A stretch of 64,000 nucleotides of DNA from Zhongshania sp. (GTDB lineage: Bacteria > Pseudomonadota > Gammaproteobacteria > Pseudomonadales > Spongiibacteraceae): the NCBI RefSeq assembly GCF_029212375.1, contig NZ_JARGNU010000008.1:89344-153343 (forward strand), read 5' to 3'. Below, piece after piece: positions 1 through 64,000 of this stretch. The translations under genes and the position numbers were made by a program. The notes below the pieces were generated by a model, which saw only the letters and a list, made by a program, of their open reading frames with translations, was not told where the DNA came from and ran no database searches. The first letter of the stretch is position 1. Every line of letters begins with the position of its first letter.

Positions 1-5
1 GTATT

Positions 6-32
6 GGATTCTGAATCAAGTTCAGAATGACG
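6..32 (+). repeat. Small palindromic intergenic repeat, copy 1
   Basis: An 8-bp perfect stem, ATTCTGAA/TTCAGAAT (8-15 and 21-28), encloses the loop TCAAG and is followed by GACG. Copy 2 at 129-154 is the same element in the other orientation, with the same loop and flank but three changed stem pairs, all compensated. It resembles the REP-like/MITE-like repeats scattered between genes in many proteobacteria; that assignment is inferred. Confidence 0.7.
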
Positions 33-35
33 GGC

Positions 36-77
36 TAGGGCGTTCAGAGCGACGGGGTAGGGCGTTCAGAGCGACGG
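36..77. repeat. Tandem duplication, 20-bp unit twice
   Basis: The 20-mer TAGGGCGTTCAGAGCGACGG occurs at 36-55 and 58-77, giving a period of 22. The unit looks like a decayed right half of the neighbouring palindromic repeat (TTCAGA..GACGG), so it may be a partial copy amplified by slippage. No coding potential is seen. Confidence 0.7.
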
Positions 78-128
78 CTTTGTACGCCATACGGGATTTA
101 TAATTTCGTCATACAGGCTCTAACATCA

Positions 129-154
129 CGTCATGCCGGACTTGATCCGGCATC
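129..154 (-). repeat. Small palindromic intergenic repeat, copy 2 (inverted)
   Basis: The stem ATGCCGGA/TCCGGCAT (133-140 and 146-153) has a 5-nt loop. Read on the minus strand it aligns with copy 1 at 6-32: same TCAAG loop and same trailing GACG. Three stem positions differ, and each has a matching change on the other arm (T-A to G-C, T-A to C-G, A-T to G-C), so the hairpin itself is conserved. It lies downstream of the P450 gene and could protect or end that transcript. Confidence 0.7.
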
Positions 155-203
155 TGGTGGGGTAATTGTAAACTAGCTCAGTGGCATTAGATTCCGAAGC
201 TTC

Positions 204-1562
204 TTAAAGCGCTTCGAATGTCACCGGTAAGCCGTCGGCGGGGAAAATAAGTGGTACCCAGCTGCGCGGCATTTCATATCCGTCTTTGACTTTTATTTGG
301 TAATGGCTAAGCAGGTGAAATAAAAATAACTTGGTTTGAATTTCTGCAAAATTAAGGCCAAGGCATTTGTGCGCGCCGCCGCCGAAGGGCACCCATTGGT
401 AAAAATGTTTTTTGTCTTCGGCGCGGCTTTTGGAAAAGCGCTCTGGATCAAAGCGGTTTGGCTCGGTCCAATATTCTTCCATGTAATGGGTGAATAGTGG
501 CGAGATCGCGACGGCGGTATTTTTAGGAATATGGTAACCCAAAATATCCATGTCTTTTAAGGTGCGGCGTGGAATCGCCGGTACCGCGGGGTACATGCGC
601 AGGGCTTCTTTGAATACCAGTTTGCTGTCTTCTAATTCACCAAGGTCGTCGTAGTCTAGCTGGGGTTTGCCAAGCGCCTTGTATTCATCGCGAAGCCGCT
701 GCTGCCACTCGGGGTTTTTTGCCAAGGCGTAAACAATAGAACAGAGGGTGCTGGTGGTGGTGTCGTGGGCGGCAAACAATAGAAAGATAATATGGTCGCG
801 GACGGCTTCGTCGGAAAAGTGTTTGCCGTCTTCGTCGGTGGCGTGGCAGATCTGCGAAAAAATATCGCGGCCCTCGCCGCGGCGCTTGGCATCAATATGC
901 GCCATGATAAAGTTTTCTAAGTGCTGCCGGCCGCGCAAACCGCGATACCATAGAGTGCCAGGAATCGGCAGCTTAACCACTGCCATTGATGCCAGCATGG
1001 TGTCCACAAACGCTTCGTTAACGCTGCTCGCTTCTTCGCCCATTTCAATGCCAAGGAAAACTTCGGCAGCCACTTCCAGTAATAATTGCTTTACCGCGTA
1101 TTGGAAATGAAATTCTTTACCCTTAGGCCAATTTTTAACACCTTGTTCAAGGTGCGGATTCATGGTGTCTAAGTAGCCTTCGATCGCATTTTTCTTAAAC
1201 GCGCCCTGTAAAATTTTGCGATCGTAGCGATGGGCTTCGGCGTCTTTTAGCATAAGACCGTTGGGGAATAAGCGATCGAGTAATGGGTTCCACGCCAGCA
1301 TGCTGGAGAATTCGCCCGCACTATTTTTTAGCACAATCTCATTGGCTTCGGGGCCGAGTAGGGTGAGGCTGTGTTGAAACAAGGTATTGCCACGAGATAT
1401 TGGCCCGTACTTATTAAAGCGCTGTTCGGTTAATACCTTGTAATTACGTAAAAAACTAAAGGTTTGACCAAACACGGGCATGCCGTTGTCGCCGGGAATA
1501 TGCTCTAGATCGCGGTTTGGGCGACGTGGATATTCTTGGTAATCAATACTCGAACTGCTCAT
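204..1562 (-). CDS. Cytochrome P450
   Basis: A heme monooxygenase of 452 residues, the normal P450 length. The I-helix oxygen-binding motif AAHDTTTS is near residues 264-271, the K-helix ExxR (EALR) near 319-322, and the heme loop FGGGAHKCLG has its axial Cys near 400. No membrane anchor is seen, so it is probably a soluble bacterial enzyme needing ferredoxin partners, none of which is in the window. The reading frame extends 39 codons further upstream, but the ATG at 1562 follows GAGGAAGAAA, a good Shine-Dalgarno. It is divergent from the acyl-CoA dehydrogenase cluster across about 290 bp. That neighbourhood suggests hydroxylation of a lipid, terpenoid or steroid that is then beta-oxidised. 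The substrate is inferred, not shown. Confidence 0.93.
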   Translation of the reverse strand: MSSSSIDYQEYPRRPNRDLEHIPGDNGMPVFGQTFSFLRNYKVLTEQRFNKYGPISRGNTLFQHSLTLLGPEANEIVLKNSAGEFSSMLAWNPLLDRLFPNGLMLKDAEAHRYDRKILQGAFKKNAIEGYLDTMNPHLEQGVKNWPKGKEFHFQYAVKQLLLEVAAEVFLGIEMGEEASSVNEAFVDTMLASMAVVKLPIPGTLWYRGLRGRQHLENFIMAHIDAKRRGEGRDIFSQICHATDEDGKHFSDEAVRDHIIFLLFAAHDTTTSTLCSIVYALAKNPEWQQRLRDEYKALGKPQLDYDDLGELEDSKLVFKEALRMYPAVPAIPRRTLKDMDILGYHIPKNTAVAISPLFTHYMEEYWTEPNRFDPERFSKSRAEDKKHFYQWVPFGGGAHKCLGLNFAEIQTKLFLFHLLSHYQIKVKDGYEMPRSWVPLIFPADGLPVTFEAL

Positions 1563-1853
1563 TTTCTTCCTCATTACTGGCATTGGTCGCAGTGTGCGGG
1601 CTATCACTGCTGGCACATTAGGGCAGTCGTCGCTAGGGGGTCTAGTCGGCGCGCGACGATGGTGGTCGTTAGGTGCCAATGCCGCGCTGGGTCATTGTTT
1701 TTTGTAAGAAAATGTCAAAATAATGTCATGCTAAGTCATTGCCGCTAGCGCCTTAAGAGGGGATGCTTGAGTTTGTAATGTCGCCGCTGCTTTAGTTTGG
1801 CAGCACAAACAATTATCGCGTTTCGCGCTGATTCACTAATAAGAGATAAAAAA

Positions 1854-3026
1854 ATGCTTCCCAGAGATTTTACTGAAGAACAGCAAATGTTCCGTTCCGC
1901 CTACCGAAAATTTCTTGAACAAGAAGTTGTTCCAAATATAGATACTTGGCGAGAGCAGGGCATTGTGGATCGCGAGATGTTTAAAAAAGCCGGCGATCAG
2001 GGTTTTTTAATGGTGTGGCCAGATGAACAGTACGGCGGTATGGGGGATCGCGACTTTCGCTTTGAACAAATTATTATTGAAGAGACGGCCAATGTGTATG
2101 GCGGTGATTGGGCCAATACCTTGCATAGTCGTTTAGTTGCGCCCTATATCGACCGCTTTGGCAGTGACGAACAAAAGGCGCGATTTTTACCGCGCTGCGT
2201 GAGCGGCGAGATTATTCTTGCGGTGGCGATGACCGAACCCGATGCCGGTTCCGACTTGGCGGGTATGCGCGCCGTTGCTAAAGATATGGGCGACCACTGG
2301 CTGCTCAGCGGCAATAAAACCTATATCACTAACGGTATTAACTCAGACCTAGTGATTGTTGCCGCCAAAACCGACCCTGAAAACAACCCCCACGCCATGG
2401 GCTTGTTCCTTGTTGAGCGCGGCATGGAGGGCTTTGAACGCGGCCGCAATTTGAAAAAGATGGGCATGAAGGCGCAGGACACCGCCGAGTTGTTTTTTAA
2501 TGAGGTGCGAGTACCCAAAGAAAATGTCTTGGGTGATCCGAGCCTTGGCTTTTTGTATTTGATGGAAGGCTTGGCCGAGGAGCGCTTGATTGGCGCCTGC
2601 GGCTTCTTGTCGGGAGCACAAAAGGCCTTTGAAGTGACTCGCGAATTCTGTATGCAGCGCAAGGTGTTTGGCAAGCCGCTGTCTAAAATGCAAAACACGC
2701 AATTTAAAATGGCAGAACTGCGCACCGAAATTGATGTGGCACAGGCCTATGTTGATCAATGTGTGGCGGTTCATAATCGCGGCGCCCTCACTGCAGAAGA
2801 CGCTGCTAAGGCCAAGCTCTACACCAGCGAACTGCTGTGCCGGATGGTTGACGAGGGCGTGCAGTTGCACGGCGGCGCTGGCTATATGGATGAGTACCCG
2901 ATTTCGCGCATGTACTGCGACGCCCGTATTACTCGCATTTTTGCCGGCACCTCAGAGATTATGAAATTGATTATTGCGCGGGAAGTCTTTGCCGAAAACT
3001 TTGTTGAATTTGTCGACCGCGCTTAA
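1854..3026 (+). CDS. Acyl-CoA dehydrogenase (long-chain type)
   Basis: An FAD flavoprotein of 390 residues that oxidises acyl-CoA to 2-enoyl-CoA. The family's central motif is present (AVAMTEPDAGSDLAG), as is the C-terminal FAD-binding segment QLHGGAGYMDEYPISR and the FAGTSEIMK tail. The usual medium/short-chain catalytic Glu before GTSEI is Ala here. A Glu is instead present in AEERLIGACG, where the long-chain and isovaleryl enzymes carry the base. The start is the ATG at 1854; an upstream TTG at 1797 is open but adds residues unlike the family. It is the first gene of a same-strand series of five catabolic genes. Confidence 0.93.
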   Translation: MLPRDFTEEQQMFRSAYRKFLEQEVVPNIDTWREQGIVDREMFKKAGDQGFLMVWPDEQYGGMGDRDFRFEQIIIEETANVYGGDWANTLHSRLVAPYIDRFGSDEQKARFLPRCVSGEIILAVAMTEPDAGSDLAGMRAVAKDMGDHWLLSGNKTYITNGINSDLVIVAAKTDPENNPHAMGLFLVERGMEGFERGRNLKKMGMKAQDTAELFFNEVRVPKENVLGDPSLGFLYLMEGLAEERLIGACGFLSGAQKAFEVTREFCMQRKVFGKPLSKMQNTQFKMAELRTEIDVAQAYVDQCVAVHNRGALTAEDAAKAKLYTSELLCRMVDEGVQLHGGAGYMDEYPISRMYCDARITRIFAGTSEIMKLIIAREVFAENFVEFVDRA

Positions 3027-3230
3027 GCGCATGCCCACATAAAAATAAAAACCTTTGGGGGCGTCGTGCCGGCGTCCCTCGCACTCCCAGCTCAAGTTTG
3101 GCGCTGTTACCGACTTTTTGGTCGGCCACTGCCAACAAGAGGCACCTGAGGACTAAGCCCATTTTCAAGGACACTGATAGCCTGAGCTGATTGGTGGCTT
3201 GCCGCCTGTAAAGACTGAAGAGAGAAAGCT

Positions 3231-4403
3231 ATGCACGCGACCTACTCCCCAGAAGAACGTCTTTTTCAAGACCAAGTTCGATCGTTTCTTCGCAATAATT
3301 TTAACGCCGAGCTCGCCGCGCGAATTCGCGAGCCAGAGACTTTTAAGGCGGCCACTATTGAGTGGCAGAAAAAGCGCTTCGCTAAGGGCTGGGTCGCACC
3401 GGGCTGGCCAGTAGAATACGGCGGCTGCGCGTGGACGGATACCCAAAAGTATATTTTTGACGGCGCCCTAGCTGAAGCCGAGGCGCCAGATGTGCCGCCC
3501 TTCGGTTTAAAAATGGTGGGCCCGGTGATTTATACCTTTGGCAATGAAGAGCAAAAAGCGCGCTTCTTGCCGGGTATTCTCAATGGCGACACTTGGTGGT
3601 GTCAGGGCTATTCCGAGCCGGGTGCGGGCAGCGATTTGGTTGCTTTGCAAACTCGCGCGGAGCGCGACGGCGACGACTACATAATCAATGGCACCAAAAT
3701 CTGGACGACCTATGCTCAGCACGCAGATTGGATTTTTGCGCTGGTGCGCACCGACACCACTGCCAAGCCTCAGCAGGGCATCAGCTTTTTGCTAATCGAT
3801 ATGCGCAGTAGCGGAGTGAGCGTAGCGCCTATTACCTCGATAGACGGTGAGCATCATCTCAATGAGGTGCGTTTTGACAATGTTCGGGTGCCCGTGGCCA
3901 ATCGTATTGGCGAGGAGAACAAGGGCTGGACCTACGCTAAGGCGCTGCTTACCCACGAGCGCACCGCGCTGTCGGGTATTGCCTACTGCAAGCAGGTATT
4001 AAATACGGTTCGCCGTCTTGCTGCAGATGAAAATGATGACGGCCAAGCACTATTGGCGAGTCCGACCCTGCAAGCGCGCATGGCCGACATCGAAATGGAG
4101 CTGATGGCATTGGAATACACCGAGCTGCGGGTATTGGCTGCGGTTGCCAAGGGCGGCGCGCCGGGTATGGAATCGTCACTACTTAAACTTAAAGGCACAG
4201 AGCTGCAACAGGCGGTGCAAAGTCTGCAGTTTGACGTAGCCGGTTTATACGGCAGTGTTTTACCTAGTACTGGCTTAGCCATGGGCCACGATTACGGCGA
4301 CCGCGCGCGGCGTGAATATATGTTTGGCCGCGCCTGCACAATTTATGGCGGTAGTAATGAAGTGCAAAAAAATATCATCGCCAAGTTTGGCTTGGGCTTG
4401 TAG
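3231..4403 (+). CDS. Acyl-CoA dehydrogenase (FadE-type, probable large partner)
   Basis: A flavoprotein of 390 residues. It has the middle-domain motif CQGYSEPGAGSDLVALQT and the FAD/tetramer signature YGGSNEVQKNIIAKFGLGL at the C-terminus, where Gly replaces the short-chain catalytic Glu. HERT near residue 243 offers an alternative base. The N-terminal helices are compact. It ends 9 nt before the next, more divergent acyl-CoA dehydrogenase gene. Such adjacent unequal pairs are known to form alpha2beta2 enzymes acting on bulky steroid or side-chain CoA thioesters in actinobacteria and proteobacteria. That the pair works this way here is inference. The start is supported by AGAGAGAAAGCT before the ATG. 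Confidence 0.92.
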   Translation: MHATYSPEERLFQDQVRSFLRNNFNAELAARIREPETFKAATIEWQKKRFAKGWVAPGWPVEYGGCAWTDTQKYIFDGALAEAEAPDVPPFGLKMVGPVIYTFGNEEQKARFLPGILNGDTWWCQGYSEPGAGSDLVALQTRAERDGDDYIINGTKIWTTYAQHADWIFALVRTDTTAKPQQGISFLLIDMRSSGVSVAPITSIDGEHHLNEVRFDNVRVPVANRIGEENKGWTYAKALLTHERTALSGIAYCKQVLNTVRRLAADENDDGQALLASPTLQARMADIEMELMALEYTELRVLAAVAKGGAPGMESSLLKLKGTELQQAVQSLQFDVAGLYGSVLPSTGLAMGHDYGDRARREYMFGRACTIYGGSNEVQKNIIAKFGLGL

Positions 4404-4412
4404 GAGGGCGCT

Positions 4413-5549
4413 ATGGATTTTTCATTGAATGCTGAGCAGCAATTGCTCAAAGATAGCGTCGATAAGTACATGTCGGAACGCTACGACAGCGAACAGCGCC
4501 GTAGTTACTTGGCGGCGCCCAAAGGCTTCTCCGCTGCAGTGTGGCAAGATTTTGGTAATTTAGGTTGGCTCACCGTGCCACTGCCCGAAAGCGAAGGTGG
4601 CTTTGGCGGCTCGGTAGTGGATACCGCGGTGTTAATGGAGGCAATGGGACGCTCGGTTGCGGTGGAACCGTATTTAGCTACGGTATTGCTGGCGGGGCAG
4701 TTAATTGCCAATGGCGATAATGCGACATTAAAAGAGCGTTATTTACCCGATATTTTGAGCGGCAACTGCCAAGCGGCATTTGCCTACCAAGAGCGGCGCA
4801 GTCGCCACCAGCTTGACGCCATCGATTGTCAGCTTGAACGCAATGGTGACGGTTACAGCCTTAATGGCCATAAAACATTGGTGCTAAACGGCGCGATTGC
4901 CGATGTATTGATAGTGACGGCGTGGTTGGACGAGAGTATCGCCTTATTTGCCGTGCCCGCAAATAGCGCGGGTGTGCATTGCGATGCTTTCCGTTTGATG
5001 GACGGCCAAGGCGTAGCGAATGTGCGTTTCGATGCTGTGCAACTCCCTCGCGAGAACTTGGTGTGCGCAGGCGCGGGTAGTATGGCGCTGATCCGTCGGG
5101 TGCTAGACGAGGCCACTATTGCAGTGTCGGCGCAGGCCGTTGGTGCCATGGAGTATTTACTTAAAGCGACGGTGGATTACAGCAATACCCGCAAGCAATT
5201 TGGGCAGCCGATTGGCAAGTTTCAGGCGCTGCAACATCGCATGGTGGATATGTATACCGCGACTGAACAGTGTCGTTCGCTGCTGGTGCGGGCGCTGTGT
5301 TCGAATAGTATTGAGCAAGGTGACGTTCAGACGCAAGCGCAAGCCGAGATGGATATTGCCGCACTCAAAGCCATGGTGGGCAAGCACGGCCGCGCGGTGG
5401 CTGAAGAGGCGGTGCAGATCCACGGTGGTATGGGCGTTACCGAAGAATTAAATATTGGCGATTATTTAAAGCGCTTGATGGTAATCGACAGTTTGTTTGG
5501 CGATCAAGATTGGCAGCGTCGTCGATTTGCCACCTTGCGTTACCAATAA
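4413..5549 (+). CDS. Acyl-CoA dehydrogenase (divergent, probable small partner)
   Basis: A protein of 378 residues in the acyl-CoA dehydrogenase family, but a poorer match than its two neighbours. The middle-domain motif is degenerate (AFAYQERRSRHQLD in place of TEPxAGSD). The C-terminal helix bundle keeps QFGQPIGKFQALQHRMVDMY and QIHGGMGVTEELNIGDYLKR, typical of FAD and subunit contacts. AGGAGGGCGCT immediately before the ATG gives strong translation, and the 9-nt spacing from the upstream dehydrogenase implies coupled synthesis. This fits the degenerate subunit of a heteromeric dehydrogenase, though a stand-alone enzyme cannot be excluded. Confidence 0.88.
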   Translation: MDFSLNAEQQLLKDSVDKYMSERYDSEQRRSYLAAPKGFSAAVWQDFGNLGWLTVPLPESEGGFGGSVVDTAVLMEAMGRSVAVEPYLATVLLAGQLIANGDNATLKERYLPDILSGNCQAAFAYQERRSRHQLDAIDCQLERNGDGYSLNGHKTLVLNGAIADVLIVTAWLDESIALFAVPANSAGVHCDAFRLMDGQGVANVRFDAVQLPRENLVCAGAGSMALIRRVLDEATIAVSAQAVGAMEYLLKATVDYSNTRKQFGQPIGKFQALQHRMVDMYTATEQCRSLLVRALCSNSIEQGDVQTQAQAEMDIAALKAMVGKHGRAVAEEAVQIHGGMGVTEELNIGDYLKRLMVIDSLFGDQDWQRRRFATLRYQ

Positions 5550-5625
5550 GTTTTTGTCCAAGCCATTCTAAGTAGTTCAGCGCGGCATAGCATTGCTGCG
5601 CCTAACAAATAAAAAGGAATAATAA

Positions 5626-7179
5626 ATGTTTGAAAACTTTATGGATTACGTGGCGTTTCAAACCACAGCGCGCCCCGAGGCTCCGTTTGCCAGCGATGTT
5701 GATCAAAGCCTAAATTACGGACAAGCGTGGCAGCGCTTAGGGCGCGTTGCGGCGCGTTTGCAGGCTAATGGTATTGGCAAAGGTGATCGGGTTGTTATTC
5801 TCAGCAAAAACTCGGTGGACAATTTACTGGTGTTCTTGGGCTGCGCGCGGGTGGGGGTGGTGCCGGTAGCCATAAATTATCGCCTTACTCGCGACGAAGT
5901 GGGCTTTATTGCCGAAGACGCCGATGCGCGTTTACTGTTTGTTGATGGTGAGTTTACGCCCTTGCTCGGCACTTACTTAGCGGGCATTGAACAGGTGTCT
6001 ATTGTTGGTGGTTTAGACAGCGCGACTCCCTTGGATACGTGGTTGGGGGACGCAGGAGAACCGACGCCGGTCGCACTTAAGGGTGACGATGTGGTTTTTC
6101 AAATGTATACCAGCGGCACTACAGGTTTGCCGAAGGGCACGTTGCTGACCCACCGCAATTTAATTAGCAATAGTATTCAGGCGCCGCTGGCGACTGGCCT
6201 CACGCCGCGGGTGGGCGACCGTGGGCTTATTATTGCGCCGACGTTTCACGCCCTGGGGTTGATGGGCGCACTGGTATCGATATTTTACGGTAGTGAGCTC
6301 ATCTTGCATCGCGACTACGATCCCGTAGGCATGATCGAAACCATGGCCAATGACAATATCAGCTTTGTGTCGGTGGTACCGGTGATGCTGCAATTCTCAT
6401 TAGCCTGTATACCCGATATTGAGAAATATAAATTCCCCAATTTAGAGTGGATCAATTACGGCGCATCACCGATTTCAGTTGATCTACTTAAGACTTGCCT
6501 ACAGGTGTTTGGTTGCAAATTTAATCAGGGCTACGGGCAAACCGAGTCCACCAGCGTTTTAACCTTCTTAAATAACGAAGATCATTTGCGCGCTCTGCAA
6601 GACAAACCTGAGTTGCTGCGCTCTTGTGGGCGAGCAGTGTTTGGCACAGAGCTGCGTATTGTCGACGAGCAGGGTAATACTTTGCCGACCGGCGAAGTGG
6701 GTGAAATTCTCGGTCGCGGCCCGCAGGTAATGAAGGGCTACTGGAAGCGCGACGACGCTACCGCGAAGACCGTGGTCGACGGTTGGTTGCACACCGGCGA
6801 TGCGGGTTATCTCGATGCCGATGGTTATTTGTTTATAAAAGATCGCGTAAAGGATTTGATTATTTCTGGTGGCGAAAATATTTATCCCGCTGAAATTGAA
6901 AACGTACTGATGAGCCATCCAAAAATTGCCGATGCTGCGGTGATCGGCGTGCCTGACGAAACCTGGGGCGAAGTGCCCTTGGCGGTGTTGGTGCAGAGTG
7001 ATCAAGGCGAAATTAGTATTGAGGATTTAATTAGTCACTGCCGCAGCTCGCTGGCGAGTTTCAAAATTCCCAAACATCTTGAGTATGTCGCGGCATTGCC
7101 GAGAAATCCTAGCGGCAAAATATTAAAGAAAAACTTGCGCGAAAGCATTGTTCCTAAATTTCAAACAGCGGTGGTGTAA
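5626..7179 (+). CDS. Acyl-CoA synthetase (AMP-forming)
   Basis: A 517-residue member of the ANL adenylate-forming superfamily that activates a carboxylic acid to its CoA thioester through an acyl-AMP. The P-loop-like motif YTSGTTGLPKGTLLTH is near residues 163-178. Further motifs are the adenine-binding GYGQTES, the hinge region WLHTGDAGYLDADGYLFIKDR with SGGENIYPAEIE, and the C-terminal catalytic Lys in PSGKILKKNLR. The start follows AAAAAGGAATAATAA. It lies behind the dehydrogenases on the same strand and would supply their CoA substrates. Chain-length or ring-type specificity cannot be read from the sequence. Confidence 0.93.
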   Translation: MFENFMDYVAFQTTARPEAPFASDVDQSLNYGQAWQRLGRVAARLQANGIGKGDRVVILSKNSVDNLLVFLGCARVGVVPVAINYRLTRDEVGFIAEDADARLLFVDGEFTPLLGTYLAGIEQVSIVGGLDSATPLDTWLGDAGEPTPVALKGDDVVFQMYTSGTTGLPKGTLLTHRNLISNSIQAPLATGLTPRVGDRGLIIAPTFHALGLMGALVSIFYGSELILHRDYDPVGMIETMANDNISFVSVVPVMLQFSLACIPDIEKYKFPNLEWINYGASPISVDLLKTCLQVFGCKFNQGYGQTESTSVLTFLNNEDHLRALQDKPELLRSCGRAVFGTELRIVDEQGNTLPTGEVGEILGRGPQVMKGYWKRDDATAKTVVDGWLHTGDAGYLDADGYLFIKDRVKDLIISGGENIYPAEIENVLMSHPKIADAAVIGVPDETWGEVPLAVLVQSDQGEISIEDLISHCRSSLASFKIPKHLEYVAALPRNPSGKILKKNLRESIVPKFQTAVV

Positions 7180-7260
7180 AACTTGGTGATGCTCAAGTTT
7201 TAACTAACTGCTTAGCACAGCGATTATAGCGCTGTTGGCAAATGATCAAGGAGGTGCAAA

Positions 7261-8493
7261 ATGATTAAGTTTTTTAGAACCCTATTGCAGCGCAGTTATT
7301 TGGCGTTGATTGCGATTCCCTTTAAGTTAATGCCGTCGCTGGCCTATATGGCTTTTAATGGCCAAGGGAGCACAGCGCAGCTGTGTCGCCATATAGCACG
7401 TCAGGGTATTAAGCGTGTTTTGGTGGTGAGTGACAAACCCTTGGTTGCGCTGGGTATTGTTGCTCGGGCGGTGGATGTGCTGCAAGACGAGGGCGTTAGC
7501 TGCATTATTTACGACGGCACTCTGCCCGATCCTACCTTTGCCATGGTCGACGCCGGTTTGGCTCTGCAGGCGCAGCACAGCTGTGATGCGGTGCTTGCGA
7601 TTGGCGGCGGCTCTTCAATTGATTGTGCAAAAATGATTGCGTCGGCGGCGAGCAATGGCCGCGACGCTAAAAAATTAGTTGGTTATTTCAAAGTAAAAAC
7701 TGCACCGCTGCCGCTGTTTGCGCTGCCAACTACCTCGGGTACTGGTTCCGAAGCGACTATTGCAGCGGTCATTTCCGATCCGCAAAGTCATGAAAAATGC
7801 TTTATAGCCGATCCTAAAATGCTGCCCAAGGCAGTGGCTTTAGATGCCGATTTACTGCTCGGTATGCCCGCGGCGATCACTGCGGCCACGGGTATGGATG
7901 CACTTACTCACGCTATCGAAACCTATATCAGTTTGTGGGGCTCAGACACCAGCAATGGCTATGGCTACGCCGCCGTAAAAATGATTTTCGACTACTTGCC
8001 CCGCGCCTATCAACAGGGCGATGACGCCGTGGCCAGAGAGCAAGTGGCGCTGGCCGCGTATTATGCGGGTATGGCGATTAACGAGGCCAGCGTGGGTAAT
8101 GTGCACGCCATTGCCCACCAATTGGGACGTCATTACGGCACACCCCACGGTTTGGCCAACGCCCTGGTAATGCCGGAAGTGCTGCGCTTTATGGCGGTGG
8201 CGGCCCAGCAAGCACTGGCGAATTTAGGGCGTTTAATTGCAGTGGCAGACAGCCGTGACGACGATCGTGTGGCTGCGGGCAAATTCATAGATGCGGTGGC
8301 CGATTTAAACCGTCGTCTCGGCATACCCGAGCAATTGGATGCGCTGCGCGACGCCGACATCGCAACAATTGCAGCAGATGCGGTGAAGGAGGGCTCGCTG
8401 TATCCGGTGCCCATTTTGATGAGTCGCGATGAGTGTCAGACAATTTTGCGCAGTTTGCTAAGCAGTACTGAGGGCGCTGCGGCATTGGCCTGA
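7261..8493 (+). CDS. Iron-containing alcohol dehydrogenase
   Basis: A group III alcohol dehydrogenase of 410 residues. The N-terminal nucleotide-binding half has GGGSSIDCAK and PTTSGTGSEAT. The C-terminal half carries the metal-ligand region ATGMDALTHAIE (Asp and His) and HAIAHQLGRHYGTPHGLANA (two His). AAGGAGGTGCAAA precedes the ATG, an almost ideal Shine-Dalgarno. The first 25 residues are hydrophobic and basic, longer than in FucO-type enzymes, and could bring the protein to the membrane. It lies 81 nt after the acyl-CoA ligase and is followed by a terminator, so it probably closes the catabolic operon. It would oxidise an alcohol intermediate, perhaps the product of the P450; that link is inference. 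Confidence 0.92.
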   Translation: MIKFFRTLLQRSYLALIAIPFKLMPSLAYMAFNGQGSTAQLCRHIARQGIKRVLVVSDKPLVALGIVARAVDVLQDEGVSCIIYDGTLPDPTFAMVDAGLALQAQHSCDAVLAIGGGSSIDCAKMIASAASNGRDAKKLVGYFKVKTAPLPLFALPTTSGTGSEATIAAVISDPQSHEKCFIADPKMLPKAVALDADLLLGMPAAITAATGMDALTHAIETYISLWGSDTSNGYGYAAVKMIFDYLPRAYQQGDDAVAREQVALAAYYAGMAINEASVGNVHAIAHQLGRHYGTPHGLANALVMPEVLRFMAVAAQQALANLGRLIAVADSRDDDRVAAGKFIDAVADLNRRLGIPEQLDALRDADIATIAADAVKEGSLYPVPILMSRDECQTILRSLLSSTEGAAALA

Positions 8494-8527
8494 TGTTTCA
8501 GTAAATATTGGCGAAGTTCGTCAGCAT

Positions 8528-8557
8528 AAAAAGCCCCAGCAGCGACTGGGGTTTTTT
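8528..8557 (+). terminator. Intrinsic terminator of the catabolic operon
   Basis: AAAAAGCCCCAG pairs with CTGGGGTTTTTT around the loop CAGCGA. The stem with its U-tract lies 35 nt after the alcohol dehydrogenase stop. Confidence 0.85.
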
Positions 8558-8605
8558 ATGTCTTAAATTTAGTGACTATAAACGCGAAGGGGGCGCTAAG
8601 GTCAC

Positions 8606-9646
8606 TTAACTTTGCTGAAAGGTCGCGTAGTGGCTGCGACGCATAACTTGGGGTGAGCTGTGGTAATAGTCGCTGAAGGCGCGATTAAAGTTACTTGGGT
8701 GTTTATAGCCAAGTTGATAGGCAATTTCCTTCAAACTCATGTGGGTGTTGAGTAAATACTCTCGCGCCAGCTCCATGCGCACCTCCAGGCAGATTTGGCG
8801 AAAACAACTACCGGCCAGCTCTAAGTGTCGCCGCAAACTACGTGGGCTCATGCGCAGTAATTTGGCGGTATTCCCCAGTTGAAAATTGCAATCTTGGGGG
8901 CGAGCCATAAGTAGGCGTTTTACCTGAGGAACTATTCCGCCGCTGCGATAGCTTTCACTAAGGATCTGCTGCACGTGGTGGGAGCAGGCGATCATTGCCT
9001 GTTCATTGCCGCTGGGGATCGGCCGCTGCAGCCAGTTTAGCGGCAATGCAATAGTGTTGTAGGGCGAATCAAAATGCACAGGGCAGCCCAGTAGTTCGCC
9101 ATAGCGCGCAGCGTGGTCGGGGGTACTGCAACTGAGTTCAACATAGTCCGGCACCGCCGCCCGTCCCTCGGGCAGTATGCCCTGCACATAGCGCCACGCC
9201 GCGACACTGCACAGCTCCATAATTAGCTGCTCAATGGGCAGCGCATTCTTGGTGAGCTGAAAGCGGATTAAGGCGTGGTTTTCTGCGCGCTCAAGATGGA
9301 CCTTTACCAAAAAGCTAGCTTCGCTAAAGGCGTGGCAGCTGATATGGGTGGCTTGCTCGCAATTGCTGGCGGTGAGCATGGCATAGCCGAGTAGCCCAAG
9401 ATCGCTAAGCTGGGCGAGGTCGCCCAATTCCAAGGCAATCGCAGGCGCGTCTTGGCTGCGCAGGGCATTCAATAATACCAAGACGTTAACAAGGCTATTG
9501 CTACTTGGTGCCTGCCACCATTCATCGTCAATATTGCAGCGACGGCCGAGCTCGGCGCAGTCAATAGCGGGATAGCGATGTTGCAATAGGCGCCACAGAA
9601 CCCGCAGTAAACGGGCTCCGAGCTGTTCCATTTCAATTAATTGCAC
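8606..9646 (-). CDS. AraC-family transcriptional regulator (OruR/ArgR-type)
   Basis: A protein of 346 residues with the N-terminal effector domain common to OruR-like regulators and a C-terminal AraC double helix-turn-helix (about 250-340: LLRMSPRSLRRHLELAG and MSLKEIAYQLGYKHPSNFNRAFSDYY). It is transcribed towards the catabolic operon end and divergent from a second AraC gene. The start is uncertain: a GTG at 9646 and an ATG at 9631 are both possible and neither has a clear Shine-Dalgarno. It probably controls the neighbouring lipid or alcohol catabolic genes (inferred from position). Confidence 0.88.
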   Translation of the reverse strand: MQLIEMEQLGARLLRVLWRLLQHRYPAIDCAELGRRCNIDDEWWQAPSSNSLVNVLVLLNALRSQDAPAIALELGDLAQLSDLGLLGYAMLTASNCEQATHISCHAFSEASFLVKVHLERAENHALIRFQLTKNALPIEQLIMELCSVAAWRYVQGILPEGRAAVPDYVELSCSTPDHAARYGELLGCPVHFDSPYNTIALPLNWLQRPIPSGNEQAMIACSHHVQQILSESYRSGGIVPQVKRLLMARPQDCNFQLGNTAKLLRMSPRSLRRHLELAGSCFRQICLEVRMELAREYLLNTHMSLKEIAYQLGYKHPSNFNRAFSDYYHSSPQVMRRSHYATFQQS

Positions 9647-9670
9647 AATGAATAAACAACTATGGCCATA

Positions 9671-9713
9671 AATGATAAAACTTGACGGTCACTAATGATA
9701 ATACTTTTGGCGG
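9671..9713. promoter_or_regulatory. Direct-repeat candidate AraC operator
   Basis: AATGATAAAACTTGACGG (9671-9688) and AATGATAATACTTTTGGCGG (9694-9713) are imperfect direct repeats 23 bp apart, about two helical turns, in the 200-bp gap between the divergent AraC genes. AraC-family dimers usually bind such direct repeats, so this is a plausible shared operator. Binding by either protein is inferred. Confidence 0.45.
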
Positions 9714-9844
9714 CATAGGGGGACAACTTTAGGGCTGAAATTGCTAGTCTGCGTATGTGATATTGCGGCGCTCAAAAATGCCGCTCAATAATAATAGAGC
9801 GTGAAGTGCGCGCATGGCCGCCGCCGTGCGATAAGGAGGACGAA

Positions 9845-10858
9845 ATGCGAACGCCTACAGTATGCAAAGAGTATCTCGAAAATCTTTTGGAGTACCTCGC
9901 AGAGCGGGGTGTAAACGCCCGCCAACTGCAGTCGGTACTGCGCTTAAATCCGCTGACTCATATTACCGAGCACGGCCGCGTGCCCCTGCGTTTATTTGAA
10001 ATGACCCTCGACGCTGGCGCGACTTTGCTCAATGACCCCTGCTTGGGTGCTAATGCTGGCACCCACTGTTCACGCACGCCATGGGGAATCGTTGACTACC
10101 TTGGCATGAGCGCCGCAAATGCCCGCGAGGCATTGGATGGCATACAGCGTTACTCGCGCTTGTTGATCGACCACGGCGATATGGTACTGACTGAGATCAA
10201 TAGCCAAACCGCCTGTTTAAGTTGGCAGCAGGTATCGCGCCAGCAATCGGCGCCCCATGTTGTTGAGTTTTTCTTTGCCAATTGGTATCGCGTGAATAAG
10301 CCAATGCTCGACCGTGGTGATGCGCATCGTGAGGTGCACTTTGCCCACGCGGCTAACGGACGCGAACAGCAGCTTACGGAATTGTTTGAAGCGCCGGTGC
10401 AGTTTGGGAAAAAAGTAAATGCCGTGCATTTTGGCCGCGAATTACTCGATCAGCCCACTTTGTACCCTCACCCAGGTATTCACAAATCACTGGAGCAAGC
10501 AGCCCGTATAGAATTGTCGAATTTGCAGTTTGAAGACCGCCTGATTAAAGATGTGCGCGATTGCATCGCCGGCCAGCTTGCCGAGGGCGTACCGCGCTTA
10601 GAAGATATTTCGGCGCAACTTGGTATTGGTGCACGCACATTGCAGCGCCGTTTAAACAACACCGAAACCAGCTATAAAAGCTTGGTTGACGAAACCCGCA
10701 AGGCGCGCTCGCTGGGCCTTATTGCCCAAGGCGAAATGGCGTTGCTAGACATCTCTGCAGAACTTGGCTTTAGCGACCAGAGCGCATTTCAAAAGGCCTT
10801 TAAGCGCTGGTATGGTCAAGCGCCGGGCCGCTACCGAATGATGTTGCAGGCGAGCTAG
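9845..10858 (+). CDS. AraC-family transcriptional regulator
   Basis: A protein of 337 residues with the OruR-like ligand domain (arabinose-binding-type N-terminus: LLEYLAERGVNARQLQSVLRL) and a C-terminal AraC HTH (about 250-335: ISAQLGIGARTLQRRLNNTETSYKSLV, then AELGFSDQSAFQKAFKRWYGQAPGRYR). The ATG at 9845 was chosen because AAGGAGGACGAA directly precedes it; 13 extra upstream codons are open but lack a ribosome site. It is divergent from the other AraC gene and its stop overlaps the stop of the convergent histidine kinase gene. Its target is unknown; the catabolic genes at 1.8-8.5 kb are the obvious candidates. Confidence 0.9.
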   Translation: MRTPTVCKEYLENLLEYLAERGVNARQLQSVLRLNPLTHITEHGRVPLRLFEMTLDAGATLLNDPCLGANAGTHCSRTPWGIVDYLGMSAANAREALDGIQRYSRLLIDHGDMVLTEINSQTACLSWQQVSRQQSAPHVVEFFFANWYRVNKPMLDRGDAHREVHFAHAANGREQQLTELFEAPVQFGKKVNAVHFGRELLDQPTLYPHPGIHKSLEQAARIELSNLQFEDRLIKDVRDCIAGQLAEGVPRLEDISAQLGIGARTLQRRLNNTETSYKSLVDETRKARSLGLIAQGEMALLDISAELGFSDQSAFQKAFKRWYGQAPGRYRMMLQAS

Positions 10859-12222
10859 GGCGCTGAGTGTAGTTTATATCTCGGCTGAACTGGATGCGTG
10901 AAAATGTCCTTGGCGCGGGGCAGCTGTTGAGCGCCGCTAGGCAGCGGCACAACAAAGTGGGTTGCGGTGCCGACGGTTTCGGCTTGCATGCTTAGCTCGC
11001 CTTCCAACTGGTTTATTCGTCTTTGGATATTGAGCAGGCCGTGACCTTTGTGACCGGCCATGCCAAGCCCAATGCCGTTGTCTTCAATATGGGTAACGAG
11101 TGTGTTGTTACTGCAATCGACGGTAATCGTTAGCGTATCTGCCTCGGAGTGATTGATTACATTGGCAATAATTTCGCGAATGATCGAGACATAATTCTGG
11201 TATATAACATAGGGAAGCAGAGGATTACTTTGGGCGTCGTGCACCCAGTTTAAGGTGATGTCGGCGTCGTTAAGGCGGCGCTCACATTCATAGCGTAAGT
11301 CGGCGAGCATAACTTCTACTTCGGTATTGCGGGCGGTGAGACCATTCACAATGGTGCGCATTTCATTAATGGCAGAGCGAATACTAGCCTGCGCCGTGGG
11401 CAAATCTTTACGGTGTAGACCGGCGAGTAAGCTGGCGCCAATATTGTCGTGAAGGTCTTGTGCAATTCGCGCGCGCTCAGAGTCTACGCCGCGCTGGTAG
11501 GCGTCGCGGCTTTGTTCTGCGTGGGCCAGTATTTCGAGTAACTCTGCTGCTAAATCGAGGTCCTCTGGCGAGAATAATCGCTTGCCGCCCTGAGCGTAGC
11601 TAATTGCTAAGGCTGCGCGCTCGTCGCTGCCAGGTAACGCAAGTATTAAGCCGCTATCGGATAAGCGTGGCGCGGGAATATTTGCAATTACCTCGCAGTA
11701 AAGTGGATTAAAGCAGCGAGTTAATAAGGTTTGCCATAAGCGGTCTTTTTCATGGCTATTGCTGGCAAAGGCAATTTCAATAATATCCCCAAACCATCCC
11801 GTGCGATTTTGCTTAGTATCGCCTTTGAGTAGCCGCCACAAAAAATTGCGAACTGGTAGCCAGGTTAGGCCAGCGGCAATAACCGACAGACTGAGGGCTT
11901 GCTCTCCCTTGAGTTGAAGAGCGGCCACCATTAATAGGTCGACCAAAAATAAAATTACCAGTGTGGCAAGTGTACTCAGCACGCTGAGCCACCATTTTCC
12001 TAAGCCAAATAATCTGAATCGGCTTATACCTAACGCGAGGCCTAAGTAGAGTATTAAAAATAGCAAAAAACTATAGCCTTGGAGTTGCCCAGTTTGAAAG
12101 CCCAGCAGCTGCGGTAAAAAAATTAGCGCTGAAAAAACGGTGCTAGTCAGCAGCCACGAAAGCAAAAACCATTGCAGCGCCGCGCGAGCTATTGGATCGC
12201 CGCGGGTGTTGCGCCATTGCAT
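10855..12222 (-). CDS. Sensor histidine kinase, C-terminal part (HisKA_3 type)
   Basis: A 455-residue piece holding about four membrane segments (residues 15-145), a GAF-like linker, the NarL-type dimerisation/phosphoacceptor motif DSERARIAQDLHDNIGASLL with its His, and the ATPase domain (EIIANVINHSEA, EDNGIGLGMAGHKGHGLLNIQRR). It would phosphorylate the response regulator encoded divergently at 13214. The first Met lies inside the upstream frame of the N-terminal part (12143-13054). Reading through the T4 tract at 12223-12226 with one T fewer joins both frames into one protein of about 732 residues with continuous sequence (..HLKF-MQWRNTRGDP..). So this is either a frameshifted gene, a sequencing error or a coupled two-part kinase. 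Confidence 0.8.
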   Translation of the reverse strand: MQWRNTRGDPIARAALQWFLLSWLLTSTVFSALIFLPQLLGFQTGQLQGYSFLLFLILYLGLALGISRFRLFGLGKWWLSVLSTLATLVILFLVDLLMVAALQLKGEQALSLSVIAAGLTWLPVRNFLWRLLKGDTKQNRTGWFGDIIEIAFASNSHEKDRLWQTLLTRCFNPLYCEVIANIPAPRLSDSGLILALPGSDERAALAISYAQGGKRLFSPEDLDLAAELLEILAHAEQSRDAYQRGVDSERARIAQDLHDNIGASLLAGLHRKDLPTAQASIRSAINEMRTIVNGLTARNTEVEVMLADLRYECERRLNDADITLNWVHDAQSNPLLPYVIYQNYVSIIREIIANVINHSEADTLTITVDCSNNTLVTHIEDNGIGLGMAGHKGHGLLNIQRRINQLEGELSMQAETVGTATHFVVPLPSGAQQLPRAKDIFTHPVQPRYKLHSAP

Positions 12223-13054
12223 AAAACTTAAGGTGAAACTGCGCGAGCAGCGCCAGTAGTACGGGCAGGCGGCGGCCCACGATCATTGATTCAAACGCGC
12301 CTAATTGTTGAAGTGCAAACCACGCTATGGCCACCAAAATAATGGTTGGTGGAACCCAACTGGAACCGAGCTGTTTAGGGTAATGCCACAGCACGCAAAC
12401 TAAGGTGGCGGCAAACATCATTCCGCCTAAGAAATTAAGGTCGCTCAGAAGCCGAAACAGCTGGCCATCGATAGCCAGCTCACGAGTACTGTAAATTGCG
12501 GCTAGGCTCGCGAATAGCAAGGTGCTGCCGCCGCTGATGACCAAATAGCGGGCGCTGGCATCTTGCGTTTTGTAAGCGCCAACCGCGGAGCAAATTAACC
12601 AAGCCGCTAGCCCAACAAAAATTTGCACCCAAAAGGCGGCGGGTAAGTCGGACAGAGGGCGTTGGTTTTGGTAGCCAATTGGGTGAGCGAGACCGGCGTC
12701 GTCGATGAGCTTGAGCTGGGGCGATTGCAACAGTGTTGCAAGCTGGGATTGGCGCTGAGTGAACGACCGGTAAGCGGTGTAGCTGGGAAGATTGCCATCG
12801 GGTTCTTCCGTAAAATCGACTTGCTCAAGGGCCAGACTAACATCGCCGTCGCTTATGGCGACGATTCTGGCTCCCGCGCTTAATTGGGAATTGAGTGGCG
12901 AACTAGTAAGCTCAGCCGCGCCGTCGCGCCAGCGCCAATCGATGTTATGCCACACTGCCTGGCTGGCTAAAAAAGCGCAGTATGCCGAGAATAGTAAACC
13001 AAAAATTGTCGCAGCGCTTAGTAACGCAAGCGGCGAAATACGCAGCTTTATCAA
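12143..13054 (-). CDS. Sensor histidine kinase, N-terminal sensor part
   Basis: The first 277 or so residues hold an N-terminal membrane helix, a periplasmic PDZ-like loop (about 30-125: GARIVAISDGDVSLALEQVDF), and then further membrane segments (from about 140). The last 24 or so codons of this frame (..AQHPRRSNSSRGAAMVFAFVAAD) look like out-of-frame reading, because the alternative frame over the same bases encodes the hydrophobic segment that continues into the kinase. See 10855-12222. If the split is real, translation of the kinase part would depend on reinitiation at the ATG at 12222 inside this gene. The gene is divergent from the response regulator across a 159-bp promoter region. Confidence 0.7.
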   Translation of the reverse strand: MIKLRISPLALLSAATIFGLLFSAYCAFLASQAVWHNIDWRWRDGAAELTSSPLNSQLSAGARIVAISDGDVSLALEQVDFTEEPDGNLPSYTAYRSFTQRQSQLATLLQSPQLKLIDDAGLAHPIGYQNQRPLSDLPAAFWVQIFVGLAAWLICSAVGAYKTQDASARYLVISGGSTLLFASLAAIYSTRELAIDGQLFRLLSDLNFLGGMMFAATLVCVLWHYPKQLGSSWVPPTIILVAIAWFALQQLGAFESMIVGRRLPVLLALLAQFHLKFYAMAQHPRRSNSSRGAAMVFAFVAAD

Positions 13055-13092
13055 GAGTGGAATCTCGCGATTATTGTGATTGTGTTAGTTAT

Positions 13093-13110
13093 CCCCCCTG
13101 TATCGGGGGG
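13093..13110. promoter_or_regulatory. C6-N6-G6 palindrome, candidate LuxR-type operator
   Basis: CCCCCCTGTATCGGGGGG lies between the divergent kinase and response regulator genes. TTAGTTAT precedes it and TGTTA follows. Comparable elements with a 6-nt centre are at 13919-13934 and 34064-34079, all near LuxR-type regulators. A TATGCT sequence just downstream could be the -10 of the response regulator gene, which would place the palindrome over its -35 region. Confidence 0.5.
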
Positions 13111-13213
13111 TGTTATGCTGCGGTGCTTGCAGGCAGCATTGCTTATGGCCATGATCATATCACGGGTATGAATTTATACGCTTATTTCCCTTGGGACTCA
13201 TGCAGAAAAGTCT

Positions 13214-13852
13214 ATGGAATCTATTTTAATCGTCGAGGATATTCCCGAAGTTCGCCACTGGTTGGGCAGCGTGGCTGATGCCATTTTTGGCGCGGGCTAT
13301 GTCCATTTAACCGACAGTGTTCAGGGTGCTCGTGACTTGTTGCGAAATGTAGTACCCGATTTGGCGCTAATTGATATAGGCCTGCCTGACGGCAACGGTA
13401 TCGATATTGTGCGCGAGCTCAAACAGCTGTCGGCAGAAAGTATCTGCGTGGTGACCACAATTTATGATGACTCGGAGCATTTGTTTTCAGCCCTAAAAGC
13501 CGGAGCCGATGGCTATTTGCTAAAGGATGAATCTGAAGCGGATTTTAGTGCTCGGTTAAAAGGAATCTTACTGGGTCAGCCGCCGCTGTCACCCAGCATT
13601 GCACGGCGTATGTTGACCTTTTTTAGGCCTAGCGATGAGCTGAGTGTCAGTCTTACTGACCGTGAAAAAGAAGTGCTCAGTCTTATTGCCAGGGGCTATA
13701 GCGTAAAGCATTGCGCCGAGCTTTTAGGATTGAGTCACTATACCGTAGCCGATTATGTAAAAGTGCTTTACAAGAAGCTTCAGGTAAATTCTCGCGCCGA
13801 AGCCACCCTGCGCGCAATCGACATGGGCTTAGTTAATTCGGATGTTCAGTGA
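13214..13852 (+). CDS. LuxR/NarL-family response regulator
   Basis: A protein of 212 residues. The receiver domain (1-120) has the acidic pair in VEDIPEVRHWL, the phospho-acceptor Asp in LALIDIGLPDGNGI near residue 54, the conserved Thr region VVTTIYDD, and Lys in LLKDESE. The C-terminal LuxR helix-turn-helix spans about 145-205 (LTDREKEVLSLIARGYSVKHCAELLGLSHYTVADYVKVLYKKL). The partner kinase is divergent and split by a frameshift. C/G palindromes lie upstream (13093) and downstream (13919), so autoregulation and control of the following lipoprotein gene are likely but inferred. Confidence 0.93.
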   Translation: MESILIVEDIPEVRHWLGSVADAIFGAGYVHLTDSVQGARDLLRNVVPDLALIDIGLPDGNGIDIVRELKQLSAESICVVTTIYDDSEHLFSALKAGADGYLLKDESEADFSARLKGILLGQPPLSPSIARRMLTFFRPSDELSVSLTDREKEVLSLIARGYSVKHCAELLGLSHYTVADYVKVLYKKLQVNSRAEATLRAIDMGLVNSDVQ

Positions 13853-13899
13853 ACGTCGGTAGCGATGTTTATTTTGAAAATTCAAATCATCTTAGGCGG

Positions 13900-13954
13900 T
13901 TAGTTATAGAAATCTAAGCCCCCGATTCAGGGGGTGTTAGATTTCTATAACTAA
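13900..13954. repeat. 55-nt inverted repeat with C5-N6-G5 core
   Basis: The outer arms TTAGTTATAGAAATCTAA (13900-13917) and its exact complement (13937-13954) are 18 bp each. Inside sit CCCCC (13919-13923), GATTCA and GGGGG (13930-13934). It lies 47 nt after the response regulator stop and 42 nt before the lipoprotein start. No U-tract follows, so it is not a textbook terminator. The core matches the palindromes at 13093 and 34064, which suggests a regulator-binding site or cruciform as well as a strong RNA hairpin. Confidence 0.75.
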
Positions 13955-13996
13955 TTGCTATTCTCTTGCAATTCCTCCTCTTGCGAGTCTGAATCA

Positions 13997-14983
13997 ATGA
14001 TAAAAATTATCCCCTTGGTATTAATTTCTACTCTCCTGTTTGGCTGTGCTGGTGTCGGTACAAAAAAGCAGCTTGACCCCGTACTGCTCAGCAATGCCGA
14101 GGTAATTGCTGGTAAACGTCAGGTTTTATTAGGCGATTTCAGAGTTACCTTTATAACCTTTGATAAAAGTTCTGCTAAGTCAGAGAGCCCGATGTTTAGC
14201 TCAGACAGTGGCTACGCCAGAAGTACATTGCGAGCAAAATTGGTAGGTGTGCCCGATAGCGTAATGCAGAGCCTTACGGATAGCGCCTATCAAGATTTTG
14301 TCGCAAAACTAAAGGCCAATGGATATACCTTGGCAGATGGCAGCGTATTAGCGGCCAACGGTGAATGGCAAAAACTGGATACCGAGCCTAGCCCTAAGAA
14401 AATAGGCTCGTCATTTAAGGCTATAACCGGTGGCAGTCAAGAGAGTACAACGTTTGCACCGAGCGGGAAGTCGTTGATTAAATTGAACATTGCCAAGGCC
14501 ATGCCCTATCAAGTTTACTCTGCGGCCAATGAGGTGGGACTGCCGGTGCTCAACGTAAACTACACGGTTCACTTTGTGTATTTCGGTAGCGAAACGGATT
14601 ATAAAGCGAATACCTATACCGATATCAAAGGTGCCGAATACTCTGCGGAAGTCTCTGCTGGGCAAGGCATTCAAGTTGTGCCTGGCTCTGGCTTGGATCT
14701 GATTATGGGCGTAACCAGTACCTTCAATGACCCCAACGCCAAAGTGAGCATTGGTGCGCCAGTGGTTGTTCCCGGTCCGTTTGGTCGTAGCAACGACGCC
14801 ACCAGTGGTTTCCAGAAAGCAGCGAACACTTTCTCGGCAGTAGTCGGCATGGTAAGCGGTGGCGCGTCGTCGGCGAAAGATATTGATATCACTGCCGACC
14901 CAGATGTTTATGCCGCCAACGCTAAAAAGGCGCTGCTCGAGGCGAACCAGCGATTAACTAGTGCCCTAGCTGCGGCAAAGTAA
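13997..14983 (+). CDS. Putative lipoprotein of unknown function
   Basis: A protein of 328 residues. The ATG at 13997 gives a classic lipoprotein signal: basic start, hydrophobic stretch, and lipobox LLFGCAG with Cys at residue 17. An upstream TTG at 13955 is open but would bury the signal. The mature part is rich in Ser, Ala, Lys and beta-type sequence with no domain I recognise. It contains YAANAKKALLEANQRL near the C-terminus. It lies directly downstream of the response regulator and behind the 55-nt inverted repeat, so it may be the system's main output. Function unknown. Confidence 0.8.
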   Translation: MIKIIPLVLISTLLFGCAGVGTKKQLDPVLLSNAEVIAGKRQVLLGDFRVTFITFDKSSAKSESPMFSSDSGYARSTLRAKLVGVPDSVMQSLTDSAYQDFVAKLKANGYTLADGSVLAANGEWQKLDTEPSPKKIGSSFKAITGGSQESTTFAPSGKSLIKLNIAKAMPYQVYSAANEVGLPVLNVNYTVHFVYFGSETDYKANTYTDIKGAEYSAEVSAGQGIQVVPGSGLDLIMGVTSTFNDPNAKVSIGAPVVVPGPFGRSNDATSGFQKAANTFSAVVGMVSGGASSAKDIDITADPDVYAANAKKALLEANQRLTSALAAAK

Positions 14984-15087
14984 ATAGGCTATTCATTTAC
15001 TCATTATGCGGCTGACCTAAACATGGGCAGCCGCTTGGATTACGTGACTAAGCGCAGCGTCGGCTTGTTGCATTAGCTTAGAGAAAC

Positions 15088-15558
15088 TTACTGCTGATTT
15101 AGCTCTTCCCTAAGCTTTTTTCGAACCCCCATCAGCATCTTGCCAAAGGCGTTCTCGCCGCGCATGTCGCGGCCACTGCCCCAGAAGTAGTCATACTGAC
15201 TGACATCTTTAATTTCCATCTCGCCAGAATCCAACAGCAATTGGGCAACGTCTGCATGAGTGCGCGCTTTAATATACGAAGCGCGGGTCATATAGGTTAC
15301 GCTGTTTTTCTTCCAGTCTTTACGCTTTTGATGTCTTCTGCTCTTACCCAGCTTAGCTGCATCCGCAGGGTGAGCGGCCAAGCGAATTAGCTCGCGATAT
15401 GCGGCGTCGTCAAATTTCATCGCCTGATAGTAGTGCTCTACCGAAGGCCACTCGCAGCCATCCAGCTCAAAGCCACGTTTCGCGTAGGACGCCAATAGCT
15501 GGCTGGGATCATCCCGCGTAAGGGTGAGCAGCTTCTTCTCTTTTACATCAAACAGCAT
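15088..15558 (-). CDS. NADAR-family protein (YbiA-like)
   Basis: A protein of 156 residues. Family hallmarks are WPSVEHYYQAMKF, DAAKLGKSRRHQKRKDW, and the C-terminal FWGSGRDMRGENAFGKMLMGVRKKL. YbiA-type NADAR proteins are N-glycosidases that cleave early riboflavin-pathway intermediates, and other NADAR proteins remove ADP-ribose from DNA bases or NAD derivatives. The ATG at 15558 (MLFDVKEKK) was chosen; a longer open frame to 15687 adds a Cys-rich, unlike segment. It stands alone on this strand, convergent with the lipoprotein gene. Confidence 0.87.
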   Translation of the reverse strand: MLFDVKEKKLLTLTRDDPSQLLASYAKRGFELDGCEWPSVEHYYQAMKFDDAAYRELIRLAAHPADAAKLGKSRRHQKRKDWKKNSVTYMTRASYIKARTHADVAQLLLDSGEMEIKDVSQYDYFWGSGRDMRGENAFGKMLMGVRKKLREELNQQ

Positions 15559-15800
15559 AAGGCTTATCCAAATCAAACACCGGCAGAGCAAACAGTATAT
15601 AGGCTTCTGGCAAGGGAAGGTGGCTGTATTGCGAGCCACGTAAGCAGTCGTCCTAAAATGCAATTTTGGGGGCAGAGTCATGCGCACTTCAACACCAAAA
15701 TACCATGGCGCCTCATTCTGCCAGTATTGTCGTGTAGAGGCCTGAGTAGGCTGACCGTGCTATTCTGTTCACAAATTAATAAACGCTAAGGAGCGAGACC

Positions 15801-16460
15801 GTGCTTAAATGTGAAGTAATAGAACCGAAAGGCGCGCACGACGCGACCGTGATTTGGCTGCACGGCTTGGGTGCCAGCGGCCACGATTTTGTGCCGGTAG
15901 TGCCTCATCTTGGCCTGCCCGCCAATCACGGTGTTCGTTTTGTGTTCCCCCACGCCCCCGAGATACCCGTCACCATAAACGGCGGCATGGTCATGCCTGC
16001 GTGGTACGACATACTCGCTATGTCGATAGAACGCGAAATTGACCTAGTGCAAATAGAATCATCGGCCGCCGCTGTGGGCGAATTAATACAGCGCGAATTA
16101 GATGCCGGCATAGCGAGCGAACGCATCGTGTTGGCGGGCTTTAGTCAGGGCGGCGCCGTGGTCTACCATGCGGCACTTTCTTATCCCAAGCCCTTGGCGG
16201 GCTTGCTAACCATGTCTACCTATTTTGCCACCGCCAAAGAAGTGAAGCTCTCAGCGGCCAACAAAGCGCTGCCAATCCATATTTTTCATGGCACCCAAGA
16301 CCCTATGGTGCAAGAAACGATGGGCCATACCGCCAATCAAGTTTTGCAAAGCATGGGCTTTAAGCCCAAATACCGCAGTTATCCCATGCAGCACGAAGTC
16401 TGCGGCGAGGAAATTGCCGATATTGGCAGCAGTCTTAAAGAATGGCTAAGGCTGGCTTAG
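15801..16460 (+). CDS. Carboxylesterase/phospholipase family alpha/beta hydrolase
   Basis: A small serine hydrolase of 219 residues, of the acyl-protein thioesterase/carboxylesterase type. Visible are the oxyanion region WLHGLGASGHDF, the nucleophile elbow GFSQGGAV near residues 113-120, the acid in HGTQDPMV and the His in PMQHEVCGEE. No signal peptide is seen, so it is cytoplasmic. The GTG start at 15801 is supported by AAGGAGCGAGACC. It is probably monocistronic, followed by an inverted repeat (16480-16512) and the tRNA gene. It hydrolyses short esters or thioesters; the natural substrate is unknown. Confidence 0.92.
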   Translation: MLKCEVIEPKGAHDATVIWLHGLGASGHDFVPVVPHLGLPANHGVRFVFPHAPEIPVTINGGMVMPAWYDILAMSIEREIDLVQIESSAAAVGELIQRELDAGIASERIVLAGFSQGGAVVYHAALSYPKPLAGLLTMSTYFATAKEVKLSAANKALPIHIFHGTQDPMVQETMGHTANQVLQSMGFKPKYRSYPMQHEVCGEEIADIGSSLKEWLRLA

Positions 16461-16479
16461 GCAGATGGCTAGATAATAT

Positions 16480-16512
16480 GGCCTCAATTTGGTCTCAAAA
16501 CCAATTTAGGCC
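16480..16512 (+). terminator. Hairpin after the carboxylesterase gene
   Basis: GGCCTCAATTTGGT pairs imperfectly with ACCAATTTAGGCC around CTCAAA, 20 nt after the esterase stop. No strong U-tract follows, so termination here is only likely. Confidence 0.4.
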
Positions 16513-16541
16513 AATATTGGCAAGTAAATGACGGAGGTCGA

Positions 16542-16570
16542 TTGAGGCGGGAAACCCTCTCTGTTATAGT
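16542..16570 (+). promoter_or_regulatory. Promoter of the tRNA-Arg gene
   Basis: A -35 box TTGAGG (16542-16547) and a -10 box TATAGT (16565-16570) are separated by exactly 17 bp. A GC-rich discriminator (GTCGCGC) follows, as expected of stringently controlled stable-RNA promoters. The expected start is near 16577, 20 nt before the mature tRNA. Confidence 0.65.
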
Positions 16571-16596
16571 GTCGCGCTTCGTGAAGTACCCATTTT

Positions 16597-16673
<77 letters not shown>

Positions 16674-16677
16674 AAAC

Positions 16678-16707
16678 CAAAAAAGCCGGCCTTGTGCCGG
16701 CTTTTTT
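16678..16707 (+). terminator. Intrinsic terminator of tRNA-Arg
   Basis: AAAAAGCCGGC pairs with GCCGGCTTTTTT around CTTGT, starting 5 nt after the CCA end. The hairpin and its downstream flank are duplicated at 16870-16916. Confidence 0.85.
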
Positions 16708-16808
16708 GGTTTTGGTTTGCTTGATCGGTGAGGACCTCTCTAGGTTCGATAAATTGTGCCCACGGCGCAATTTAAACAAGGAGCGGAGCGACGCAGCCCC
16801 GAAGGGGG

Positions 16809-16832
16809 CAAAACAGCCCCAAGGCTGTTTTG
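16809..16832. repeat. Perfect 10-bp hairpin in non-coding stretch
   Basis: CAAAACAGCC and GGCTGTTTTG pair perfectly around the loop CCAA. The element sits between the two copies of the tRNA terminator and could act as a weak terminator in both directions. The whole stretch 16708-17162 holds no convincing gene; the open frames on its minus strand are antisense to tRNA and terminator sequences. Confidence 0.55.
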
Positions 16833-16869
16833 ATTAATCCTCGCCCGCCGCGTGCGCATAACTCAGTTA

Positions 16870-16916
16870 AAGCCGGCCTTGTGCCGGCTTTTTGGTTTTG
16901 GTCTGCTTGATTGGTG
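16870..16916 (+). repeat. Second copy of the tRNA terminator and flank
   Basis: Positions 16870-16916 repeat 16683-16730 almost exactly: the same hairpin arms and loop, then GGTTTTGGT, TGCTTGA and GGTG, with three or four differences. The T-run is one base shorter. No tRNA precedes this copy, so it looks like what is left of a tandem tRNA duplication or of a recombination at the tRNA end. Confidence 0.75.
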
Positions 16917-17162
16917 TGTCTGCTGATTCTGCTAAGCCCTAAATTTGGCCTCATTTTTATTTGCAGCCACACCAGAGGAAGATACTTACTTATAGACTTT
17001 CCTGTTATTCGCATAGCCCGCACGGAAGAATCAGGTGCTAGTAAAAGCGCATTTTAAATTGAACTATCGTCGGTGCAAAACTGGATAGATCAGGCCAAGG
17101 ATTTGCTCCGAAAAATCACTCATCAATACTGACGCTTTATTACTTTGAAAATGCACGTCATT

Positions 17163-18044
17163 TTACGATAGCGTGCTTCGCAGTTCGTCAATTTCCTCTC
17201 TAGCCTCACGTAGAAATTTTAGTCCTTGCTGTGGCCCAATGTCGCCGAGTTTTAGTTTTCGAAAGGCGGGAAGGCTGCTTAACTGGGGTAGTTTTTTATG
17301 GCTTGGTTCATTTAAATAGCTGTGGTAACGGGCAATGAGTATGAGGTCTGCCAGGTCGGCGTCGCCTTGCTTGTCGCGCAACCAATTGCCCCGTTCCAGC
17401 CCTACCGTTACTAGTTCATAGTCAAACTTCCAGTGATTTAGCACTAGGCCACTTATTTTTCCGGTGTATTCGTTGATTAGTTGATCGACGCCGTGGTGGT
17501 CGTTTAGCAGTGTGGGGTAAAGTTTTAGATTGGTCAGTAGTGGCAGGGCGCCGATATCTTGCATTAGGCCGGCGAGTAAGGCGCGATCTGGGTCAAAGCC
17601 GCAGTGACGAGCCATGACGTGAGCTAAGGCGGCGGTATATACACTGCGTTGCCAAATGTCGCGCAAATGGCGTTTTATTTGCGGGTCGTTGATATAGAAC
17701 AGTGTTTTAAGGGCGTAGCTTGCGGTGAGATCGCGGGTTGCATCTAAACCGAGGCGACGCAGTGCGCTGTCGAGATTACTTGTGGCGTGACGCCGTTTGT
17801 AATGACTGCTGATGCTGACTTTAAGTAAGTAGGCGCTTAAGCCTGGATCTTGCTGTACTAGGCGAACGAGATCGGCAATATTTAAATTTTCATTGTTGGC
17901 GGCGAGGCGCACATTTATAGCGATATCGGGCAGGCTAGGTAATTCTAGGGTGCCAGATTTTAGCGCCGTCATTATGCCCGTAAGGAGATCTTGCTTGTTT
18001 GTAGGGTTGCTTTCCGTGTATCCCCTTTGGTGTGCTGCTGACAT
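17163..18044 (-). CDS. HDOD-domain protein
   Basis: A protein of about 293 residues dominated by one HDOD domain (about 25-220), the non-catalytic relative of HD phosphohydrolases found in signalling proteins. Typical elements are LPSLPDIAINVRLAANNENLNIADLVRLVQQDPGLSAYLLKVSIS and LAHVMARHCGFDPDRALLAGLMQDIGALPLL. No membrane segment or output domain is present. The ATG at 18044 and a TTG at 18095 are both possible; neither has a good ribosome site. It is convergent with nothing and lies upstream of fadH's 3' end, on the same strand. Its role is probably regulatory, not assignable further. Confidence 0.85.
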   Translation of the reverse strand: MSAAHQRGYTESNPTNKQDLLTGIMTALKSGTLELPSLPDIAINVRLAANNENLNIADLVRLVQQDPGLSAYLLKVSISSHYKRRHATSNLDSALRRLGLDATRDLTASYALKTLFYINDPQIKRHLRDIWQRSVYTAALAHVMARHCGFDPDRALLAGLMQDIGALPLLTNLKLYPTLLNDHHGVDQLINEYTGKISGLVLNHWKFDYELVTVGLERGNWLRDKQGDADLADLILIARYHSYLNEPSHKKLPQLSSLPAFRKLKLGDIGPQQGLKFLREAREEIDELRSTLS

Positions 18045-18214
18045 AGCGAACCAGACCGAAAGATTGAGTTCCGAGCTTGGCTTTTTAGCGAGCAATCAAC
18101 AATAAGGGCTTGCCGCTAATGGGCGTCGTTATGAGTGGTTTTCTTCAAGCTTGTGGGCGAGTTCACAACCAGCGCATGTTCGCGCCGATTGTGATGTGCG
18201 GGCGTCGTCCGGCG

Positions 18215-20290
<2,076 letters not shown>

Positions 20291-20411
20291 TCAAGATAGC
20301 GTCTGAAGTTGACGGTGTCAATATTTGAGCAGCCCACAATTATTGAATTGGGTGTTGGTTGTGCTTACTAAAGCGGGGCTTATAGGGGTGGTGCTGGCGG
20401 GGAGAGGCTTA

Positions 20412-20458
20412 AGCAGTACGACTAAGAGGCAGTTGCTGCGCTTCTTAGTCGTACTGCT
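20412..20458. terminator. Perfect 16-bp inverted repeat downstream of ybiT
   Basis: AGCAGTACGACTAAGA (20412-20427) is exactly complementary to 20443-20458, with a further 4-bp GCAG/CTGC stem in the loop. It lies just after the ybiT stop on the minus strand and ahead of the fadH promoter region. The lack of a U-tract makes it an unusual terminator; it may stabilise the ybiT mRNA 3' end. Confidence 0.55.
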
Positions 20459-20469
20459 GGGGGCGGAGC

Positions 20470-22065
20470 TTAGCTCGCTTTACTTAATTCGTGTGCTAGG
20501 AACTCGTCGTAAGTGCCTTGGAAGTCATTAAAGGTCTTGTCGGTGATTTCGAGCACACGGGTTGCGAGTGAGGATACAAACTCGCGGTCGTGGCTGGCGA
20601 AGATCAGGGTGCCGTCGTAGTGCTCTAGCGCCAAGTTGAGGGCTTCAATCGCTTCCATGTCTAAGTGGTTGGTGGGCTCGTCCATGATTAAGACATTGGT
20701 GTCCATCATCATTAATTTGCCGAACAACAGGCGGTTTTTCTCTCCACCAGAACAGACTTTGGCTTTCTTGTTAAAATCGTCTGAAGAGAACAACAGGCGA
20801 CCCAGGGTGGCGCGTACAATTTGATCGTCGTGGTGGGGCTTGCGCCACCGGCTCATCCAATCAAACAAGTTGAGGTCGTTGTCGAAATCATCGGTGCTGT
20901 CCTGCGGGCAGTAGCCGAGGCTGGCGTTTTCGGCCCATTTGACCACGCCTTCTTTGGCTTCTAGCTCTCTCATTAGGCAGCGTAGAAAGGTGGTTTTACC
21001 CGCGCCGTTTTCGCCAATAACCGCAAGGCGAGTGCCGGCATCTAAGATCATGCTGCCTTTGGCAAACAAGGGCTCATCAAAGCCGTGACCAATGTTTTCT
21101 AGGGTCAGTGCGGCGCGGTGCAGTTTCTTATCCTGCTTGAAGCGGATATACGGCGAGGTCCGGCTAGAGGCCTTGATCTCGTCGAGCTGGATCTTGTCGA
21201 TCTGCTTGGCCCGTGAGGTGGCCTGCTTGGCTTTAGAGGCGTTGGCCGAGAAGCGGCTAACAAACTGCTGAAGGTCAGCAATTTGTGCAGACTTCTTGGC
21301 ATTCTGCGACTGCAGGCGCTCGCGCGCAGCGGTGGCGGCGGTCATAAAGTCGTCGTAGTTGCCTGGATAAACCCGCAGCTCGCCGTAGTCGATGTCGGCC
21401 ATGTGGGTGCATACCGAGTTTAAGAAATGGCGATCGTGAGAAATAATCACCATGGTGCTTTTACGTTGGTTCAGCACGTCTTCCAACCAGCGAATGGTAT
21501 TGATGTCGAGGTTGTTGGTGGGCTCGTCCAGCAGCAGTATATCTGGATCAGAGAACAGGGCCTGGGCGAGCAGTACTCGCAATTTCCAGCCCGGCGCCAC
21601 TTCGCTCATGGGGCCAAAGTGCAGATCGAGCTCGATACCGGCGCCCAATAAAAATTCGCCAGCGCGGCTCTCGGCACTGTAGCCGTCCATTTCCATGAAC
21701 TGGGTTTCTAACTCCGCTACCTTCATACCGTCTTCTTCAGACATTTCAGGCAGCGAGTAAATGCGATCGCGCTCTTGTTTAATCTCCCACAGTTCGGTGT
21801 GGCCCATGATCACGGTGTCGATAACCGAGTATTGCTCAAAGGCGAACTGGTCCTGATGCAATTTACCGACGCGCTCATTGGGGTCGATAGAGACATTGCC
21901 GGAGCTGGGTTTCAGGCTGCCGTCGAGAATCTTCATGAAGGTGGATTTGCCGCAGCCATTGGCGCCAATCAGGCCGTAGCGATTGCCGCCGCCAAATTTA
22001 ACCGAGATGTTTTCGAATAATGGCTTGGCACCAAATTGCATGGTGATATTTGCTGTAGAGATCAA
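20470..22065 (-). CDS. ybiT: ABC-F family ATPase, YbiT type
   Basis: A 531-residue soluble protein with two fused ABC ATPase domains and no membrane part. ABC-F proteins act on the ribosome as translation factors. Domain 1 has the Walker [10 protein letters not shown] near residues 34-42, [16 protein letters not shown] in place of the canonical LSGGQ (characteristic of YbiT) and DEPTNNLD. The linker (about 230-300) is rich in Lys and Ala. Domain 2 has [23 protein letters not shown] and DEPTNHLD. Length and signatures agree with E. coli YbiT (530 residues). The gene is monocistronic and divergent from the small protein gene at 22293. Confidence 0.94.
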
Positions 22066-22292
22066 GAGGCTATTCCCGGACGCGTTAAACGTAATTTGTG
22101 ATGAAGCATGAAAAGAAGGGGGCCGTACTATAAGGGTTTTGGCCTAAAAGGTCGAGCGTAAGCGGCCGTGAGCGCGGCGTTGGGGGCGATTTTAGGGCTA
22201 GATTGTGGAATATTTACTGATTATTTCAGAATGTCTTAAAAATCCGGTATGTTGTGCAAAAAGTGGCGCTAGCCGAACCGAGAAGAGTGAAT

Positions 22293-22547
22293 ATGAGCGA
22301 AAATAGCGAAGTAAAAATGTCCCCCCTGTGCCGCACTATCGAACAAAACGGCAAGTCTGTGCGGGTAGATATATACGAAGACGGCGATGGCAGCTGGATT
22401 CTAGAGGTTTTTGACCAATTCAATAATTCCACAATTTGGGAAGACGCCTTTGAATCAGACGCCGACGCCCTGTTTGAAATAGAAGCCACGATTAAGGAAG
22501 AGGGCATAGACTGCCTGATTGGCCCAGTTGATGGCGGTGTATTTTGA
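22293..22547 (+). CDS. Conserved small acidic protein
   Basis: A protein of 84 residues, strongly acidic, with no signal or membrane segment. Notable are SPLCRTIEQNGKSVRVDIYEDGDGSWILEV and EEGIDCLIGPVDGG. I know this as a conserved hypothetical of pseudomonad-type gammaproteobacteria without an assigned function. The ATG at 22293 follows GAAGAGTGAAT; 13 further upstream codons are open but have no ribosome site. The gene lies 43 nt upstream of the pteridine reductase gene on the same strand. Confidence 0.8.
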   Translation: MSENSEVKMSPLCRTIEQNGKSVRVDIYEDGDGSWILEVFDQFNNSTIWEDAFESDADALFEIEATIKEEGIDCLIGPVDGGVF

Positions 22548-22590
22548 TCGCAGTTTTCGGTAAGCGAGGTTGACTAGAGAGGCCAAGGTA

Positions 22591-23340
22591 ATGGCGACCG
22601 CAGTGCAGCCCGTCGCGTTGATTACGGGTGGCGCCCAGCGTATTGGCGCCGAAATTTGCCGCCAGCTTCACAGTCGCGGTTATCGCATTATTATTCATTA
22701 CCGCCACTCTAGCGCAGCGGCCGAGCAGCTGCGCGACAGCTTAAACGATCTGCGCGCAAACTCGGCGACGGCAATTGCCGCCGACATGACTTCGCTCGCC
22801 GAGGTACAGGCACTTGCTGACACGGCGCTTGCGGTTTGGCAGCGCGTAGACGTGCTAGTGAATAACGCCTCGGGCTTTTACCCCACGCCCATAGGTGAGG
22901 CGACCGAGGCGGATTGGGATGCGCTAATGGGCAGCAATCTCAAAGGGCCGTTTTTTCTCTCTCAAGCTTTGGCACCAGCGCTGCGCGATAGCGCTGGCTG
23001 CATTATTAATCTGGTCGATATTTACGCTAAAAATCCGCTGCCCAGTCACAGTATTTACTGCATGGCCAAGGCGGGGGTGATGATGATGACTCAGTCTTTG
23101 GCGCTAGAGTTGGCGCCAAACATACGGGTGAACGGGATCTCGCCTGGTAATATTCTGTGGCCAGAGCACGCCTCGGCATACTGGGAGCAAGAAAAGCAGG
23201 CTTTGACTGAGCGGGTGCCGCTAAAGCGCGAAGGCGAAGCCAGTGATATTGCGAAAACAGCGGTGTTTTTGGCGGCGGATGCGCCCTATATCACCGGTCA
23301 AATTATTGCCGTTGACGGCGGCCGCAGCCTAGCAATTTAG
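22591..23340 (+). CDS. folM: Pteridine reductase-like short-chain dehydrogenase
   Basis: An SDR of 249 residues. It has the nucleotide motif TGGAQRIGAEI near residues 12-22, NNASGFYPTPIGEAT as in pteridine reductases, and catalytic YCMAK with Tyr and Lys. It also has SPGNILWPEH and the C-terminal ITGQIIAVDGGRSL. Enzymes of this group (PTR1, FolM) reduce dihydrobiopterin or dihydromonapterin with NADPH. The ATG at 22591 was preferred over a TTG at 22570 because AGAGAGG is spaced 9 nt from it. The substrate is assigned by family only. Confidence 0.85.
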   Translation: MATAVQPVALITGGAQRIGAEICRQLHSRGYRIIIHYRHSSAAAEQLRDSLNDLRANSATAIAADMTSLAEVQALADTALAVWQRVDVLVNNASGFYPTPIGEATEADWDALMGSNLKGPFFLSQALAPALRDSAGCIINLVDIYAKNPLPSHSIYCMAKAGVMMMTQSLALELAPNIRVNGISPGNILWPEHASAYWEQEKQALTERVPLKREGEASDIAKTAVFLAADAPYITGQIIAVDGGRSLAI

Positions 23341-23455
23341 GTGTATAGCGCGTACAAGAGTGTGGTAAACCAAAAATAGCGGCAGAGCCGGATTGAATAT
23401 GTAAACCCAGCCGCCATCCTAGGGGGCTGCCCAATTATGCTAACGAGGTGTGTTC

Positions 23456-23971
23456 ATGCTTTACGATTTTACTGTCGTGCAGTTCAGTACAATGTTGTCT
23501 AATTTAAGCGCCATCTTGAACAAGGGCGCGGAATACGCCGAGGGCAGAAAAATTGATGTTGATGCACTGCTAACTTCGCGTTTGGCCTTGGATCAATTTA
23601 ATTTAATTCGCCAAGTGCAAATTAGCTGCGACGCGGCCAAGCTGAGTGTGGCGCGCCTAACCGGCAAAGCCGACAGCGCCCCTAAGCACGAAGATTTTGA
23701 AACCACCATGGCCGAGCTGCAGGCGCGCATTAAGTCGGTGCAGGATTATTTGGCAGGCTTTAGCGAGGCAGATTTTGCAGGGGCGGCAGAGCGCCAAGTA
23801 GTATTGCCATGGTTTGAAGGCAAGTATTTGCTCGGTAAGGATTTTGCCCAGCGCTTTGCGATTCCCAATTTCTATTTTCACGTTAGTACCGCTTACGCGA
23901 TTCTCCGCCATCACGGTGTAGAAGTGGGCAAGATGGATTACCTCGGCGCGATTCCCTTTCAAGATTTGTAA
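23456..23971 (+). CDS. DUF1993 family protein
   Basis: A protein of 171 residues, helical, matching the DUF1993 family along its full length: N-terminal FTVVQFSTMLSNLSAILNKGAEYAE, the central RLTGKADSAPKHEDFETTMAELQARI, and the C-terminal FAIPNFYFHVSTAYAILRHHGVEVGKMDYLG. The fold is related to DinB four-helix bundles; the function is unknown. A GTG two codons upstream (23450) is an alternative start. It stands alone, convergent with oxyR. Confidence 0.87.
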   Translation: MLYDFTVVQFSTMLSNLSAILNKGAEYAEGRKIDVDALLTSRLALDQFNLIRQVQISCDAAKLSVARLTGKADSAPKHEDFETTMAELQARIKSVQDYLAGFSEADFAGAAERQVVLPWFEGKYLLGKDFAQRFAIPNFYFHVSTAYAILRHHGVEVGKMDYLGAIPFQDL

Positions 23972-24026
23972 GCGTTACGGTGCCTAGCTTAGCGCAGGGC
24001 GACTGGGCTGAGGCCTGCCCGCCTTG

Positions 24027-24917
24027 TTAAAAGCTCTCGGCCATGGATTGTCGAATCGAGGCCACCACTGCACGCACGCAGCTCATTCGTGAATAGTTAG
24101 GCCGCACTAGCAGGCATATCTCCCGAGTTGGCAGTGGCGCCGTAAAGTGGATATAGCGCAGGTCTTTGTCATTGTCTTTCACCGCTAGGGCGGGCAGTAG
24201 GGTAATGCCCATGCCGCTGGCGACCATGTAGCGCAAGGTTTCTAGGCTGGTAGCCTGAAAGCGGGTGTCTTCCTTGGCGCCGGCGCTAAAACAGTAGTCT
24301 AGAGCCTCGTCGCGCAAACAGTGCCCATCTTCCAGTGTGAGTACCCACTGACCGTTAAGGTCGCTGAGCAGGGCCGACTCCTTTTTGGCGAGAACATGCT
24401 TGTGGGGAACCGCCAGCACCAGCGGCTCTTCAAATAGCGCGTAGCGCTCCACGCCTTGCATGGTGTTTAGCCAACTTAAAATCAGTATGTCTAATTCACC
24501 GTCGTCGAGTTTTTTGAGCAAAACATCAGTTTGATTTTCGTGCAGGTAAAAATTGATATTGGGGAGGCTCGCACTCAAGTCCGCCATGATATGAGGAAGC
24601 AAATAGGGCGCTACGGTGGGGATTAGGCCGATATGTAAGTCGCCGGCAAGGGGGTCAGAGAGCGCCTTGGCCGACTCCTCAAAATCATTGGCGGCGCGCA
24701 AGACTTGGCGGGCGCGAAGCAGTAGTTCTTCGCCGGCGGCGGTGAGCATCACCTTTTTGCGATGGCGCTCTATTAGCGTGAGGCCGAGCTGCTCCTCCAG
24801 TTTCATTATTTGCCCGCTTAAGGTGGGCTGGCTTACAAAGCAGGCTTCTGCGGCGCGACCAAAGTGCTGATGGCGGGCCAGCGCATCTAAATACTGCAAG
24901 TCTCTAATTTTGACCAT
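24027..24917 (-). CDS. oxyR: Hydrogen peroxide sensor OxyR
   Basis: A LysR-type regulator of 296 residues. The winged HTH is near residues 5-60 (MVKIRDLQYLDALARHQHFGRAAEACFVSQ). The peroxide-sensing pair lies in EDGHCLRDEALDYCF, with Cys200 and Cys209 corresponding to Cys199/Cys208 of the E. coli protein. ATSLETLRYMVASGMGITLLPALAV follows, as in OxyR. It is divergent from ahpC with a 148-bp gap holding a four-half-site OxyR element (24941-24977), so it most likely activates ahpCF and represses itself. I know the mechanism from the family; the site is visible in the sequence. Confidence 0.96.
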   Translation of the reverse strand: MVKIRDLQYLDALARHQHFGRAAEACFVSQPTLSGQIMKLEEQLGLTLIERHRKKVMLTAAGEELLLRARQVLRAANDFEESAKALSDPLAGDLHIGLIPTVAPYLLPHIMADLSASLPNINFYLHENQTDVLLKKLDDGELDILILSWLNTMQGVERYALFEEPLVLAVPHKHVLAKKESALLSDLNGQWVLTLEDGHCLRDEALDYCFSAGAKEDTRFQATSLETLRYMVASGMGITLLPALAVKDNDKDLRYIHFTAPLPTREICLLVRPNYSRMSCVRAVVASIRQSMAESF

Positions 24918-24940
24918 GGGCTATATCTGCGCACTTTATG

Positions 24941-24977
24941 ATTGGTAAAACCTATCTTAATCATAATAATCATCGAT
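24941..24977. promoter_or_regulatory. OxyR binding site between oxyR and ahpC
   Basis: Four half sites are exactly 7 bp apart: ATTG (24941), CTAT (24952), ATAA (24963) and CGAT (24974). They match the ATAG/CTAT/ATAG/CTAT OxyR consensus at 13 of 16 bases. The site starts 24 nt upstream of oxyR and ends 88 nt before ahpC, fitting autorepression and activation from one site. Confidence 0.75.
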
Positions 24978-25065
24978 TAGAACTTATATCTCCGCTTCCC
25001 TAGTATGGGTCCTGAGCTTAAGGCACACCGCCTTTTCAAGATTACCACCACAAAGGATAGCCACT

Positions 25066-25635
25066 ATGTTCCCAACCATTATCAATACCAAGGTTCAGCC
25101 CTTTAAAGCCACTGCCTACCACAATGGCGATTTTGTCGACGTTAGCGATGCTGATCTGTTAGGCAAGTGGTCTGTGCTGGTCTTTTACCCCGCTGACTTT
25201 ACCTTTGTTTGCCCCACTGAGCTGGGCGATATGGCCGACCACTACGCGCAGCTGCAAGAAATGGGCGTAGAAGTGTACTCAGTGTCTACCGACACCCACT
25301 TTACCCACAAAGCGTGGCACGACAGCTCCGACACCATTGGCAAGATCCAATACCCAATGATTGGTGACCCAACGGGCAAGATCTCGCGCAATTTTGGCGT
25401 AATGATCGAGGAAGACGGTCTGGCACTGCGCGGTACGTTCGTGATTAACCCCGAGGGCGAAATTAAAGTCGCCGAGCTTCACGATCTTGGTATTGGCCGC
25501 TCAGCCAAAGAGCTAGTGCGTAAGGTGCAAGCTGCTCAATACGTTGCCGAGCACGATGGCGAAGTTTGCCCAGCAGCATGGCAGCCAGGTGAAGCGACAC
25601 TATCTCCTTCTTTGGACCTAGTTGGCAAAATTTAA
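25066..25635 (+). CDS. ahpC: Alkyl hydroperoxide reductase subunit C (peroxiredoxin)
   Basis: A typical 2-Cys peroxiredoxin of 189 residues (family usual 187-188). The peroxidatic Cys49 is in FYPADFTFVCPTEL, and the resolving Cys168 is in HDGEVCPAAWQPGE. It reduces H2O2 and organic hydroperoxides, is recycled by AhpF encoded next, and is cytoplasmic. The start is preceded by AAAGGATAGCCACT. A terminator lies between ahpC and ahpF, so ahpC can be made in excess of ahpF, as is common for this pair. Regulation is by OxyR through the site at 24941. Confidence 0.97.
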   Translation: MFPTIINTKVQPFKATAYHNGDFVDVSDADLLGKWSVLVFYPADFTFVCPTELGDMADHYAQLQEMGVEVYSVSTDTHFTHKAWHDSSDTIGKIQYPMIGDPTGKISRNFGVMIEEDGLALRGTFVINPEGEIKVAELHDLGIGRSAKELVRKVQAAQYVAEHDGEVCPAAWQPGEATLSPSLDLVGKI

Positions 25636-25646
25636 TACCCCATGTT

Positions 25647-25670
25647 GGCCCCGTTAGCGGGGCCTTTTTT
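25647..25670 (+). terminator. Terminator/attenuator between ahpC and ahpF
   Basis: GGCCCCG pairs with CGGGGCC around TTAG, followed by six T. It lies 12 nt after ahpC and should end most transcripts before ahpF. Confidence 0.85.
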
Positions 25671-25722
25671 ACCAATCAAATATGTAAATTAAAACCGAAT
25701 TCTAAAGTTCACGGGAGTCACC

Positions 25723-27330
25723 ATGTTAGACGCGAAAATGAAAACCCAGTTGGAGGCGTACCTCCAAAATCTAAAAACACCGGTAGAGCTGGTCGCGTAT
25801 CTCGATGGCCAAGATAAATCCTGGGAACTTGAAATCCTGATGAACGAGGTGTCTGCGCTATCGCCGCTGGTGTCGCTGGCTCAGGGGGAAGATCACGAAG
25901 CGCGTCGGCCAGCAATGGGCGTGCGTTCCGTGGCCAGTGGCACCGAGATGCGGTTTGCTGGCGTGCCGCTTGGTCACGAATTTACCTCATTGGTGTTGGC
26001 GGTGCTGCACAGCGGCGGCCACCCCATGAAAATAGATAAAGAGTTGATTGAACAAGTGCGCAATCTTGACGGCGAATACCGTTTTGAGACTTACATTTCT
26101 TTGAGCTGCCAGACCTGCCCCGAGGTGGTTCAGGCGCTAAATATGATGGCGGCGATCAACCCGCAGATTCGCAATGAAATGATCGACGGCGCGATGTTCC
26201 AAGACGAAGTGGAAGCGCGAAAAGTGCTCGCGGTGCCAACCGTATTTATGAACGGCCAACAGTTTTCTCAGGGTCGTATTAGCTTGGCCGATATCTTAAA
26301 GAAGATGGACAAAAACGCCGGTGCGAGAAGCCTTAAAAAACTCGCCGAGAAAGACATATTTGATATGTTAGTGGTTGGCGGTGGCCCCGCTGGCGCCTCG
26401 GCGGCAATCTACGCGGCCCGTAAAGGAATTCGCACAGGCGTGTTGGCCGATAAATTTGGCGGTCAATTATTGGATACCGTGAGTATCGAAAACTTTATTT
26501 CGGTGAACGAAACCGAAGGGCCTAAATTGGTCGCCAATCTCGAGGCCCACGTTGGTGCTTACGATGTGGATATTATGGCGGGCCACCAAGCTAGCGGCTT
26601 ATCGGTAGCTGACGACGGCAGCATCGAGATCAGTGTCGAGGGTGGCGCGGTATTGCGCAGCCGTTCGGTGTTGCTGGCGACCGGTGCTCGCTGGCGCGAA
26701 ATGAACGTGCCTGGCGAACAAGAATACCGTGGTAAGGGCGTGGCCTACTGCCCGCACTGCGACGGCCCGCTGTTTAAAGGTAAATCGGTTGCGGTGATTG
26801 GCGGTGGTAATTCGGGTATTGAGGCCGCCATCGACCTTGCGGGAATCACCGGGCACGTCACGGTGTTGGAGTTTGACAACAAGCTGCGCGCCGACGAGGT
26901 TTTGCAGCGCAAGGCGCGCTCACTAAAGAACGTCGATATTATCACCAGCGCCCAAACCACCGAAGTGCTGGGTGACGGCGACCGAGTGATTGGTTTGGCG
27001 TATACCGACCGCCAAAGCGGCGAGACCAAAACCATTAGTCTGGCGGGTATCTTTGTGCAGATTGGTTTGGTGCCCAATACCGAGTTTTTAAAAGGGGTGG
27101 TAGACCTTAGCCCGCGCGGCGAAATTGAAATTGGCGCGCGCGGTGAAACCTCGGTGCCCGGTGTGTTTGCCGCTGGCGACGTCACCACCACGCCCTTTAA
27201 GCAGATTGTAATTGCAGTGGGCAGTGGCGCAACCGCCGCCTTGGGCGCCTTTGATTACTTGATTCGCCAGCCGGTGTTGGAAAACAGCGCCGAGCAAGTG
27301 GCAAACCAAGGTGCAAACCAAGCTGCTTAA
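25723..27330 (+). CDS. ahpF: Alkyl hydroperoxide reductase subunit F
   Basis: An NADH-dependent flavoprotein of 535 residues that reduces AhpC. The N-terminal thioredoxin-fold pair carries the redox centre SCQTCPE (Cys129/Cys132). The thioredoxin-reductase-like part has the FAD motif [19 protein letters not shown] (from 218), the active-site disulfide YCPHCDGP (Cys343/Cys346), the NADH-binding [12 protein letters not shown], and [16 protein letters not shown] near the C-terminus. The last 15 residues are Gln/Ala-rich and longer than usual. The start follows TTCACGGGAGTCACC. It is co-directional with ahpC and ends at an intrinsic terminator. Confidence 0.97.
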
Positions 27331-27356
27331 CCTCTATTTGATCTAAACGCCCTGTT

Positions 27357-27381
27357 GCCCCTCACCGAGGGGCTTTTTTTT
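27357..27381 (+). terminator. Intrinsic terminator after ahpF
   Basis: GCCCCTC pairs with GAGGGGC around ACC, followed by eight T. It lies 26 nt after the ahpF stop. Confidence 0.9.
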
Positions 27382-27455
27382 GCCTGAACTCCACCAAAAA
27401 ATATTTTAGCGAATACCCTGACAATTGCCTTGGCGGCGCGTTTATAGATATGACG

Positions 27456-27472
27456 ATTAGCAAAACCTATCT
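27456..27472. promoter_or_regulatory. Possible second OxyR half-site pair
   Basis: ATTAGCAAAACCTATCT matches 15 of 17 bases of the left half of the OxyR site at 24941-24957 (ATTGGTAAAACCTATCT), with the same 7-bp spacing between ATTA and CTAT. It lies 20 nt upstream of the VWA gene. The outer two half sites are not recognisable, so it may be a weak or partial site. Confidence 0.4.
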
Positions 27473-27492
27473 TGCGACACATGGAGAACCAC

Positions 27493-29274
27493 ATGAAATA
27501 CGCCGCCAGCTTGTCATTGCTTTTTATCTTTGCGATAGCTTTTATATTTTTACGAGGGCCACAAGATCCACTCTTAGAAAATCAGGGCGCTTCAGAAACC
27601 CAAGCCCCAAATAAATTCGAACACCACGCGATAAACGAGCCCGCTGAGCCGCAGCGGAATGCGGTAAAGGACGAGGTCTATACATCTGCTATTAGCCTGC
27701 CAGCCCCCAAACCGGCATCTGAAAAGATGCTTGCGGAGCATTTTGCTGGCGCTCAGGCAGCGGCTGCGCATGCTAAGCAAATAAAGGAGTCCGCCATGCT
27801 GGTCAGGCAGCGATCTCATTTTATTGCGGATACGGATTTCCCAATGAGCATTGCCCCGCGAGATAGAGAAGGCTATGCCGCCAAAACCGAGAACCGCTTT
27901 TTGTCGGTGGCGCTATCGCCGCTATCCACCTTTGGGCTAGAAGTAGATTCGGCGAGTTACGCAAATATGCGTCGTCAAATCAATAACGGCCAAATCCCCG
28001 TCCCCGCTAGTGTAAGATTAGAGGAGCTGGTAAATTATTTTGATTACAACTTCTCTGCGCCAACAGGCAAGCATCCTATTGCGGTGATGTCAGATTACGC
28101 CGTAGCGCCGTGGAACCCCGCCCACCGCATTGCCATGATCGGCGTGAAGGCGGTGGACACCACCGCTAGCAGTGAGCGCGGCGCACGCATCACATTTTTA
28201 CTCGACACCTCGGGCTCTATGAATAGCCCCAATAAATTGCCGCTACTGATCCGCAGCTTTCAAACCTTGCTCTCGAATTTAAAGCAAGATGATCAGGTTG
28301 CGATTGTGACTTACGCGGGGAGTGCCGGAGTAGTATTGCCGCCCACGCCAGTTACCGAATCTAATCGTATTCAGCGGGCCTTGGCCAATCTTAGTGCAGG
28401 TGGCTCTACCGCCGGTGGTGCAGGCATTGCCTTGGCCTACGATGTTGCCCGCAAACAATTTGATAGCAAGTCGACTAACCTAGTGATTCTCGCCACCGAC
28501 GGCGACTTTAATGTTGGCGCCAGCAGCGACGGCGAGCTAAAAGCAATGATCGAGAAGCAGCGCGCCAGCGGCGTATTTCTGTCGGTGATTGGCATGGGTA
28601 CCGGCAATTACCAAGACGCGAAAATGCAGGTCTTGGCCGAGGCCGGTAACGGCGTTGCGCATTATTTGGATTCCGACGCCGAAGCCCAGCGCTTGTTTGG
28701 CTCCGAGCTAAGCCGCACCCTCCACATTGCGGCTAAAGACGTGAAAGTGCAGGTGGAGTTTAATCCAGCGGCGGTAGCGCAATACCGGCTGTTAGGCTAT
28801 GAATCTAGAGTGATGAACGCCGAAGATTTTCGGGACGACAAAAAGGACTCTGGCGAAATCGGCGCAGGCCACTCGGTGGTTGCGCTCTACGAGATCATTC
28901 CCACTGGTAACGGCACCGCGCCAGATATTGAACGTCGCTACCCAACAGTTCGCAGCAAGGGAAGTCAGGCAATGGAGTTAGGCTTTGTCAAAATTCGCTA
29001 CAAGCAGCCAGATGGCGACAAAGGCATTGAATTTGCGCATGCTATGACAACACAGGCTAAGGCGATTGAATCCGCTACCGCTGATTTGCGTTGGGCTTCA
29101 GCCGTTGCGGAGTTTAGCTTGGTACTGTCGCAGTCTGAGCATGCTGGTTCAGCCAGCTACGCGGCAGCCTTGCGCCGCGCCAGAGCGGTATTGCCGCATA
29201 TGCCAGACGACAAACGCAGCGAATTTATTGGTCTGATCGAAAGGCTTACCACTACTAGGATCGCCCAAGAGTGA
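27493..29274 (+). CDS. von Willebrand factor A domain protein (YfbK-like)
   Basis: A protein of 593 residues. An N-terminal hydrophobic segment (SLSLLFIFAIAFIFL) acts as signal anchor. A linker follows, then the YfbK-type N-domain (FGLEVDSASYANMRRQINNGQIPVPASVRLEELVNYF). The VWA domain has the MIDAS motif FLLDTSGSMNS, a conserved ATDGDFNVG and Thr/Asp metal contacts. The C-terminal DUF3520-type region follows. It is probably periplasmic and membrane-bound, binding a partner through a divalent metal. It overlaps the next gene by 4 nt (GTGA) and forms an operon with a membrane anti-sigma-like protein and an ECF sigma factor. The ATG at 27493 has GGAGA in front; an in-frame ATG four codons earlier is possible. 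Confidence 0.9.
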   Translation: MKYAASLSLLFIFAIAFIFLRGPQDPLLENQGASETQAPNKFEHHAINEPAEPQRNAVKDEVYTSAISLPAPKPASEKMLAEHFAGAQAAAAHAKQIKESAMLVRQRSHFIADTDFPMSIAPRDREGYAAKTENRFLSVALSPLSTFGLEVDSASYANMRRQINNGQIPVPASVRLEELVNYFDYNFSAPTGKHPIAVMSDYAVAPWNPAHRIAMIGVKAVDTTASSERGARITFLLDTSGSMNSPNKLPLLIRSFQTLLSNLKQDDQVAIVTYAGSAGVVLPPTPVTESNRIQRALANLSAGGSTAGGAGIALAYDVARKQFDSKSTNLVILATDGDFNVGASSDGELKAMIEKQRASGVFLSVIGMGTGNYQDAKMQVLAEAGNGVAHYLDSDAEAQRLFGSELSRTLHIAAKDVKVQVEFNPAAVAQYRLLGYESRVMNAEDFRDDKKDSGEIGAGHSVVALYEIIPTGNGTAPDIERRYPTVRSKGSQAMELGFVKIRYKQPDGDKGIEFAHAMTTQAKAIESATADLRWASAVAEFSLVLSQSEHAGSASYAAALRRARAVLPHMPDDKRSEFIGLIERLTTTRIAQE

Positions 29275-30092
29275 AAGAAAAAAATATTGAAGACTGGCTC
29301 ACCCAGCTTAAAAATCCGAGCGAGTGTGAGTCAGCTCGAGAACAAGCGGTTATGGCCGCAATCAAGTCTGGGCTGAGCGCGTCGCAGCAGTCTAGCGAGC
29401 TAGACCAGCTGGCACTGCAGCGCCTGCATCGACGTATCGAGCAAGAAGGCCTTTACCAACAAGCTAAGTATCAACAGCCTAAGGTCAAACGTGGCCGAAA
29501 TTTACATCGCTACGGCTATGCCGCGGCGGTATTGCTTGGCGTAGCGATTATGCTCGATCTGTCGGTCTTCAAGGGGCCAACACGGCAGGCGCTGCGCAGT
29601 GCAGCCGATTCGGACTCTGCGCAATTTAAGATGATGGCCGCCTCGCCACAAATGCGTAAAGACATAGCGGAAGAGGAGATGATCGAACCGAGGGCCGAGG
29701 CAATGTCTGGCGAGCAGTATCTGGCGGATGCTGCTAAAAACGAAGCGGCTGAAATGAGCAGCGCAATGGCGAAACGCGATCGCGTTGCCGCGGCGCCGCT
29801 AGCGAATGAACAACAGCAGGCTGCCCGTCAGAAAGGGGGCGTCGTCGCACACCGCCTAGTGGTAACTGACAAACAGTGGCAGGCGCTAAGCGAACTTGCC
29901 GGTGAGGGTATCTCGTTAAAACAGGGCGCCAACGCCGGTCATTGGCTATTGCAGCTTAATAGCGAAGCAGATGCGCAGCGCTGGCAGAAAGCCTTGCCAG
30001 AGTTTGAGCGGAATAAACTGTGGCCAATTGCTCAGCGAATTGATATTGAATTAGAGCTAGTCGACGCGCAGCGCGGTGACCGCAATGAATAA
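29271..30092 (+). CDS. Single-pass membrane protein, putative anti-sigma factor
   Basis: A protein of 273 residues starting at a GTG that overlaps the stop of the VWA gene. The N-terminal cytoplasmic part (1-80) is charged and helical. One membrane helix follows (YGYAAAVLLGVAIMLDLSVF, about 83-102), then a periplasmic part rich in Met, Glu and Ala. Such a layout directly before an ECF sigma gene suggests an anti-sigma factor. I see no zinc-binding ASD motif (HxxxCxxC), so this remains inference. The C-terminus (AHRLVVTDKQWQALSELAGEGISLKQG) could contact the VWA protein. Confidence 0.75.
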   Translation: MKEKNIEDWLTQLKNPSECESAREQAVMAAIKSGLSASQQSSELDQLALQRLHRRIEQEGLYQQAKYQQPKVKRGRNLHRYGYAAAVLLGVAIMLDLSVFKGPTRQALRSAADSDSAQFKMMAASPQMRKDIAEEEMIEPRAEAMSGEQYLADAAKNEAAEMSSAMAKRDRVAAAPLANEQQQAARQKGGVVAHRLVVTDKQWQALSELAGEGISLKQGANAGHWLLQLNSEADAQRWQKALPEFERNKLWPIAQRIDIELELVDAQRGDRNE

Positions 30093-30636
30093 TGCCGAGG
30101 TCGACGCGCTTATTGTGGATCTTCAGGCCGGAGGTGCCCAGCGCAAACACGCCGTAACCCAGCTCTATACAGAATTTTCTGGAAAATTTACCCGCTTCTT
30201 ACAACTCCGTGGTGTGCCAGAATCAGAGTCAGAAGACCTGATGCACGACATCTTTCTCGCTTTTATTAAACGCTGCGATGGCTTCACTCCGAGTGGGCAA
30301 GGGCGAGGGTGGCTGTGGTCAGTTGTGCGCTCAAAATTGGCGGATCGCTACCGACAAGCGAGTAAAGAAAATACAGAAACCTATGACGATAACTGGGAGA
30401 TCGAATCTGGAAACTACGACGAAGCGCGGCTGCAAGCCTGTATCGCCGGCCAAATGTCGGTGTTTACCCGAGACTACCCCGAAGGCGCCCAAGCACTGTC
30501 GTGGGTGATTGATGATGAACTAGACCTGCGCTCAGTAGCAGAATTACTCGGCCGCAGTTACGGCGCTACCCGAGAATTTATGTCGCAAATAAGGTCGCGG
30601 TTACGAGCCTATATAGACCAGTGTTTGGTGGGGTGA
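30085..30636 (+). CDS. ECF-type RNA polymerase sigma factor
   Basis: A protein of 183 residues. Region 2 is near residues 20-95, with DLMHDIFLAFIKRCDGF (2.1/2.2) and WLWSVVRSKLADRYRQASKEN (2.3/2.4). Region 4 is near 140-180 (LDLRSVAELLGRSYGATREFMSQIRSRLRAYI). The ATG at 30085 overlaps the preceding stop by 8 nt (ATGAATAA), indicating translational coupling. It is placed last in a three-gene operon after the VWA and anti-sigma-like genes, the reverse of the common sigma-first order. The signal and regulon are unknown. A weak OxyR-like site in front of the operon hints at oxidative stress. Confidence 0.88.
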   Translation: MNNAEVDALIVDLQAGGAQRKHAVTQLYTEFSGKFTRFLQLRGVPESESEDLMHDIFLAFIKRCDGFTPSGQGRGWLWSVVRSKLADRYRQASKENTETYDDNWEIESGNYDEARLQACIAGQMSVFTRDYPEGAQALSWVIDDELDLRSVAELLGRSYGATREFMSQIRSRLRAYIDQCLVG

Positions 30637-30683
30637 ACAATCGAGAATGTATAAATGCGCCGCTGTTTTGGGTGTTACTCGTG

Positions 30684-30711
30684 TTGACGGTGTTGCGCAA
30701 CGTGCTACACT
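30684..30711 (+). promoter_or_regulatory. higBA promoter with palindromic operator
   Basis: -35 TTGACG (30684-30689) and -10 TACACT (30706-30711) are spaced 16 bp apart. The spacer holds the perfect palindrome GTTGCGCAAC (30692-30701), a natural site for HigA repression. The expected transcription start (about 30718) coincides with the higB ATG and no Shine-Dalgarno is present, so the toxin mRNA is probably leaderless. Confidence 0.6.
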
Positions 30712-30717
30712 CTACGC

Positions 30718-30996
30718 ATGATCAAATCATTCAAGCACAAAGGCCTAGAAAAGTTCTACAACACCGGAACTAAAAAGGGCATTCAAGCTACTCACGCCAC
30801 CAAGCTAAGGATGCGGCTCGCGGCTTTAGATACTGCCCATTGTATTGAAGATTTGGACATCCCAGGTTACCGGTTGCACGCGTTAAAAGGTAGCCGAAAA
30901 GGCCTGTGGTCTATCACCGTAAATGGTAACTGGCGTGTAACTTTTGAGTTTGTAGAAGGCCATGTTTATATCGTTAATTATGAGGATTATCACTAA
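30718..30996 (+). CDS. higB: HigB-type mRNA interferase toxin
   Basis: A protein of 92 residues in the RelE/HigB fold. The start FKHKGLEKFYNTGTKKGI and the C-terminal core LKGSRKGLWSITVNGNWRVTFEF with YIVNYEDYH are those of HigB, a ribosome-dependent endoribonuclease. The toxin-first order and the overlap of its stop with the antitoxin start (TAATG) are typical of higBA. The promoter lies immediately upstream and translation is probably leaderless. Confidence 0.93.
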   Translation: MIKSFKHKGLEKFYNTGTKKGIQATHATKLRMRLAALDTAHCIEDLDIPGYRLHALKGSRKGLWSITVNGNWRVTFEFVEGHVYIVNYEDYH

Positions 30997-31289
30997 TGAG
31001 TATGCATAACCCCCCTCATCCAGGTGAGTTTATTCAAGCAACTTACATGGAGCCATTTGATATTAGCTGCCGCAATCTTGCAAAACATCTTGATGTAGCG
31101 GCCTCTACTCTTAATCGAGTCATTAAGGGTCAGAGTGGTATCAGTCCGGAAATGGCGCTAAGGCTTTCTAAAGCTTTGGGTCGTAGCCCAGAAAGCTGGC
31201 TTGCCATGCAGGATAACTACGATTTGGCACTTGCTAAAAAGCAGACAAAGCTGACCAACGTCTTCCCCCTTGACCTAAGTGCTGCGTAA
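30996..31289 (+). CDS. higA: HigA-type XRE antitoxin
   Basis: A protein of 97 residues. It starts MHNPPHPGEFI, a hallmark of the HigA family. The Xre HTH (about 20-75) has CRNLAKHLDVAASTLNRVIKGQSGISPEMALRLSKALGRSPESW. It binds HigB and should repress the operon through the palindrome at 30692. The stop codon (TAA) lies at the start of the attC-like hairpin at 31284, as in integron cassettes. Confidence 0.93.
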   Translation: MSMHNPPHPGEFIQATYMEPFDISCRNLAKHLDVAASTLNRVIKGQSGISPEMALRLSKALGRSPESWLAMQDNYDLALAKKQTKLTNVFPLDLSAA

Positions 31290-31350
31290 CAAGGCCGTCA
31301 ATTTGACCACCTTACGCTGCGCTTCAGTCAGCAAATTTTGGTGGCGTTGA
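31284..31350 (+). other. attC-like imperfect hairpin after higA
   Basis: GCGTAACAAGGC at the higA stop and GGTGGCGTTGATG at the far end form an imperfect long stem: GTAAC with GTT, GCC with GGC, and CAATTTG with CAAATTTTG. The loop-side sequence CTTACGCTGCGCTTCAG is like those in integron attC sites. The right box GTTGATG only partly fits GTTRRRY. No integrase gene is in the window. The rest of 31290-31530 holds no gene. Confidence 0.35.
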
Positions 31351-31484
31351 TGCTGTGTAACAACTTCCAGACTTCCATCTAGTTCGCGATTTTTTACGGC
31401 CCGCTTTTTAAACAGTACCAGCCAACATCAGCACTAATCCCAAACCGAAATAGTCACTTAGCGCGTCTATAAATATATCCACAA

Positions 31485-31516
31485 AAAAGGCGAGGGCCCG
31501 CGAGCGCTCGCCTTTT
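31485..31516 (-). terminator. Terminator of the small secreted protein gene
   Basis: AAAAGGCGAG and CTCGCCTTTT (31485-31494 and 31507-31516) form a 10-bp stem with A and T tracts on both sides. It lies 15 nt after the stop of the minus-strand gene at 31531 and can also stop plus-strand transcription from higBA. Confidence 0.8.
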
Positions 31517-31530
31517 AAATGCTTAACCGT

Positions 31531-31824
31531 TTAACCTAGCTTTTCAATGCTGAGTACCTCTTGGGTTTTTGCATCTATAAAGCATTCTGCGCGGTAGTTT
31601 GCTTGGTCTTTCGGCAATACTAACAGTTGTACTTTGCGGGAGTTTGATGGCCCGCTAATGCCTTTGAAACGCGTGCGGGTAGTGTCGTCATTTTCGCTGA
31701 ATTTTTCCATGGTGCTATTTTTGCACGCGGCAACCAAGTCTTTGGTGGCTTCGCCGGCATGGGCGCTATTTAGTGCGCCGATGACTAGACCAAAGGTAAG
31801 CAGTATGTGTTGGATTGTTTTCAT
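31531..31824 (-). CDS. Small secreted protein of unknown function
   Basis: A protein of 97 residues with a clear Sec signal peptide (MKTIQHILLTFGLVIGALNSAHA, cleavage after AHA near residue 23). The mature part of about 74 residues has two Cys (AACKNS and AECFID) that could form a disulfide, and charged beta-like sequence. I do not recognise the family. It is divergent from a LysR regulator gene (140-bp gap), which may control it. Confidence 0.75.
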   Translation of the reverse strand: MKTIQHILLTFGLVIGALNSAHAGEATKDLVAACKNSTMEKFSENDDTTRTRFKGISGPSNSRKVQLLVLPKDQANYRAECFIDAKTQEVLSIEKLG

Positions 31825-31962
31825 GATGGCATTCTCTTGTCAGTGTGGTTTCTGCTGTGGCAGGTAATTTGGTAACAATTTGTTTTGTATTGGTAACGTG
31901 GCCAGTGTAGGTTGTGCGTATATAATGGTAAATAGCCAAAAACACACATGTATGGTGCAAAT

Positions 31963-32850
31963 ATGCAGGCGATGGATTGGAGTGATGTGCATTACTGCTT
32001 GGCAGTGATCCAAGAGGGTTCGGTGACAGCCGCGGCGAAGAAGCTGGGTGTTAATCACACCACGGTGTCTCGGCGTATAAGCGCGTTGGAGAAAACCCTG
32101 CACGCGTCTTTGTTTGATCGCTCTACCTCGGGTTGGTCGGTGACCCCAGTGGGGGAGTCTATTCTGCCCAATCTGGAGCAGATGCAAGAGGCCGCGAGCG
32201 CCATAGAGCGCAGTGTGCATGCCGACCGTAAGGACCTTAGCGGCACGCTGCGGATTACGGCGCTGGATGTGTGTATTCAGCGCATTTTGTTGCCGGGCCT
32301 GAAAGCCTTCGGCGAAAAATACCCCAGTATTCATGTGGAATTATTGGCGTCGGAAGAAGCCTTGGATTTGTCGGTGCATGCGGCGGATATTGCTTTTCGC
32401 ACTACCAATAATCCGCCGCCGAATGTGGTCGGCAAGAAAATAGCTAATTTCAATTATGGGGTTTATGCCACTAAAAGCGCGTGGGAAGACTATATGGCGG
32501 GGCGCGGCGATGTGGGCGCCATTTCGTGGATGTTAGACGGTAAGGCAATTCCCGAATGGCTGCGGCAAAGCTACCCCGATATGCCGATTCGCTATCGCTC
32601 TAACTCTTTGAATGTGATTTATGATTTGGTTAGGCAGGGCAGCGGTTTTGGTGAAATACCCTGTTCGCTGGGTAATAGTGATCCCGATTTAGTAAAAATT
32701 CCGGCGCAGGGTGTTATGGAGCCGATGGGTTTTTGGTTGCTGACGAATCTCGATTTGCGCACCACGGCCAGAATTCGAATCTTTCGCGACTTTATGCTGG
32801 ACTATCTGCAGCCCTTAGTTGAGCGATTCGAGTCGCAGTCTGCTTTGTGA
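31963..32850 (+). CDS. LysR-family transcriptional regulator
   Basis: A protein of about 295 residues. The N-terminal winged HTH is MDWSDVHYCLAVIQEGSVTAAAKKLGVNHTTVSRRISALEKTLHASLFDR, and the substrate-binding region follows from about 90. The NHTTVSRRI recognition helix is typical of the CrgA/AaeR-like clade. Three in-frame ATGs (31948, 31963, 31972) are possible; none has a strong ribosome site. It is divergent from the small secreted protein gene and convergent with the LuxR gene. Targets unknown. Confidence 0.88.
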   Translation: MQAMDWSDVHYCLAVIQEGSVTAAAKKLGVNHTTVSRRISALEKTLHASLFDRSTSGWSVTPVGESILPNLEQMQEAASAIERSVHADRKDLSGTLRITALDVCIQRILLPGLKAFGEKYPSIHVELLASEEALDLSVHAADIAFRTTNNPPPNVVGKKIANFNYGVYATKSAWEDYMAGRGDVGAISWMLDGKAIPEWLRQSYPDMPIRYRSNSLNVIYDLVRQGSGFGEIPCSLGNSDPDLVKIPAQGVMEPMGFWLLTNLDLRTTARIRIFRDFMLDYLQPLVERFESQSAL

Positions 32851-32872
32851 GGTATTTTATTTAAAAGTAATG

Positions 32873-33991
32873 TTAAACGATATCTACTTGGGTTCTGGCT
32901 AGCGATGCCATGACTTTGCTGAGTAACTCTGGTTGCGAGCGCACCCCAATTTTTGAGTAAATCGCTTTAAGGTGCGAGCGTATGGTGCTTTCTTTTACGC
33001 CCATGGCCTCGGCTATTTCTTTAACAACTAGGCCCTTGCATAGCAAGCGAGTAACGCCTGCTTCTGTGCTTGTTAAATGATATAAAATTTCCAGTCCCGC
33101 CAAATCAATATCCACATTGGCGTCGATATTTTTTATTTGCAGGAGTACGCCAAGCTCCTCTGTTCCGGGAATAAGGCCGGGTAGTAGATGTGGTTCTACA
33201 CTGATTTGATACTGGTCGGTACGTGCATAATTGCGGCAGGATGCTGAGCGGTTATCGGTAAAATCCTGCAAGTTACCCATAAGTTGGTCAATGGTGTTAC
33301 GCAACTTATGGGGCCGAAAAAATAATTTTCCTGCAGATATACACGCCACGTCTTGGCGTAGCAATTCTTCTGCTAAGTCATTTTGAGAAATGATGTGGGC
33401 GTCTGAACGCAGCAGATAAGCTGCACAGTCTATGATATTGGTGATCGAGTCGAAGCCGCTTTGTAATGATTCTAAGGCAATATTGCGTTTGTAAATCGCC
33501 AGCGCATTTTGTAAGTGGGGAACAAAGAGGTTGAGGGTTTCAAGTTCGTCGCTGCGGAAGGGCTTGTGTTGATGGCCGCGCTGAATGGTGACGCGAAATG
33601 CGTGGCCAATTTTTGGATCTTCGATGTAGGCGCCACAGGCATAGCGGATATCTAAAGGTTTGGTGTAGTCAGCGTAAAATTCTGAAGACAGAAAATGCCT
33701 ATCTGGCACCGCATCACTGCTATGAAACTGAAAGGGTGAATACTTGGTCATGGCCTCTGCCCAGACGTCGGTGTGAATATAGTGCTCGCCGTAGACTTGC
33801 AGCTCGTCATCGTTCAAATGCCGTGATAAAACGATGTCGGTCGCGTGGGTTTGAATTTCTTCAAACATCAGTGTTGTGGAGCGCGACGGAATTTCGGTCT
33901 CTAACATGGTAAAAAAAGCCATCCATCCGTCGGCTTGGTGGGCGTGTCGATAAAGCTCGCCAATTAGCTGTGATAATTTACTGCTCTGCAT
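32873..33991 (-). CDS. LuxR-family transcriptional regulator
   Basis: A protein of 372 residues. The C-terminal LuxR HTH (about 300-365) has LTSTEAGVTRLLCKGLVVKEIAEAMGVKESTIRSHLKAIYSKIG. The N-terminal 280 residues are cytoplasmic and not a receiver domain; they resemble the GAF/PAS-like sensing region of stand-alone LuxR proteins (FRVTIQRGHQHKPFRSDELETLNLFVPHLQNAL). It is divergent from the TSP3 lipoprotein gene across 316 bp. A CCCCCC-N6-GGGG palindrome lies 72 nt upstream of its start, like those at the two-component system at 13 kb. The ligand is unknown. Confidence 0.9.
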   Translation of the reverse strand: MQSSKLSQLIGELYRHAHQADGWMAFFTMLETEIPSRSTTLMFEEIQTHATDIVLSRHLNDDELQVYGEHYIHTDVWAEAMTKYSPFQFHSSDAVPDRHFLSSEFYADYTKPLDIRYACGAYIEDPKIGHAFRVTIQRGHQHKPFRSDELETLNLFVPHLQNALAIYKRNIALESLQSGFDSITNIIDCAAYLLRSDAHIISQNDLAEELLRQDVACISAGKLFFRPHKLRNTIDQLMGNLQDFTDNRSASCRNYARTDQYQISVEPHLLPGLIPGTEELGVLLQIKNIDANVDIDLAGLEILYHLTSTEAGVTRLLCKGLVVKEIAEAMGVKESTIRSHLKAIYSKIGVRSQPELLSKVMASLARTQVDIV

Positions 33992-34063
33992 TATTTATTG
34001 TTGGCTGTCCCCACAACTTTTAACTCACTTCCTGGGGGTCGCTACAGCTGCTGTCCGTTGCAT

Positions 34064-34079
34064 CCCCCCAATCTAGGGG
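34064..34079. promoter_or_regulatory. C6-N6-G4 palindrome, candidate LuxR-type operator
   Basis: CCCCCCAATCTAGGGG has the same 6-nt centre spacing as the elements at 13093 and 13919. GTTAAAT and AAACTAT, -10-like, follow within 15 nt. It lies in the promoter gap between the LuxR gene and the TSP3 lipoprotein gene, in a 316-bp stretch with no other gene. Confidence 0.45.
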
Positions 34080-34307
34080 AGGCGTTAAATAAACTATACC
34101 GTTAGATTATCGCGTGAGCAATTCTAGCTGGCATTGAGGGGGCTTGTTGGTACACAGGGAAGTGTAAACATCTTGATGATGCTGGCTTGATAAGTGGAGG
34201 GACGGATATGCTGCTTAGGCAGCGCTCAAAGCAAGGATGCTACCCCTCATACAACGATAAAGAGCGTAGATTTAGCGATCTACGCAGCGCGTACCAAGGG
34301 TAGACGT

Positions 34308-35822
34308 ATGGAAGCAATATTAAAGAAACCAGCCAATACACGCTTGCTGAGTGTCACATTGTCATCGGTGTTGTTAGTGGCCTGTGGCGGCGGTGGAGGT
34401 GGCGGTTCTGCCGCGAATAATGGCATTGATGTTTCCGGAACCCCCGTTAAGGGGCCGATGGTGAATGCCGATGTGCTGGCCTATCGCTACAGCGCGAGTG
34501 GCACTCTATTGAAAGGCAGCTTGTTGGCGAGTGGCACAACCAATGCGCAAGCCAATATCGCTGGTTTGCGTATCCCTAGCGATTATAGCGGCCCCGTTAT
34601 TATTGAAGTTCAGGCAAACCAGCAAACGAGCGATTTAAATACCGGTTTAACGCCAGCGATATCGGTATTTCGAACAGTAGTTGCGAGCCCAGATGTATTG
34701 GCCGCTGGGCCGATTTACCCATCGCCACTCACCTCGCTTGCTTATGAACTGGCCGTTAGCAATGCCGACTCGGCTGCATACGGTGGCGATGGCGACGGCA
34801 GTATTAGTGAAGTTGAGTTTAGCAATGCCTTTGGCTTGGCCTCACAAAAAGTACTTGCAACTTTGGGCTTTGGTTTAGCAATAGACACCGATCTTAACAC
34901 CACCCCGCCATTGTTAACCGCAGCAACGACAAGCTCGGCCGCGCAGGTACAGGCAATTACTTATCGCGGGGCGATCGAAGCGCTGAGCGCGATATTAATC
35001 ACTATGAAAGACGATGCGATTGCCAATAATGCGGCCTCTCAGCAAACCACCGATTCGCTGTTGGCTGCACTTGCTGCCGACCTAGGTGATGACGTAATAG
35101 ATGGCGCAGCAGGGAGTGAGGCAATTTCGGCTTTCGCCGATATCAGTGATTTGCTTGCTTTAGTCACGGTGGACCCCGCCACACTAAAGGTGCCGGGCAC
35201 TGAAATTTCAATTGCTGATATTGAATCTGTGCTGGTGGCTGAGCAGAGCGCAACGGGTTCTGCGGTAGACAGTTCGGCTATTGCTGCCGGAACGGTTACT
35301 GCTAACCCTGAACCCGCAAAGGCGTCACCAGACGTAGATGCTGATGGGATACCAGATAGCATTGATAATTGCGTGTCTGTGGGCAATCCCGAGCAAGGGG
35401 ATCTTGATGAGGATGGTGTAGGTGATGTTTGTGATGCCGATCGCGACGGTGACGACGTAGCCAATGCCGATGACGACTTTCCTAACGATGCCAGTGAATC
35501 AGTCGACACCGACCAAGATGGCATTGGCAATAACGCAGACCTAGATGATGACGGTGATGAAGTCCCAGACGTTGACGATGCCTTCCCTCTTGATGAAAGT
35601 GAATCGGTGGACTCCGACAACGATGGCCAGGGAGACAATACTGATACCGATCTAGATGGCGATGGCGTTGAAAATAGTGTGGATAACTGTCCCGTCACAG
35701 CCAATGAAGATCAGGCCGACAGTGATGATGACGATGTGGGTGACGTCTGCGACACCCCAGATCCACAGCCGTCTGCGGCGGTGTGGGGCAGCTTCAACTG
35801 GGATGATGCGAACTGGCAGTAG
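34308..35822 (+). CDS. Lipoprotein with thrombospondin type 3 (calcium-binding) repeats
   Basis: A protein of 504 residues. The ATG at 34308 gives a lipoprotein signal with lipobox LLVACGGG (Cys about residue 26) followed by a Gly/Ser tether. The middle (40-330) is low in charge and Ala/Ser-rich, with no domain I recognise. The C-terminal 150 residues are very acidic, with repeated DxDxDGxxD units (DADGIPDSIDNC, DEDGVGDVCDADRDGDD, DNDGQGDNTDTDLDGDGV), the thrombospondin type 3 calcium-binding repeat. It ends in WGSFNWDDANWQ. It is surface or periplasmic and probably structural or adhesive. An upstream open frame to 34194 lacks a signal and was not used. It is divergent from the LuxR gene, its likely regulator. 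Confidence 0.85.
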   Translation: MEAILKKPANTRLLSVTLSSVLLVACGGGGGGGSAANNGIDVSGTPVKGPMVNADVLAYRYSASGTLLKGSLLASGTTNAQANIAGLRIPSDYSGPVIIEVQANQQTSDLNTGLTPAISVFRTVVASPDVLAAGPIYPSPLTSLAYELAVSNADSAAYGGDGDGSISEVEFSNAFGLASQKVLATLGFGLAIDTDLNTTPPLLTAATTSSAAQVQAITYRGAIEALSAILITMKDDAIANNAASQQTTDSLLAALAADLGDDVIDGAAGSEAISAFADISDLLALVTVDPATLKVPGTEISIADIESVLVAEQSATGSAVDSSAIAAGTVTANPEPAKASPDVDADGIPDSIDNCVSVGNPEQGDLDEDGVGDVCDADRDGDDVANADDDFPNDASESVDTDQDGIGNNADLDDDGDEVPDVDDAFPLDESESVDSDNDGQGDNTDTDLDGDGVENSVDNCPVTANEDQADSDDDDVGDVCDTPDPQPSAAVWGSFNWDDANWQ

Positions 35823-35875
35823 CTTCGCCTCGGATTATTTAGACACTCGTTAACGATTTTTTAGAGGAAGATAAA

Positions 35876-36538
35876 ATGAAAAAGCATATTTTAATGGCCG
35901 CGGTACTCAGTGTTGTGACGCCCAGTTTGTTTGCTGGCGAAGTTGCGGCAGGGGATGTAACAACTTTTACCGCGGGCACAGCCGCTAAGGCCGGTGAGGT
36001 TAATGCAACTTTTCAGGCGCTCATTGCGGCTATTAATGACAATGCGGAGCGGATCAGTAATTTGGAGAGCACACAAGTTAATGCTTCTGTTGCGGGGGGA
36101 AGTTTTCAAATTCGCACCTTGAATAGCGAAATCGCGGTAGGCAGCGCTGATGGTTATCATGCGAATGACGATAACGATTTCACGAATATTAGCAATGGCG
36201 GTATAGCGGGCTCTTTAAGCTTTGATGCTGAGGGTTCGGGTGGGAGTTTCGTTGTTACTGGCGACCACGTTTACGAGGCTAACCTGCCAGGAAATCATCT
36301 GGAAAATCATGGTGGAGATGATTTAGGTTTAAGCGCGATAACCTACACTCAATCTGGAAATATTGTGAGTGTGGCTTTCCCGGATGACGGGGGCACGTCT
36401 ACTGTCGATTTCATCGTAAGTGCAAATGGCTCCGTAATTTTGGCGCAGTCTATAGAGGCTTTCAATACAACTTTTGATGATGGCTCAAAAGGTAAATCAT
36501 CCTATACAGAGTTGGTTATAGGGATTCGCACAGAATAA
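35876..36538 (+). CDS. Secreted protein with EVNATF-type N-terminal motif
   Basis: A protein of 220 residues with a Sec signal (MKKHILMAAVLSVVTPSLFA) and mature start GEVAAGDVTTFTAGTAAKAGEVN. The segment AGTAAKAGEVNATFQALIAAINDNAERIS is a short helix/coiled-coil module that I have seen at the start of many secreted proteins of marine gammaproteobacteria. The rest is beta-rich and of unknown fold. AGAGGAAGATAAA precedes the ATG. It follows the TSP3 lipoprotein by 53 nt and is probably co-transcribed; both may be one surface system. Confidence 0.8.
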   Translation: MKKHILMAAVLSVVTPSLFAGEVAAGDVTTFTAGTAAKAGEVNATFQALIAAINDNAERISNLESTQVNASVAGGSFQIRTLNSEIAVGSADGYHANDDNDFTNISNGGIAGSLSFDAEGSGGSFVVTGDHVYEANLPGNHLENHGGDDLGLSAITYTQSGNIVSVAFPDDGGTSTVDFIVSANGSVILAQSIEAFNTTFDDGSKGKSSYTELVIGIRTE

Positions 36539-36559
36539 CTCGGTGTGGGGTAATGGGTG

Positions 36560-36586
36560 GCACCAGGGCTTAAAACTCACTGGTGC
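36560..36586 (+). terminator. Hairpin terminator after the secreted protein gene
   Basis: GCACCAG (36560-36566) pairs with CTGGTGC (36580-36586), followed by TACTTTT. It separates this transcript from the convergent rimK operon. Confidence 0.6.
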
Positions 36587-36597
36587 TACTTTTGGGT

Positions 36598-37662
36598 TTA
36601 CCCTGCAATAGGCGGATGGTCGTCATAATCGTCTGAGGTGGAATACCCCTCTGGCTCAAACTCTTCTCTAAACGCGTTAACCTGTTCAAGTGCCTCACTG
36701 ATGTTGGCTTTGTATTTTGCGATATGGAATAAGGCATCACCTTCGTATACCAGTGGCAAAAACGTGCGGCCAATAACAATGCCGTCGTCGCTGGCGAGGA
36801 TTTTGGCGTCTGAACTGCTATTGCCCATGGGGTCGGAAATAAGCGCGAGTACATCGCCCTTGGTTACAAATGCACCTAGCGGCACTAGCGCCCGCAATAC
36901 ACCGCTGCTATTGGCGCGTATCCAAGTAGATTGACCGGTAATCATGCTGCTGCGCTTGGGCTTTTTACTGCGCGAGGGCGGCAACATGCCGATATGCCGC
37001 ATCACGTTAATAATGCCGCTCACTCCCGCGCGAATGGCCACTTCGTCAAAGCGCAGCGCTTCACCCGCTTCGTATAGTAGAACCTGAATATTGTGATTGC
37101 TGGCGATTTCGCGCAGTGAGCCATCTCGGGTTGCCGAATGCAGAATGACTGGCGCGGCAAAGCTCTCGGCCATGGCGCGGGTCGATTCGTCTTTAATATC
37201 GGCGCGGATTTGGGGCAGATTACTGCGGTGCCGAGCGCCGGTGTGCAGGTCGATACCGTGGGTGCATTGCAGTACTACCTCGTTGAGAAAGGTGTGCGCC
37301 ATGCGCCCTGCCAGCGAACTTTTGGGCGAGCCGGGAAAGGAACGGTTTAGATCTCGGCCATCGGGCAGGTAGCGGCTGTTATTGAGAAAGCCGTGTACAT
37401 TCACAATGGGTATGGCCAGCAAGGTGCCGCGCAGGGAGCGCAGGGCCTTGTGTTGCAATAGGCGCCGCACAATTTCAACACCATTGATCTCGTCGCCGTG
37501 AATCGCGGCGCTAACAAACAGGGTTGGCCCCTCTTTACGGCCGCGAATCGCTTTAACGGTCATCGACAGTTCAGTGTTGGTATAAAGCTGCGCTACTGGT
37601 AATTCTATTTGGGTGCGGCTACCGACGGGGATGTCGGTGCCGGCGATGGTGAGTTTCTTCAT
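36598..37662 (-). CDS. Succinylglutamate desuccinylase/aspartoacylase family zinc hydrolase
   Basis: An M14-type amidohydrolase of 354 residues. The zinc motif AAIHGDEINGVEIVRRLL (His, Glu) is near residues 53-70, the Arg region GRDLNRSFPGSP near 103-114, and GIDLHTG near 138-144 carries the third ligand. A C-terminal beta-barrel part (biotinyl-lipoyl-like) starts near residue 250. It is the last gene of the rimB-like/rimK operon, 9 nt after rimK. AstE-like enzymes remove acyl groups from amino acids, and here it may act on glutamate tails or on a RimK-type product (inference). Confidence 0.9.
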   Translation of the reverse strand: MKKLTIAGTDIPVGSRTQIELPVAQLYTNTELSMTVKAIRGRKEGPTLFVSAAIHGDEINGVEIVRRLLQHKALRSLRGTLLAIPIVNVHGFLNNSRYLPDGRDLNRSFPGSPKSSLAGRMAHTFLNEVVLQCTHGIDLHTGARHRSNLPQIRADIKDESTRAMAESFAAPVILHSATRDGSLREIASNHNIQVLLYEAGEALRFDEVAIRAGVSGIINVMRHIGMLPPSRSKKPKRSSMITGQSTWIRANSSGVLRALVPLGAFVTKGDVLALISDPMGNSSSDAKILASDDGIVIGRTFLPLVYEGDALFHIAKYKANISEALEQVNAFREEFEPEGYSTSDDYDDHPPIAG

Positions 37663-37671
37663 GGGTTACTC

Positions 37672-38577
37672 TTAACCTGTGCCACGAGTCTTATTTTTGT
37701 TCGGGCCGGCGTTTTCTTCAATAAATTTGATGATTTCAGCGGCAACATTTTTCTTGCTGGCGGTTTCTATACCTTCTAAGCCTGGTGATGAGTTTACTTC
37801 CATGACCAGCGGGCCGCGGGCCGAGCGCAAAATATCTACACCGGCAACATTGAGGCCCATAATTTGCGCGGCTTTAACTGCAGTGGCGCGTTCTGCCGGG
37901 GTGAGACGGGTTAACTCGGCAGTGCCGCCGCGGTGTAAGTTGGAGCGGAACTCGCCACTGGCAGCGGTGCGTTGCATGGCGGCAACCACTTTTTTGCCAA
38001 TAACAAAGCAGCGTACATCGGCGCCGCCAGCTTCTTTAATAAATTCTTGTACGAGGAAGTCTGCCTTCAACTCGCGGAAGGCGTCGATAACGCTCTCGGC
38101 CGCTTTAGCGGTTTCGGCTAACACCACGCCGCGGCCTTGGGTGCCCTCCAGCAGCTTGACTACCACGGGTGCGCCGCCCACCAGTTTGATGAGTTCTTTG
38201 GTGTTGTGAACGTCGTGGGCAAAGCTTGAAATGGGCATGCCCACATTTTTACGTGACAGCAGTTGCAGGGCGCGCAGTTTGTCGCGTGAACGGCCGAGTG
38301 CAACGGATTCGGTGAGGCTGTAGGTGCCCAACATTTCAAATTGGCGAATAACCGCGAGGCCATAAGGGGTGATTGAGGCGCCAATACGGGGAATTATGGC
38401 GTCGAAGCCTTCGAGTTTTTCGCCCTTATACCACACCACTGGTTCGTGTGAGCTCAATTCCATATAGCACTTTAGGGTGTCTAGCACGCGTACTTCATGG
38501 CCGCGTTCGGTACACGCTTCAACGAGACGGCGGGTAGAGTAGAGGCGTCGGTTACGCGACAGTATGGCAATTTTCAT
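37672..38577 (-). CDS. rimK: RimK: ribosomal protein S6 glutamate ligase
   Basis: An ATP-grasp ligase of 301 residues (E. coli RimK 300). Visible are the N-terminal [22 protein letters not shown], the ATP-binding [17 protein letters not shown], and metal ligands in [15 protein letters not shown]. RimK adds glutamate residues to the C-terminus of ribosomal protein S6 and can make poly-glutamate. The ATG at 38577 matches the family start; 14 further codons upstream are open but unlike it. It lies between a RimB-type protease gene and an aspartoacylase-type gene, as in proteobacterial rim clusters. No RimA gene is present. Confidence 0.95.
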
Positions 38578-38661
38578 GATACGGTTTCTCGTTTGTATCT
38601 GCGTGTATGGCGGAGCCATCAGATTGGCTCGGTCGCTGTTTAGTTCCCGCGGTTTACGGGT

Positions 38662-39135
38662 TTAGTTCGGTATTGTGTGGCGGGCTTGTTTCGGCGGCTT
38701 TTTGCTGGCGCAATACGAGCGGCTGGGGTCGACGGTATAGCGATTTTTCATGGCAGTGCGTCCTAACAACATGCGAAAGAGCATTTGTGAGCGGTCTGCG
38801 AGGGTCATTTCGGCAAGGCATTCTTCACCGCCAATACAAATGTGTGTCTCTATAACATAGCGCATACTGCGGTGACCGCCAGAATCAGTGACTTGCCGAT
38901 AGTCTTTAATTGGCGCTCGGCAGTTGATAACGTCGGTGGTGTCGTGCTGATGGGGGTGTACTTTAAATTCGACCCACGGCGCACCGTCTACCTCGATGGC
39001 CTTGATATCAAAGGCGTGAAGTGAGGAGCTGCGCGCGCCGGTGTCGATTTTCGCTTTTATGCCGGTTAAGCCCAGTGCGGGTAAGCTTACCCACTCTCGC
39101 CATCCTAATATTGTCTGTGGCAAATGCGGCCTCAT
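38662..39135 (-). CDS. rimB: RimB-type ATP-dependent zinc protease family protein
   Basis: A protein of 157 residues of the COG4067 family. It has the retropepsin-like motif IKAKIDTGARSSSLHAF near residues 25-41, then DVINCRAPIKDYRQVTDSGGHRSMRYVIET and the C-terminal LLGRTAMKNRYTVDPSRSY. Family members are nearly always encoded beside rimK, and in Pseudomonas RimB modulates RimK activity. It is first in the operon, 84 nt ahead of rimK. The gene name is by family and context. Confidence 0.88.
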   Translation of the reverse strand: MRPHLPQTILGWREWVSLPALGLTGIKAKIDTGARSSSLHAFDIKAIEVDGAPWVEFKVHPHQHDTTDVINCRAPIKDYRQVTDSGGHRSMRYVIETHICIGGEECLAEMTLADRSQMLFRMLLGRTAMKNRYTVDPSRSYCASKKPPKQARHTIPN

Positions 39136-39348
39136 ATCGTCAGACTTAAGGTGGCCAGCATAGCCGCTAAGGGCCGTGAGGAGTAGCTTTTAATGCTATT
39201 TATACTTTTTTAGTTAGCGGCCTTTGGGCGCGTTTTAGGCACTCATTGGTGGTGACGAGGTCTGATTTTGGGCGGTGCTTTTTGTAGGGGCGGCAAACGT
39301 AAATTTTAATCTGGGCCTACTGAAAATTGAATTATAAGGAATCAAAGG

Positions 39349-40059
39349 ATGAGAAACGTGAATAAGCTAATGTTAAAGGGTGGTCTTACTTTTGTGTTGA
39401 GTGCATTGCTGCCGCTGTTTGCCGTTGCGGCGACCTTACCAGATGCCCCTCATGTGCTGGTGTCGGCGCGGGGCGAAGTAGAGGCTCAGCCCGATATTGC
39501 ACATTTACAGTTACAAATTTCAGAAACCCAAGAAACGGCTGTGGAAGCGAAGCGCCTTGTGGATCAGCGCACTGCGCAAGTATTGACCGCCGTGGCGGAG
39601 CAGGGCGTGGCCGAGGCCGATATTCGCGCCTCACAGATTCGTATCTATCCAGACTACGAATGGCAGGACGGCAAGCGCTTATTGTTGGGGCAGCGGGTAG
39701 AGCGCAGTGTCGATATTCAGCTTAAGGATGTATCGCGCTACGGTGCGGTGCTCGATGCTTTGGTGCAGGCCGGTATTAGCGAACTGGGCAATGTGAGTTT
39801 TGATTTGTCTAATCGCGAGGCGCTACAAGCGCGGGCGGTGCAAGCTGCAATAGCCGATGCCAAGGCCAAGGCGTCGGCGCTGGCGGCGGGCTTTGGTCGC
39901 AAGCTGGCAGGGGTTTACCACATTGATGAAGGTGCAGCGGCGCCGGTGGTGTATGAGCGAGCAATGATGATGGATGCCAAAGTGGGCGCGCAAGCCCCAA
40001 TGCTCATTGGCAAAGAAACGGTAAGCGCTACGTTAAATGTGGTGTTTTTACTGAAATAA
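39349..40059 (+). CDS. SIMPL-domain periplasmic protein (YggE-like)
   Basis: A protein of 236 residues with a signal peptide (LTFVLSALLPLFAVAA, cleaved near residue 28). The DUF541/SIMPL domain spans the rest: VLVSARGEVEAQPDIAHLQLQISE, RIYPDYEWQDGKRLLLGQRVERSVDIQLKD and AVQAAIADAKAKASALAAGFG. YggE is linked to protection from oxidative stress; the molecular role is unknown. ATAAGGAATCAAAGG precedes the ATG. It is monocistronic. The 213-bp gap upstream, to the divergent rimB-like gene, shows no other gene. Confidence 0.9.
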   Translation: MRNVNKLMLKGGLTFVLSALLPLFAVAATLPDAPHVLVSARGEVEAQPDIAHLQLQISETQETAVEAKRLVDQRTAQVLTAVAEQGVAEADIRASQIRIYPDYEWQDGKRLLLGQRVERSVDIQLKDVSRYGAVLDALVQAGISELGNVSFDLSNREALQARAVQAAIADAKAKASALAAGFGRKLAGVYHIDEGAAAPVVYERAMMMDAKVGAQAPMLIGKETVSATLNVVFLLK

Positions 40060-40086
40060 GCGACATTTCTGGGGCTTTCTGCGGGC

Positions 40087-40113
40087 AAAAAAAAGCACCC
40101 AGAGTGTGGGTGC
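40087..40113 (-). terminator. Minus-strand terminator of the DUF2889 gene
   Basis: GCACCCA (40095-40101) and TGGGTGC (40107-40113) form a 7-bp stem. On the minus strand it is followed by eight T, so it ends transcription from the DUF2889 gene. The region 40114-40254 between them holds no visible gene. Confidence 0.7.
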
Positions 40114-40254
40114 CAAGCGGGGGTGCTACTATGGAGACCAATGTTAGGAGCATAAGTCAAAAAATCTGTAGCTATAGTATCGCCACCCTTGTTATGGGTA
40201 TATTCGTAATTGTGCGTATGATTTAAATTTTATGTAACAATATGATAATTAAGG

Positions 40255-41031
40255 TTATTCTATAAATTTAAGGAGTTGTTCAGGAACGTTGCTAAAGTCG
40301 CGCATACTATTAGCGACACGCTTGGCGCGCTCGATTTGTGGCGAGCTGTAGCTATAGCAAACTCCCAGCATAACGTCGCGATGGTCGTTGGCAGATTGGC
40401 CGACCTGAGAATTATTGGTGTAGCGGCGGGACACGGCAACAAAATAGCCTTTTTGCAGCGCAAAAGCCGCCTCGCGTTGATCGCCGCTAAAGTGGGTTGC
40501 GGCCCATTTGCTAAAGCCCTTATACAAAACATTGCCATTGAGATGACTGGGGCTGATGATTGCCCAATTACAGGTTTGCCAGCGATGGATTAAGTTTCCG
40601 TTAGCGAAAATTTCGGCGCTGGCAATTTGCTCGTCGTGGGCCTGATCTTCAACGCAAATATCGTAAATCATTTCTGGAATTTGGCGGGTACTGTGGCGAA
40701 TAGCCAGCAGTGCAAGGTCGAGTAGATGGGTGCAATTGGCTGCGGTATCGGTTAGTGGCTTAATATCGAGTATATCTTCACACAGCGGCAAACCAATTAA
40801 TTTGCGCAGTGGTTCTGTGGCGCCTGGGCAGGTATCAAAGGGAATACGCAGCGCAGCGCTGTGTATATCGGTGACCTTATTGCCGTCGTGAAATACGGTG
40901 CAGCGGAAGCCGTGGTTGGTGTCTTCTAGCTCGCCGTGCACCTGCCCAGCCTCGGCACGTAGGCGAATGCGGCGCCGATAGCGGCCTTGGCCATAGCTCT
41001 CGGTTTTCGGGTATTCTTGTGCGGTCGACAT
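40255..41031 (-). CDS. DUF2889 family protein
   Basis: A protein of 258 residues. Family features are the N-terminal YGQGRYRRRIRLRAEAGQVHGELEDTNHGFRCTVFHDG, then ALRIPFDTCPGATEPLRKLIGLPL, CTHLLDLALLAIRH and the C-terminal CYSYSSPQIERAKRVANSMRDF. No signal or membrane segment; function unknown. The ATG at 41031 (MSTAQEY) follows CTGGAGGCCAGC, a good Shine-Dalgarno; a longer frame to 41082 has none. Its neighbours do not reveal a role. Confidence 0.85.
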   Translation of the reverse strand: MSTAQEYPKTESYGQGRYRRRIRLRAEAGQVHGELEDTNHGFRCTVFHDGNKVTDIHSAALRIPFDTCPGATEPLRKLIGLPLCEDILDIKPLTDTAANCTHLLDLALLAIRHSTRQIPEMIYDICVEDQAHDEQIASAEIFANGNLIHRWQTCNWAIISPSHLNGNVLYKGFSKWAATHFSGDQREAAFALQKGYFVAVSRRYTNNSQVGQSANDHRDVMLGVCYSYSSPQIERAKRVANSMRDFSNVPEQLLKFIE

Positions 41032-41397
41032 GCTGGCCTCCAGAATGATCGTGGCTTGTGACGCAATGTGACCATCGAACATGGGTGAATAAACCCCATG
41101 ATATTAGCCTGTTAGCGCTAAAAACGCATGAGCTTCGTGGTGTTGATTGCATGATGGCGTCGAGCCATAAGCTGTTTGAATTGCGGGCGATATAGGGTGC
41201 AATGGCGCTCTGGCGGCCCAGTTGGGCGCGTCATGTGTTATTTTTACATGGTGTTATTGCCGGTGGTAGTGATGCCAGTCGATTATCGGGTGCAGTGCTG
41301 ATATGTCGGTATACACACTGTAGGCCCTGTGTTTGAGTTGAGTGCAGCGGCGGGAATTGGGTATTTGCTAAGCGCTTACAAAGCGGAGATTAAGGCA

Positions 41398-42270
41398 GTG
41401 GATGAGTATCAGCAGCTAATTAGTGTGATATCCCTAACAATGGGGGTGGCGTGGGCCAGCGGCTTAAATTTATACGCGGCGATTTTAGTACTGGGCCTAG
41501 GTGGCTCAGTTGGCGGCATTGATCTGCCAGAGAGTTTGGCGGTGGTGCAAGACCCCGCGGTGATTTTGGCGGCGGGCCTGATGTACGCAGTGGAGTTTTT
41601 TGCCGATAAAATTCCGGGGGTGGATACTGGCTGGGATGCGTTGCACACCTTTATACGTATTCCCGCTGGTGCCTTGCTCGCGGCAAATGCGGTGGGCGAT
41701 GTTAGCCCTGCGTTGCAGTTGGCGGCGGGTATTGTTGGCGGTTCGGTGACTTCGGTGACCCACGCAGCAAAGGCGAGTACCCGAATGATAATTAATACCT
41801 CGCCGGAACCGGTGAGCAACTGGCTGGCGTCAATCAGCGAAGATGTCGCTGTTTTTGGCGGCTTGTGGGTGGCGCTGAATCATCCGGTGTTGTTCTTGAT
41901 TGGTTTTGTGGCCTTTTTATTCTTACTGATTTGGTTGCTGCCCAAGTTGTGGCGGGGCATTGCGCGGATTTTCCGTAAAATAGGGCAATGGCTGGGGCTG
42001 AGCACGGAAACGAGTCAGGCCTTGGTAGACGAAGCGAGCGTAGCGACGCCGTTAAACGCTGAGTCAGCGTTAGTTGCTAATTTAGATCGGAAACCAAAAT
42101 CTTTATTAGAGGCCCTGCAGGGCTTGGAGGCGTTGCATCAGGCTGGCGCGCTTAGCGACGCCGAGTATCTGGCGGCAAAGGCCGCGGTGATCGCTGAACA
42201 CGGCGCAGCGTCAGGCTCGAGCCCAAGTTCAAACGACGCGCCAAAACCTAATCCCAGTGCAATGACGTGA
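41398..42270 (+). CDS. DUF4126 membrane protein with SHOCT-like tail
   Basis: A protein of about 290 residues. The DUF4126 membrane region (about 1-165) has ISVISLTMGVAWASGLNLYAAILVLGLGG, LMYAVEFFADKIPGVDTGWDALHTFIRIPAGALLA and LAAGIVGGSVTSVTHAAKASTRMIINTSPEPVSNW. A hydrophobic helix near 180-205 follows. The C-terminus has LLEALQGLEALHQAGALSDAEYLAAKAAVI, like the SHOCT oligomerisation motif. The start is uncertain: a GTG at 41398 behind GCGGAGATTAAGGCA fits the family start, and a GTG at 41329 is also open. The 366-bp gap upstream (41032-41397) shows no other gene. Function unknown. Confidence 0.82.
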   Translation: MDEYQQLISVISLTMGVAWASGLNLYAAILVLGLGGSVGGIDLPESLAVVQDPAVILAAGLMYAVEFFADKIPGVDTGWDALHTFIRIPAGALLAANAVGDVSPALQLAAGIVGGSVTSVTHAAKASTRMIINTSPEPVSNWLASISEDVAVFGGLWVALNHPVLFLIGFVAFLFLLIWLLPKLWRGIARIFRKIGQWLGLSTETSQALVDEASVATPLNAESALVANLDRKPKSLLEALQGLEALHQAGALSDAEYLAAKAAVIAEHGAASGSSPSSNDAPKPNPSAMT

Positions 42271-42433
42271 TGTTAATCACAAAATCGACGTCGATCGTTT
42301 TTTGTTTGGGCTTGAGCGGGGTATCTCAAACAAATTCCATGCGCTGGCGAGGCAAATACGTTTTAATCGACTGACAGTTGCTTTCTTTTGCCGCCTCGCG
42401 CTCAGTGGCGTTAGGTGCTGGACACGTTTCACA

Positions 42434-43315
42434 ATGGAACAAAACGGATTTTTACAGGTGTTATCTTCCTTGATTTCAAACTTAACGCGGCGTGTATGCT
42501 TATTGGTTTTACTTGTGCTGTTGCCGCTCAGCTCTGCTCAGGCCGGTTTAATTTTACATGTATTGAATCAAACGGGTGTTCTGCTCATTGGACATTCGCT
42601 GACTAAGGCGGTGGGTATTGATCTTGACGATACCTTGCTGTGTATTGATGACCAGCTTGGTGTGGCTGCGGTAGTGCTGCCAGTTGAACTAGACATTTTG
42701 GCGCCGAGTGACGAGTTGTTAGCGATGGATCAGGGTGTGCTGGCCGCAGACAGTGGCGCGCCAGTTAATGCGCTGGCACCGTTAACCGCAGCAAAAGATC
42801 AGCCCGCCTTGACCCCCCTTGCAAATATTGACCCTAGCTTTGTTGCTGGCCGTATTCAGGCAGACACCTATGCCTGTGCTGACGACGATGGTGACGGGGT
42901 TTGCGATCAAGATGACCAGTGTTTAAAAACCCCGCGCGGCATTAAAACCTTGGCGAATGGCTGCTACTTAGATGGCCCCCAGGTACTGCTTTTAGAGGGC
43001 GTATTTTTTGCCAATAACAGCGCGGTGTTAAATGCCAGTGCTAAGCAGGTGCTTGATCGTGCGCTATTAGTTATTCAACAATCAGACGCAAAGCATATTG
43101 AAGTGGGCGGTTATACCGATAATCGGGGCGCGGCAGAATACAACCTGCGGTTGTCGGAAGCCAGAGCGCGCTCGGTGCGGAAATATTTACTGAGCCAAGG
43201 ACTGAGTGCCGACCGCTTAGTGGCGAAGGGCTACGGTGAAGCGGCCCCCCGCGCCGATAACAACAGCGCTGAAGGGCGAAACCTGAACCGGCGGGTTGAA
43301 TTAAAGCGGCTGTGA
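42434..43315 (+). CDS. OmpA-family protein with a thrombospondin type 3 repeat
   Basis: A protein of 293 residues. A signal peptide (RRVCLLVLLVLLPLSSAQA) sits about 20 residues after the chosen ATG at 42434. A short periplasmic or surface part ends in the calcium-binding DDDGDGVCDQDDQC. The C-terminal OmpA peptidoglycan-binding domain (about 180-293) has VGGYTDNRGAAEYNLRLSEARARSVRKYLLSQGLSADRLVAKGYGE and NRRVELKRL. No ribosome site is clear, and the frame is open further upstream to 42302, so the start is tentative. It precedes the TpsB-like gene by 83 nt and may belong to the same outer-membrane unit. Confidence 0.87.
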   Translation: MEQNGFLQVLSSLISNLTRRVCLLVLLVLLPLSSAQAGLILHVLNQTGVLLIGHSLTKAVGIDLDDTLLCIDDQLGVAAVVLPVELDILAPSDELLAMDQGVLAADSGAPVNALAPLTAAKDQPALTPLANIDPSFVAGRIQADTYACADDDGDGVCDQDDQCLKTPRGIKTLANGCYLDGPQVLLLEGVFFANNSAVLNASAKQVLDRALLVIQQSDAKHIEVGGYTDNRGAAEYNLRLSEARARSVRKYLLSQGLSADRLVAKGYGEAAPRADNNSAEGRNLNRRVELKRL

Positions 43316-43355
43316 GAAGTATCGCGCCGCCAAGACTAAATTTTACACACTACTA

Positions 43356-43373
43356 CGGGGGCCGCGGCCCCCG
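43356..43373. repeat. Perfect GC-rich palindrome CGGGGGCCGCGGCCCCCG
   Basis: An 18-bp perfect palindrome 41 nt after the OmpA-family stop and 24 nt before the TpsB-like start. It would form a very stable RNA hairpin without a U-tract, and could attenuate expression of the downstream barrel gene or protect the upstream mRNA. Confidence 0.5.
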
Positions 43374-43397
43374 CTCGCGTATTTGAGGAGAATATAA

Positions 43398-45029
43398 ATG
43401 GCAATTGATCTGCCACCGGTAATGCCGCCCCAGCTGGCCAGTCAAATACAGATTCAGGCCAATAGCAGTGCTCAGGCTGCATCGATCTCGGCCGTCATCG
43501 GCGGCATTACGGTACGGGTTATCGGCAATCAGCAGCTTTCAAACACCCAAATAGAGGCGCTATTGGCCGAGGCCGAAACTCCGTCGGCGGCGATCACCAG
43601 CTTGACGCGGCGCTATTACAATGCCGGCCATTTATTGGTGAGTGTGAGCTATTACCGCCTAGACGACACCGTAACCGTGCTGGTGAATCAAGCCGTAGTA
43701 AAAGGCCTGCGAGGGAATCCACAGGTAACCGCTCATTTTGCCAATTTGGTGGGCGACCCAGACTTGAGCTTGGCAGAGTTTGATCGGGCGCGGGTGTTGG
43801 CCGATTTGCAGGCCGAACGCGCCGGCTTGTCATACAGTATTGCCTACGAGCAACACTACGATAATCAGGTGATTCTTGATTTTCGCGAGCAAGTTATTGC
43901 CGAGCATGATGCAACAGATTTTATTTTGGAAATGAACAATAAGGGCAGCCGATTCTTAGGGCGTTATTTTGGCTTGGCTGGCTTTAAACATCAGTTTACG
44001 AGTGGCACGGAGTTAAATTTAGCTTACAAGACCATATTTGAGTCGTTTGGTGAAGCCGGTGATGGCGACGATTATCAGCAATTTGATTTCACGCTTGAAC
44101 ATCCGTTTACCTTTGGTTTATACGGTGTTGAGGCCAGTCATATTGAATACCAGCGCCACCCACAAGTTGCGGCCAGCGGAATTGGTGGCCTGTGTTTGCC
44201 CTTGTTAAATAGCTGTTTGTTGAGTGGCGCGGGGGAAACGCTGTTCCTCGACGCCGATATCGACAGCATTGCCGTGTCTGGTGAGCAAGTTTTGTACAGC
44301 AATCCAGTGCAGCGTTGGACAGCATTTGAGCGGATTGAGCATATCAGTTCAGAGATTCGTTCCGCGGCGCAAAGTACGCCACTGTTAGATGAAAATTATG
44401 ACTCGCTTGAGCTGGGAGCCAAGTATTCGGTGCGCGGCAGTTTGGCCGATGCGCCCTCATATTTCAAAGCGCAACTATCGCTAAAAACGGGTTTTGGCAA
44501 CGGCGGTAGTTTTGCGAGCGACAATAGCGACGCGGTTAGTATTGGTAAGCGCGAAGCAGAATTTATTCTGCTGTTGCCCAAGCTGGGTTATAAATTTGCG
44601 CTGGCCCCAGACGTTGAGCTGGCCCTGAACTTTAGCGGTCAATTTGCCGACAACACCCAGTTGCCACAGCAGCAGCAATTTGTGCTCGGCGGTATGAACA
44701 GCATGAGCGCGTATTTACCTGGGGTCATGATTGGCGACAATGGCTATTTCGCGCACGTCGCCGTGAATGGCAAGCATCAGTGGTGGGGACTTGCGTGGGA
44801 GTCGTCGCTGTTTGGCGAGTACGCAGCAACCGAATTTAATAATGCTCGCGGTGAATTGGCGGCGAGCCAGAGCTTGGCCGATGCGGGCTTTAGGCTAAGT
44901 CTCAAGCCAGGCTACGGTTTAGAAACCGAGCTACTGGCCGCCGTGCCGGTGTTTGACGATGTGGTGGATGAACCCCGCCTAGAATCCCTAGAAGCCGATT
45001 TCTTTTGGCGGCTGCGCTGGGTATTTTAA
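43398..45029 (+). CDS. ShlB/FhaC-like outer membrane barrel (TpsB-type) without visible signal peptide
   Basis: A protein of 543 residues. A POTRA-like N-terminal part (about 30-110: ISAVIGGITVRVIGNQQLSNTQIEALLAEAE, then YYNAGHLLVSVSYYRLDDTVTVLV) is followed by a long beta-barrel ending in FFWRLRWVF with the terminal Phe of outer-membrane proteins. In TpsB proteins the barrel loop carries VRGY/F; here the equivalent is MNSMSAYLPGVMIGDNGY. The N-terminus MAIDLPPVMPPQLASQI has no signal sequence, and a stop codon (TAA) sits directly before the ATG, so no longer start exists. GAGGAGAATATAA is a good ribosome site. No TpsA partner is in the window. Confidence 0.8.
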   Translation: MAIDLPPVMPPQLASQIQIQANSSAQAASISAVIGGITVRVIGNQQLSNTQIEALLAEAETPSAAITSLTRRYYNAGHLLVSVSYYRLDDTVTVLVNQAVVKGLRGNPQVTAHFANLVGDPDLSLAEFDRARVLADLQAERAGLSYSIAYEQHYDNQVILDFREQVIAEHDATDFILEMNNKGSRFLGRYFGLAGFKHQFTSGTELNLAYKTIFESFGEAGDGDDYQQFDFTLEHPFTFGLYGVEASHIEYQRHPQVAASGIGGLCLPLLNSCLLSGAGETLFLDADIDSIAVSGEQVLYSNPVQRWTAFERIEHISSEIRSAAQSTPLLDENYDSLELGAKYSVRGSLADAPSYFKAQLSLKTGFGNGGSFASDNSDAVSIGKREAEFILLLPKLGYKFALAPDVELALNFSGQFADNTQLPQQQQFVLGGMNSMSAYLPGVMIGDNGYFAHVAVNGKHQWWGLAWESSLFGEYAATEFNNARGELAASQSLADAGFRLSLKPGYGLETELLAAVPVFDDVVDEPRLESLEADFFWRLRWVF

Positions 45030-45514
45030 TCGTTAAAGGCTTTTTTTAAGAGCTGGTTTAGCGTTGTTTGCTCTGCGGGACTGAGCTTGGCGATGCGCGC
45101 TTGGTGCAATTCGGCAATGGTCGCGCATAATTTGCCCTCTAGTGCGATGCCTTCTGGGCTTAGTTGCACTAGTAAACTGCGGCCGTCGTCGGGGTTGTTG
45201 GGACGCAATACCAAGTTGGCACTTTGCAGGCGGTAGAGCACTTTTGTTAGTCCACCCGAGCTAAATAGCATGGCCTTGCACAGCTCTGTGGGGCTGAGCT
45301 GATACGGCGGCGCTTGGCGGCGCAGGGTGGCCAGCACATCAAACTCGGCGCGGGTTAACTGGCAGGTCTGCAAGGCGGCTTCGGTTTCCTTCATAAACCG
45401 GTCGCCTGCGCGAATAATCCGTAATATTGCTGGGGTGGCTGCGCGGTGCATTTCGGGCCAGTGCTGTTTTTGCTGCTGCCGTAATTCCTTAATACTAATG
45501 CGTTTATCATCCAT
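45026..45514 (-). CDS. MarR-family transcriptional regulator
   Basis: A protein of 162 residues with the winged-helix MarR fold: TRAEFDVLATLRRQAPPYQLSPTELCKAMLFSSGGLTKVLYRLQSANLVLRPNNPDDGRSLLVQLSPEG near 55-125. It is divergent from a Bcr/CflA efflux gene, the usual target of MarR proteins. Repeats in the 190-bp gap (45563-45590 and 45647-45696) are candidate operators. Its stop overlaps the stop of the convergent barrel gene by 3 nt. Confidence 0.92.
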   Translation of the reverse strand: MDDKRISIKELRQQQKQHWPEMHRAATPAILRIIRAGDRFMKETEAALQTCQLTRAEFDVLATLRRQAPPYQLSPTELCKAMLFSSGGLTKVLYRLQSANLVLRPNNPDDGRSLLVQLSPEGIALEGKLCATIAELHQARIAKLSPAEQTTLNQLLKKAFND

Positions 45515-45562
45515 GGCATTGACCTGCGCGCAGGTAAACGCCGGTGTGGATGCCTTTCTGCA

Positions 45563-45590
45563 AGTTCATATGTACATTCTCGAATGAACT
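45563..45590. promoter_or_regulatory. Inverted repeat upstream of marR
   Basis: AGTTCAT (45563-45569) and ATGAACT (45584-45590) are complementary and 14 bp apart, 49 nt upstream of the MarR start. A possible autorepression site. Confidence 0.35.
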
Positions 45591-45646
45591 ATAAGGTTTG
45601 ATGATGCTCATGCTTGGCGCTACCGGCGATGAAGGTTATTGAATCT

Positions 45647-45696
45647 TATCTTGCTGGAAAGCTAAATTCCAGCTATTATCTTTCTGGAAAGATAAA
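45647..45696. promoter_or_regulatory. Candidate MarR operator, 20-bp direct repeat
   Basis: TATCTTGCTGGAAAGCTAAA (45647-45666) and TATCTTTCTGGAAAGATAAA (45677-45696) are 17/20 identical and 30 bp apart. The second copy is itself palindromic (TATCTTT-CTGG-AAAGATA). It ends 8 nt before the efflux gene ATG, where a bound dimer would block transcription. Confidence 0.55.
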
Positions 45697-45704
45697 GGTG
45701 CCCT

Positions 45705-46904
45705 ATGTCCTCCACGCTTCCTCCTCTGCGTTTAATATTGCTATTGGCTTTGATTTTTGCTCTGTCACCGCTGGCCATCGACATGTATTTGCCCACTATT
45801 CCGGCGATTGCGGCGGAGCTCGGTGTGCCGGTGCAAGATATTGCGGTAACCGTGAGCCTGTATATGCTCGGGTTGAGTTTTGGGCAGTTTTTTGGCGGGC
45901 CGATTAGCGATTATTTTGGTCGTCGTCCGGCGCTGTTTTTTGGCTTGACTGTTTTTGCTATGGCCAGCGTGGTCATTGCATTTACCGAGTCGCTGTCGGT
46001 GTTTTGGGCGGCGCGATTTTTCCAAGCGCTGGGCGGCGGCTTTGCCTCGGTCGTGGTGCCCGCCATTATTCGCGATCACACCGAAGGCCAGGCGACGGCG
46101 AAATTGTTCTCGCAAATTATGCTAATCACGATCATAGCACCCGCGTTAGCGCCGACGATTGGCACCGTGTTATATAGCTTGAGCGGCTGGCAGTTGGTGT
46201 TTTTAGTGTTGGCGGCCTACGCAATTACGGTTTGCGGTTTAGCAAGTATCATTATTAAAAAGCGCGGTTCAGAGCAGCGCGCACCGCTGGCAGATAGCCT
46301 GCTGACGCGCTATAAATTTGTGGTGTCTAATCGCGCCGCAATGGGCTATTTATTGGCCCAAAGTTTAGGGTTTAGCGTAATGATTACTTTTGTGGCCAAT
46401 GCTGCACTGGTGTATATCGACATGTACGGCCAAAGTGAAGCTGTGTTTTCGATGTTGTTTGCGGGCAATATTGTCACTCTTGCCATTGCTAACCGCATTA
46501 ATAATCGCCTGTTAAATACGGTGCCCGCCGCGCAAATTTTACCGCGAGCAATGTTGAATCTATTTGTTTTCTGTAGCGCCTTACTATTGGTTACGGGTTT
46601 CTCGCCGCCACTGTGGGTGGTGGTTCCCCTTGTGATGCTGGCAATTGGTGCGCTGGGCGGAATAATGGGTAATTCTCAGGCCTGTGCTCTGCAGTTTTTC
46701 CCCCAGCACAGCGGCATTGCCTCGGCGCTAATGGGCAGTGGCCAGTATCTTATTGGCGGTGTTATTAGCGGTTTGTCTACACAGTTTCATAGCGAACATA
46801 TGTGGCCGATGACAGTCACCATGTTTTTAGCCTCGGCTTTAGGACTGTATTGTGTGCCCAAACCTAGCAAGCAGCCTGCGGCCTTAAGCTCGGAGGCTTG
46901 CTAG
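45705..46904 (+). CDS. Bcr/CflA-family multidrug efflux MFS transporter
   Basis: An inner-membrane drug:proton antiporter of 399 residues and 12 expected helices. Family features are the first helix LRLILLLALIFALSPLAIDMYLPTIPAIA, the motif A region GPISDYFGRRPALFFGL, GGGFASVVVPAIIRDHTEGQATAKLFSQ and the late GIASALMGSGQYLIGGVISGL. The start follows AAAGGTGCCCT, directly behind the repeat operator. Regulation by the divergent MarR protein is likely. It converges with the LysR gene with 6 nt between stops. Confidence 0.93.
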   Translation: MSSTLPPLRLILLLALIFALSPLAIDMYLPTIPAIAAELGVPVQDIAVTVSLYMLGLSFGQFFGGPISDYFGRRPALFFGLTVFAMASVVIAFTESLSVFWAARFFQALGGGFASVVVPAIIRDHTEGQATAKLFSQIMLITIIAPALAPTIGTVLYSLSGWQLVFLVLAAYAITVCGLASIIIKKRGSEQRAPLADSLLTRYKFVVSNRAAMGYLLAQSLGFSVMITFVANAALVYIDMYGQSEAVFSMLFAGNIVTLAIANRINNRLLNTVPAAQILPRAMLNLFVFCSALLLVTGFSPPLWVVVPLVMLAIGALGGIMGNSQACALQFFPQHSGIASALMGSGQYLIGGVISGLSTQFHSEHMWPMTVTMFLASALGLYCVPKPSKQPAALSSEAC

Positions 46905-46910
46905 CGCTTG

Positions 46911-47789
46911 TTAGCTATTTCGGCATAACTCCAGCCACCGCAATATGCCTTCGCTGCGGTATTTTTGGCGATGCAGAATAAAGTAAAAGTAGCGTTTAAA
47001 ATCCCGTGATTTCGCCTCTAGAGCCACCAAACGCTTGGTTTCAAACGAGCCCTGCAGCGAGAGTTTAGACAGGCAGCCAATGCCTAATCCGGTTTCCACT
47101 GCGCGCTTGATTGCTTCGGTGTGCTGTAACTCTAGGCGGATATTCAGATCAGGTAGCAGGTCGTGCAGGGCGCGGTCAAATGCTTGTCGAGTACCCGAGC
47201 CGGGCTCGCGTAAAATCCACTGGGCGGCCAGTAAATCTGCATTACTTAGATTTTTCTTGTTAGCCAAGGGGTGATTTGGGCTGCAAAATATCTGTAATTC
47301 ATCCTCCCGCCATTTAGTGACTTCCAAGTCGGGGTGATGCAATTCGCCTTCGATTAAACCTATATCCAAATCAAAGTTCAGTACTTGCTGGCTAATGGCG
47401 GCGGTATTGGCAACATTGAGCTCGACTTTGGCGGCGGGGTGGCGATTGATGAACTCGGCCATGATGTCGACCGCAATGTAATTGCCGATAGTAAGCGTGG
47501 CGCCTACTTTTAGCTCGCCGATTTGGTCGTGGCGGCGAAAGCCTTGTTCTAAGGCTTGCGCTTGGTCTAATAAAGCCTCTGCTTGGGGGCGCAAGGCTCG
47601 ACCTAATTCATTGATTTGCAATCGTTTTCCAATGCGGTCAAAGAGCTGGATCGAAAATTGTTGCTCTAAATCCTTGAGCGCGCTCGATGCCGCCGACTGC
47701 GACATAGACAGCTGCTGCGCGGCGCGGGTGATGTTTTCGGTGTGGGCCGCCGCTAGAAATACTTCAAGTTGACGCAGGGTATAGTGCAT
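46911..47789 (-). CDS. LysR-family regulator, FinR-like
   Basis: A protein of 292 residues. The winged HTH is MHYTLRQLEVFLAAAHTENITRAAQQLSMSQSAASSALKDLEQQFSIQLFDR, and the C-terminal effector domain has LKVGATLTIGNYIAVDIMAEF. The ATG at 47789 gives the family start; the frame is open to 47891 but the added 34 residues overlap the intergenic promoter. It is divergent from the ferredoxin-NADP reductase gene, as in Pseudomonas, where FinR activates fpr under superoxide and other stress. That it is the same regulator is inferred from this arrangement. Confidence 0.88.
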   Translation of the reverse strand: MHYTLRQLEVFLAAAHTENITRAAQQLSMSQSAASSALKDLEQQFSIQLFDRIGKRLQINELGRALRPQAEALLDQAQALEQGFRRHDQIGELKVGATLTIGNYIAVDIMAEFINRHPAAKVELNVANTAAISQQVLNFDLDIGLIEGELHHPDLEVTKWREDELQIFCSPNHPLANKKNLSNADLLAAQWILREPGSGTRQAFDRALHDLLPDLNIRLELQHTEAIKRAVETGLGIGCLSKLSLQGSFETKRLVALEAKSRDFKRYFYFILHRQKYRSEGILRWLELCRNS

Positions 47790-47911
47790 ATTAATAAAAC
47801 CGATATGAAAAATCACAATAAGTTGTTTTGCCGATAGCATAGCGCTCCCGTAGACTATTGGCAAATCAGCAACAACAGGGACGGCGCCCATCGCCGCAGG
47901 AGAGGTTTACA

Positions 47912-48685
47912 GTGAGCAATATTATTCGTGAGCGGGTGACCAGCGTACATCACTGGAATGACACCTTGTTTAGCTTTAAAACCAGTCGCGACCCGTCTTT
48001 CCGTTTTGAAAATGGCCACTTCACCATGATTGGCTTACAGCAAGGCGAGCGGCCGCTAATGAGGGCTTACAGCATCGTTAGCGCTAATTACGAAGATGAG
48101 TTGGAGTTTTTTAGCATTAAAGTTGCCGACGGCCCACTGACCTCAAAGTTGCAGCAGATTCAGATTGGCGACGAAGTGCTGATTAGTCGTAAGCCGACTG
48201 GCACCTTGTTGGCCGACCATTTACTGCCCGGTAAAAACCTTTATTTGCTTAGTACCGGCACGGGCTTGGCGCCGTTTATGAGTATTATTAAAGACCCAGA
48301 GGTGTACGAGAAATTCGATAAAGTGATATTGGTTCACGGTGTGCGTTACGAGAGTGAGCTGGCTTATCAAGATTTCATTCGCGATCACTTGCCTAGCCAC
48401 GAATATTTTGGCGAGGTGGTGCGGGATAAACTGATTTACTACCCAACCGTGACGCGGGAAAAATACGCTAATCAGGGCCGGTTGACCGACTTAATTCGCA
48501 GCGGCAAATTAATGAAAGATATTGGTCTGCCACCACTTAATCTTGAAGATGACCGGTTTATGATTTGCGGTAGCCCAAGTATGCTTAAAGACAGCTGCGC
48601 TTTATTAAATGCCGCAGGCTTCCAAGAAACTCGCGGCGGTGTTCACGGCCACTTTGTAATTGAGCGGGCATTTGTTGAGCATTAA
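47912..48685 (+). CDS. fpr: Ferredoxin--NADP reductase
   Basis: A flavoenzyme of 257 residues exchanging electrons between NADPH and ferredoxin/flavodoxin. FAD-binding RAYSIVSANYEDELEFFSI is near residues 50-70, NADP-binding STGTGLAPFMSIIKDP near 113-128 and ILVHGVRYESELAY; the C-terminal HGHFVIERAFVEH is characteristic of bacterial FPR. The GTG at 47912 (VSNIIRERVTS) was chosen because AGGAGAGG precedes it and homologues begin there. An earlier ATG-less extension to 47858 is open. It could supply electrons to the P450 or to Fe-S repair. It is followed by an intrinsic terminator. Confidence 0.93.
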   Translation: MSNIIRERVTSVHHWNDTLFSFKTSRDPSFRFENGHFTMIGLQQGERPLMRAYSIVSANYEDELEFFSIKVADGPLTSKLQQIQIGDEVLISRKPTGTLLADHLLPGKNLYLLSTGTGLAPFMSIIKDPEVYEKFDKVILVHGVRYESELAYQDFIRDHLPSHEYFGEVVRDKLIYYPTVTREKYANQGRLTDLIRSGKLMKDIGLPPLNLEDDRFMICGSPSMLKDSCALLNAAGFQETRGGVHGHFVIERAFVEH

Positions 48686-48721
48686 ACTAGTGCATTAAAG
48701 CGACTAGTTAGCCTTACCTTT

Positions 48722-48756
48722 AAAAGCCCGAGTCACATTAATGACTTGGGCTTTTT
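48722..48756 (+). terminator. Intrinsic terminator after fpr
   Basis: AAAAGCCCGAGTCA and TGACTTGGGCTTTTT pair with one G-T across CATTAA, 37 nt after fpr. The A-tract on the left also makes it work for the convergent dioxygenase gene. Confidence 0.85.
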
Positions 48757-48798
48757 GCTTTTTGAATTTTGGCTGTCACCGGCTGCGGCGCAATGGCG

Positions 48799-49632
48799 TT
48801 AGCACCAAAGATACATACTCGCCTTTTTGTTTAGAATCTGGAGTTCAAAATGCTGAGAACATGGCGTTTCAGCAAGGCCATAGCAAACATGTAAGGGCAG
48901 CAGGTGTTCTTCTCGCGGATGACAATAGCGGGCAGCTGGGGCGTTTTGCCACTGGGTGAATCGCTGCGTTCTATTTTCCTCACTAAAATCTGGGCTGGCA
49001 CAGGTTTCGATTAACCAATTTTCAAATGACTCATTTTTTGCGGTGGCATCACTGCTTGGTGGTGCAAAAAATGCCTTTAAATTATGAAAGGAAAACCCCG
49101 AGCCAATGACGAGTAGATTTTCGTAATTGAGATTTTGCAGCGCCCGTCCGATATTTAGGTGCTCTGTGGGGTTGAGGCTATCAACAAGGGACAGTTGAAC
49201 GCAGGGTATATCGGCCTCGGGGTACATGATTTTTAAGGGTATAAAGAGGCCGTGATCAAAGCCCCGCTGGGCATCGCAGTTAGCGCCAATCCCCGCTTTT
49301 TGTAAGCTGGCTTGGACCTGCTGGGCAAGTAACGGCTCGCCTGGACAGGGGTAGCTAATACGATAGGATTCTTCGGGGAAACCGTAGTAATCGTAGATTA
49401 GCGGCGGCTTGGCCGCCGAGGTAATTGTTGGAATACTGGCTTCCCAGTGCGCACTTATCACTAGAATGGCAGAGGGTTTGCGGATGTCGGCAGCGATGCT
49501 TTTTAAGCAGGCAAGCATCTCGGTATGCCCTACATCACCAAGCAATGGCATAGGGCCGCCGCCATGAGACAAAAATAATACCTGAGGCTTGGTTTTTATC
49601 ACGCTGCGCTCCATAAAATTGTTCGTCGTCAC
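48799..49632 (-). CDS. DODA-type extradiol dioxygenase (LigB/YgiD family)
   Basis: A protein of 277 residues of the class III extradiol dioxygenase family. The metal-binding His is in QVLFLSHGGGPMPLL, followed by AILVISAHWEAS, RGFDHGLFIPLKIMYPEADIPCVQLSLV and the C-terminal CHPREEHLLPLHVCYGLA. Members such as YgiD and plant DODA cleave 3,4-DOPA-type catechols. The GTG at 49632 is preferred because GCGAGAGCAAG precedes it; an ATG six codons later lacks a ribosome site. The physiological substrate is not evident. Confidence 0.92.
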   Translation of the reverse strand: MTTNNFMERSVIKTKPQVLFLSHGGGPMPLLGDVGHTEMLACLKSIAADIRKPSAILVISAHWEASIPTITSAAKPPLIYDYYGFPEESYRISYPCPGEPLLAQQVQASLQKAGIGANCDAQRGFDHGLFIPLKIMYPEADIPCVQLSLVDSLNPTEHLNIGRALQNLNYENLLVIGSGFSFHNLKAFFAPPSSDATAKNESFENWLIETCASPDFSEENRTQRFTQWQNAPAARYCHPREEHLLPLHVCYGLAETPCSQHFELQILNKKASMYLWC

Positions 49633-49849
49633 CTTGCTCTCGCCACCTTGAATATATTGTACAGGCGCAGTTATTTCACGGTTGTTTACTTTAACACAAG
49701 GTATTTCGCCCGCGGCGTAAGGGTATAAAACCGATTGTTGTTACCGCTGGTGTGAGAAAACGCACCGATTACGTGAGCGGGGCCGCTGAGCGCGGCATTG
49801 TTTGTCGGTCTGCTGCTGTGCGATTATCCGCTGGAGTATAAATAATGAG

Positions 49850-50827
49850 ATGCCCAGTATGGATGATTTTTTAGTTTACGGGATGTTGTTGGACGGCAAG
49901 GGCGGTGCTACCCCCTTAAGCACCACCGAAATTGATGCGTGGCAGCCAGCGCAGGGTTTGCTGTGGCTGCACTTTGATTACAGCAAACCGGGTACCTTGA
50001 CGTGGTTGGAGGAGCACAGTGGCTTAGACGATATCGCCATTGCTGCACTGGTGGCCGAAGACACTCGGCCGCGTGCAACCTCGCATAATGGCGGTTTACT
50101 AATGGCGCTGCGTGGAGTGAATATGAATCCCGAGGCAGATCCTGAAGATATGGTGTCTATTCGTTTATGTGTAAACGAGCACCGCATTATCAGTTCTCGA
50201 AAGCGCCGCCTATTGTCGGTAGACGATATTGTGCGCAGCTTTAAAGAGGGTGAAGGCCCAGAAACCAGCGCGGAATTTATCGCCGTATTGTGCGACCGCC
50301 TAGTGCGGCGCATGGCTGGGCCAATTGATAATGCCGAAGATAAGGTCGACGAGCTTGAAGAGTCGCTACTGACCAGCGCGCGGGCAAGGCTGCGCAGTGA
50401 GCTTGGCCAGGTGCGGCGTCAATCCATTGCCTTGCGGCGCTATTTGGCGCCCCAGCGCGAAGCCTTGAACTGGGTGCAAAGCGAGCGCCTGCCGTGGTTT
50501 GGCGATGAGCAACGCTTGCGGGTGCGGGAGGTGGGTGATCGCTTAGCGCAATATATCGAAACCCTCGACAGTATTCGCGAACGCGCGGCGGTGAGTCAGG
50601 AGGAACTCGTTAACCAAATTTCGGAAGAATCCAATAGCCGAATGTATGTGCTGTCGATAGTGTCGGCGATATTTTTGCCATTGGGTTTTGCCACGGGGTT
50701 GCTGGGGATTAATGTAGGTGGTATTCCCGGTGCAGAAAATCACTATGCTTTTGCTATTTTTATTGCCATCTTAGTGGGCTTAGCAGGTGGCTTGCTCGTC
50801 TTTTTTAGGTATAAAAAATGGCTATAG
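49850..50827 (+). CDS. zntB: ZntB-type CorA-family divalent metal transporter
   Basis: A protein of 325 residues. A large cytoplasmic N-domain and long helices (about 1-260) are followed by two membrane helices at the C-terminus (MYVLSIVSAIFLPLGFATGLLGINVGG and FAIFIAILVGLAGGLLVFFRYKKW). The pore motif is GIN, as in ZntB, where CorA has GMN, so zinc transport is likely. The start is the ATG at 49850; CTGGAG lies 13 nt upstream. The last 10 nt overlap the following MgtC-family gene. Confidence 0.88.
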   Translation: MPSMDDFLVYGMLLDGKGGATPLSTTEIDAWQPAQGLLWLHFDYSKPGTLTWLEEHSGLDDIAIAALVAEDTRPRATSHNGGLLMALRGVNMNPEADPEDMVSIRLCVNEHRIISSRKRRLLSVDDIVRSFKEGEGPETSAEFIAVLCDRLVRRMAGPIDNAEDKVDELEESLLTSARARLRSELGQVRRQSIALRRYLAPQREALNWVQSERLPWFGDEQRLRVREVGDRLAQYIETLDSIRERAAVSQEELVNQISEESNSRMYVLSIVSAIFLPLGFATGLLGINVGGIPGAENHYAFAIFIAILVGLAGGLLVFFRYKKWL

Positions 50828-51324
50828 TACTTCCCGATTTGGCTGTGTTGTCGATTGCGCCGCTGAAATGGCCTGCGGTACTCACCACGATTGTGGCGGG
50901 CGCGATTATTGGCTTGGAGCGCCAGATTCGCGGCAAGCCGATTGGTATCCGCACGGCGGCGCTGATTTGCTTGGGCACCTATGTGTTTATCGCGATGTCG
51001 GTGTCGGTTGGCAACGGCGTTACCGACCCGTCGCGGGTGATTGGCCAAGTGATCACGGGTATTGGCTTTTTGGGCGCAGGGGTTATTTTGTCCCGCGACG
51101 GCATGGTGTTAGGGGTGACGTCTGCGGCGGCAATATGGGTGCTCGCGGCTATTGGCGTTATGATTGGTCTCGATAAATATGGGCCGGCACTGTTAGTGGC
51201 GGGGGTGGTTGTGGGTATTTTGGTGGGGGTCGACGTATTGGAAAACAGCTTTCACTCCCTGCGCAAAGGTGTTCATCAGCGCATTACGGAGCGGCGCTAT
51301 CAGCGGAAAAAGCCTGAAGAATAA
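50818..51324 (+). CDS. MgtC/SapB-family membrane protein
   Basis: A protein of 168 residues. The N-terminal MgtC domain has four or five helices: TTIVAGAIIGLERQIRGKPIGIRTAALICLGTYVFIAM, GQVITGIGFLGAGVILSRDGMVLGVTSAAAIWVLAAIGVMIGL and LLVAGVVVGILVGVDVLENSF. It lacks the C-terminal ACT-like domain of Salmonella MgtC, as do most short MgtC/SapB proteins. It starts within the last codons of zntB (overlap 10 nt), implying coupled translation. It is probably a Mg2+/metal stress factor; its activity is unknown. Confidence 0.9.
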   Translation: MAIVLPDLAVLSIAPLKWPAVLTTIVAGAIIGLERQIRGKPIGIRTAALICLGTYVFIAMSVSVGNGVTDPSRVIGQVITGIGFLGAGVILSRDGMVLGVTSAAAIWVLAAIGVMIGLDKYGPALLVAGVVVGILVGVDVLENSFHSLRKGVHQRITERRYQRKKPEE

Positions 51325-51451
51325 GTATTGCCACGGTAGTGCTGCGCATATTGCAAAAATTTTGCGGCGGCCGTGTGCTAATGGTGGAGTCCTGACGGCG
51401 GCCTTGTTAAGTTAAGCTTATTAATACCTGTTTTTTTGATTGAGTGCTTTG

Positions 51452-52591
51452 ATGATAAAAAAAATCTTGTGGGCTATTGTTTTTCTCGTTGTTGCGGCCA
51501 TGTTATACCTGCAATTTGGCAATAAACCTGCACCCCTGCCGACCGACACCCAAAGTAGCCAGTGGTTGGAGAAAGGCTTATACGACGTCGATTATTTTGA
51601 TGTAGAGCTTGTCGACAGCACGCGGCCTACCCAAGCAAATGGCGATTATAAGGGCAGCGCTGAACGGCGATTAAAAACACGTATTTGGTACCCTGAAGGT
51701 TTGGCTGCGTCGGCCCCCTTACTTATTTACAGCCACGGATTTATGTCTGCGCGCACTGGCGGTAGTTATCTCGCCGAACATTTTGCCAGTCACGGTTATA
51801 TTGTGGCGGCGATGGACTACCCCTTAACGCACCTAAGCGCACCTGGTGGCCCGCTAGTGAAGGATGTCGTTAATCAGCCGGCAGATATCAGCTTTTTAAT
51901 TGATCAATTTATGAGCTGGGATGCCGACAGCAGTAATCAGTTTTTTGAGAAAATTGATGAAAAGCATATTGGCGTGCTGGGCTTGTCGCTGGGGGGAATG
52001 ACGTCGACCCTTGCCGCCTTTCACCCCGAAAATTCAGATTTACGCATCGCCGCCGCGGTGTCGATTGCAGGGCCGGCCTTTATGTTTGGCCCGCGTTTTT
52101 ATGAGTCGCGAGATATTCCCTTTATGATGATTGCCTCGCCGATTGATGCCATGATCGACTATGCGGCCAACGGTGCTAATATTCCCGAGTTTGTGAAGGG
52201 CTCATTGCTAGTGACCATGCAAGATGCCTCGCATACCGCGTTCGCGACGCCGGGTAAGTATTTTCGCTGGCTGGATAATGCCGACATGGTGGGTTGTAGT
52301 GTGGTGACTCGGGGCCTAACAAAAACTGAAGACGAGGCGTGGGCGACGGAGTTGGGCTCTGCCGAGCAGGGTATTTTGCCGGTGCCCCAGCCTAAGCTGT
52401 GCACCGTAGACCCGCTGCCTAAGGCGATGAACCCGATTCGCCAGCAGTGGCTGACGACACTTGCGGTGTATCCTTTTTTTGAAGCGCACTTTGCGCTGAG
52501 CGAATTGCGGCGCCAAGATGCAGAGGATTACTTGCTCAAAACCTTTGCGGCCGAAGTTCCTGAAATTAGCGTGCAGCGCGCGGCGAAATGA
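51452..52591 (+). CDS. Alpha/beta hydrolase, PAF-acetylhydrolase/dienelactone hydrolase-like
   Basis: A protein of 379 residues with an N-terminal signal anchor (ILWAIVFLVVAAMLYLQF). It has the strand-turn PLLIYSHGFMSARTGGSYLAEHFASHGYIVAAMDYP near 80-115, nucleophile motif GVLGLSLGGMTS near 172-183, and a late His in QDASHTAFATPG. It is periplasmic or membrane-attached. The ATG at 51452 was chosen; a TTG four codons earlier is open. It is followed on the same strand by MAPEG and PHP genes, possibly one secreted-hydrolase unit. Substrate unknown. Confidence 0.87.
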   Translation: MIKKILWAIVFLVVAAMLYLQFGNKPAPLPTDTQSSQWLEKGLYDVDYFDVELVDSTRPTQANGDYKGSAERRLKTRIWYPEGLAASAPLLIYSHGFMSARTGGSYLAEHFASHGYIVAAMDYPLTHLSAPGGPLVKDVVNQPADISFLIDQFMSWDADSSNQFFEKIDEKHIGVLGLSLGGMTSTLAAFHPENSDLRIAAAVSIAGPAFMFGPRFYESRDIPFMMIASPIDAMIDYAANGANIPEFVKGSLLVTMQDASHTAFATPGKYFRWLDNADMVGCSVVTRGLTKTEDEAWATELGSAEQGILPVPQPKLCTVDPLPKAMNPIRQQWLTTLAVYPFFEAHFALSELRRQDAEDYLLKTFAAEVPEISVQRAAK

Positions 52592-52679
52592 AATATGACG
52601 AGCGTTTTGCTTGGTTTCTCCCCGTAATTTAAGCTGCGGCGAAGTCAGCAATAACCAGAACAAAAAATAGGGAAGAATA

Positions 52680-53066
52680 ATGACTATTGCATTTTGGTGC
52701 GTGTTTATTGCGTGTTTACTGCCGATGATGACCGCATGGGCTGGCGGATATTTTCGAGCTAAGCAGTTTGGCCGCATAGATAATAAACACCCAAGATTAC
52801 AGTACGCTCAGCTTGAGGGCGCGGGCGCTCGGGCTTATGCGGCGCAGCAGAACGCGTGGGAGGCGTTGCCGGTTTTCACTGCGGCGGTGGTCGTGGCGCA
52901 TTTGGCTGGCGTGGCGCCGGAGCGGGCGGCGCTGGCCGCCGAAATATTTATCGCGGCGCGCATTCTTTACCCCATATTTTATATTGCCAATAAAGACATA
53001 CTGCGCTCTTTAAGCTTTTTAGTTGGTATGGGTGCCTGCATTTCGCTATTTGTGATGGCGGCCTAA
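52680..53066 (+). CDS. MAPEG-family membrane protein
   Basis: A protein of 128 residues with four predicted membrane helices. Family features are AWAGGYFRAKQFGRIDNKHPRLQYAQLEGAGARAYAAQQNAWEALPVFTAAVVVAHLAGVAPE and IFIAARILYPIFYIANKDILRSLSFLVGMGAC. MAPEG proteins include glutathione-dependent transferases and peroxidases; many bacterial ones lack a known role. GGGAAGAATA precedes the ATG. It lies 6 nt ahead of the PHP-domain gene. Confidence 0.9.
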   Translation: MTIAFWCVFIACLLPMMTAWAGGYFRAKQFGRIDNKHPRLQYAQLEGAGARAYAAQQNAWEALPVFTAAVVVAHLAGVAPERAALAAEIFIAARILYPIFYIANKDILRSLSFLVGMGACISLFVMAA

Positions 53067-53072
53067 CTACTT

Positions 53073-55829
53073 ATGGCTGGACTGAGTACAAACGCAAAAT
53101 GGACGTTGTGGCTGTCGTTAAGTGTATTTGTGACATCGGCCGCGCTGGCGGCGTCGAAGCCAAGCGAGCCTGCCGACGAAGAGGGCTTTACACCCCAACT
53201 GGAAGAGTTTTTGCCGGTGGTAGAAGTGCCACCGCCGCCGTCGCTGTTGCGCGCTGAGCAAATCAAAACAGAAACCTTCGATAGTTTTCCGCGTGGTGGC
53301 CCCGACAGCATTGCTGGGCTGGGCGACTGGTGGCTGTCTAACGGCAAGCTCTGTGTGGCGGTGAGCGATGTTGATCACAGCGCCGGTATTGTGGCCGGCG
53401 GTGGCACACTGATTGATGTTGGGCATTGCGACCTAGCGAATGACCAGTGGACTTACGCTAATATTCTTACTGGCTTGGCTAAGGAAACGGCAATTCCGGT
53501 TAGCGGAGTCAGTGCGGGTATTCGCGATGGCAGCGCTGAAATCACTACCGTAGGTGAGGCCGATGGTATCCGCCAGACGGTGGTCTATCGTTTGGCCGAG
53601 GGTGCCGACAAGCTCGATATTGACGTGATGATTGAGCGTATTGGCAAGGGCAAAGCGGTGCATATGAGTGGCCTCTTTACCCTGTATTCTCAGCGAGCAC
53701 TGACGCCCTTCAGCTTGTCTAGCTATGTGCCCGACGCCACGCTGGGCTTTGAGCACCCCGCGATTGACCGCAATAAAGTATCGTCTTTATTGGCTGGGCT
53801 GCTGCCCAGCGACTGGAATATTTTGGTGGGGGCAACAAGTTACGAAACGCAGGCGAGTTACGGCGTGCAACTATCATCGGCGGAGCTCATCACCAAAAAT
53901 GGCAGTCGCCAGCCGTTACCGCGCTTTTTAGCGGTCTTTCCAAATTACAGCTTACACGGCTGGATGAGTCGGCCGCTGTGGTTGCAGAGCGAACGCTTGA
54001 ATTGGTTGTCGATGCTTCAAAACCAATTTATGGATATTAAACCCGGCGAGAGATTGCTAGCCAAATTTAGTGTGCTGGTTGGCGATCGCAGTGATGTGGC
54101 CTCGATAAGCGATCAAATTTATCAAGGACCACTGCTGCGCGGTTACGCCAATGACAACTCCGTGTCGGTTGCTATTTGGGATCAAGATGATCGACCAGTG
54201 ACCCAAGGCCGAGTAGCCGAGGATGGTAGCTTTACAATTCGTCTGCCTAAGCACACACAGTGGGTGAAAATGCAGGCGACTTCGGCGTGGGGGCAAAAAA
54301 TTACCCGCGAACTGTCGTTGGCCGATGCCCGCAATGACAGCGGTCGTTGGGTGTTTAAAAAGAAAGGCCTGCTTAAGTTACCTCGCGATATTCCCATGAG
54401 TCTGTATTTTTTTGGGCTTGGCGATACCGTTACCCCAGAGTTTGGCAATGACTTATTAGGCTTTACTGAGGCGGGGGTGTCGCTGCCGGGCTCATTGCGG
54501 CGCAATAGGGTTGATCTTGCTGGGGTCGCCTCGGATCCACTGCAAATTGACTTGCCGCCGGGCCAGTATCGGGTGCTTGCCAGCCGTGGGCTCGAATACG
54601 ATGTAAAGGAGTACTTGCTTACAATTGTGGCGGGTAAAACCAGTCAATTGCCGATTATTGCTCCGCGCCAGATATGGCATAGCGACAATTGGCGCTCGGC
54701 CGACCTCCATGTACACAGTGGTGCCAGCTTCGATGCCATTCTGCCGTTTGATGAGCGCCTGCGTAGTTTTGTGGCGCAAGGTGCTGAGATTCTGGTGGCC
54801 AGTGAACATAATCGCTTAGTTGATTATCGCGATCGTGTTACTGCGATGGGGTTAGCTGGCCAAGTGCAAGTGATTGTGGGCGCTGAATTGACCGGTATGG
54901 CGCGTACCGCCAAAGCGCCTTATACCGTGGGGCATAGCAATGCCTTTCCGCTTAAAGCCAAACCGGCGGAGTTTGCTGGCGGAGTGCCTCCAGTTGAAAA
55001 TCGCAGCTTGGGTGAGGTTATTGCTGGGGTTCGGCAAGTTGCCCCCAAGGCCGTTTTTCAATTAAACCATCCCCGCGCAGCTGATCCTCTCGATGCCGAT
55101 TTGGCATTTTTTGATCACTTATCGCTGGGTAAAAATTATGACCCTAGGCAGAGTCTCGATAGCAGTAATAATGAAAGCCTGTTGGCGCCAGACCCCGTGT
55201 CGGGGTTTAGGGATATCGATTTTGATGTAATAGAAGTGCTCAACGGTGCAGAGTTTGCGGTTTATAGCCAAATTCGCGACGATTGGTTCTCGTTGTTAAA
55301 TCAGGGCGCGCGGCGCGCGGCTACCGGCAACAGCGATTCCCACGGTTTGCGTAATGTCGTTGCCGCGCCGCGCAATTATATTTATTTGCCGGCGGCGGGG
55401 AGCTTGCCGCTCGATGAGGACGTCTTAAGCGACGCGATTCGGGCTGGCCATAGCTTTATCACAACGGGCCCGCTATTGGCGGTGACCTTGCGCAGCGCTA
55501 GCGCAGAGGCGGGGCTGGGCGACATGTTTAACGGCGCACGGGGCGAGTTGCATGTGCAGATTGACGCCGCGCCGTGGGTTTCAGTGGATAAATTAACGGT
55601 GTGGGTTAACGGCAATATTTATCGTGAATTACATGTTACGGCAGGAGACCACAAGGTGATTGAATTAATCACCGACCGCGACGCGTATGTGGTGGTAGAG
55701 GTGACAGGGCAGCCGGGGCCCATTTTCCAATCGCTGATGCCCGGCCTAGCGCCTTTGGCGTTGAGCAATCCAATTTATATCGACGCCAATGGTGACGGCC
55801 AGTGGCGCGCTCCCGCTATAATGAACTAG
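53073..55829 (+). CDS. Secreted CehA/McbA-family PHP-type metallohydrolase
   Basis: A protein of 918 residues with a signal peptide (WTLWLSLSVFVTSAALAAS, about 9-27). A long N-terminal beta-rich part (30-530) precedes the PHP catalytic region: RSADLHVHSGASFDAILPFDERLRSFVAQGAEILVASEHN (metal ligands His, His, Glu, His), QLNHPRAADPLDADL, DVIEVLNG and GNSDSHGL. A C-terminal beta-domain with a calcium-type turn (DANGDGQW) closes it. CehA/McbA are carbamate hydrolases, but this protein is far longer and its substrate is unknown. It lies 6 nt after the MAPEG gene, so is probably co-transcribed. Confidence 0.88.
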   Translation: MAGLSTNAKWTLWLSLSVFVTSAALAASKPSEPADEEGFTPQLEEFLPVVEVPPPPSLLRAEQIKTETFDSFPRGGPDSIAGLGDWWLSNGKLCVAVSDVDHSAGIVAGGGTLIDVGHCDLANDQWTYANILTGLAKETAIPVSGVSAGIRDGSAEITTVGEADGIRQTVVYRLAEGADKLDIDVMIERIGKGKAVHMSGLFTLYSQRALTPFSLSSYVPDATLGFEHPAIDRNKVSSLLAGLLPSDWNILVGATSYETQASYGVQLSSAELITKNGSRQPLPRFLAVFPNYSLHGWMSRPLWLQSERLNWLSMLQNQFMDIKPGERLLAKFSVLVGDRSDVASISDQIYQGPLLRGYANDNSVSVAIWDQDDRPVTQGRVAEDGSFTIRLPKHTQWVKMQATSAWGQKITRELSLADARNDSGRWVFKKKGLLKLPRDIPMSLYFFGLGDTVTPEFGNDLLGFTEAGVSLPGSLRRNRVDLAGVASDPLQIDLPPGQYRVLASRGLEYDVKEYLLTIVAGKTSQLPIIAPRQIWHSDNWRSADLHVHSGASFDAILPFDERLRSFVAQGAEILVASEHNRLVDYRDRVTAMGLAGQVQVIVGAELTGMARTAKAPYTVGHSNAFPLKAKPAEFAGGVPPVENRSLGEVIAGVRQVAPKAVFQLNHPRAADPLDADLAFFDHLSLGKNYDPRQSLDSSNNESLLAPDPVSGFRDIDFDVIEVLNGAEFAVYSQIRDDWFSLLNQGARRAATGNSDSHGLRNVVAAPRNYIYLPAAGSLPLDEDVLSDAIRAGHSFITTGPLLAVTLRSASAEAGLGDMFNGARGELHVQIDAAPWVSVDKLTVWVNGNIYRELHVTAGDHKVIELITDRDAYVVVEVTGQPGPIFQSLMPGLAPLALSNPIYIDANGDGQWRAPAIMN

Positions 55830-55986
55830 TCTATTACTCGCATTGTCATAGTCGGCGAAGTAGTTGTGTGGCAAGTTCATGGCAATAAGGGGTTTAATGC
55901 CGTGAATAGTGGGGTGTTTTTTAGTTAGTAGCCTGTGTCATGATAAGGCAATACCGTTTGATGAAATTGAACTAGGGGGTTCACCA

Positions 55987-56655
55987 ATGAATATTTCTAT
56001 TAAAGCCGGCCGCTGGACGGCACTGTTGATTGCAACTGTTTTTGCCACCGCTTGTAGTATCGACCCGTATACCGGCGAAGAAAAAACCAGTAATACCGCG
56101 AAGGGCGCTGGTTGGGGTGCATTAGGCGGTGCTGTGCTAGGCGCTGCGGTATCAAGTAAAGATGACCGTAAAAAAGGTGCCTTGCAGGGCGCGGTAGTTG
56201 GCGCCGCAGCGGGCGGTGGCTACGGTTATTATATGGATCGTCAGGAAGCAAAATTGCGCGCACGCTTAGAAGGCACAGGTGTTCGTGTTGAACGCGTTGG
56301 CGACAATATTAAACTGATTATGCCTGGCAACATCACCTTTGACACTAGCAGTTCTGCTATTAAAGGCGGCTTTCACAGTGTGCTAGACAGCGTAGTACTG
56401 GTGGCCAAAGAATTTGATAAGACGCTGATGCAAATTAATGGTTACACTGATTCTACCGGTTCGTTCCAAACCAACCAGTCATTGTCTGAGCAGCGCGCCA
56501 GCAGTGTTGGTCGTTACTTTATGAACCAAGGTGTGGCTGCTAGCCGTATTCGCACCTCTGGCTACGGTCCTCGTGATCCGATTGCCGACAACAGCACTGC
56601 GTCAGGCCGCGAGCAGAACCGCCGCGTTGAAATTGAAATGCTGCCTACTCAGTAA
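55987..56655 (+). CDS. OmpA-family lipoprotein with glycine zipper (YiaD-like)
   Basis: A lipoprotein of 222 residues. The signal is ALLIATVFATACSID with the lipid Cys near residue 23. A glycine-zipper segment follows (GAGWGALGGAVLGAAVSSKDDRKKGALQGAVVGAAAGGGYG, about 38-78). The C-terminal OmpA domain (about 115-222) has INGYTDSTGSFQTNQSLSEQRASSVGRYFMNQGVAASRI and NRRVEIEM. CTAGGGGGTTCACCA precedes the ATG at 55987; the frame is open to 55909 without signal. It anchors the outer membrane to peptidoglycan. A terminator follows. Confidence 0.92.
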   Translation: MNISIKAGRWTALLIATVFATACSIDPYTGEEKTSNTAKGAGWGALGGAVLGAAVSSKDDRKKGALQGAVVGAAAGGGYGYYMDRQEAKLRARLEGTGVRVERVGDNIKLIMPGNITFDTSSSAIKGGFHSVLDSVVLVAKEFDKTLMQINGYTDSTGSFQTNQSLSEQRASSVGRYFMNQGVAASRIRTSGYGPRDPIADNSTASGREQNRRVEIEMLPTQ

Positions 56656-56672
56656 GCACATTGACGCAATGC

Positions 56673-56702
56673 AGGGGCGCCCTTTATGGTGCCCCTTTTT
56701 TA
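56673..56702 (+). terminator. Intrinsic terminator after the OmpA lipoprotein gene
   Basis: AGGGGCGCC pairs with GGTGCCCCT around CTTTAT, followed by a T-run, 18 nt after the stop. Confidence 0.85.
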
Positions 56703-56736
56703 TGCCTGAAGTAAATTTTTTAGGATGGTGGTAACG

Positions 56737-57201
56737 ATGAAAATAAAAACGTGGTTGGTGATTTTAGCGGCCGTGCTTATGTCGGCATGTGCGGCATTCA
56801 ATCCGCTTGAAAAGCCCCAGGTTGCGATTACCCATATTAAAATGGCCCCGGCCAATGGGTTGCAGCAGCGTTTATTGGTGGGCCTGCAATTGGACAACCC
56901 CAATAGTTTTGCCTTGAATTTGGGCCGCTTGCGCTATCAGCTGAGTTTGCAGGGCCAGGCTTTGGCCGGTGGCAGTTTGAATGAGTCTTTCAGTTTGCCC
57001 GCCAATGGCCGTACCGAGATTGTGGTGCCAGTAGAGGTGAATTTACTCAGCGGCTTGGGCGTGTTGCGGGCGATTATGGGCAGTATGCAGTCTGATTTGG
57101 ACTACCAGCTCAGCTTAACCACTGCAGTAGAAAACTTTGGTTTGGGTGATATCACTATCAATAAAAAGGGTAAGGTTGGCTTGGGTTCAACGGCACCCTA
57201 A
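56737..57201 (+). CDS. LEA type 2 (WHy) domain lipoprotein
   Basis: A protein of 154 residues. The signal is WLVILAAVLMSACAAF with lipobox Cys near residue 18. The remaining part is a LEA-2/WHy domain: VGLQLDNPNSFALNLGRLRYQLSLQGQALAGGSLNESFSLPANGRTEIVVPVEVNLL. Such proteins help with desiccation and envelope stress, and bacterial ones sit in the periplasm. The ATG at 56737 was preferred; an in-frame ATG at 56725 is only 12 nt upstream. It converges with the ParA gene. Confidence 0.9.
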   Translation: MKIKTWLVILAAVLMSACAAFNPLEKPQVAITHIKMAPANGLQQRLLVGLQLDNPNSFALNLGRLRYQLSLQGQALAGGSLNESFSLPANGRTEIVVPVEVNLLSGLGVLRAIMGSMQSDLDYQLSLTTAVENFGLGDITINKKGKVGLGSTAP

Positions 57202-57222
57202 TACTAGAGTGCCGTGCAGCGT

Positions 57223-58020
57223 TTAAGCGCTGCGAGCGGCACTGCTGGTGTTACTGCCACTTAAACTGTCGTGCAGGCTCAGCAATTGCTGGGTGAGTTT
57301 GTGCGAGGGCGCGAAATGAATCATCGGGCTTTGCCTGCTGCGAGATTCTTTCATTTTGACCGAACTGCTTAGGTATTGCTCAAAAATAGGCAGGCCGCTT
57401 TCCTTCATGCTTTCAATTAATTGAGTGGGTAAGCTCGCTTGAGATTGGAACTGATTAACCACAATGCCCTCTAGGCTGAGCTCGGGGTTGTGGTCTTCGC
57501 GAATTTCTTCCACGGTTTCCATTAGGCCCATTAATGCGCCCTGTGAAAAGCTGTCGCAGTCAAAGGGTATCAGCAGTGAATCGGCGGCAATCAAGGCCGA
57601 GCGGCTGTAAAAGTTGAGAGCCGGCGGCGTATCAATATAAATGTGTTCGTACTCGGCCTGCAGCTTGTTTAGGGCATCGCGCAGCTTATAAATTTTGTGG
57701 CGAGTTTCTAGCTCACGCTCAAGTACTGCCAATTCGGGGTGCGAGGGCATTAGGTAGAGGTTTTCGAATTCGGTTTCGTATATGCAGTCTGCCGCTTCTT
57801 TGCTTTTGCCAAACAAAGACAGTTTTTGTTTAAAGAAGTCGGCGGCATTGTCTTCTAAATCCCGAAATTGGGCGCCGATTAGGTATTCACTGCTATTACC
57901 TTGAATATCTAAGTCAATAACCAGTGTTTTAAAGCCTTTCCATGCACTGATTGCTGCTAAATTACAGGTGATACTGGTTTTGCCAACACCACCTTTCTGG
58001 TTAAAGATCACCCGTTTCAT
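57223..58020 (-). CDS. ParA-family ATPase
   Basis: A deviant-Walker ATPase of 265 residues. Walker A' FNQKGGVGKTSITCNLAA is near 5-22, Walker A'-proximal LVIDLDIQGNSSEYL near 35-49, and YIDTPPALNFYSRSALIAADSLLIPFDCDSFSQGALMGL near 120-158. CAGGACAGAGCC precedes the ATG at 58020. No ParB gene is beside it, so it is an orphan ParA-like positioning protein, not the chromosome partition locus. It lies 92 nt downstream of the DUF1145 gene on the same strand. Confidence 0.92.
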   Translation of the reverse strand: MKRVIFNQKGGVGKTSITCNLAAISAWKGFKTLVIDLDIQGNSSEYLIGAQFRDLEDNAADFFKQKLSLFGKSKEAADCIYETEFENLYLMPSHPELAVLERELETRHKIYKLRDALNKLQAEYEHIYIDTPPALNFYSRSALIAADSLLIPFDCDSFSQGALMGLMETVEEIREDHNPELSLEGIVVNQFQSQASLPTQLIESMKESGLPIFEQYLSSSVKMKESRSRQSPMIHFAPSHKLTQQLLSLHDSLSGSNTSSAARSA

Positions 58021-58112
58021 GGCTCTGTCCTGAGAAATTTTGCTAAAAATGAATCCTAGCAGCTCTCGTGCCACGGTGCTATGACCGGTCGCTGGCCTTG
58101 GCGGGTACACGC

Positions 58113-58367
58113 TTAACGCTTTTTGCCTATCCATTCACCAGTGCGCAACACCCCAAAGAGCATCACCACTAAATAGCCTTCGGCGGGTTTGGAATAGTTG
58201 GCGCGCACATGCTTGCGGAAAATAACACACTCAATCATATGAACTACGGCAAAAGTGACACCGGTCCACTGCAGCCACGCACTGTATTCGCCTAATAGTG
58301 GAAAGTGGGAGTTCACCGCAAAACCTAGCCAAAAAACCAACATCAATACTTTGCCAAAATTATTCAT
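58113..58367 (-). CDS. DUF1145 membrane protein
   Basis: A protein of 84 residues with two or three hydrophobic helices (VLMLVFWLGFAVNSHFPL, WLQWTGVTFAVVHMIECVIF and VVMLFGVLRTGEWI). It fits the short DUF1145 family of gammaproteobacterial inner-membrane proteins of unknown function. The ATG at 58367 is not preceded by a clear ribosome site. It is divergent from the riboflavin synthase paralogue. Confidence 0.85.
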   Translation of the reverse strand: MNNFGKVLMLVFWLGFAVNSHFPLLGEYSAWLQWTGVTFAVVHMIECVIFRKHVRANYSKPAEGYLVVMLFGVLRTGEWIGKKR

Positions 58368-58473
58368 AGTATGGCGATACCTTGTCCTTATTGTTGGACG
58401 AGCATAATGCGGGATTGGTGGCAGGGCTTCAATATTAAGTTAAAATCCCGTAACACAAATTAGGTGCAACATT

Positions 58474-59091
58474 ATGTATACGGGAATTGTTCACGGGGCT
58501 TATCCACTGGCGTCTGTGGTGCGTAAAACCGGTCTACACCAGCTATTTATTGAATTGCCGCCGGTACTGCTAGAAGACTTACAAATTGGCGCCAGCGTCG
58601 GTTTAGACGGTGTTTGCATGACCGTAACCAAGATTAACGGCCAGCGCGTTAGCTTTGACGCCATGCAGGAAACACTCAATTTAACGACTTTGGGCGGCTT
58701 GGTCGGCGGTGATTTGGTGAATGTTGAGCGCTCAGCAAAGCAGGGCGCGGAAATTGGGGGCCATAATATTTCTGGCCATATTGACGGCTGTGCGGAGATT
58801 ATTGCCATTGAGCAAACCGAAAATAATTGCAGCCTGCATTTTCGCCTGCCATCGCAGTTGAGTAAGTATGTATTTAAAAAAGGCTTTATTGGGGTCAATG
58901 GCTGTAGTTTGACGGTGGCCGATTATCAGCGCAATGAGGCCTGCTTTACCGTGTGCTTGATCCCCGAAACCCTGCGAGTGACGAATTTGGGTGCCAAGCA
59001 GATTGGTGACAGGGTAAATATTGAGGTAGATCGCCAAACCCAAGTCATTGTGGATACGGTAGAGCGAGTTTTGGCTGAGCGCGAGCTTTAA
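58474..59091 (+). CDS. Riboflavin synthase alpha-chain paralogue
   Basis: A protein of 205 residues made of two lumazine-binding repeats (1-95 and 98-190). It begins MYTGIVHG where riboflavin synthase begins MFTGIV, so the catalytic Phe2 is Tyr. Cys48 (GVCMTV), His97/His102 (GGHNISGHID) and GCSLTV are kept, so lumazine binding is likely and activity possible. The usual neighbours ribD, ribBA and ribH are absent. It could be a second riboflavin synthase or a lumazine/riboflavin-binding protein. Confidence 0.85.
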   Translation: MYTGIVHGAYPLASVVRKTGLHQLFIELPPVLLEDLQIGASVGLDGVCMTVTKINGQRVSFDAMQETLNLTTLGGLVGGDLVNVERSAKQGAEIGGHNISGHIDGCAEIIAIEQTENNCSLHFRLPSQLSKYVFKKGFIGVNGCSLTVADYQRNEACFTVCLIPETLRVTNLGAKQIGDRVNIEVDRQTQVIVDTVERVLAEREL

Positions 59092-59191
59092 CGATTAAGG
59101 TGTGCTGCTGAGGGCTTGTGTATATGGCTCGCGCAGCGTAAAAAGTAATAGCTCAGAGTTCCAGTCCCTGTCATAGGAATACTGCTTTACT

Positions 59192-59392
59192 ATGGATCAT
59201 ATCCCCTCTATCAGTGCGCGAATTTTGCTATTGCAGATTCGCCACCGTGCATTAGACGAAAAAATAAGCGAATTGGCAGCCAATCCCTATCAAAATCAAT
59301 TATTACTGCAGCGCCTTAAAAAGGAAAAACTGCGTATTAAAGACGATATAGAGCTGCTAAAGGATGATTTGATACCAGATTTAGATGCGTAA
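59192..59392 (+). CDS. YdcH/DUF465-like small protein
   Basis: A protein of 66 residues, one helical hairpin: ILLLQIRHRALDEKISELAANPYQNQLLLQRLKKEKLRIKDDIELL. The HRALDEKI and LKKEKLRIKDDI parts are the DUF465 signature. Function unknown. It is the last gene before the sRNA locus at 59.43 kb. Confidence 0.88.
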   Translation: MDHIPSISARILLLQIRHRALDEKISELAANPYQNQLLLQRLKKEKLRIKDDIELLKDDLIPDLDA

Positions 59393-59429
59393 CAGCCCAT
59401 GGCCTATGTTTTATCTTGGTCATTATTGT

Positions 59430-59447
59430 TGTGAGATATATCTCACA
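59430..59447. promoter_or_regulatory. GacA/UvrY box, 18-bp perfect palindrome
   Basis: TGTGAGATATATCTCACA fits the GacA/UvrY/LetA binding pattern TGTRAG-N6-CTYACA (E. coli UvrY and Pseudomonas GacA sites). It lies about 60 bp upstream of the predicted start of the sRNA below, with CATAAT (59491-59496) as -10. A CRP site was excluded because TGTGA and TCACA are 8, not 6, bp apart. Confidence 0.7.
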
Positions 59448-59501
59448 CCCAGCGTCGGTGTTTTCCACTGTTGAATCATTTAGAAAGGGGCATAATAGCC
59501 A

Positions 59502-59593
59502 TTGTCAGGATGACTTAGGCATTCAACGGATTGAATGCGACATTGGATGTTAAAATTCTAAAAACCGGAGCAATTCATTGCTCCGGTTTTTTT
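59502..59593 (+). ncRNA. Probable CsrA/RsmA-sequestering small RNA (RsmY/RsmZ-like)
   Basis: About 92 nt, with no open frame. Three hairpins place GGA in the loop: GTCA-GGA-TGAC (59504-59514); an 8-bp perfect stem GCATTCAA/TTGAATGC with loop CGGA (59519-59538); and ACA-TTGGA-TGT (59540-59550). It ends in an intrinsic terminator, AACCGGAGCAA/TTGCTCCGGTT around TTCA with a T-run (59560-59593). GGA in hairpin loops is the CsrA/RsmA binding determinant, and the 5' GTCAGGA resembles that of pseudomonad RsmY. Upstream lie a -10 (CATAAT) with a poor -35, and a GacA box, as expected of a Gac-activated promoter. The start site is an estimate. Alternatives: another terminator-bearing sRNA. Confidence 0.7.
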
Positions 59594-59655
59594 ATGCATT
59601 GAGCTTTTCCGTTCGCTTGCTTAAGCTCGGCGTTTTTCCATAGGCCCAAGCTGGT

Positions 59656-60447
59656 ATGACCGACCGTAATTTTGATGGCATTGCTGAGCGCTTCCGTAAA
59701 AATATTTATGGCAACCCCAAGGGTGAGCTGCGCTTAGCGCTGTGTTGGCGCGAGTTATTAGCCAAGGTGCCAGCCCTTAACGAGAGCGTGCTGCCCAGTG
59801 GGCAGGCAATGAGCGTGTGGGACGCCGGCGGTGGCTTGGGGCAAATGAGTATTCGCCTTGCTGAATGTGGCCACCAAGTATTATTGAACGATGTGTCGGC
59901 GGATATGCTGGCGATCGCCGAGGCTGATATTGCGGCGGCGGGGGTGGCCGACCGAGTTGTTCTGCACCATGCGGCAATTCAAGATTTAGCTACTGCTGAG
60001 CATCGCGAGGCTTTTGACCTAGTGCTGTGTCACGCGGTGCTAGAGTGGGTAAAAGAGCCAGAGGATATTATTGCGGCGCTAGTTGCCGGTATGCGTCCCG
60101 GCGCGTATTTGTCGTTAATGTTTTACAACCTAAATGCCCTGATTATTAGCAATATGGCCAAGGGCAATTTATATAAGCTTCGCGATCGTGATTTTGCCGG
60201 CCATCCAGGCGGGCTTACCCCGCCGGCGCCGCGTCAGCCCCAAGAGATGATGGCCATCCTGGAAGCTGCTGGTTTAGAGATTGTCGCTAAACGAGGTATT
60301 CGCTTGGTTTACGACTTAATGCCACGCGCGGTGCGCGCCGAACGCAGCGTGCCGGATGTGCTAGCCCTAGAGTGGCAGTATGGCGCGGAAGAGCCCTTTT
60401 GGGCGCTGGGCCGCTATGTGCACTTGCTGTGTCGGCGACCCATCTGA
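59656..60447 (+). CDS. cmoM: tRNA 5-carboxymethoxyuridine methyltransferase CmoM
   Basis: A SAM-dependent methyltransferase of 263 residues that forms the methyl ester of cmo5U34 in tRNA. The N-terminal DRNFDGIAERFRKNIYGNPKGELR is diagnostic. The SAM motif is VWDAGGGLGQMSIRLAE near 54-70, then LLNDVSADMLAIAE, LVLCHAVLEWVKEP and LSLMFYNLNALIISNMAKGN. No strong ribosome site is seen before the ATG. It is transcribed away from the sRNA terminator, which separates it from the YdcH gene. Confidence 0.94.
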   Translation: MTDRNFDGIAERFRKNIYGNPKGELRLALCWRELLAKVPALNESVLPSGQAMSVWDAGGGLGQMSIRLAECGHQVLLNDVSADMLAIAEADIAAAGVADRVVLHHAAIQDLATAEHREAFDLVLCHAVLEWVKEPEDIIAALVAGMRPGAYLSLMFYNLNALIISNMAKGNLYKLRDRDFAGHPGGLTPPAPRQPQEMMAILEAAGLEIVAKRGIRLVYDLMPRAVRAERSVPDVLALEWQYGAEEPFWALGRYVHLLCRRPI

Positions 60448-60480
60448 GTTTTGGGTTTGTTGCTGCAGTCGTTCAGTCTG

Positions 60481-60942
60481 TTAGGCGTTGCGAAATTGAA
60501 TGCCCAGCTTTTGGTAAAGTGCGCCAAGAATCCACAGTGGTCCGATCAGTAAAAACAATATATTGGTAAAAAATGAAGGCTGCTGAGCCTCGGCTTTGTG
60601 CCCAATAAACTGCATTATCCAGGCAAGAATCCATATTGCTCCAGCTGGTATCCACAGTGCCAAGGGCACGTACAGTTGATAGAGCATAATGCCCGCGGCA
60701 ATGAGAATGACAAATGGCAGCATACCCAGCGCTAGGCGGCCAGATAGATAGCCATAGAAAAACATCGAGCCAATGAGCAGAATTTGGCCGAGATTTATCA
60801 TAGTGGTAGGAATAGTCACTAACCATAGCAAAGCTACAGTGCACACCGCGATTGCAGGCACGCACCACAGATGAATGGCTTTATTGCGAGGGTTTTGGTG
60901 TGAAGCGTCGTATTCGTCTAGCCACTGATTTAGGGTGCGCAC
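60481..60942 (-). CDS. DUF962 (Mpo1-like) membrane protein
   Basis: A protein of 153 residues with four hydrophobic helices between 25 and 145. It has the family motifs LDEYDASHQNPRNKAIHLWCVP (His residues) and FIGHKAEAQQPSFFTNILFLLIGPLWIL. Mpo1 of yeast is an Fe2+ dioxygenase in fatty acid alpha-oxidation, and bacterial homologues are thought to be similar. It converges with cmoM. Role in this organism not shown. Confidence 0.88.
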   Translation of the reverse strand: MRTLNQWLDEYDASHQNPRNKAIHLWCVPAIAVCTVALLWLVTIPTTMINLGQILLIGSMFFYGYLSGRLALGMLPFVILIAAGIMLYQLYVPLALWIPAGAIWILAWIMQFIGHKAEAQQPSFFTNILFLLIGPLWILGALYQKLGIQFRNA

Positions 60943-61032
60943 AGCGGTATTCTCCTGCCGAGTGATAGACGCCTAAAGTAGGTTAAGCCTCACTTGTCGT
61001 CAATGGCCGAATTGACAAGGGTAGTTGGCTGC

Positions 61033-61401
61033 TCAGTTCAATTCGATGCGAATAAACGCGCGGCTCTTTTTGCGGCCACTAATGCTCGCCCCGATATTTA
61101 ATACCCACATTTGCCAGCCGTATTTCTTTGTCAGGCTTCGGTGAGCGGTGATGCTTTCCGCGGCTTCAAGTAAATAGGCGCGGGCGTCGATATCATCGCC
61201 AAAACGTTTGCCGCTTACTGTGCAGGGTGCGACTTTGCATTCGCTAAAATTTCGCAGGCGTTTTACTTTACCGGCCTCGCCAGCCGAGTAGGCATACAGT
61301 GTATGTTCGTCACCCGAGCACCAAACTGGTGTTGCAACAAAGCTACCGTCGCGCTTTTTGGTGCTGAATAAAATGTAGCTGGATTGGAATAGGTGCTTCA
61401 T
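61033..61401 (-). CDS. PPOX-class flavin/F420-type oxidoreductase family protein
   Basis: A protein of 122 residues of the split-barrel PPOX family: SSYILFSTKKRDGSFVATPVWCSGDEHTLYAYSAGEAGKVKRLRNFSECKVAPCTVSGKRFGDDIDARAYLLEA. Such proteins bind FMN, heme or F420; gammaproteobacteria lack F420, so FMN is more probable. It is monocistronic and lies 90 nt downstream of the DUF962 gene's start. Substrate unknown. Confidence 0.87.
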   Translation of the reverse strand: MKHLFQSSYILFSTKKRDGSFVATPVWCSGDEHTLYAYSAGEAGKVKRLRNFSECKVAPCTVSGKRFGDDIDARAYLLEAAESITAHRSLTKKYGWQMWVLNIGASISGRKKSRAFIRIELN

Positions 61402-61502
61402 ATTGGCAGTTTCAACTAGGCGGCTTTATAGCGGAGCTGGCAGTGTGGCGCGGGTTAATAAGCTTGGCAAGGCTCTGTTACGTTTTGCGCTAGTTTACGC
61501 AA

Positions 61503-61531
61503 AACTGTCGGCGTTGTTGTTGCCGACAGTT
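61503..61531 (-). terminator. 10-bp hairpin after the 41-codon gene
   Basis: AACTGTCGGC (61503-61512) and GCCGACAGTT (61522-61531) pair around GTTGTTGTT. On the minus strand TTTTGCG follows, a weak U-tract. It sits about 50 nt past the stop of the small gene at 61579. Confidence 0.5.
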
Positions 61532-61578
61532 GATTGGTTACGCTCATTATATCGCTCTCGTTGCAGTGCATGCAGGGC

Positions 61579-61704
61579 TTAGTTTAATCCTGCTACGCTG
61601 GCAATAATGCCAACAGCAACAATCGTCAGTAGGCTGTACTTGGCAGCGAGTTCGGCAAAAAAGCTGATGTCGTTAGTTGCGATGGCGGCTTGTAATTGGC
61701 TCAT
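61579..61704 (-). CDS. Small membrane peptide, 41 residues
   Basis: A short open frame: an amphipathic N-half MSQLQAAIATNDISFFAELAAK followed by a hydrophobic C-half YSLLTIVAVGIIASVAGLN, a likely single membrane helix. It is preceded by TAGGAGCACCACC, an excellent Shine-Dalgarno with 7-nt spacing, and followed by a hairpin. The 595-bp region 61402-61997 has no other gene. It resembles the small toxin-like or sensor-modulating membrane peptides of enteric bacteria, but no family is recognised. It is below the length used by most gene callers. Confidence 0.6.
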   Translation of the reverse strand: MSQLQAAIATNDISFFAELAAKYSLLTIVAVGIIASVAGLN

Positions 61705-61997
61705 GGTGGTGCTCCTAGGTATCTATTAAGTAAGATTTACTGTGTCTTGATGACGTAGCCAGTATACGAAGGATCACGCTTTTGTTGGGTTACGGCGATA
61801 TTGTGCGCACACCGCTCAGGGGCCGAGTTTGCGGCCATATTTAATTTATTAGCCATGTGCCATGCCATTTAAATACAAAGACTTAGCGCTTCTATTACCT
61901 AGAATTTAGCTGGCGGTTAAGGGCCGTTAATCATGGCACAGGGATTAAAATGGTGTAATGCAGCGGTTTTTGAGGGATTTAGGGTGGTTTTTTCGGC

Positions 61998-62759
61998 TTA
62001 GCGCAGCGACATGGCGGGGAGTTCCGCCGTTATATTAAAGTCTCGCAGCATCTCGCCAACTAAAAATGTTTCTACCGCGACGGCGCCACGGGCAAACCAG
62101 TCTTTCGCCTCTTGCAGGGTGCCTACCTCGTAAACCAATAGCGGCCAGGGCAGTGCGCGAAGGTCGGCATCGGTTGGTACACAGTGTTTATCGCAAAAAA
62201 TCACTTCGGGATTAAGGCATGCTAGGGAGGCGAGCTGCCAGTCTGGCCAGTAATCGAACACCGCGGCAAAGCGCTGCCAACCTTGGTGTTGAGCGTAAAT
62301 TAAGGCGCTCAACTCAAAGCTAATTAGTAGGCAGCGGTCGGCTACCGGGCGCAGTACATTGATGATGGCATCGACCACGGTTGCTTCATCAAAGTGGCTC
62401 AGACTTTCTTCTTTAATTTCCACATAGGCATTCACCTTGGGGTGGGCCTGTAGCAAGGTTACGATGTCGCTTAGCAAGCACATGGGGTTATCTGGAAACT
62501 TATTGCCAAGGCGGGCACTTTCTGAGGCCTTTAAGGCCAGAAGTTCGTCGGCGCGATATTCCCAAATCAAGCCGTCGCAGCCGCACATCCGCTGCAGATT
62601 GGGGTCGTGAAATACAAAGGGTACACCGTCGGCGCTGATCTGAATGTCGAGTTCAATATTGACCGCGCCCGCCGCAATGGCTTGTTGGAATGCAATTAGG
62701 GTATTTTCTGGGTAGTGTTGGCGCCAGCCGCGATGGGCAATAAAATTTTCGGCCTGCAT
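61998..62759 (-). CDS. Glycerophosphodiester phosphodiesterase family protein
   Basis: A cytoplasmic TIM-barrel phosphodiesterase of 253 residues without a signal peptide (UgpQ-like). Catalytic and metal residues are visible in FIAHRGWRQHYPENTLIAFQQA (His, Arg, Glu), NIELDIQISADGVPFVFHDPNLQRM (Glu, Asp, His) and VNAYVEIKEE. It hydrolyses glycerophosphodiesters to glycerol-3-phosphate. The ATG at 62759 follows GAGACGAGT; a TTG at 62795 is open but less likely. The gene is divergent from asnS. Confidence 0.92.
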   Translation of the reverse strand: MQAENFIAHRGWRQHYPENTLIAFQQAIAAGAVNIELDIQISADGVPFVFHDPNLQRMCGCDGLIWEYRADELLALKASESARLGNKFPDNPMCLLSDIVTLLQAHPKVNAYVEIKEESLSHFDEATVVDAIINVLRPVADRCLLISFELSALIYAQHQGWQRFAAVFDYWPDWQLASLACLNPEVIFCDKHCVPTDADLRALPWPLLVYEVGTLQEAKDWFARGAVAVETFLVGEMLRDFNITAELPAMSLR

Positions 62760-62967
62760 ACTCGTCTCTGCAAGGTGGTGAAGGGGTATTTCCAATATTT
62801 ACTGTAGCCGTAAATGGCATTTATTGGGAGTAAATTTTGTTGCTGGCGCGGGCCTAATATTGGCAGTGTCGCGGTGGCGAGATATTTTCCTTGTGAGAAG
62901 TTACTGAGCTTGGTCATCGCGGCCTATAATGCGCAGATAAATGGTGTTGAATAAAGTTGGAGTCCTT

Positions 62968-64000
62968 ATGACAGTGGTATCAATCAAGTCTTTGCTGGCA
63001 GGTCGTGTCGCACAGGGGAGCGCGGTCGAAGTGCGGGGCTGGATTCGCAGTCGGCGGGATTCCAAGGGCGGTTTTTCATTTTTGGCGCTACACGACGGCT
63101 CGGCCCAAGCGGCGATCCAAGTGGTTGCGCCAGGAGAACTTGCGAATTATCAAACTGATGTACTGCGCCTTACCGCGGGTTGCTCGGTAATTGCCAAAGG
63201 GGTGCTGGTCGAGTCTCAAGGCAAGGGCCAGAGTTTTGAGATACAGGCTAATGGCATTGAAGTTTGCGGTTGGGTAGATGACCCAGACACCTACCCCATT
63301 GCCAAGAAACGTCACAGCTTTGAATATTTACGCACCGTGGCTCATTTACGGCCCCGCACCAATACCTTTGGCGCCACCACGCGGGTGCGCACGGTACTGG
63401 CTAATGCAGTACATCGCTATTTTTACGAGCGTGAGTTCCAGTGGATCAATACGCCGCTTATTACTGCTAGTGATTGTGAAGGTGCGGGCGAAATGTTTCG
63501 GGTCAGCACTTTGGATCTGATGAACCTGCCCCGCACCGAGCAGGGCGCGGTGGATTTTGGCGCTGACTTCTTCGGTAAAGAAGCGTTTCTTACCGTCTCC
63601 GGTCAGCTCAATGCCGAGGCTTATTGTTTGGCGATGTCTAGGGTCTATACCTTTGGCCCCACCTTTCGCGCCGAAAACTCCAATACTAGCCGTCACCTCG
63701 CTGAGTTTTGGATGGTGGAACCGGAAATTGCCTTTGCCAATTTGGACGATGATGCAGCCTTGGCCGAAGATTTTCTTCGCTATTTGCTAACTCAGGTTTT
63801 GGAAAACTGCGAAGACGACCTCGCCTTTTTTAATCAGTTTGTCGACGAGGGCGTTTTGGCCCGCGCCCAGAAAGTGGCAAGCACGCCCTTTGAACGCATG
63901 GACTACGGCGATGCGATTAAAATACTGGAGAAATCCGGTAAGAAATTTGAGTATCCGGTGCGCTGGGGCCTCGATATGCAGTCTGAACACGAGCGTTACC
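62968..64000 (+). CDS. asnS: Asparaginyl-tRNA synthetase (5' part, runs off the window)
   Basis: 344 codons are present of about 466 expected; the frame is open to the last base. The N-terminal OB-fold anticodon domain has [34 protein letters not shown]. The class II catalytic domain follows: [60 protein letters not shown] (motif 1), [46 protein letters not shown] (motif 2). TTGGAGTCCTT precedes the ATG at 62968. AsnRS is distinguished from AspRS by this insert and the GQLNAE segment. Confidence 0.96.

Follow-up and report, generated by a model that had tools for sequence, protein, structure and literature searches.

A predicted Rsm/Csr-type small RNA gene behind a GacA-type box at the ydcH-cmoM locus of Zhongshania

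The interval between a ydcH-like and a cmoM-like gene in Zhongshania sp. raises the question of whether it holds the gene of a small RNA that antagonizes CsrA (RsmA) under the control of GacA (UvrY). We analysed a stretch of 64,000 nucleotides from contig NZ_JARGNU010000008.1, hereafter the window, in which a first-pass annotation made from the sequence had placed an unannotated locus of this kind at positions 59430-59593. Our analysis leads us to regard this segment as, very probably, a compact Rsm/Csr-type sRNA gene whose product is a GacA-activated CsrA antagonist; we infer its transcription, the direct binding of GacA, the binding of CsrA and the titration that would follow.

The locus, its box and its promoter

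Both neighbours that had been named for the locus, YdcH and cmoM, were recovered by profile searches. The upstream gene (59192-59392, plus strand) is ydcH-like (DUF465; Pfam PF04325, 44.5 bits, cut-off 25), with the riboflavin synthase gene ribE further upstream. The downstream gene (59656-60447, plus strand) codes for a cmoM-like methyltransferase: its product carries methyltransferase domains and has CmoM as its best NCBIfam model, at 241 bits, which is below the cut-off of 366. In pseudomonads the rsm genes are located elsewhere. Farther out, the minus strand of the window at 57223-58134 holds an ORF whose translation resembles a ParA/MinD-like ATPase, next to ribE and to a small ORF that looks like a membrane protein.

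Beginning 37 nt past the ydcH-like stop codon is a perfect 18-bp palindrome, TGTGAGATATATCTCACA (59430-59447, no strand assigned), which matches the GacA/UvrY-type pattern TGTRAG-N6-CTYACA with no mismatches. It is the sole exact match to this pattern in the window and in the whole genome (29 contigs, 3.80 Mb). When one mismatch is allowed, nine sites are found genome-wide, the exact one included, compared with eight for a reversed-pattern control, so the remaining eight one-mismatch boxes are at chance level. We classify the palindrome as a GacA/UvrY-type box on the basis of the pattern match, its conservation in the genus and its form, which is that of the csrB site TGTGAGAGATCTCTTACA.

A -10 element, CATAAT, was recognized by sequence at 59491-59496 on the plus strand, and ATAAT is present in 14 of the 18 genomes of the genus. 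A sigma-70 promoter scan of the region returned no consensus promoter, from which we take the -35 element to be weak or absent. Thus the GacA-type palindrome and the CATAAT with a weak -35, both described in the first-pass annotation, were confirmed, the former as a single exact match in the genome. The centre of the box lies about 64 nt upstream of the predicted RNA start. Phosphorylated GacA (UvrY) would bind the 18-bp box at this distance and would help RNA polymerase onto the CATAAT promoter, a good -35 being absent. In three relatives (G009, G006 and G016) a palindrome of about 40 bp, perfect or nearly so, has the box at its core and extends towards ydcH, unlike in the window, where perfect symmetry stops at 18 bp; the longer palindrome could reflect an extra protein contact or, as another possibility, a hairpin at the 3' end of ydcH.

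GacA binding is read here from the sequence of the site, and the genome gives 41 GacA-model matches at E <= 0.001, mostly other response regulators or receiver domains. The RNA might accordingly be a CsrA-binding sRNA whose palindrome is read by a CRP-like protein or by another regulator of the NarL/FixJ type, in which case the link to GacS/GacA would be wrong. We consider this quite unlikely. The arms TGTGA and TCACA do resemble CRP sites, in which they are separated by 6 nt; here they are separated by 8 nt, and the reading as a CRP site was rejected on this spacing. No mismatch separates the site from the UvrY-type pattern (consensus TGTAAGNNNNNNCTTACA, from the available text of PMC4682653), and the box is enriched across the order, often with a GGA-rich RNA adjacent to it. 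According to the same available text, phosphorylated UvrY footprints an 18-nt palindrome of the same kind at csrB (TGTGAGAGATCTCTTACA) and at csrC, these two genes are by far the strongest UvrY targets, and a ChIP-on-chip study cited there concluded that in P. aeruginosa GacA acts directly on rsmY and rsmZ only (PMC4682653). We retain GacA (UvrY) as the predicted activator in what follows.

The predicted RNA and its conservation in the genus

The predicted sRNA gene spans 92 nt on the plus strand (59502-59593), with its start placed from the -10 element and the first conserved alignment columns. The RNA folds at -32.4 kcal/mol (z = -5.5), and none of 200 shuffled sequences was equally stable; a large share of this stability comes from the terminator. 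Hairpin 1 (GUC-AGGAU-GAC, 59504-59514, plus strand) carries a GGA at 59508-59510 within CAGGAUG, which is the CsrB repeat. Hairpin 2 (59519-59538, plus strand) has, as had been noted, a perfect 8-bp stem, GCAUUCAA/UUGAAUGC, and the loop CGGA, with its GGA at 59528-59530. Hairpin 3 (GACA-UUGGA-UGUU, 59539-59551, plus strand; GGA at 59545-59547) is weak here and better formed in most relatives. Of the three GGA-loop hairpins, 1 and 2 are in the minimum free energy (MFE) structure, whereas hairpin 3 lies outside it, although its pairing is kept across the genus. In the MFE structure of the window RNA the third GGA pairs with a downstream AUUC, and its partition-function probability of being unpaired is 0.35.

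The RNA is closed, as proposed, by an intrinsic terminator (59560-59593, plus strand) with an A-rich/GC stem, a UUCA loop and seven U residues, which ends 62 nt before the start of the cmoM-like gene. A simple terminator scan of the region returned none, though the helix with its seven T residues is plain in both sequence and fold; we think that pairing of the T run with an A run hid it from the scan. A fourth GGA (59567-59569) lies within the paired stem of the terminator, unexposed. The strict motif ANGGA occurs in the middle loop only, and at least one ANGGA is found in 14.5% of the 92-nt stretches on the plus strand of the window, so we rejected the strict ANGGA count as a mark of this RNA. 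The GGA motifs of one genome do not go beyond chance, and the case consequently rests on conservation in all 18 genomes of the genus.

We searched 57 genomes, the source genome included, with a 186-base DNA query and then read the loci individually. The RNA element was found in 18 of the 18 genus genomes examined, each with the ydcH neighbour upstream (tblastn at the loci); cmoM was detected within the examined stretch at 16 of these loci, the misses being G010 and G004. By hand count, the box is exact in 12 genomes and has one mismatch in four, two in G011 and three in G002, and box start and RNA start are 72 nt apart in 14 genomes and 73 nt apart in the other four. In the 18-row alignment (A1) the three hairpin GGA triplets are invariant columns and their loop neighbours vary. 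Hairpin 1 reads CAGGA(U/A/C)G in 16 genomes, with GUCUGGA replacing GUCAGGA in G002 and G011, and hairpin 2 reads ANGGA in all 18. The alignment varies most, with gaps, in the linker ahead of the terminator. Box and GGA loops are thus conserved in relatives, which is where the first-pass reading was open to contradiction by sequence.

Pairing is conserved as well. Over the whole structure, 98.3% of the cells of A1 are paired, and seven pairs have changed on both sides, compared with 2.0 in shuffled alignments. When the pairing partner is slid by one to three columns, pairing falls to 28-36%; we prefer this control, as related rows may exceed shuffles without there being a structure. When only the three GGA hairpins are considered, 97.4% of cells are paired and three pairs have changed on both sides, compared with 0.5 in shuffles (one of 500 shuffles was as high). 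Two of these pairs are in hairpin 2, which has the strongest covariation, one is in hairpin 1 and none is in hairpin 3, whose pairing is kept in 94.4% of cells across the genus. In the terminator stem, both partners have changed at four pairs. Partition-function folding leaves the GGA of hairpin 1 at least half unpaired in 14 of the 18 genomes, that of hairpin 2 in 17 and that of hairpin 3 in 15; the source genome is among the three that fall short for hairpin 3.

Since ydcH, the element and cmoM are co-directional, and the highest-scoring Rfam match there is to Leu_leader, below threshold (31.4 bits, gathering threshold 50), the segment might contain no independent RNA and be instead the ydcH 3'-UTR or terminator, or else a leader that attenuates cmoM. 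This appears extremely improbable to us, given that the spacing from box to RNA is fixed in all 18 genomes, that the terminator stops short of cmoM by the 62 nt given above, that one genome outside the genus (G048) carries a tandem duplication of box plus RNA, and that in a sibling genus an extra ORF stands between ydcH and the box.

It is also improbable, in our judgement, that a GacA-controlled sRNA here acts mainly by base-pairing with mRNAs, its GGA loops serving pairing or stability, in the manner of pseudomonad RgsA. The GGA triplets are invariant in all three hairpins, the greatest variation falls in the linker to the terminator, and the sibling genus has GGA-rich RNAs at the corresponding position, though one of them (in G018) escapes the model of the genus RNA. 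RgsA itself, as described in the available text of PMC2375449, bears on the question in two ways: it is Gac-controlled, has a single GGA and fails to derepress the RsmA target hcnA, which together with the few GGA sites of the RNA studied here would favour base-pairing; and with its one GGA and an upstream element unrelated to the GacA palindrome it is a poor counterpart of the present locus. The same text reports that sequestration of RsmA needs several GGA motifs and that a single-GGA RNA fails (PMC2375449). As a CsrA antagonist, the RNA of about 92 nt would present two or three GGA hairpins to CsrA (RsmA) and would titrate CsrA dimers off mRNAs, whose control would thereby be relieved.

The Gac and Csr proteins and the number of RNAs

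We found the expected protein partners in the genome. GacA/UvrY is encoded directly before uvrC (617 bits) and scores 286 bits (cut-off 280). CsrA scores 118 bits (cut-off 73), its residues 1-56 align to solved CsrA/RsmA chains, and its gene follows an aspartokinase-like gene recognized from translation. A hybrid kinase gives a near-full-length best match to GacS/BarA at 734.5 bits, below the curated cut-off of 890, with the next match at 449; by its sequence it is likely to be GacS/BarA. Among the 57 genomes, 46 have a GacA/UvrY match at E <= 1e-60, 35 of these above the cut-off, and CsrA is present in all 57, the source genome included, with two to nine CsrA matches in several relatives. All 18 genus genomes have the GacA/UvrY match at E <= 1e-60, 13 of them above the curated cut-off and one (G003) as a partial match. 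By its box, its conserved GGA loops and the GacA and CsrA encoded alongside, the RNA appears to belong to the class of GacA/UvrY-activated Rsm/Csr antagonists. The first-pass reading as such an antagonist is therefore upheld in substance by the conserved box and GGA triplets and by the encoded GacA/UvrY, CsrA and probable GacS/BarA; we count against it that at most three GGA are exposed in the window RNA.

A second, divergent CsrA-like protein is encoded at 1054-1284 (minus strand) of G000:C13:258000-260500, scoring 37.9 bits with PF02599 and 33.7 bits with the NCBIfam CsrA model (cut-off 73). Its gene adjoins ORFs that by eye are phage zinc-ribbon-like and DNA methyltransferase-like, and it is possibly prophage-borne.

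Rfam searches at E <= 10 (over 9 kb and over 121 bases) and at the gathering threshold (over the window) returned no match to an Rsm/Csr family, so that 'unannotated' is correct as regards Rfam, no family reaching the gathering threshold over the RNA. The matches around the RNA are sub-threshold chance matches, many of them carried by the terminator, and the window contains one tRNA. With the RsmY (RF00195) and PrrB_RsmZ (RF00166) models the RNA scores below the gathering threshold, and with the CsrB model (RF00018) it scores 7.5 bits, compared with a threshold of 71. A search of 50 loci at the gathering threshold likewise returned nothing, and the RsmY and RsmZ models exceed their cut-offs only in family f21, in seven of 194 genomes each. 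These negative results say little, as 30 box loci from other families are also without an Rfam match at the gathering threshold.

Is this RNA the organism's only antagonist, as the singular used at first pass implied? The genome yielded no second box-driven candidate, a search that Gac-independent RNAs could escape. By eye, none of the eight other one-mismatch boxes has a GGA-loop RNA with a terminator. Two further candidates for a second RNA were rejected on inspection: a weak covariance-model match at C13:104070, which is a tRNA followed by a terminator, and a sub-threshold RsmY match at C5:114043, which falls on the terminator-bearing end of a pnp-like gene. Elsewhere in the genus, one match to the degenerate box TGTRNGANATNTCNYACA was counted in G008, but the box at its ydcH locus ends in CACG and is off-pattern; this implies another box elsewhere in G008, perhaps with a second RNA, and counts against a single copy throughout the genus.

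Relatives beyond the genus and known systems

We built a covariance model from A1 and searched 390 genomes of the order. Strong matches were confined to the genus (17 genus genomes drawn, E <= 3.5e-13, all training rows). Matches were tallied in 157 of the 390 genomes, which is not a count of true homologues: the seven weak matches that were read (G157, G346, G287, G162, G291, G067 and G192) resemble ordinary terminators or the ends of genes or tRNAs and were rejected. Three matched units in family f29 appear from their sequences to be real, one in G085 (E = 2.7e-5) and two in tandem in G048 (2.7e-4 and 0.011; on G048:C18, JAQGNY010000040.1). Each has the box, ATAAT, three conserved GGA and a terminator, and in all three the box lies 73 nt from the start, as in the window, when the start is set six bases after ATAAT. 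A ydcH homologue adjoins the box in G085 and lies about 640 nt from the pair in G048. In full-length folds the three GGA are mostly unpaired (0.71-1.0), the second G048 unit having an additional GGA at 0.37; folds cut without the terminators have weak z-scores (-0.19 and -1.19), and not every unit clearly shows the regular three-hairpin arrangement seen in the genus. A similar element with a one-mismatch box in G064 (family f45) is probably real.

By hand count, the degenerate form of the box occurs in 142 of the 390 genomes, compared with eight for the reversed pattern. At 30 box loci outside the genus (the first ones listed, and so non-random; two are f29 loci), the mean number of ANGGA on the better strand is 3.6, compared with 0.80 at 480 control positions from the same loci, processed alike. 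At least six GGA were found at 17 of these 30 loci, compared with 67 of the 480 control positions; the other 13 have fewer than six on the better strand. Genomes G018 and G019 of the sibling genus carry the box, a GGA-rich RNA (five and eight GGA in the counted stretch) and a terminator before cmoM, with ydcH upstream and an ORF of about 205 codons separating ydcH from the box. The G018 RNA was undetected by the covariance model of the genus. Box and neighbourhood are thus kept in the sibling genus while the body of the RNA changes. A second box in G018 has no such GGA-rich RNA beside it. The box was not found in the sibling genome G020 (70% complete), and G019 (89% complete), in which box and RNA are both present, gave no GacA match at E <= 1e-60. 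The G019 RNA, at about 1560-1740 of G019:C30, contains a run of repeats of the AACGGAUU / AAUGGAUU type and is apparently a much richer sponge.

With RsmX, RsmY and RsmZ of Pseudomonas the predicted RNA shares an upstream GacA-type palindrome, a length of about 100 nt, GGA hairpin loops and an intrinsic terminator, and also GacA and CsrA/RsmA in the genome; it differs in that the RsmY and RsmZ models fail, in its fewer GGA and in its ydcH-cmoM locus. Nearest in number of sites are RsmX-1 and RsmX-2 of P. brassicacearum (six GGA, two to four of them exposed); that species has four such RNAs, compared with one copy found here, the RsmX pair, RsmY and RsmZ having 6, 7 and 10 GGA in the available text of PMC7911923. 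The 18-bp UvrY palindrome is shared with csrB and csrC of E. coli, and the csrB site fits the same degenerate pattern, but its centre is at -183/-182 rather than at about -64 (PMC4682653, available text). CsrB and CsrC carry 22 and 14 GGA, compared with four here, by the available text of PMC11882849, which also notes that sequence conservation is usually absent among Csr/Rsm sponge RNAs and that they are hard to find by similarity. Its Pseudoalteromonas fuliginea RNAs Pf1-Pf3 resemble the present one in coming from a marine gammaproteobacterium, in having a conserved upstream sequence, GGA motifs and a terminator, and in having been recognized by such features; unlike here, there are three of them, with 25, 21 and 9 GGA (PMC11882849).

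As far as a limited literature search shows, with subscription papers mostly outside it, the kind of RNA is ordinary, and the locus and host group are new; in its available form, the table of selected predictions in PMC5568370 contains no organism of this group. The RNA is apparently somewhat unusual in being very small and, in the source genome, alone. We tentatively propose, as an idea that may well prove wrong, that here and perhaps in most of the genus the whole output of GacA passes through one three-site sponge, near the minimum for CsrA titration, and that ydcH-cmoM is a lasting home at which the box stays and the RNA body is rebuilt between genera, in which case the orthology of Rsm RNAs would lie in position and box, not in sequence. 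The support for a rebuilt body comes from the three exposed GGA here, the five and eight GGA in the sibling genus and the tandem pair in another family.

Rfam covers few Csr/Rsm sponges, with none of the 30 box loci from other families matching at the gathering threshold, and the box form TGTRNGANATNTCNYACA offers a nearly clean handle on sponge RNAs across the order (142 genomes, compared with eight in the control). The ydcH-cmoM locus lets the evolution of the RNA body be followed with the promoter element kept, and a genome with one such RNA would be a simple setting for measuring how few CsrA sites suffice.
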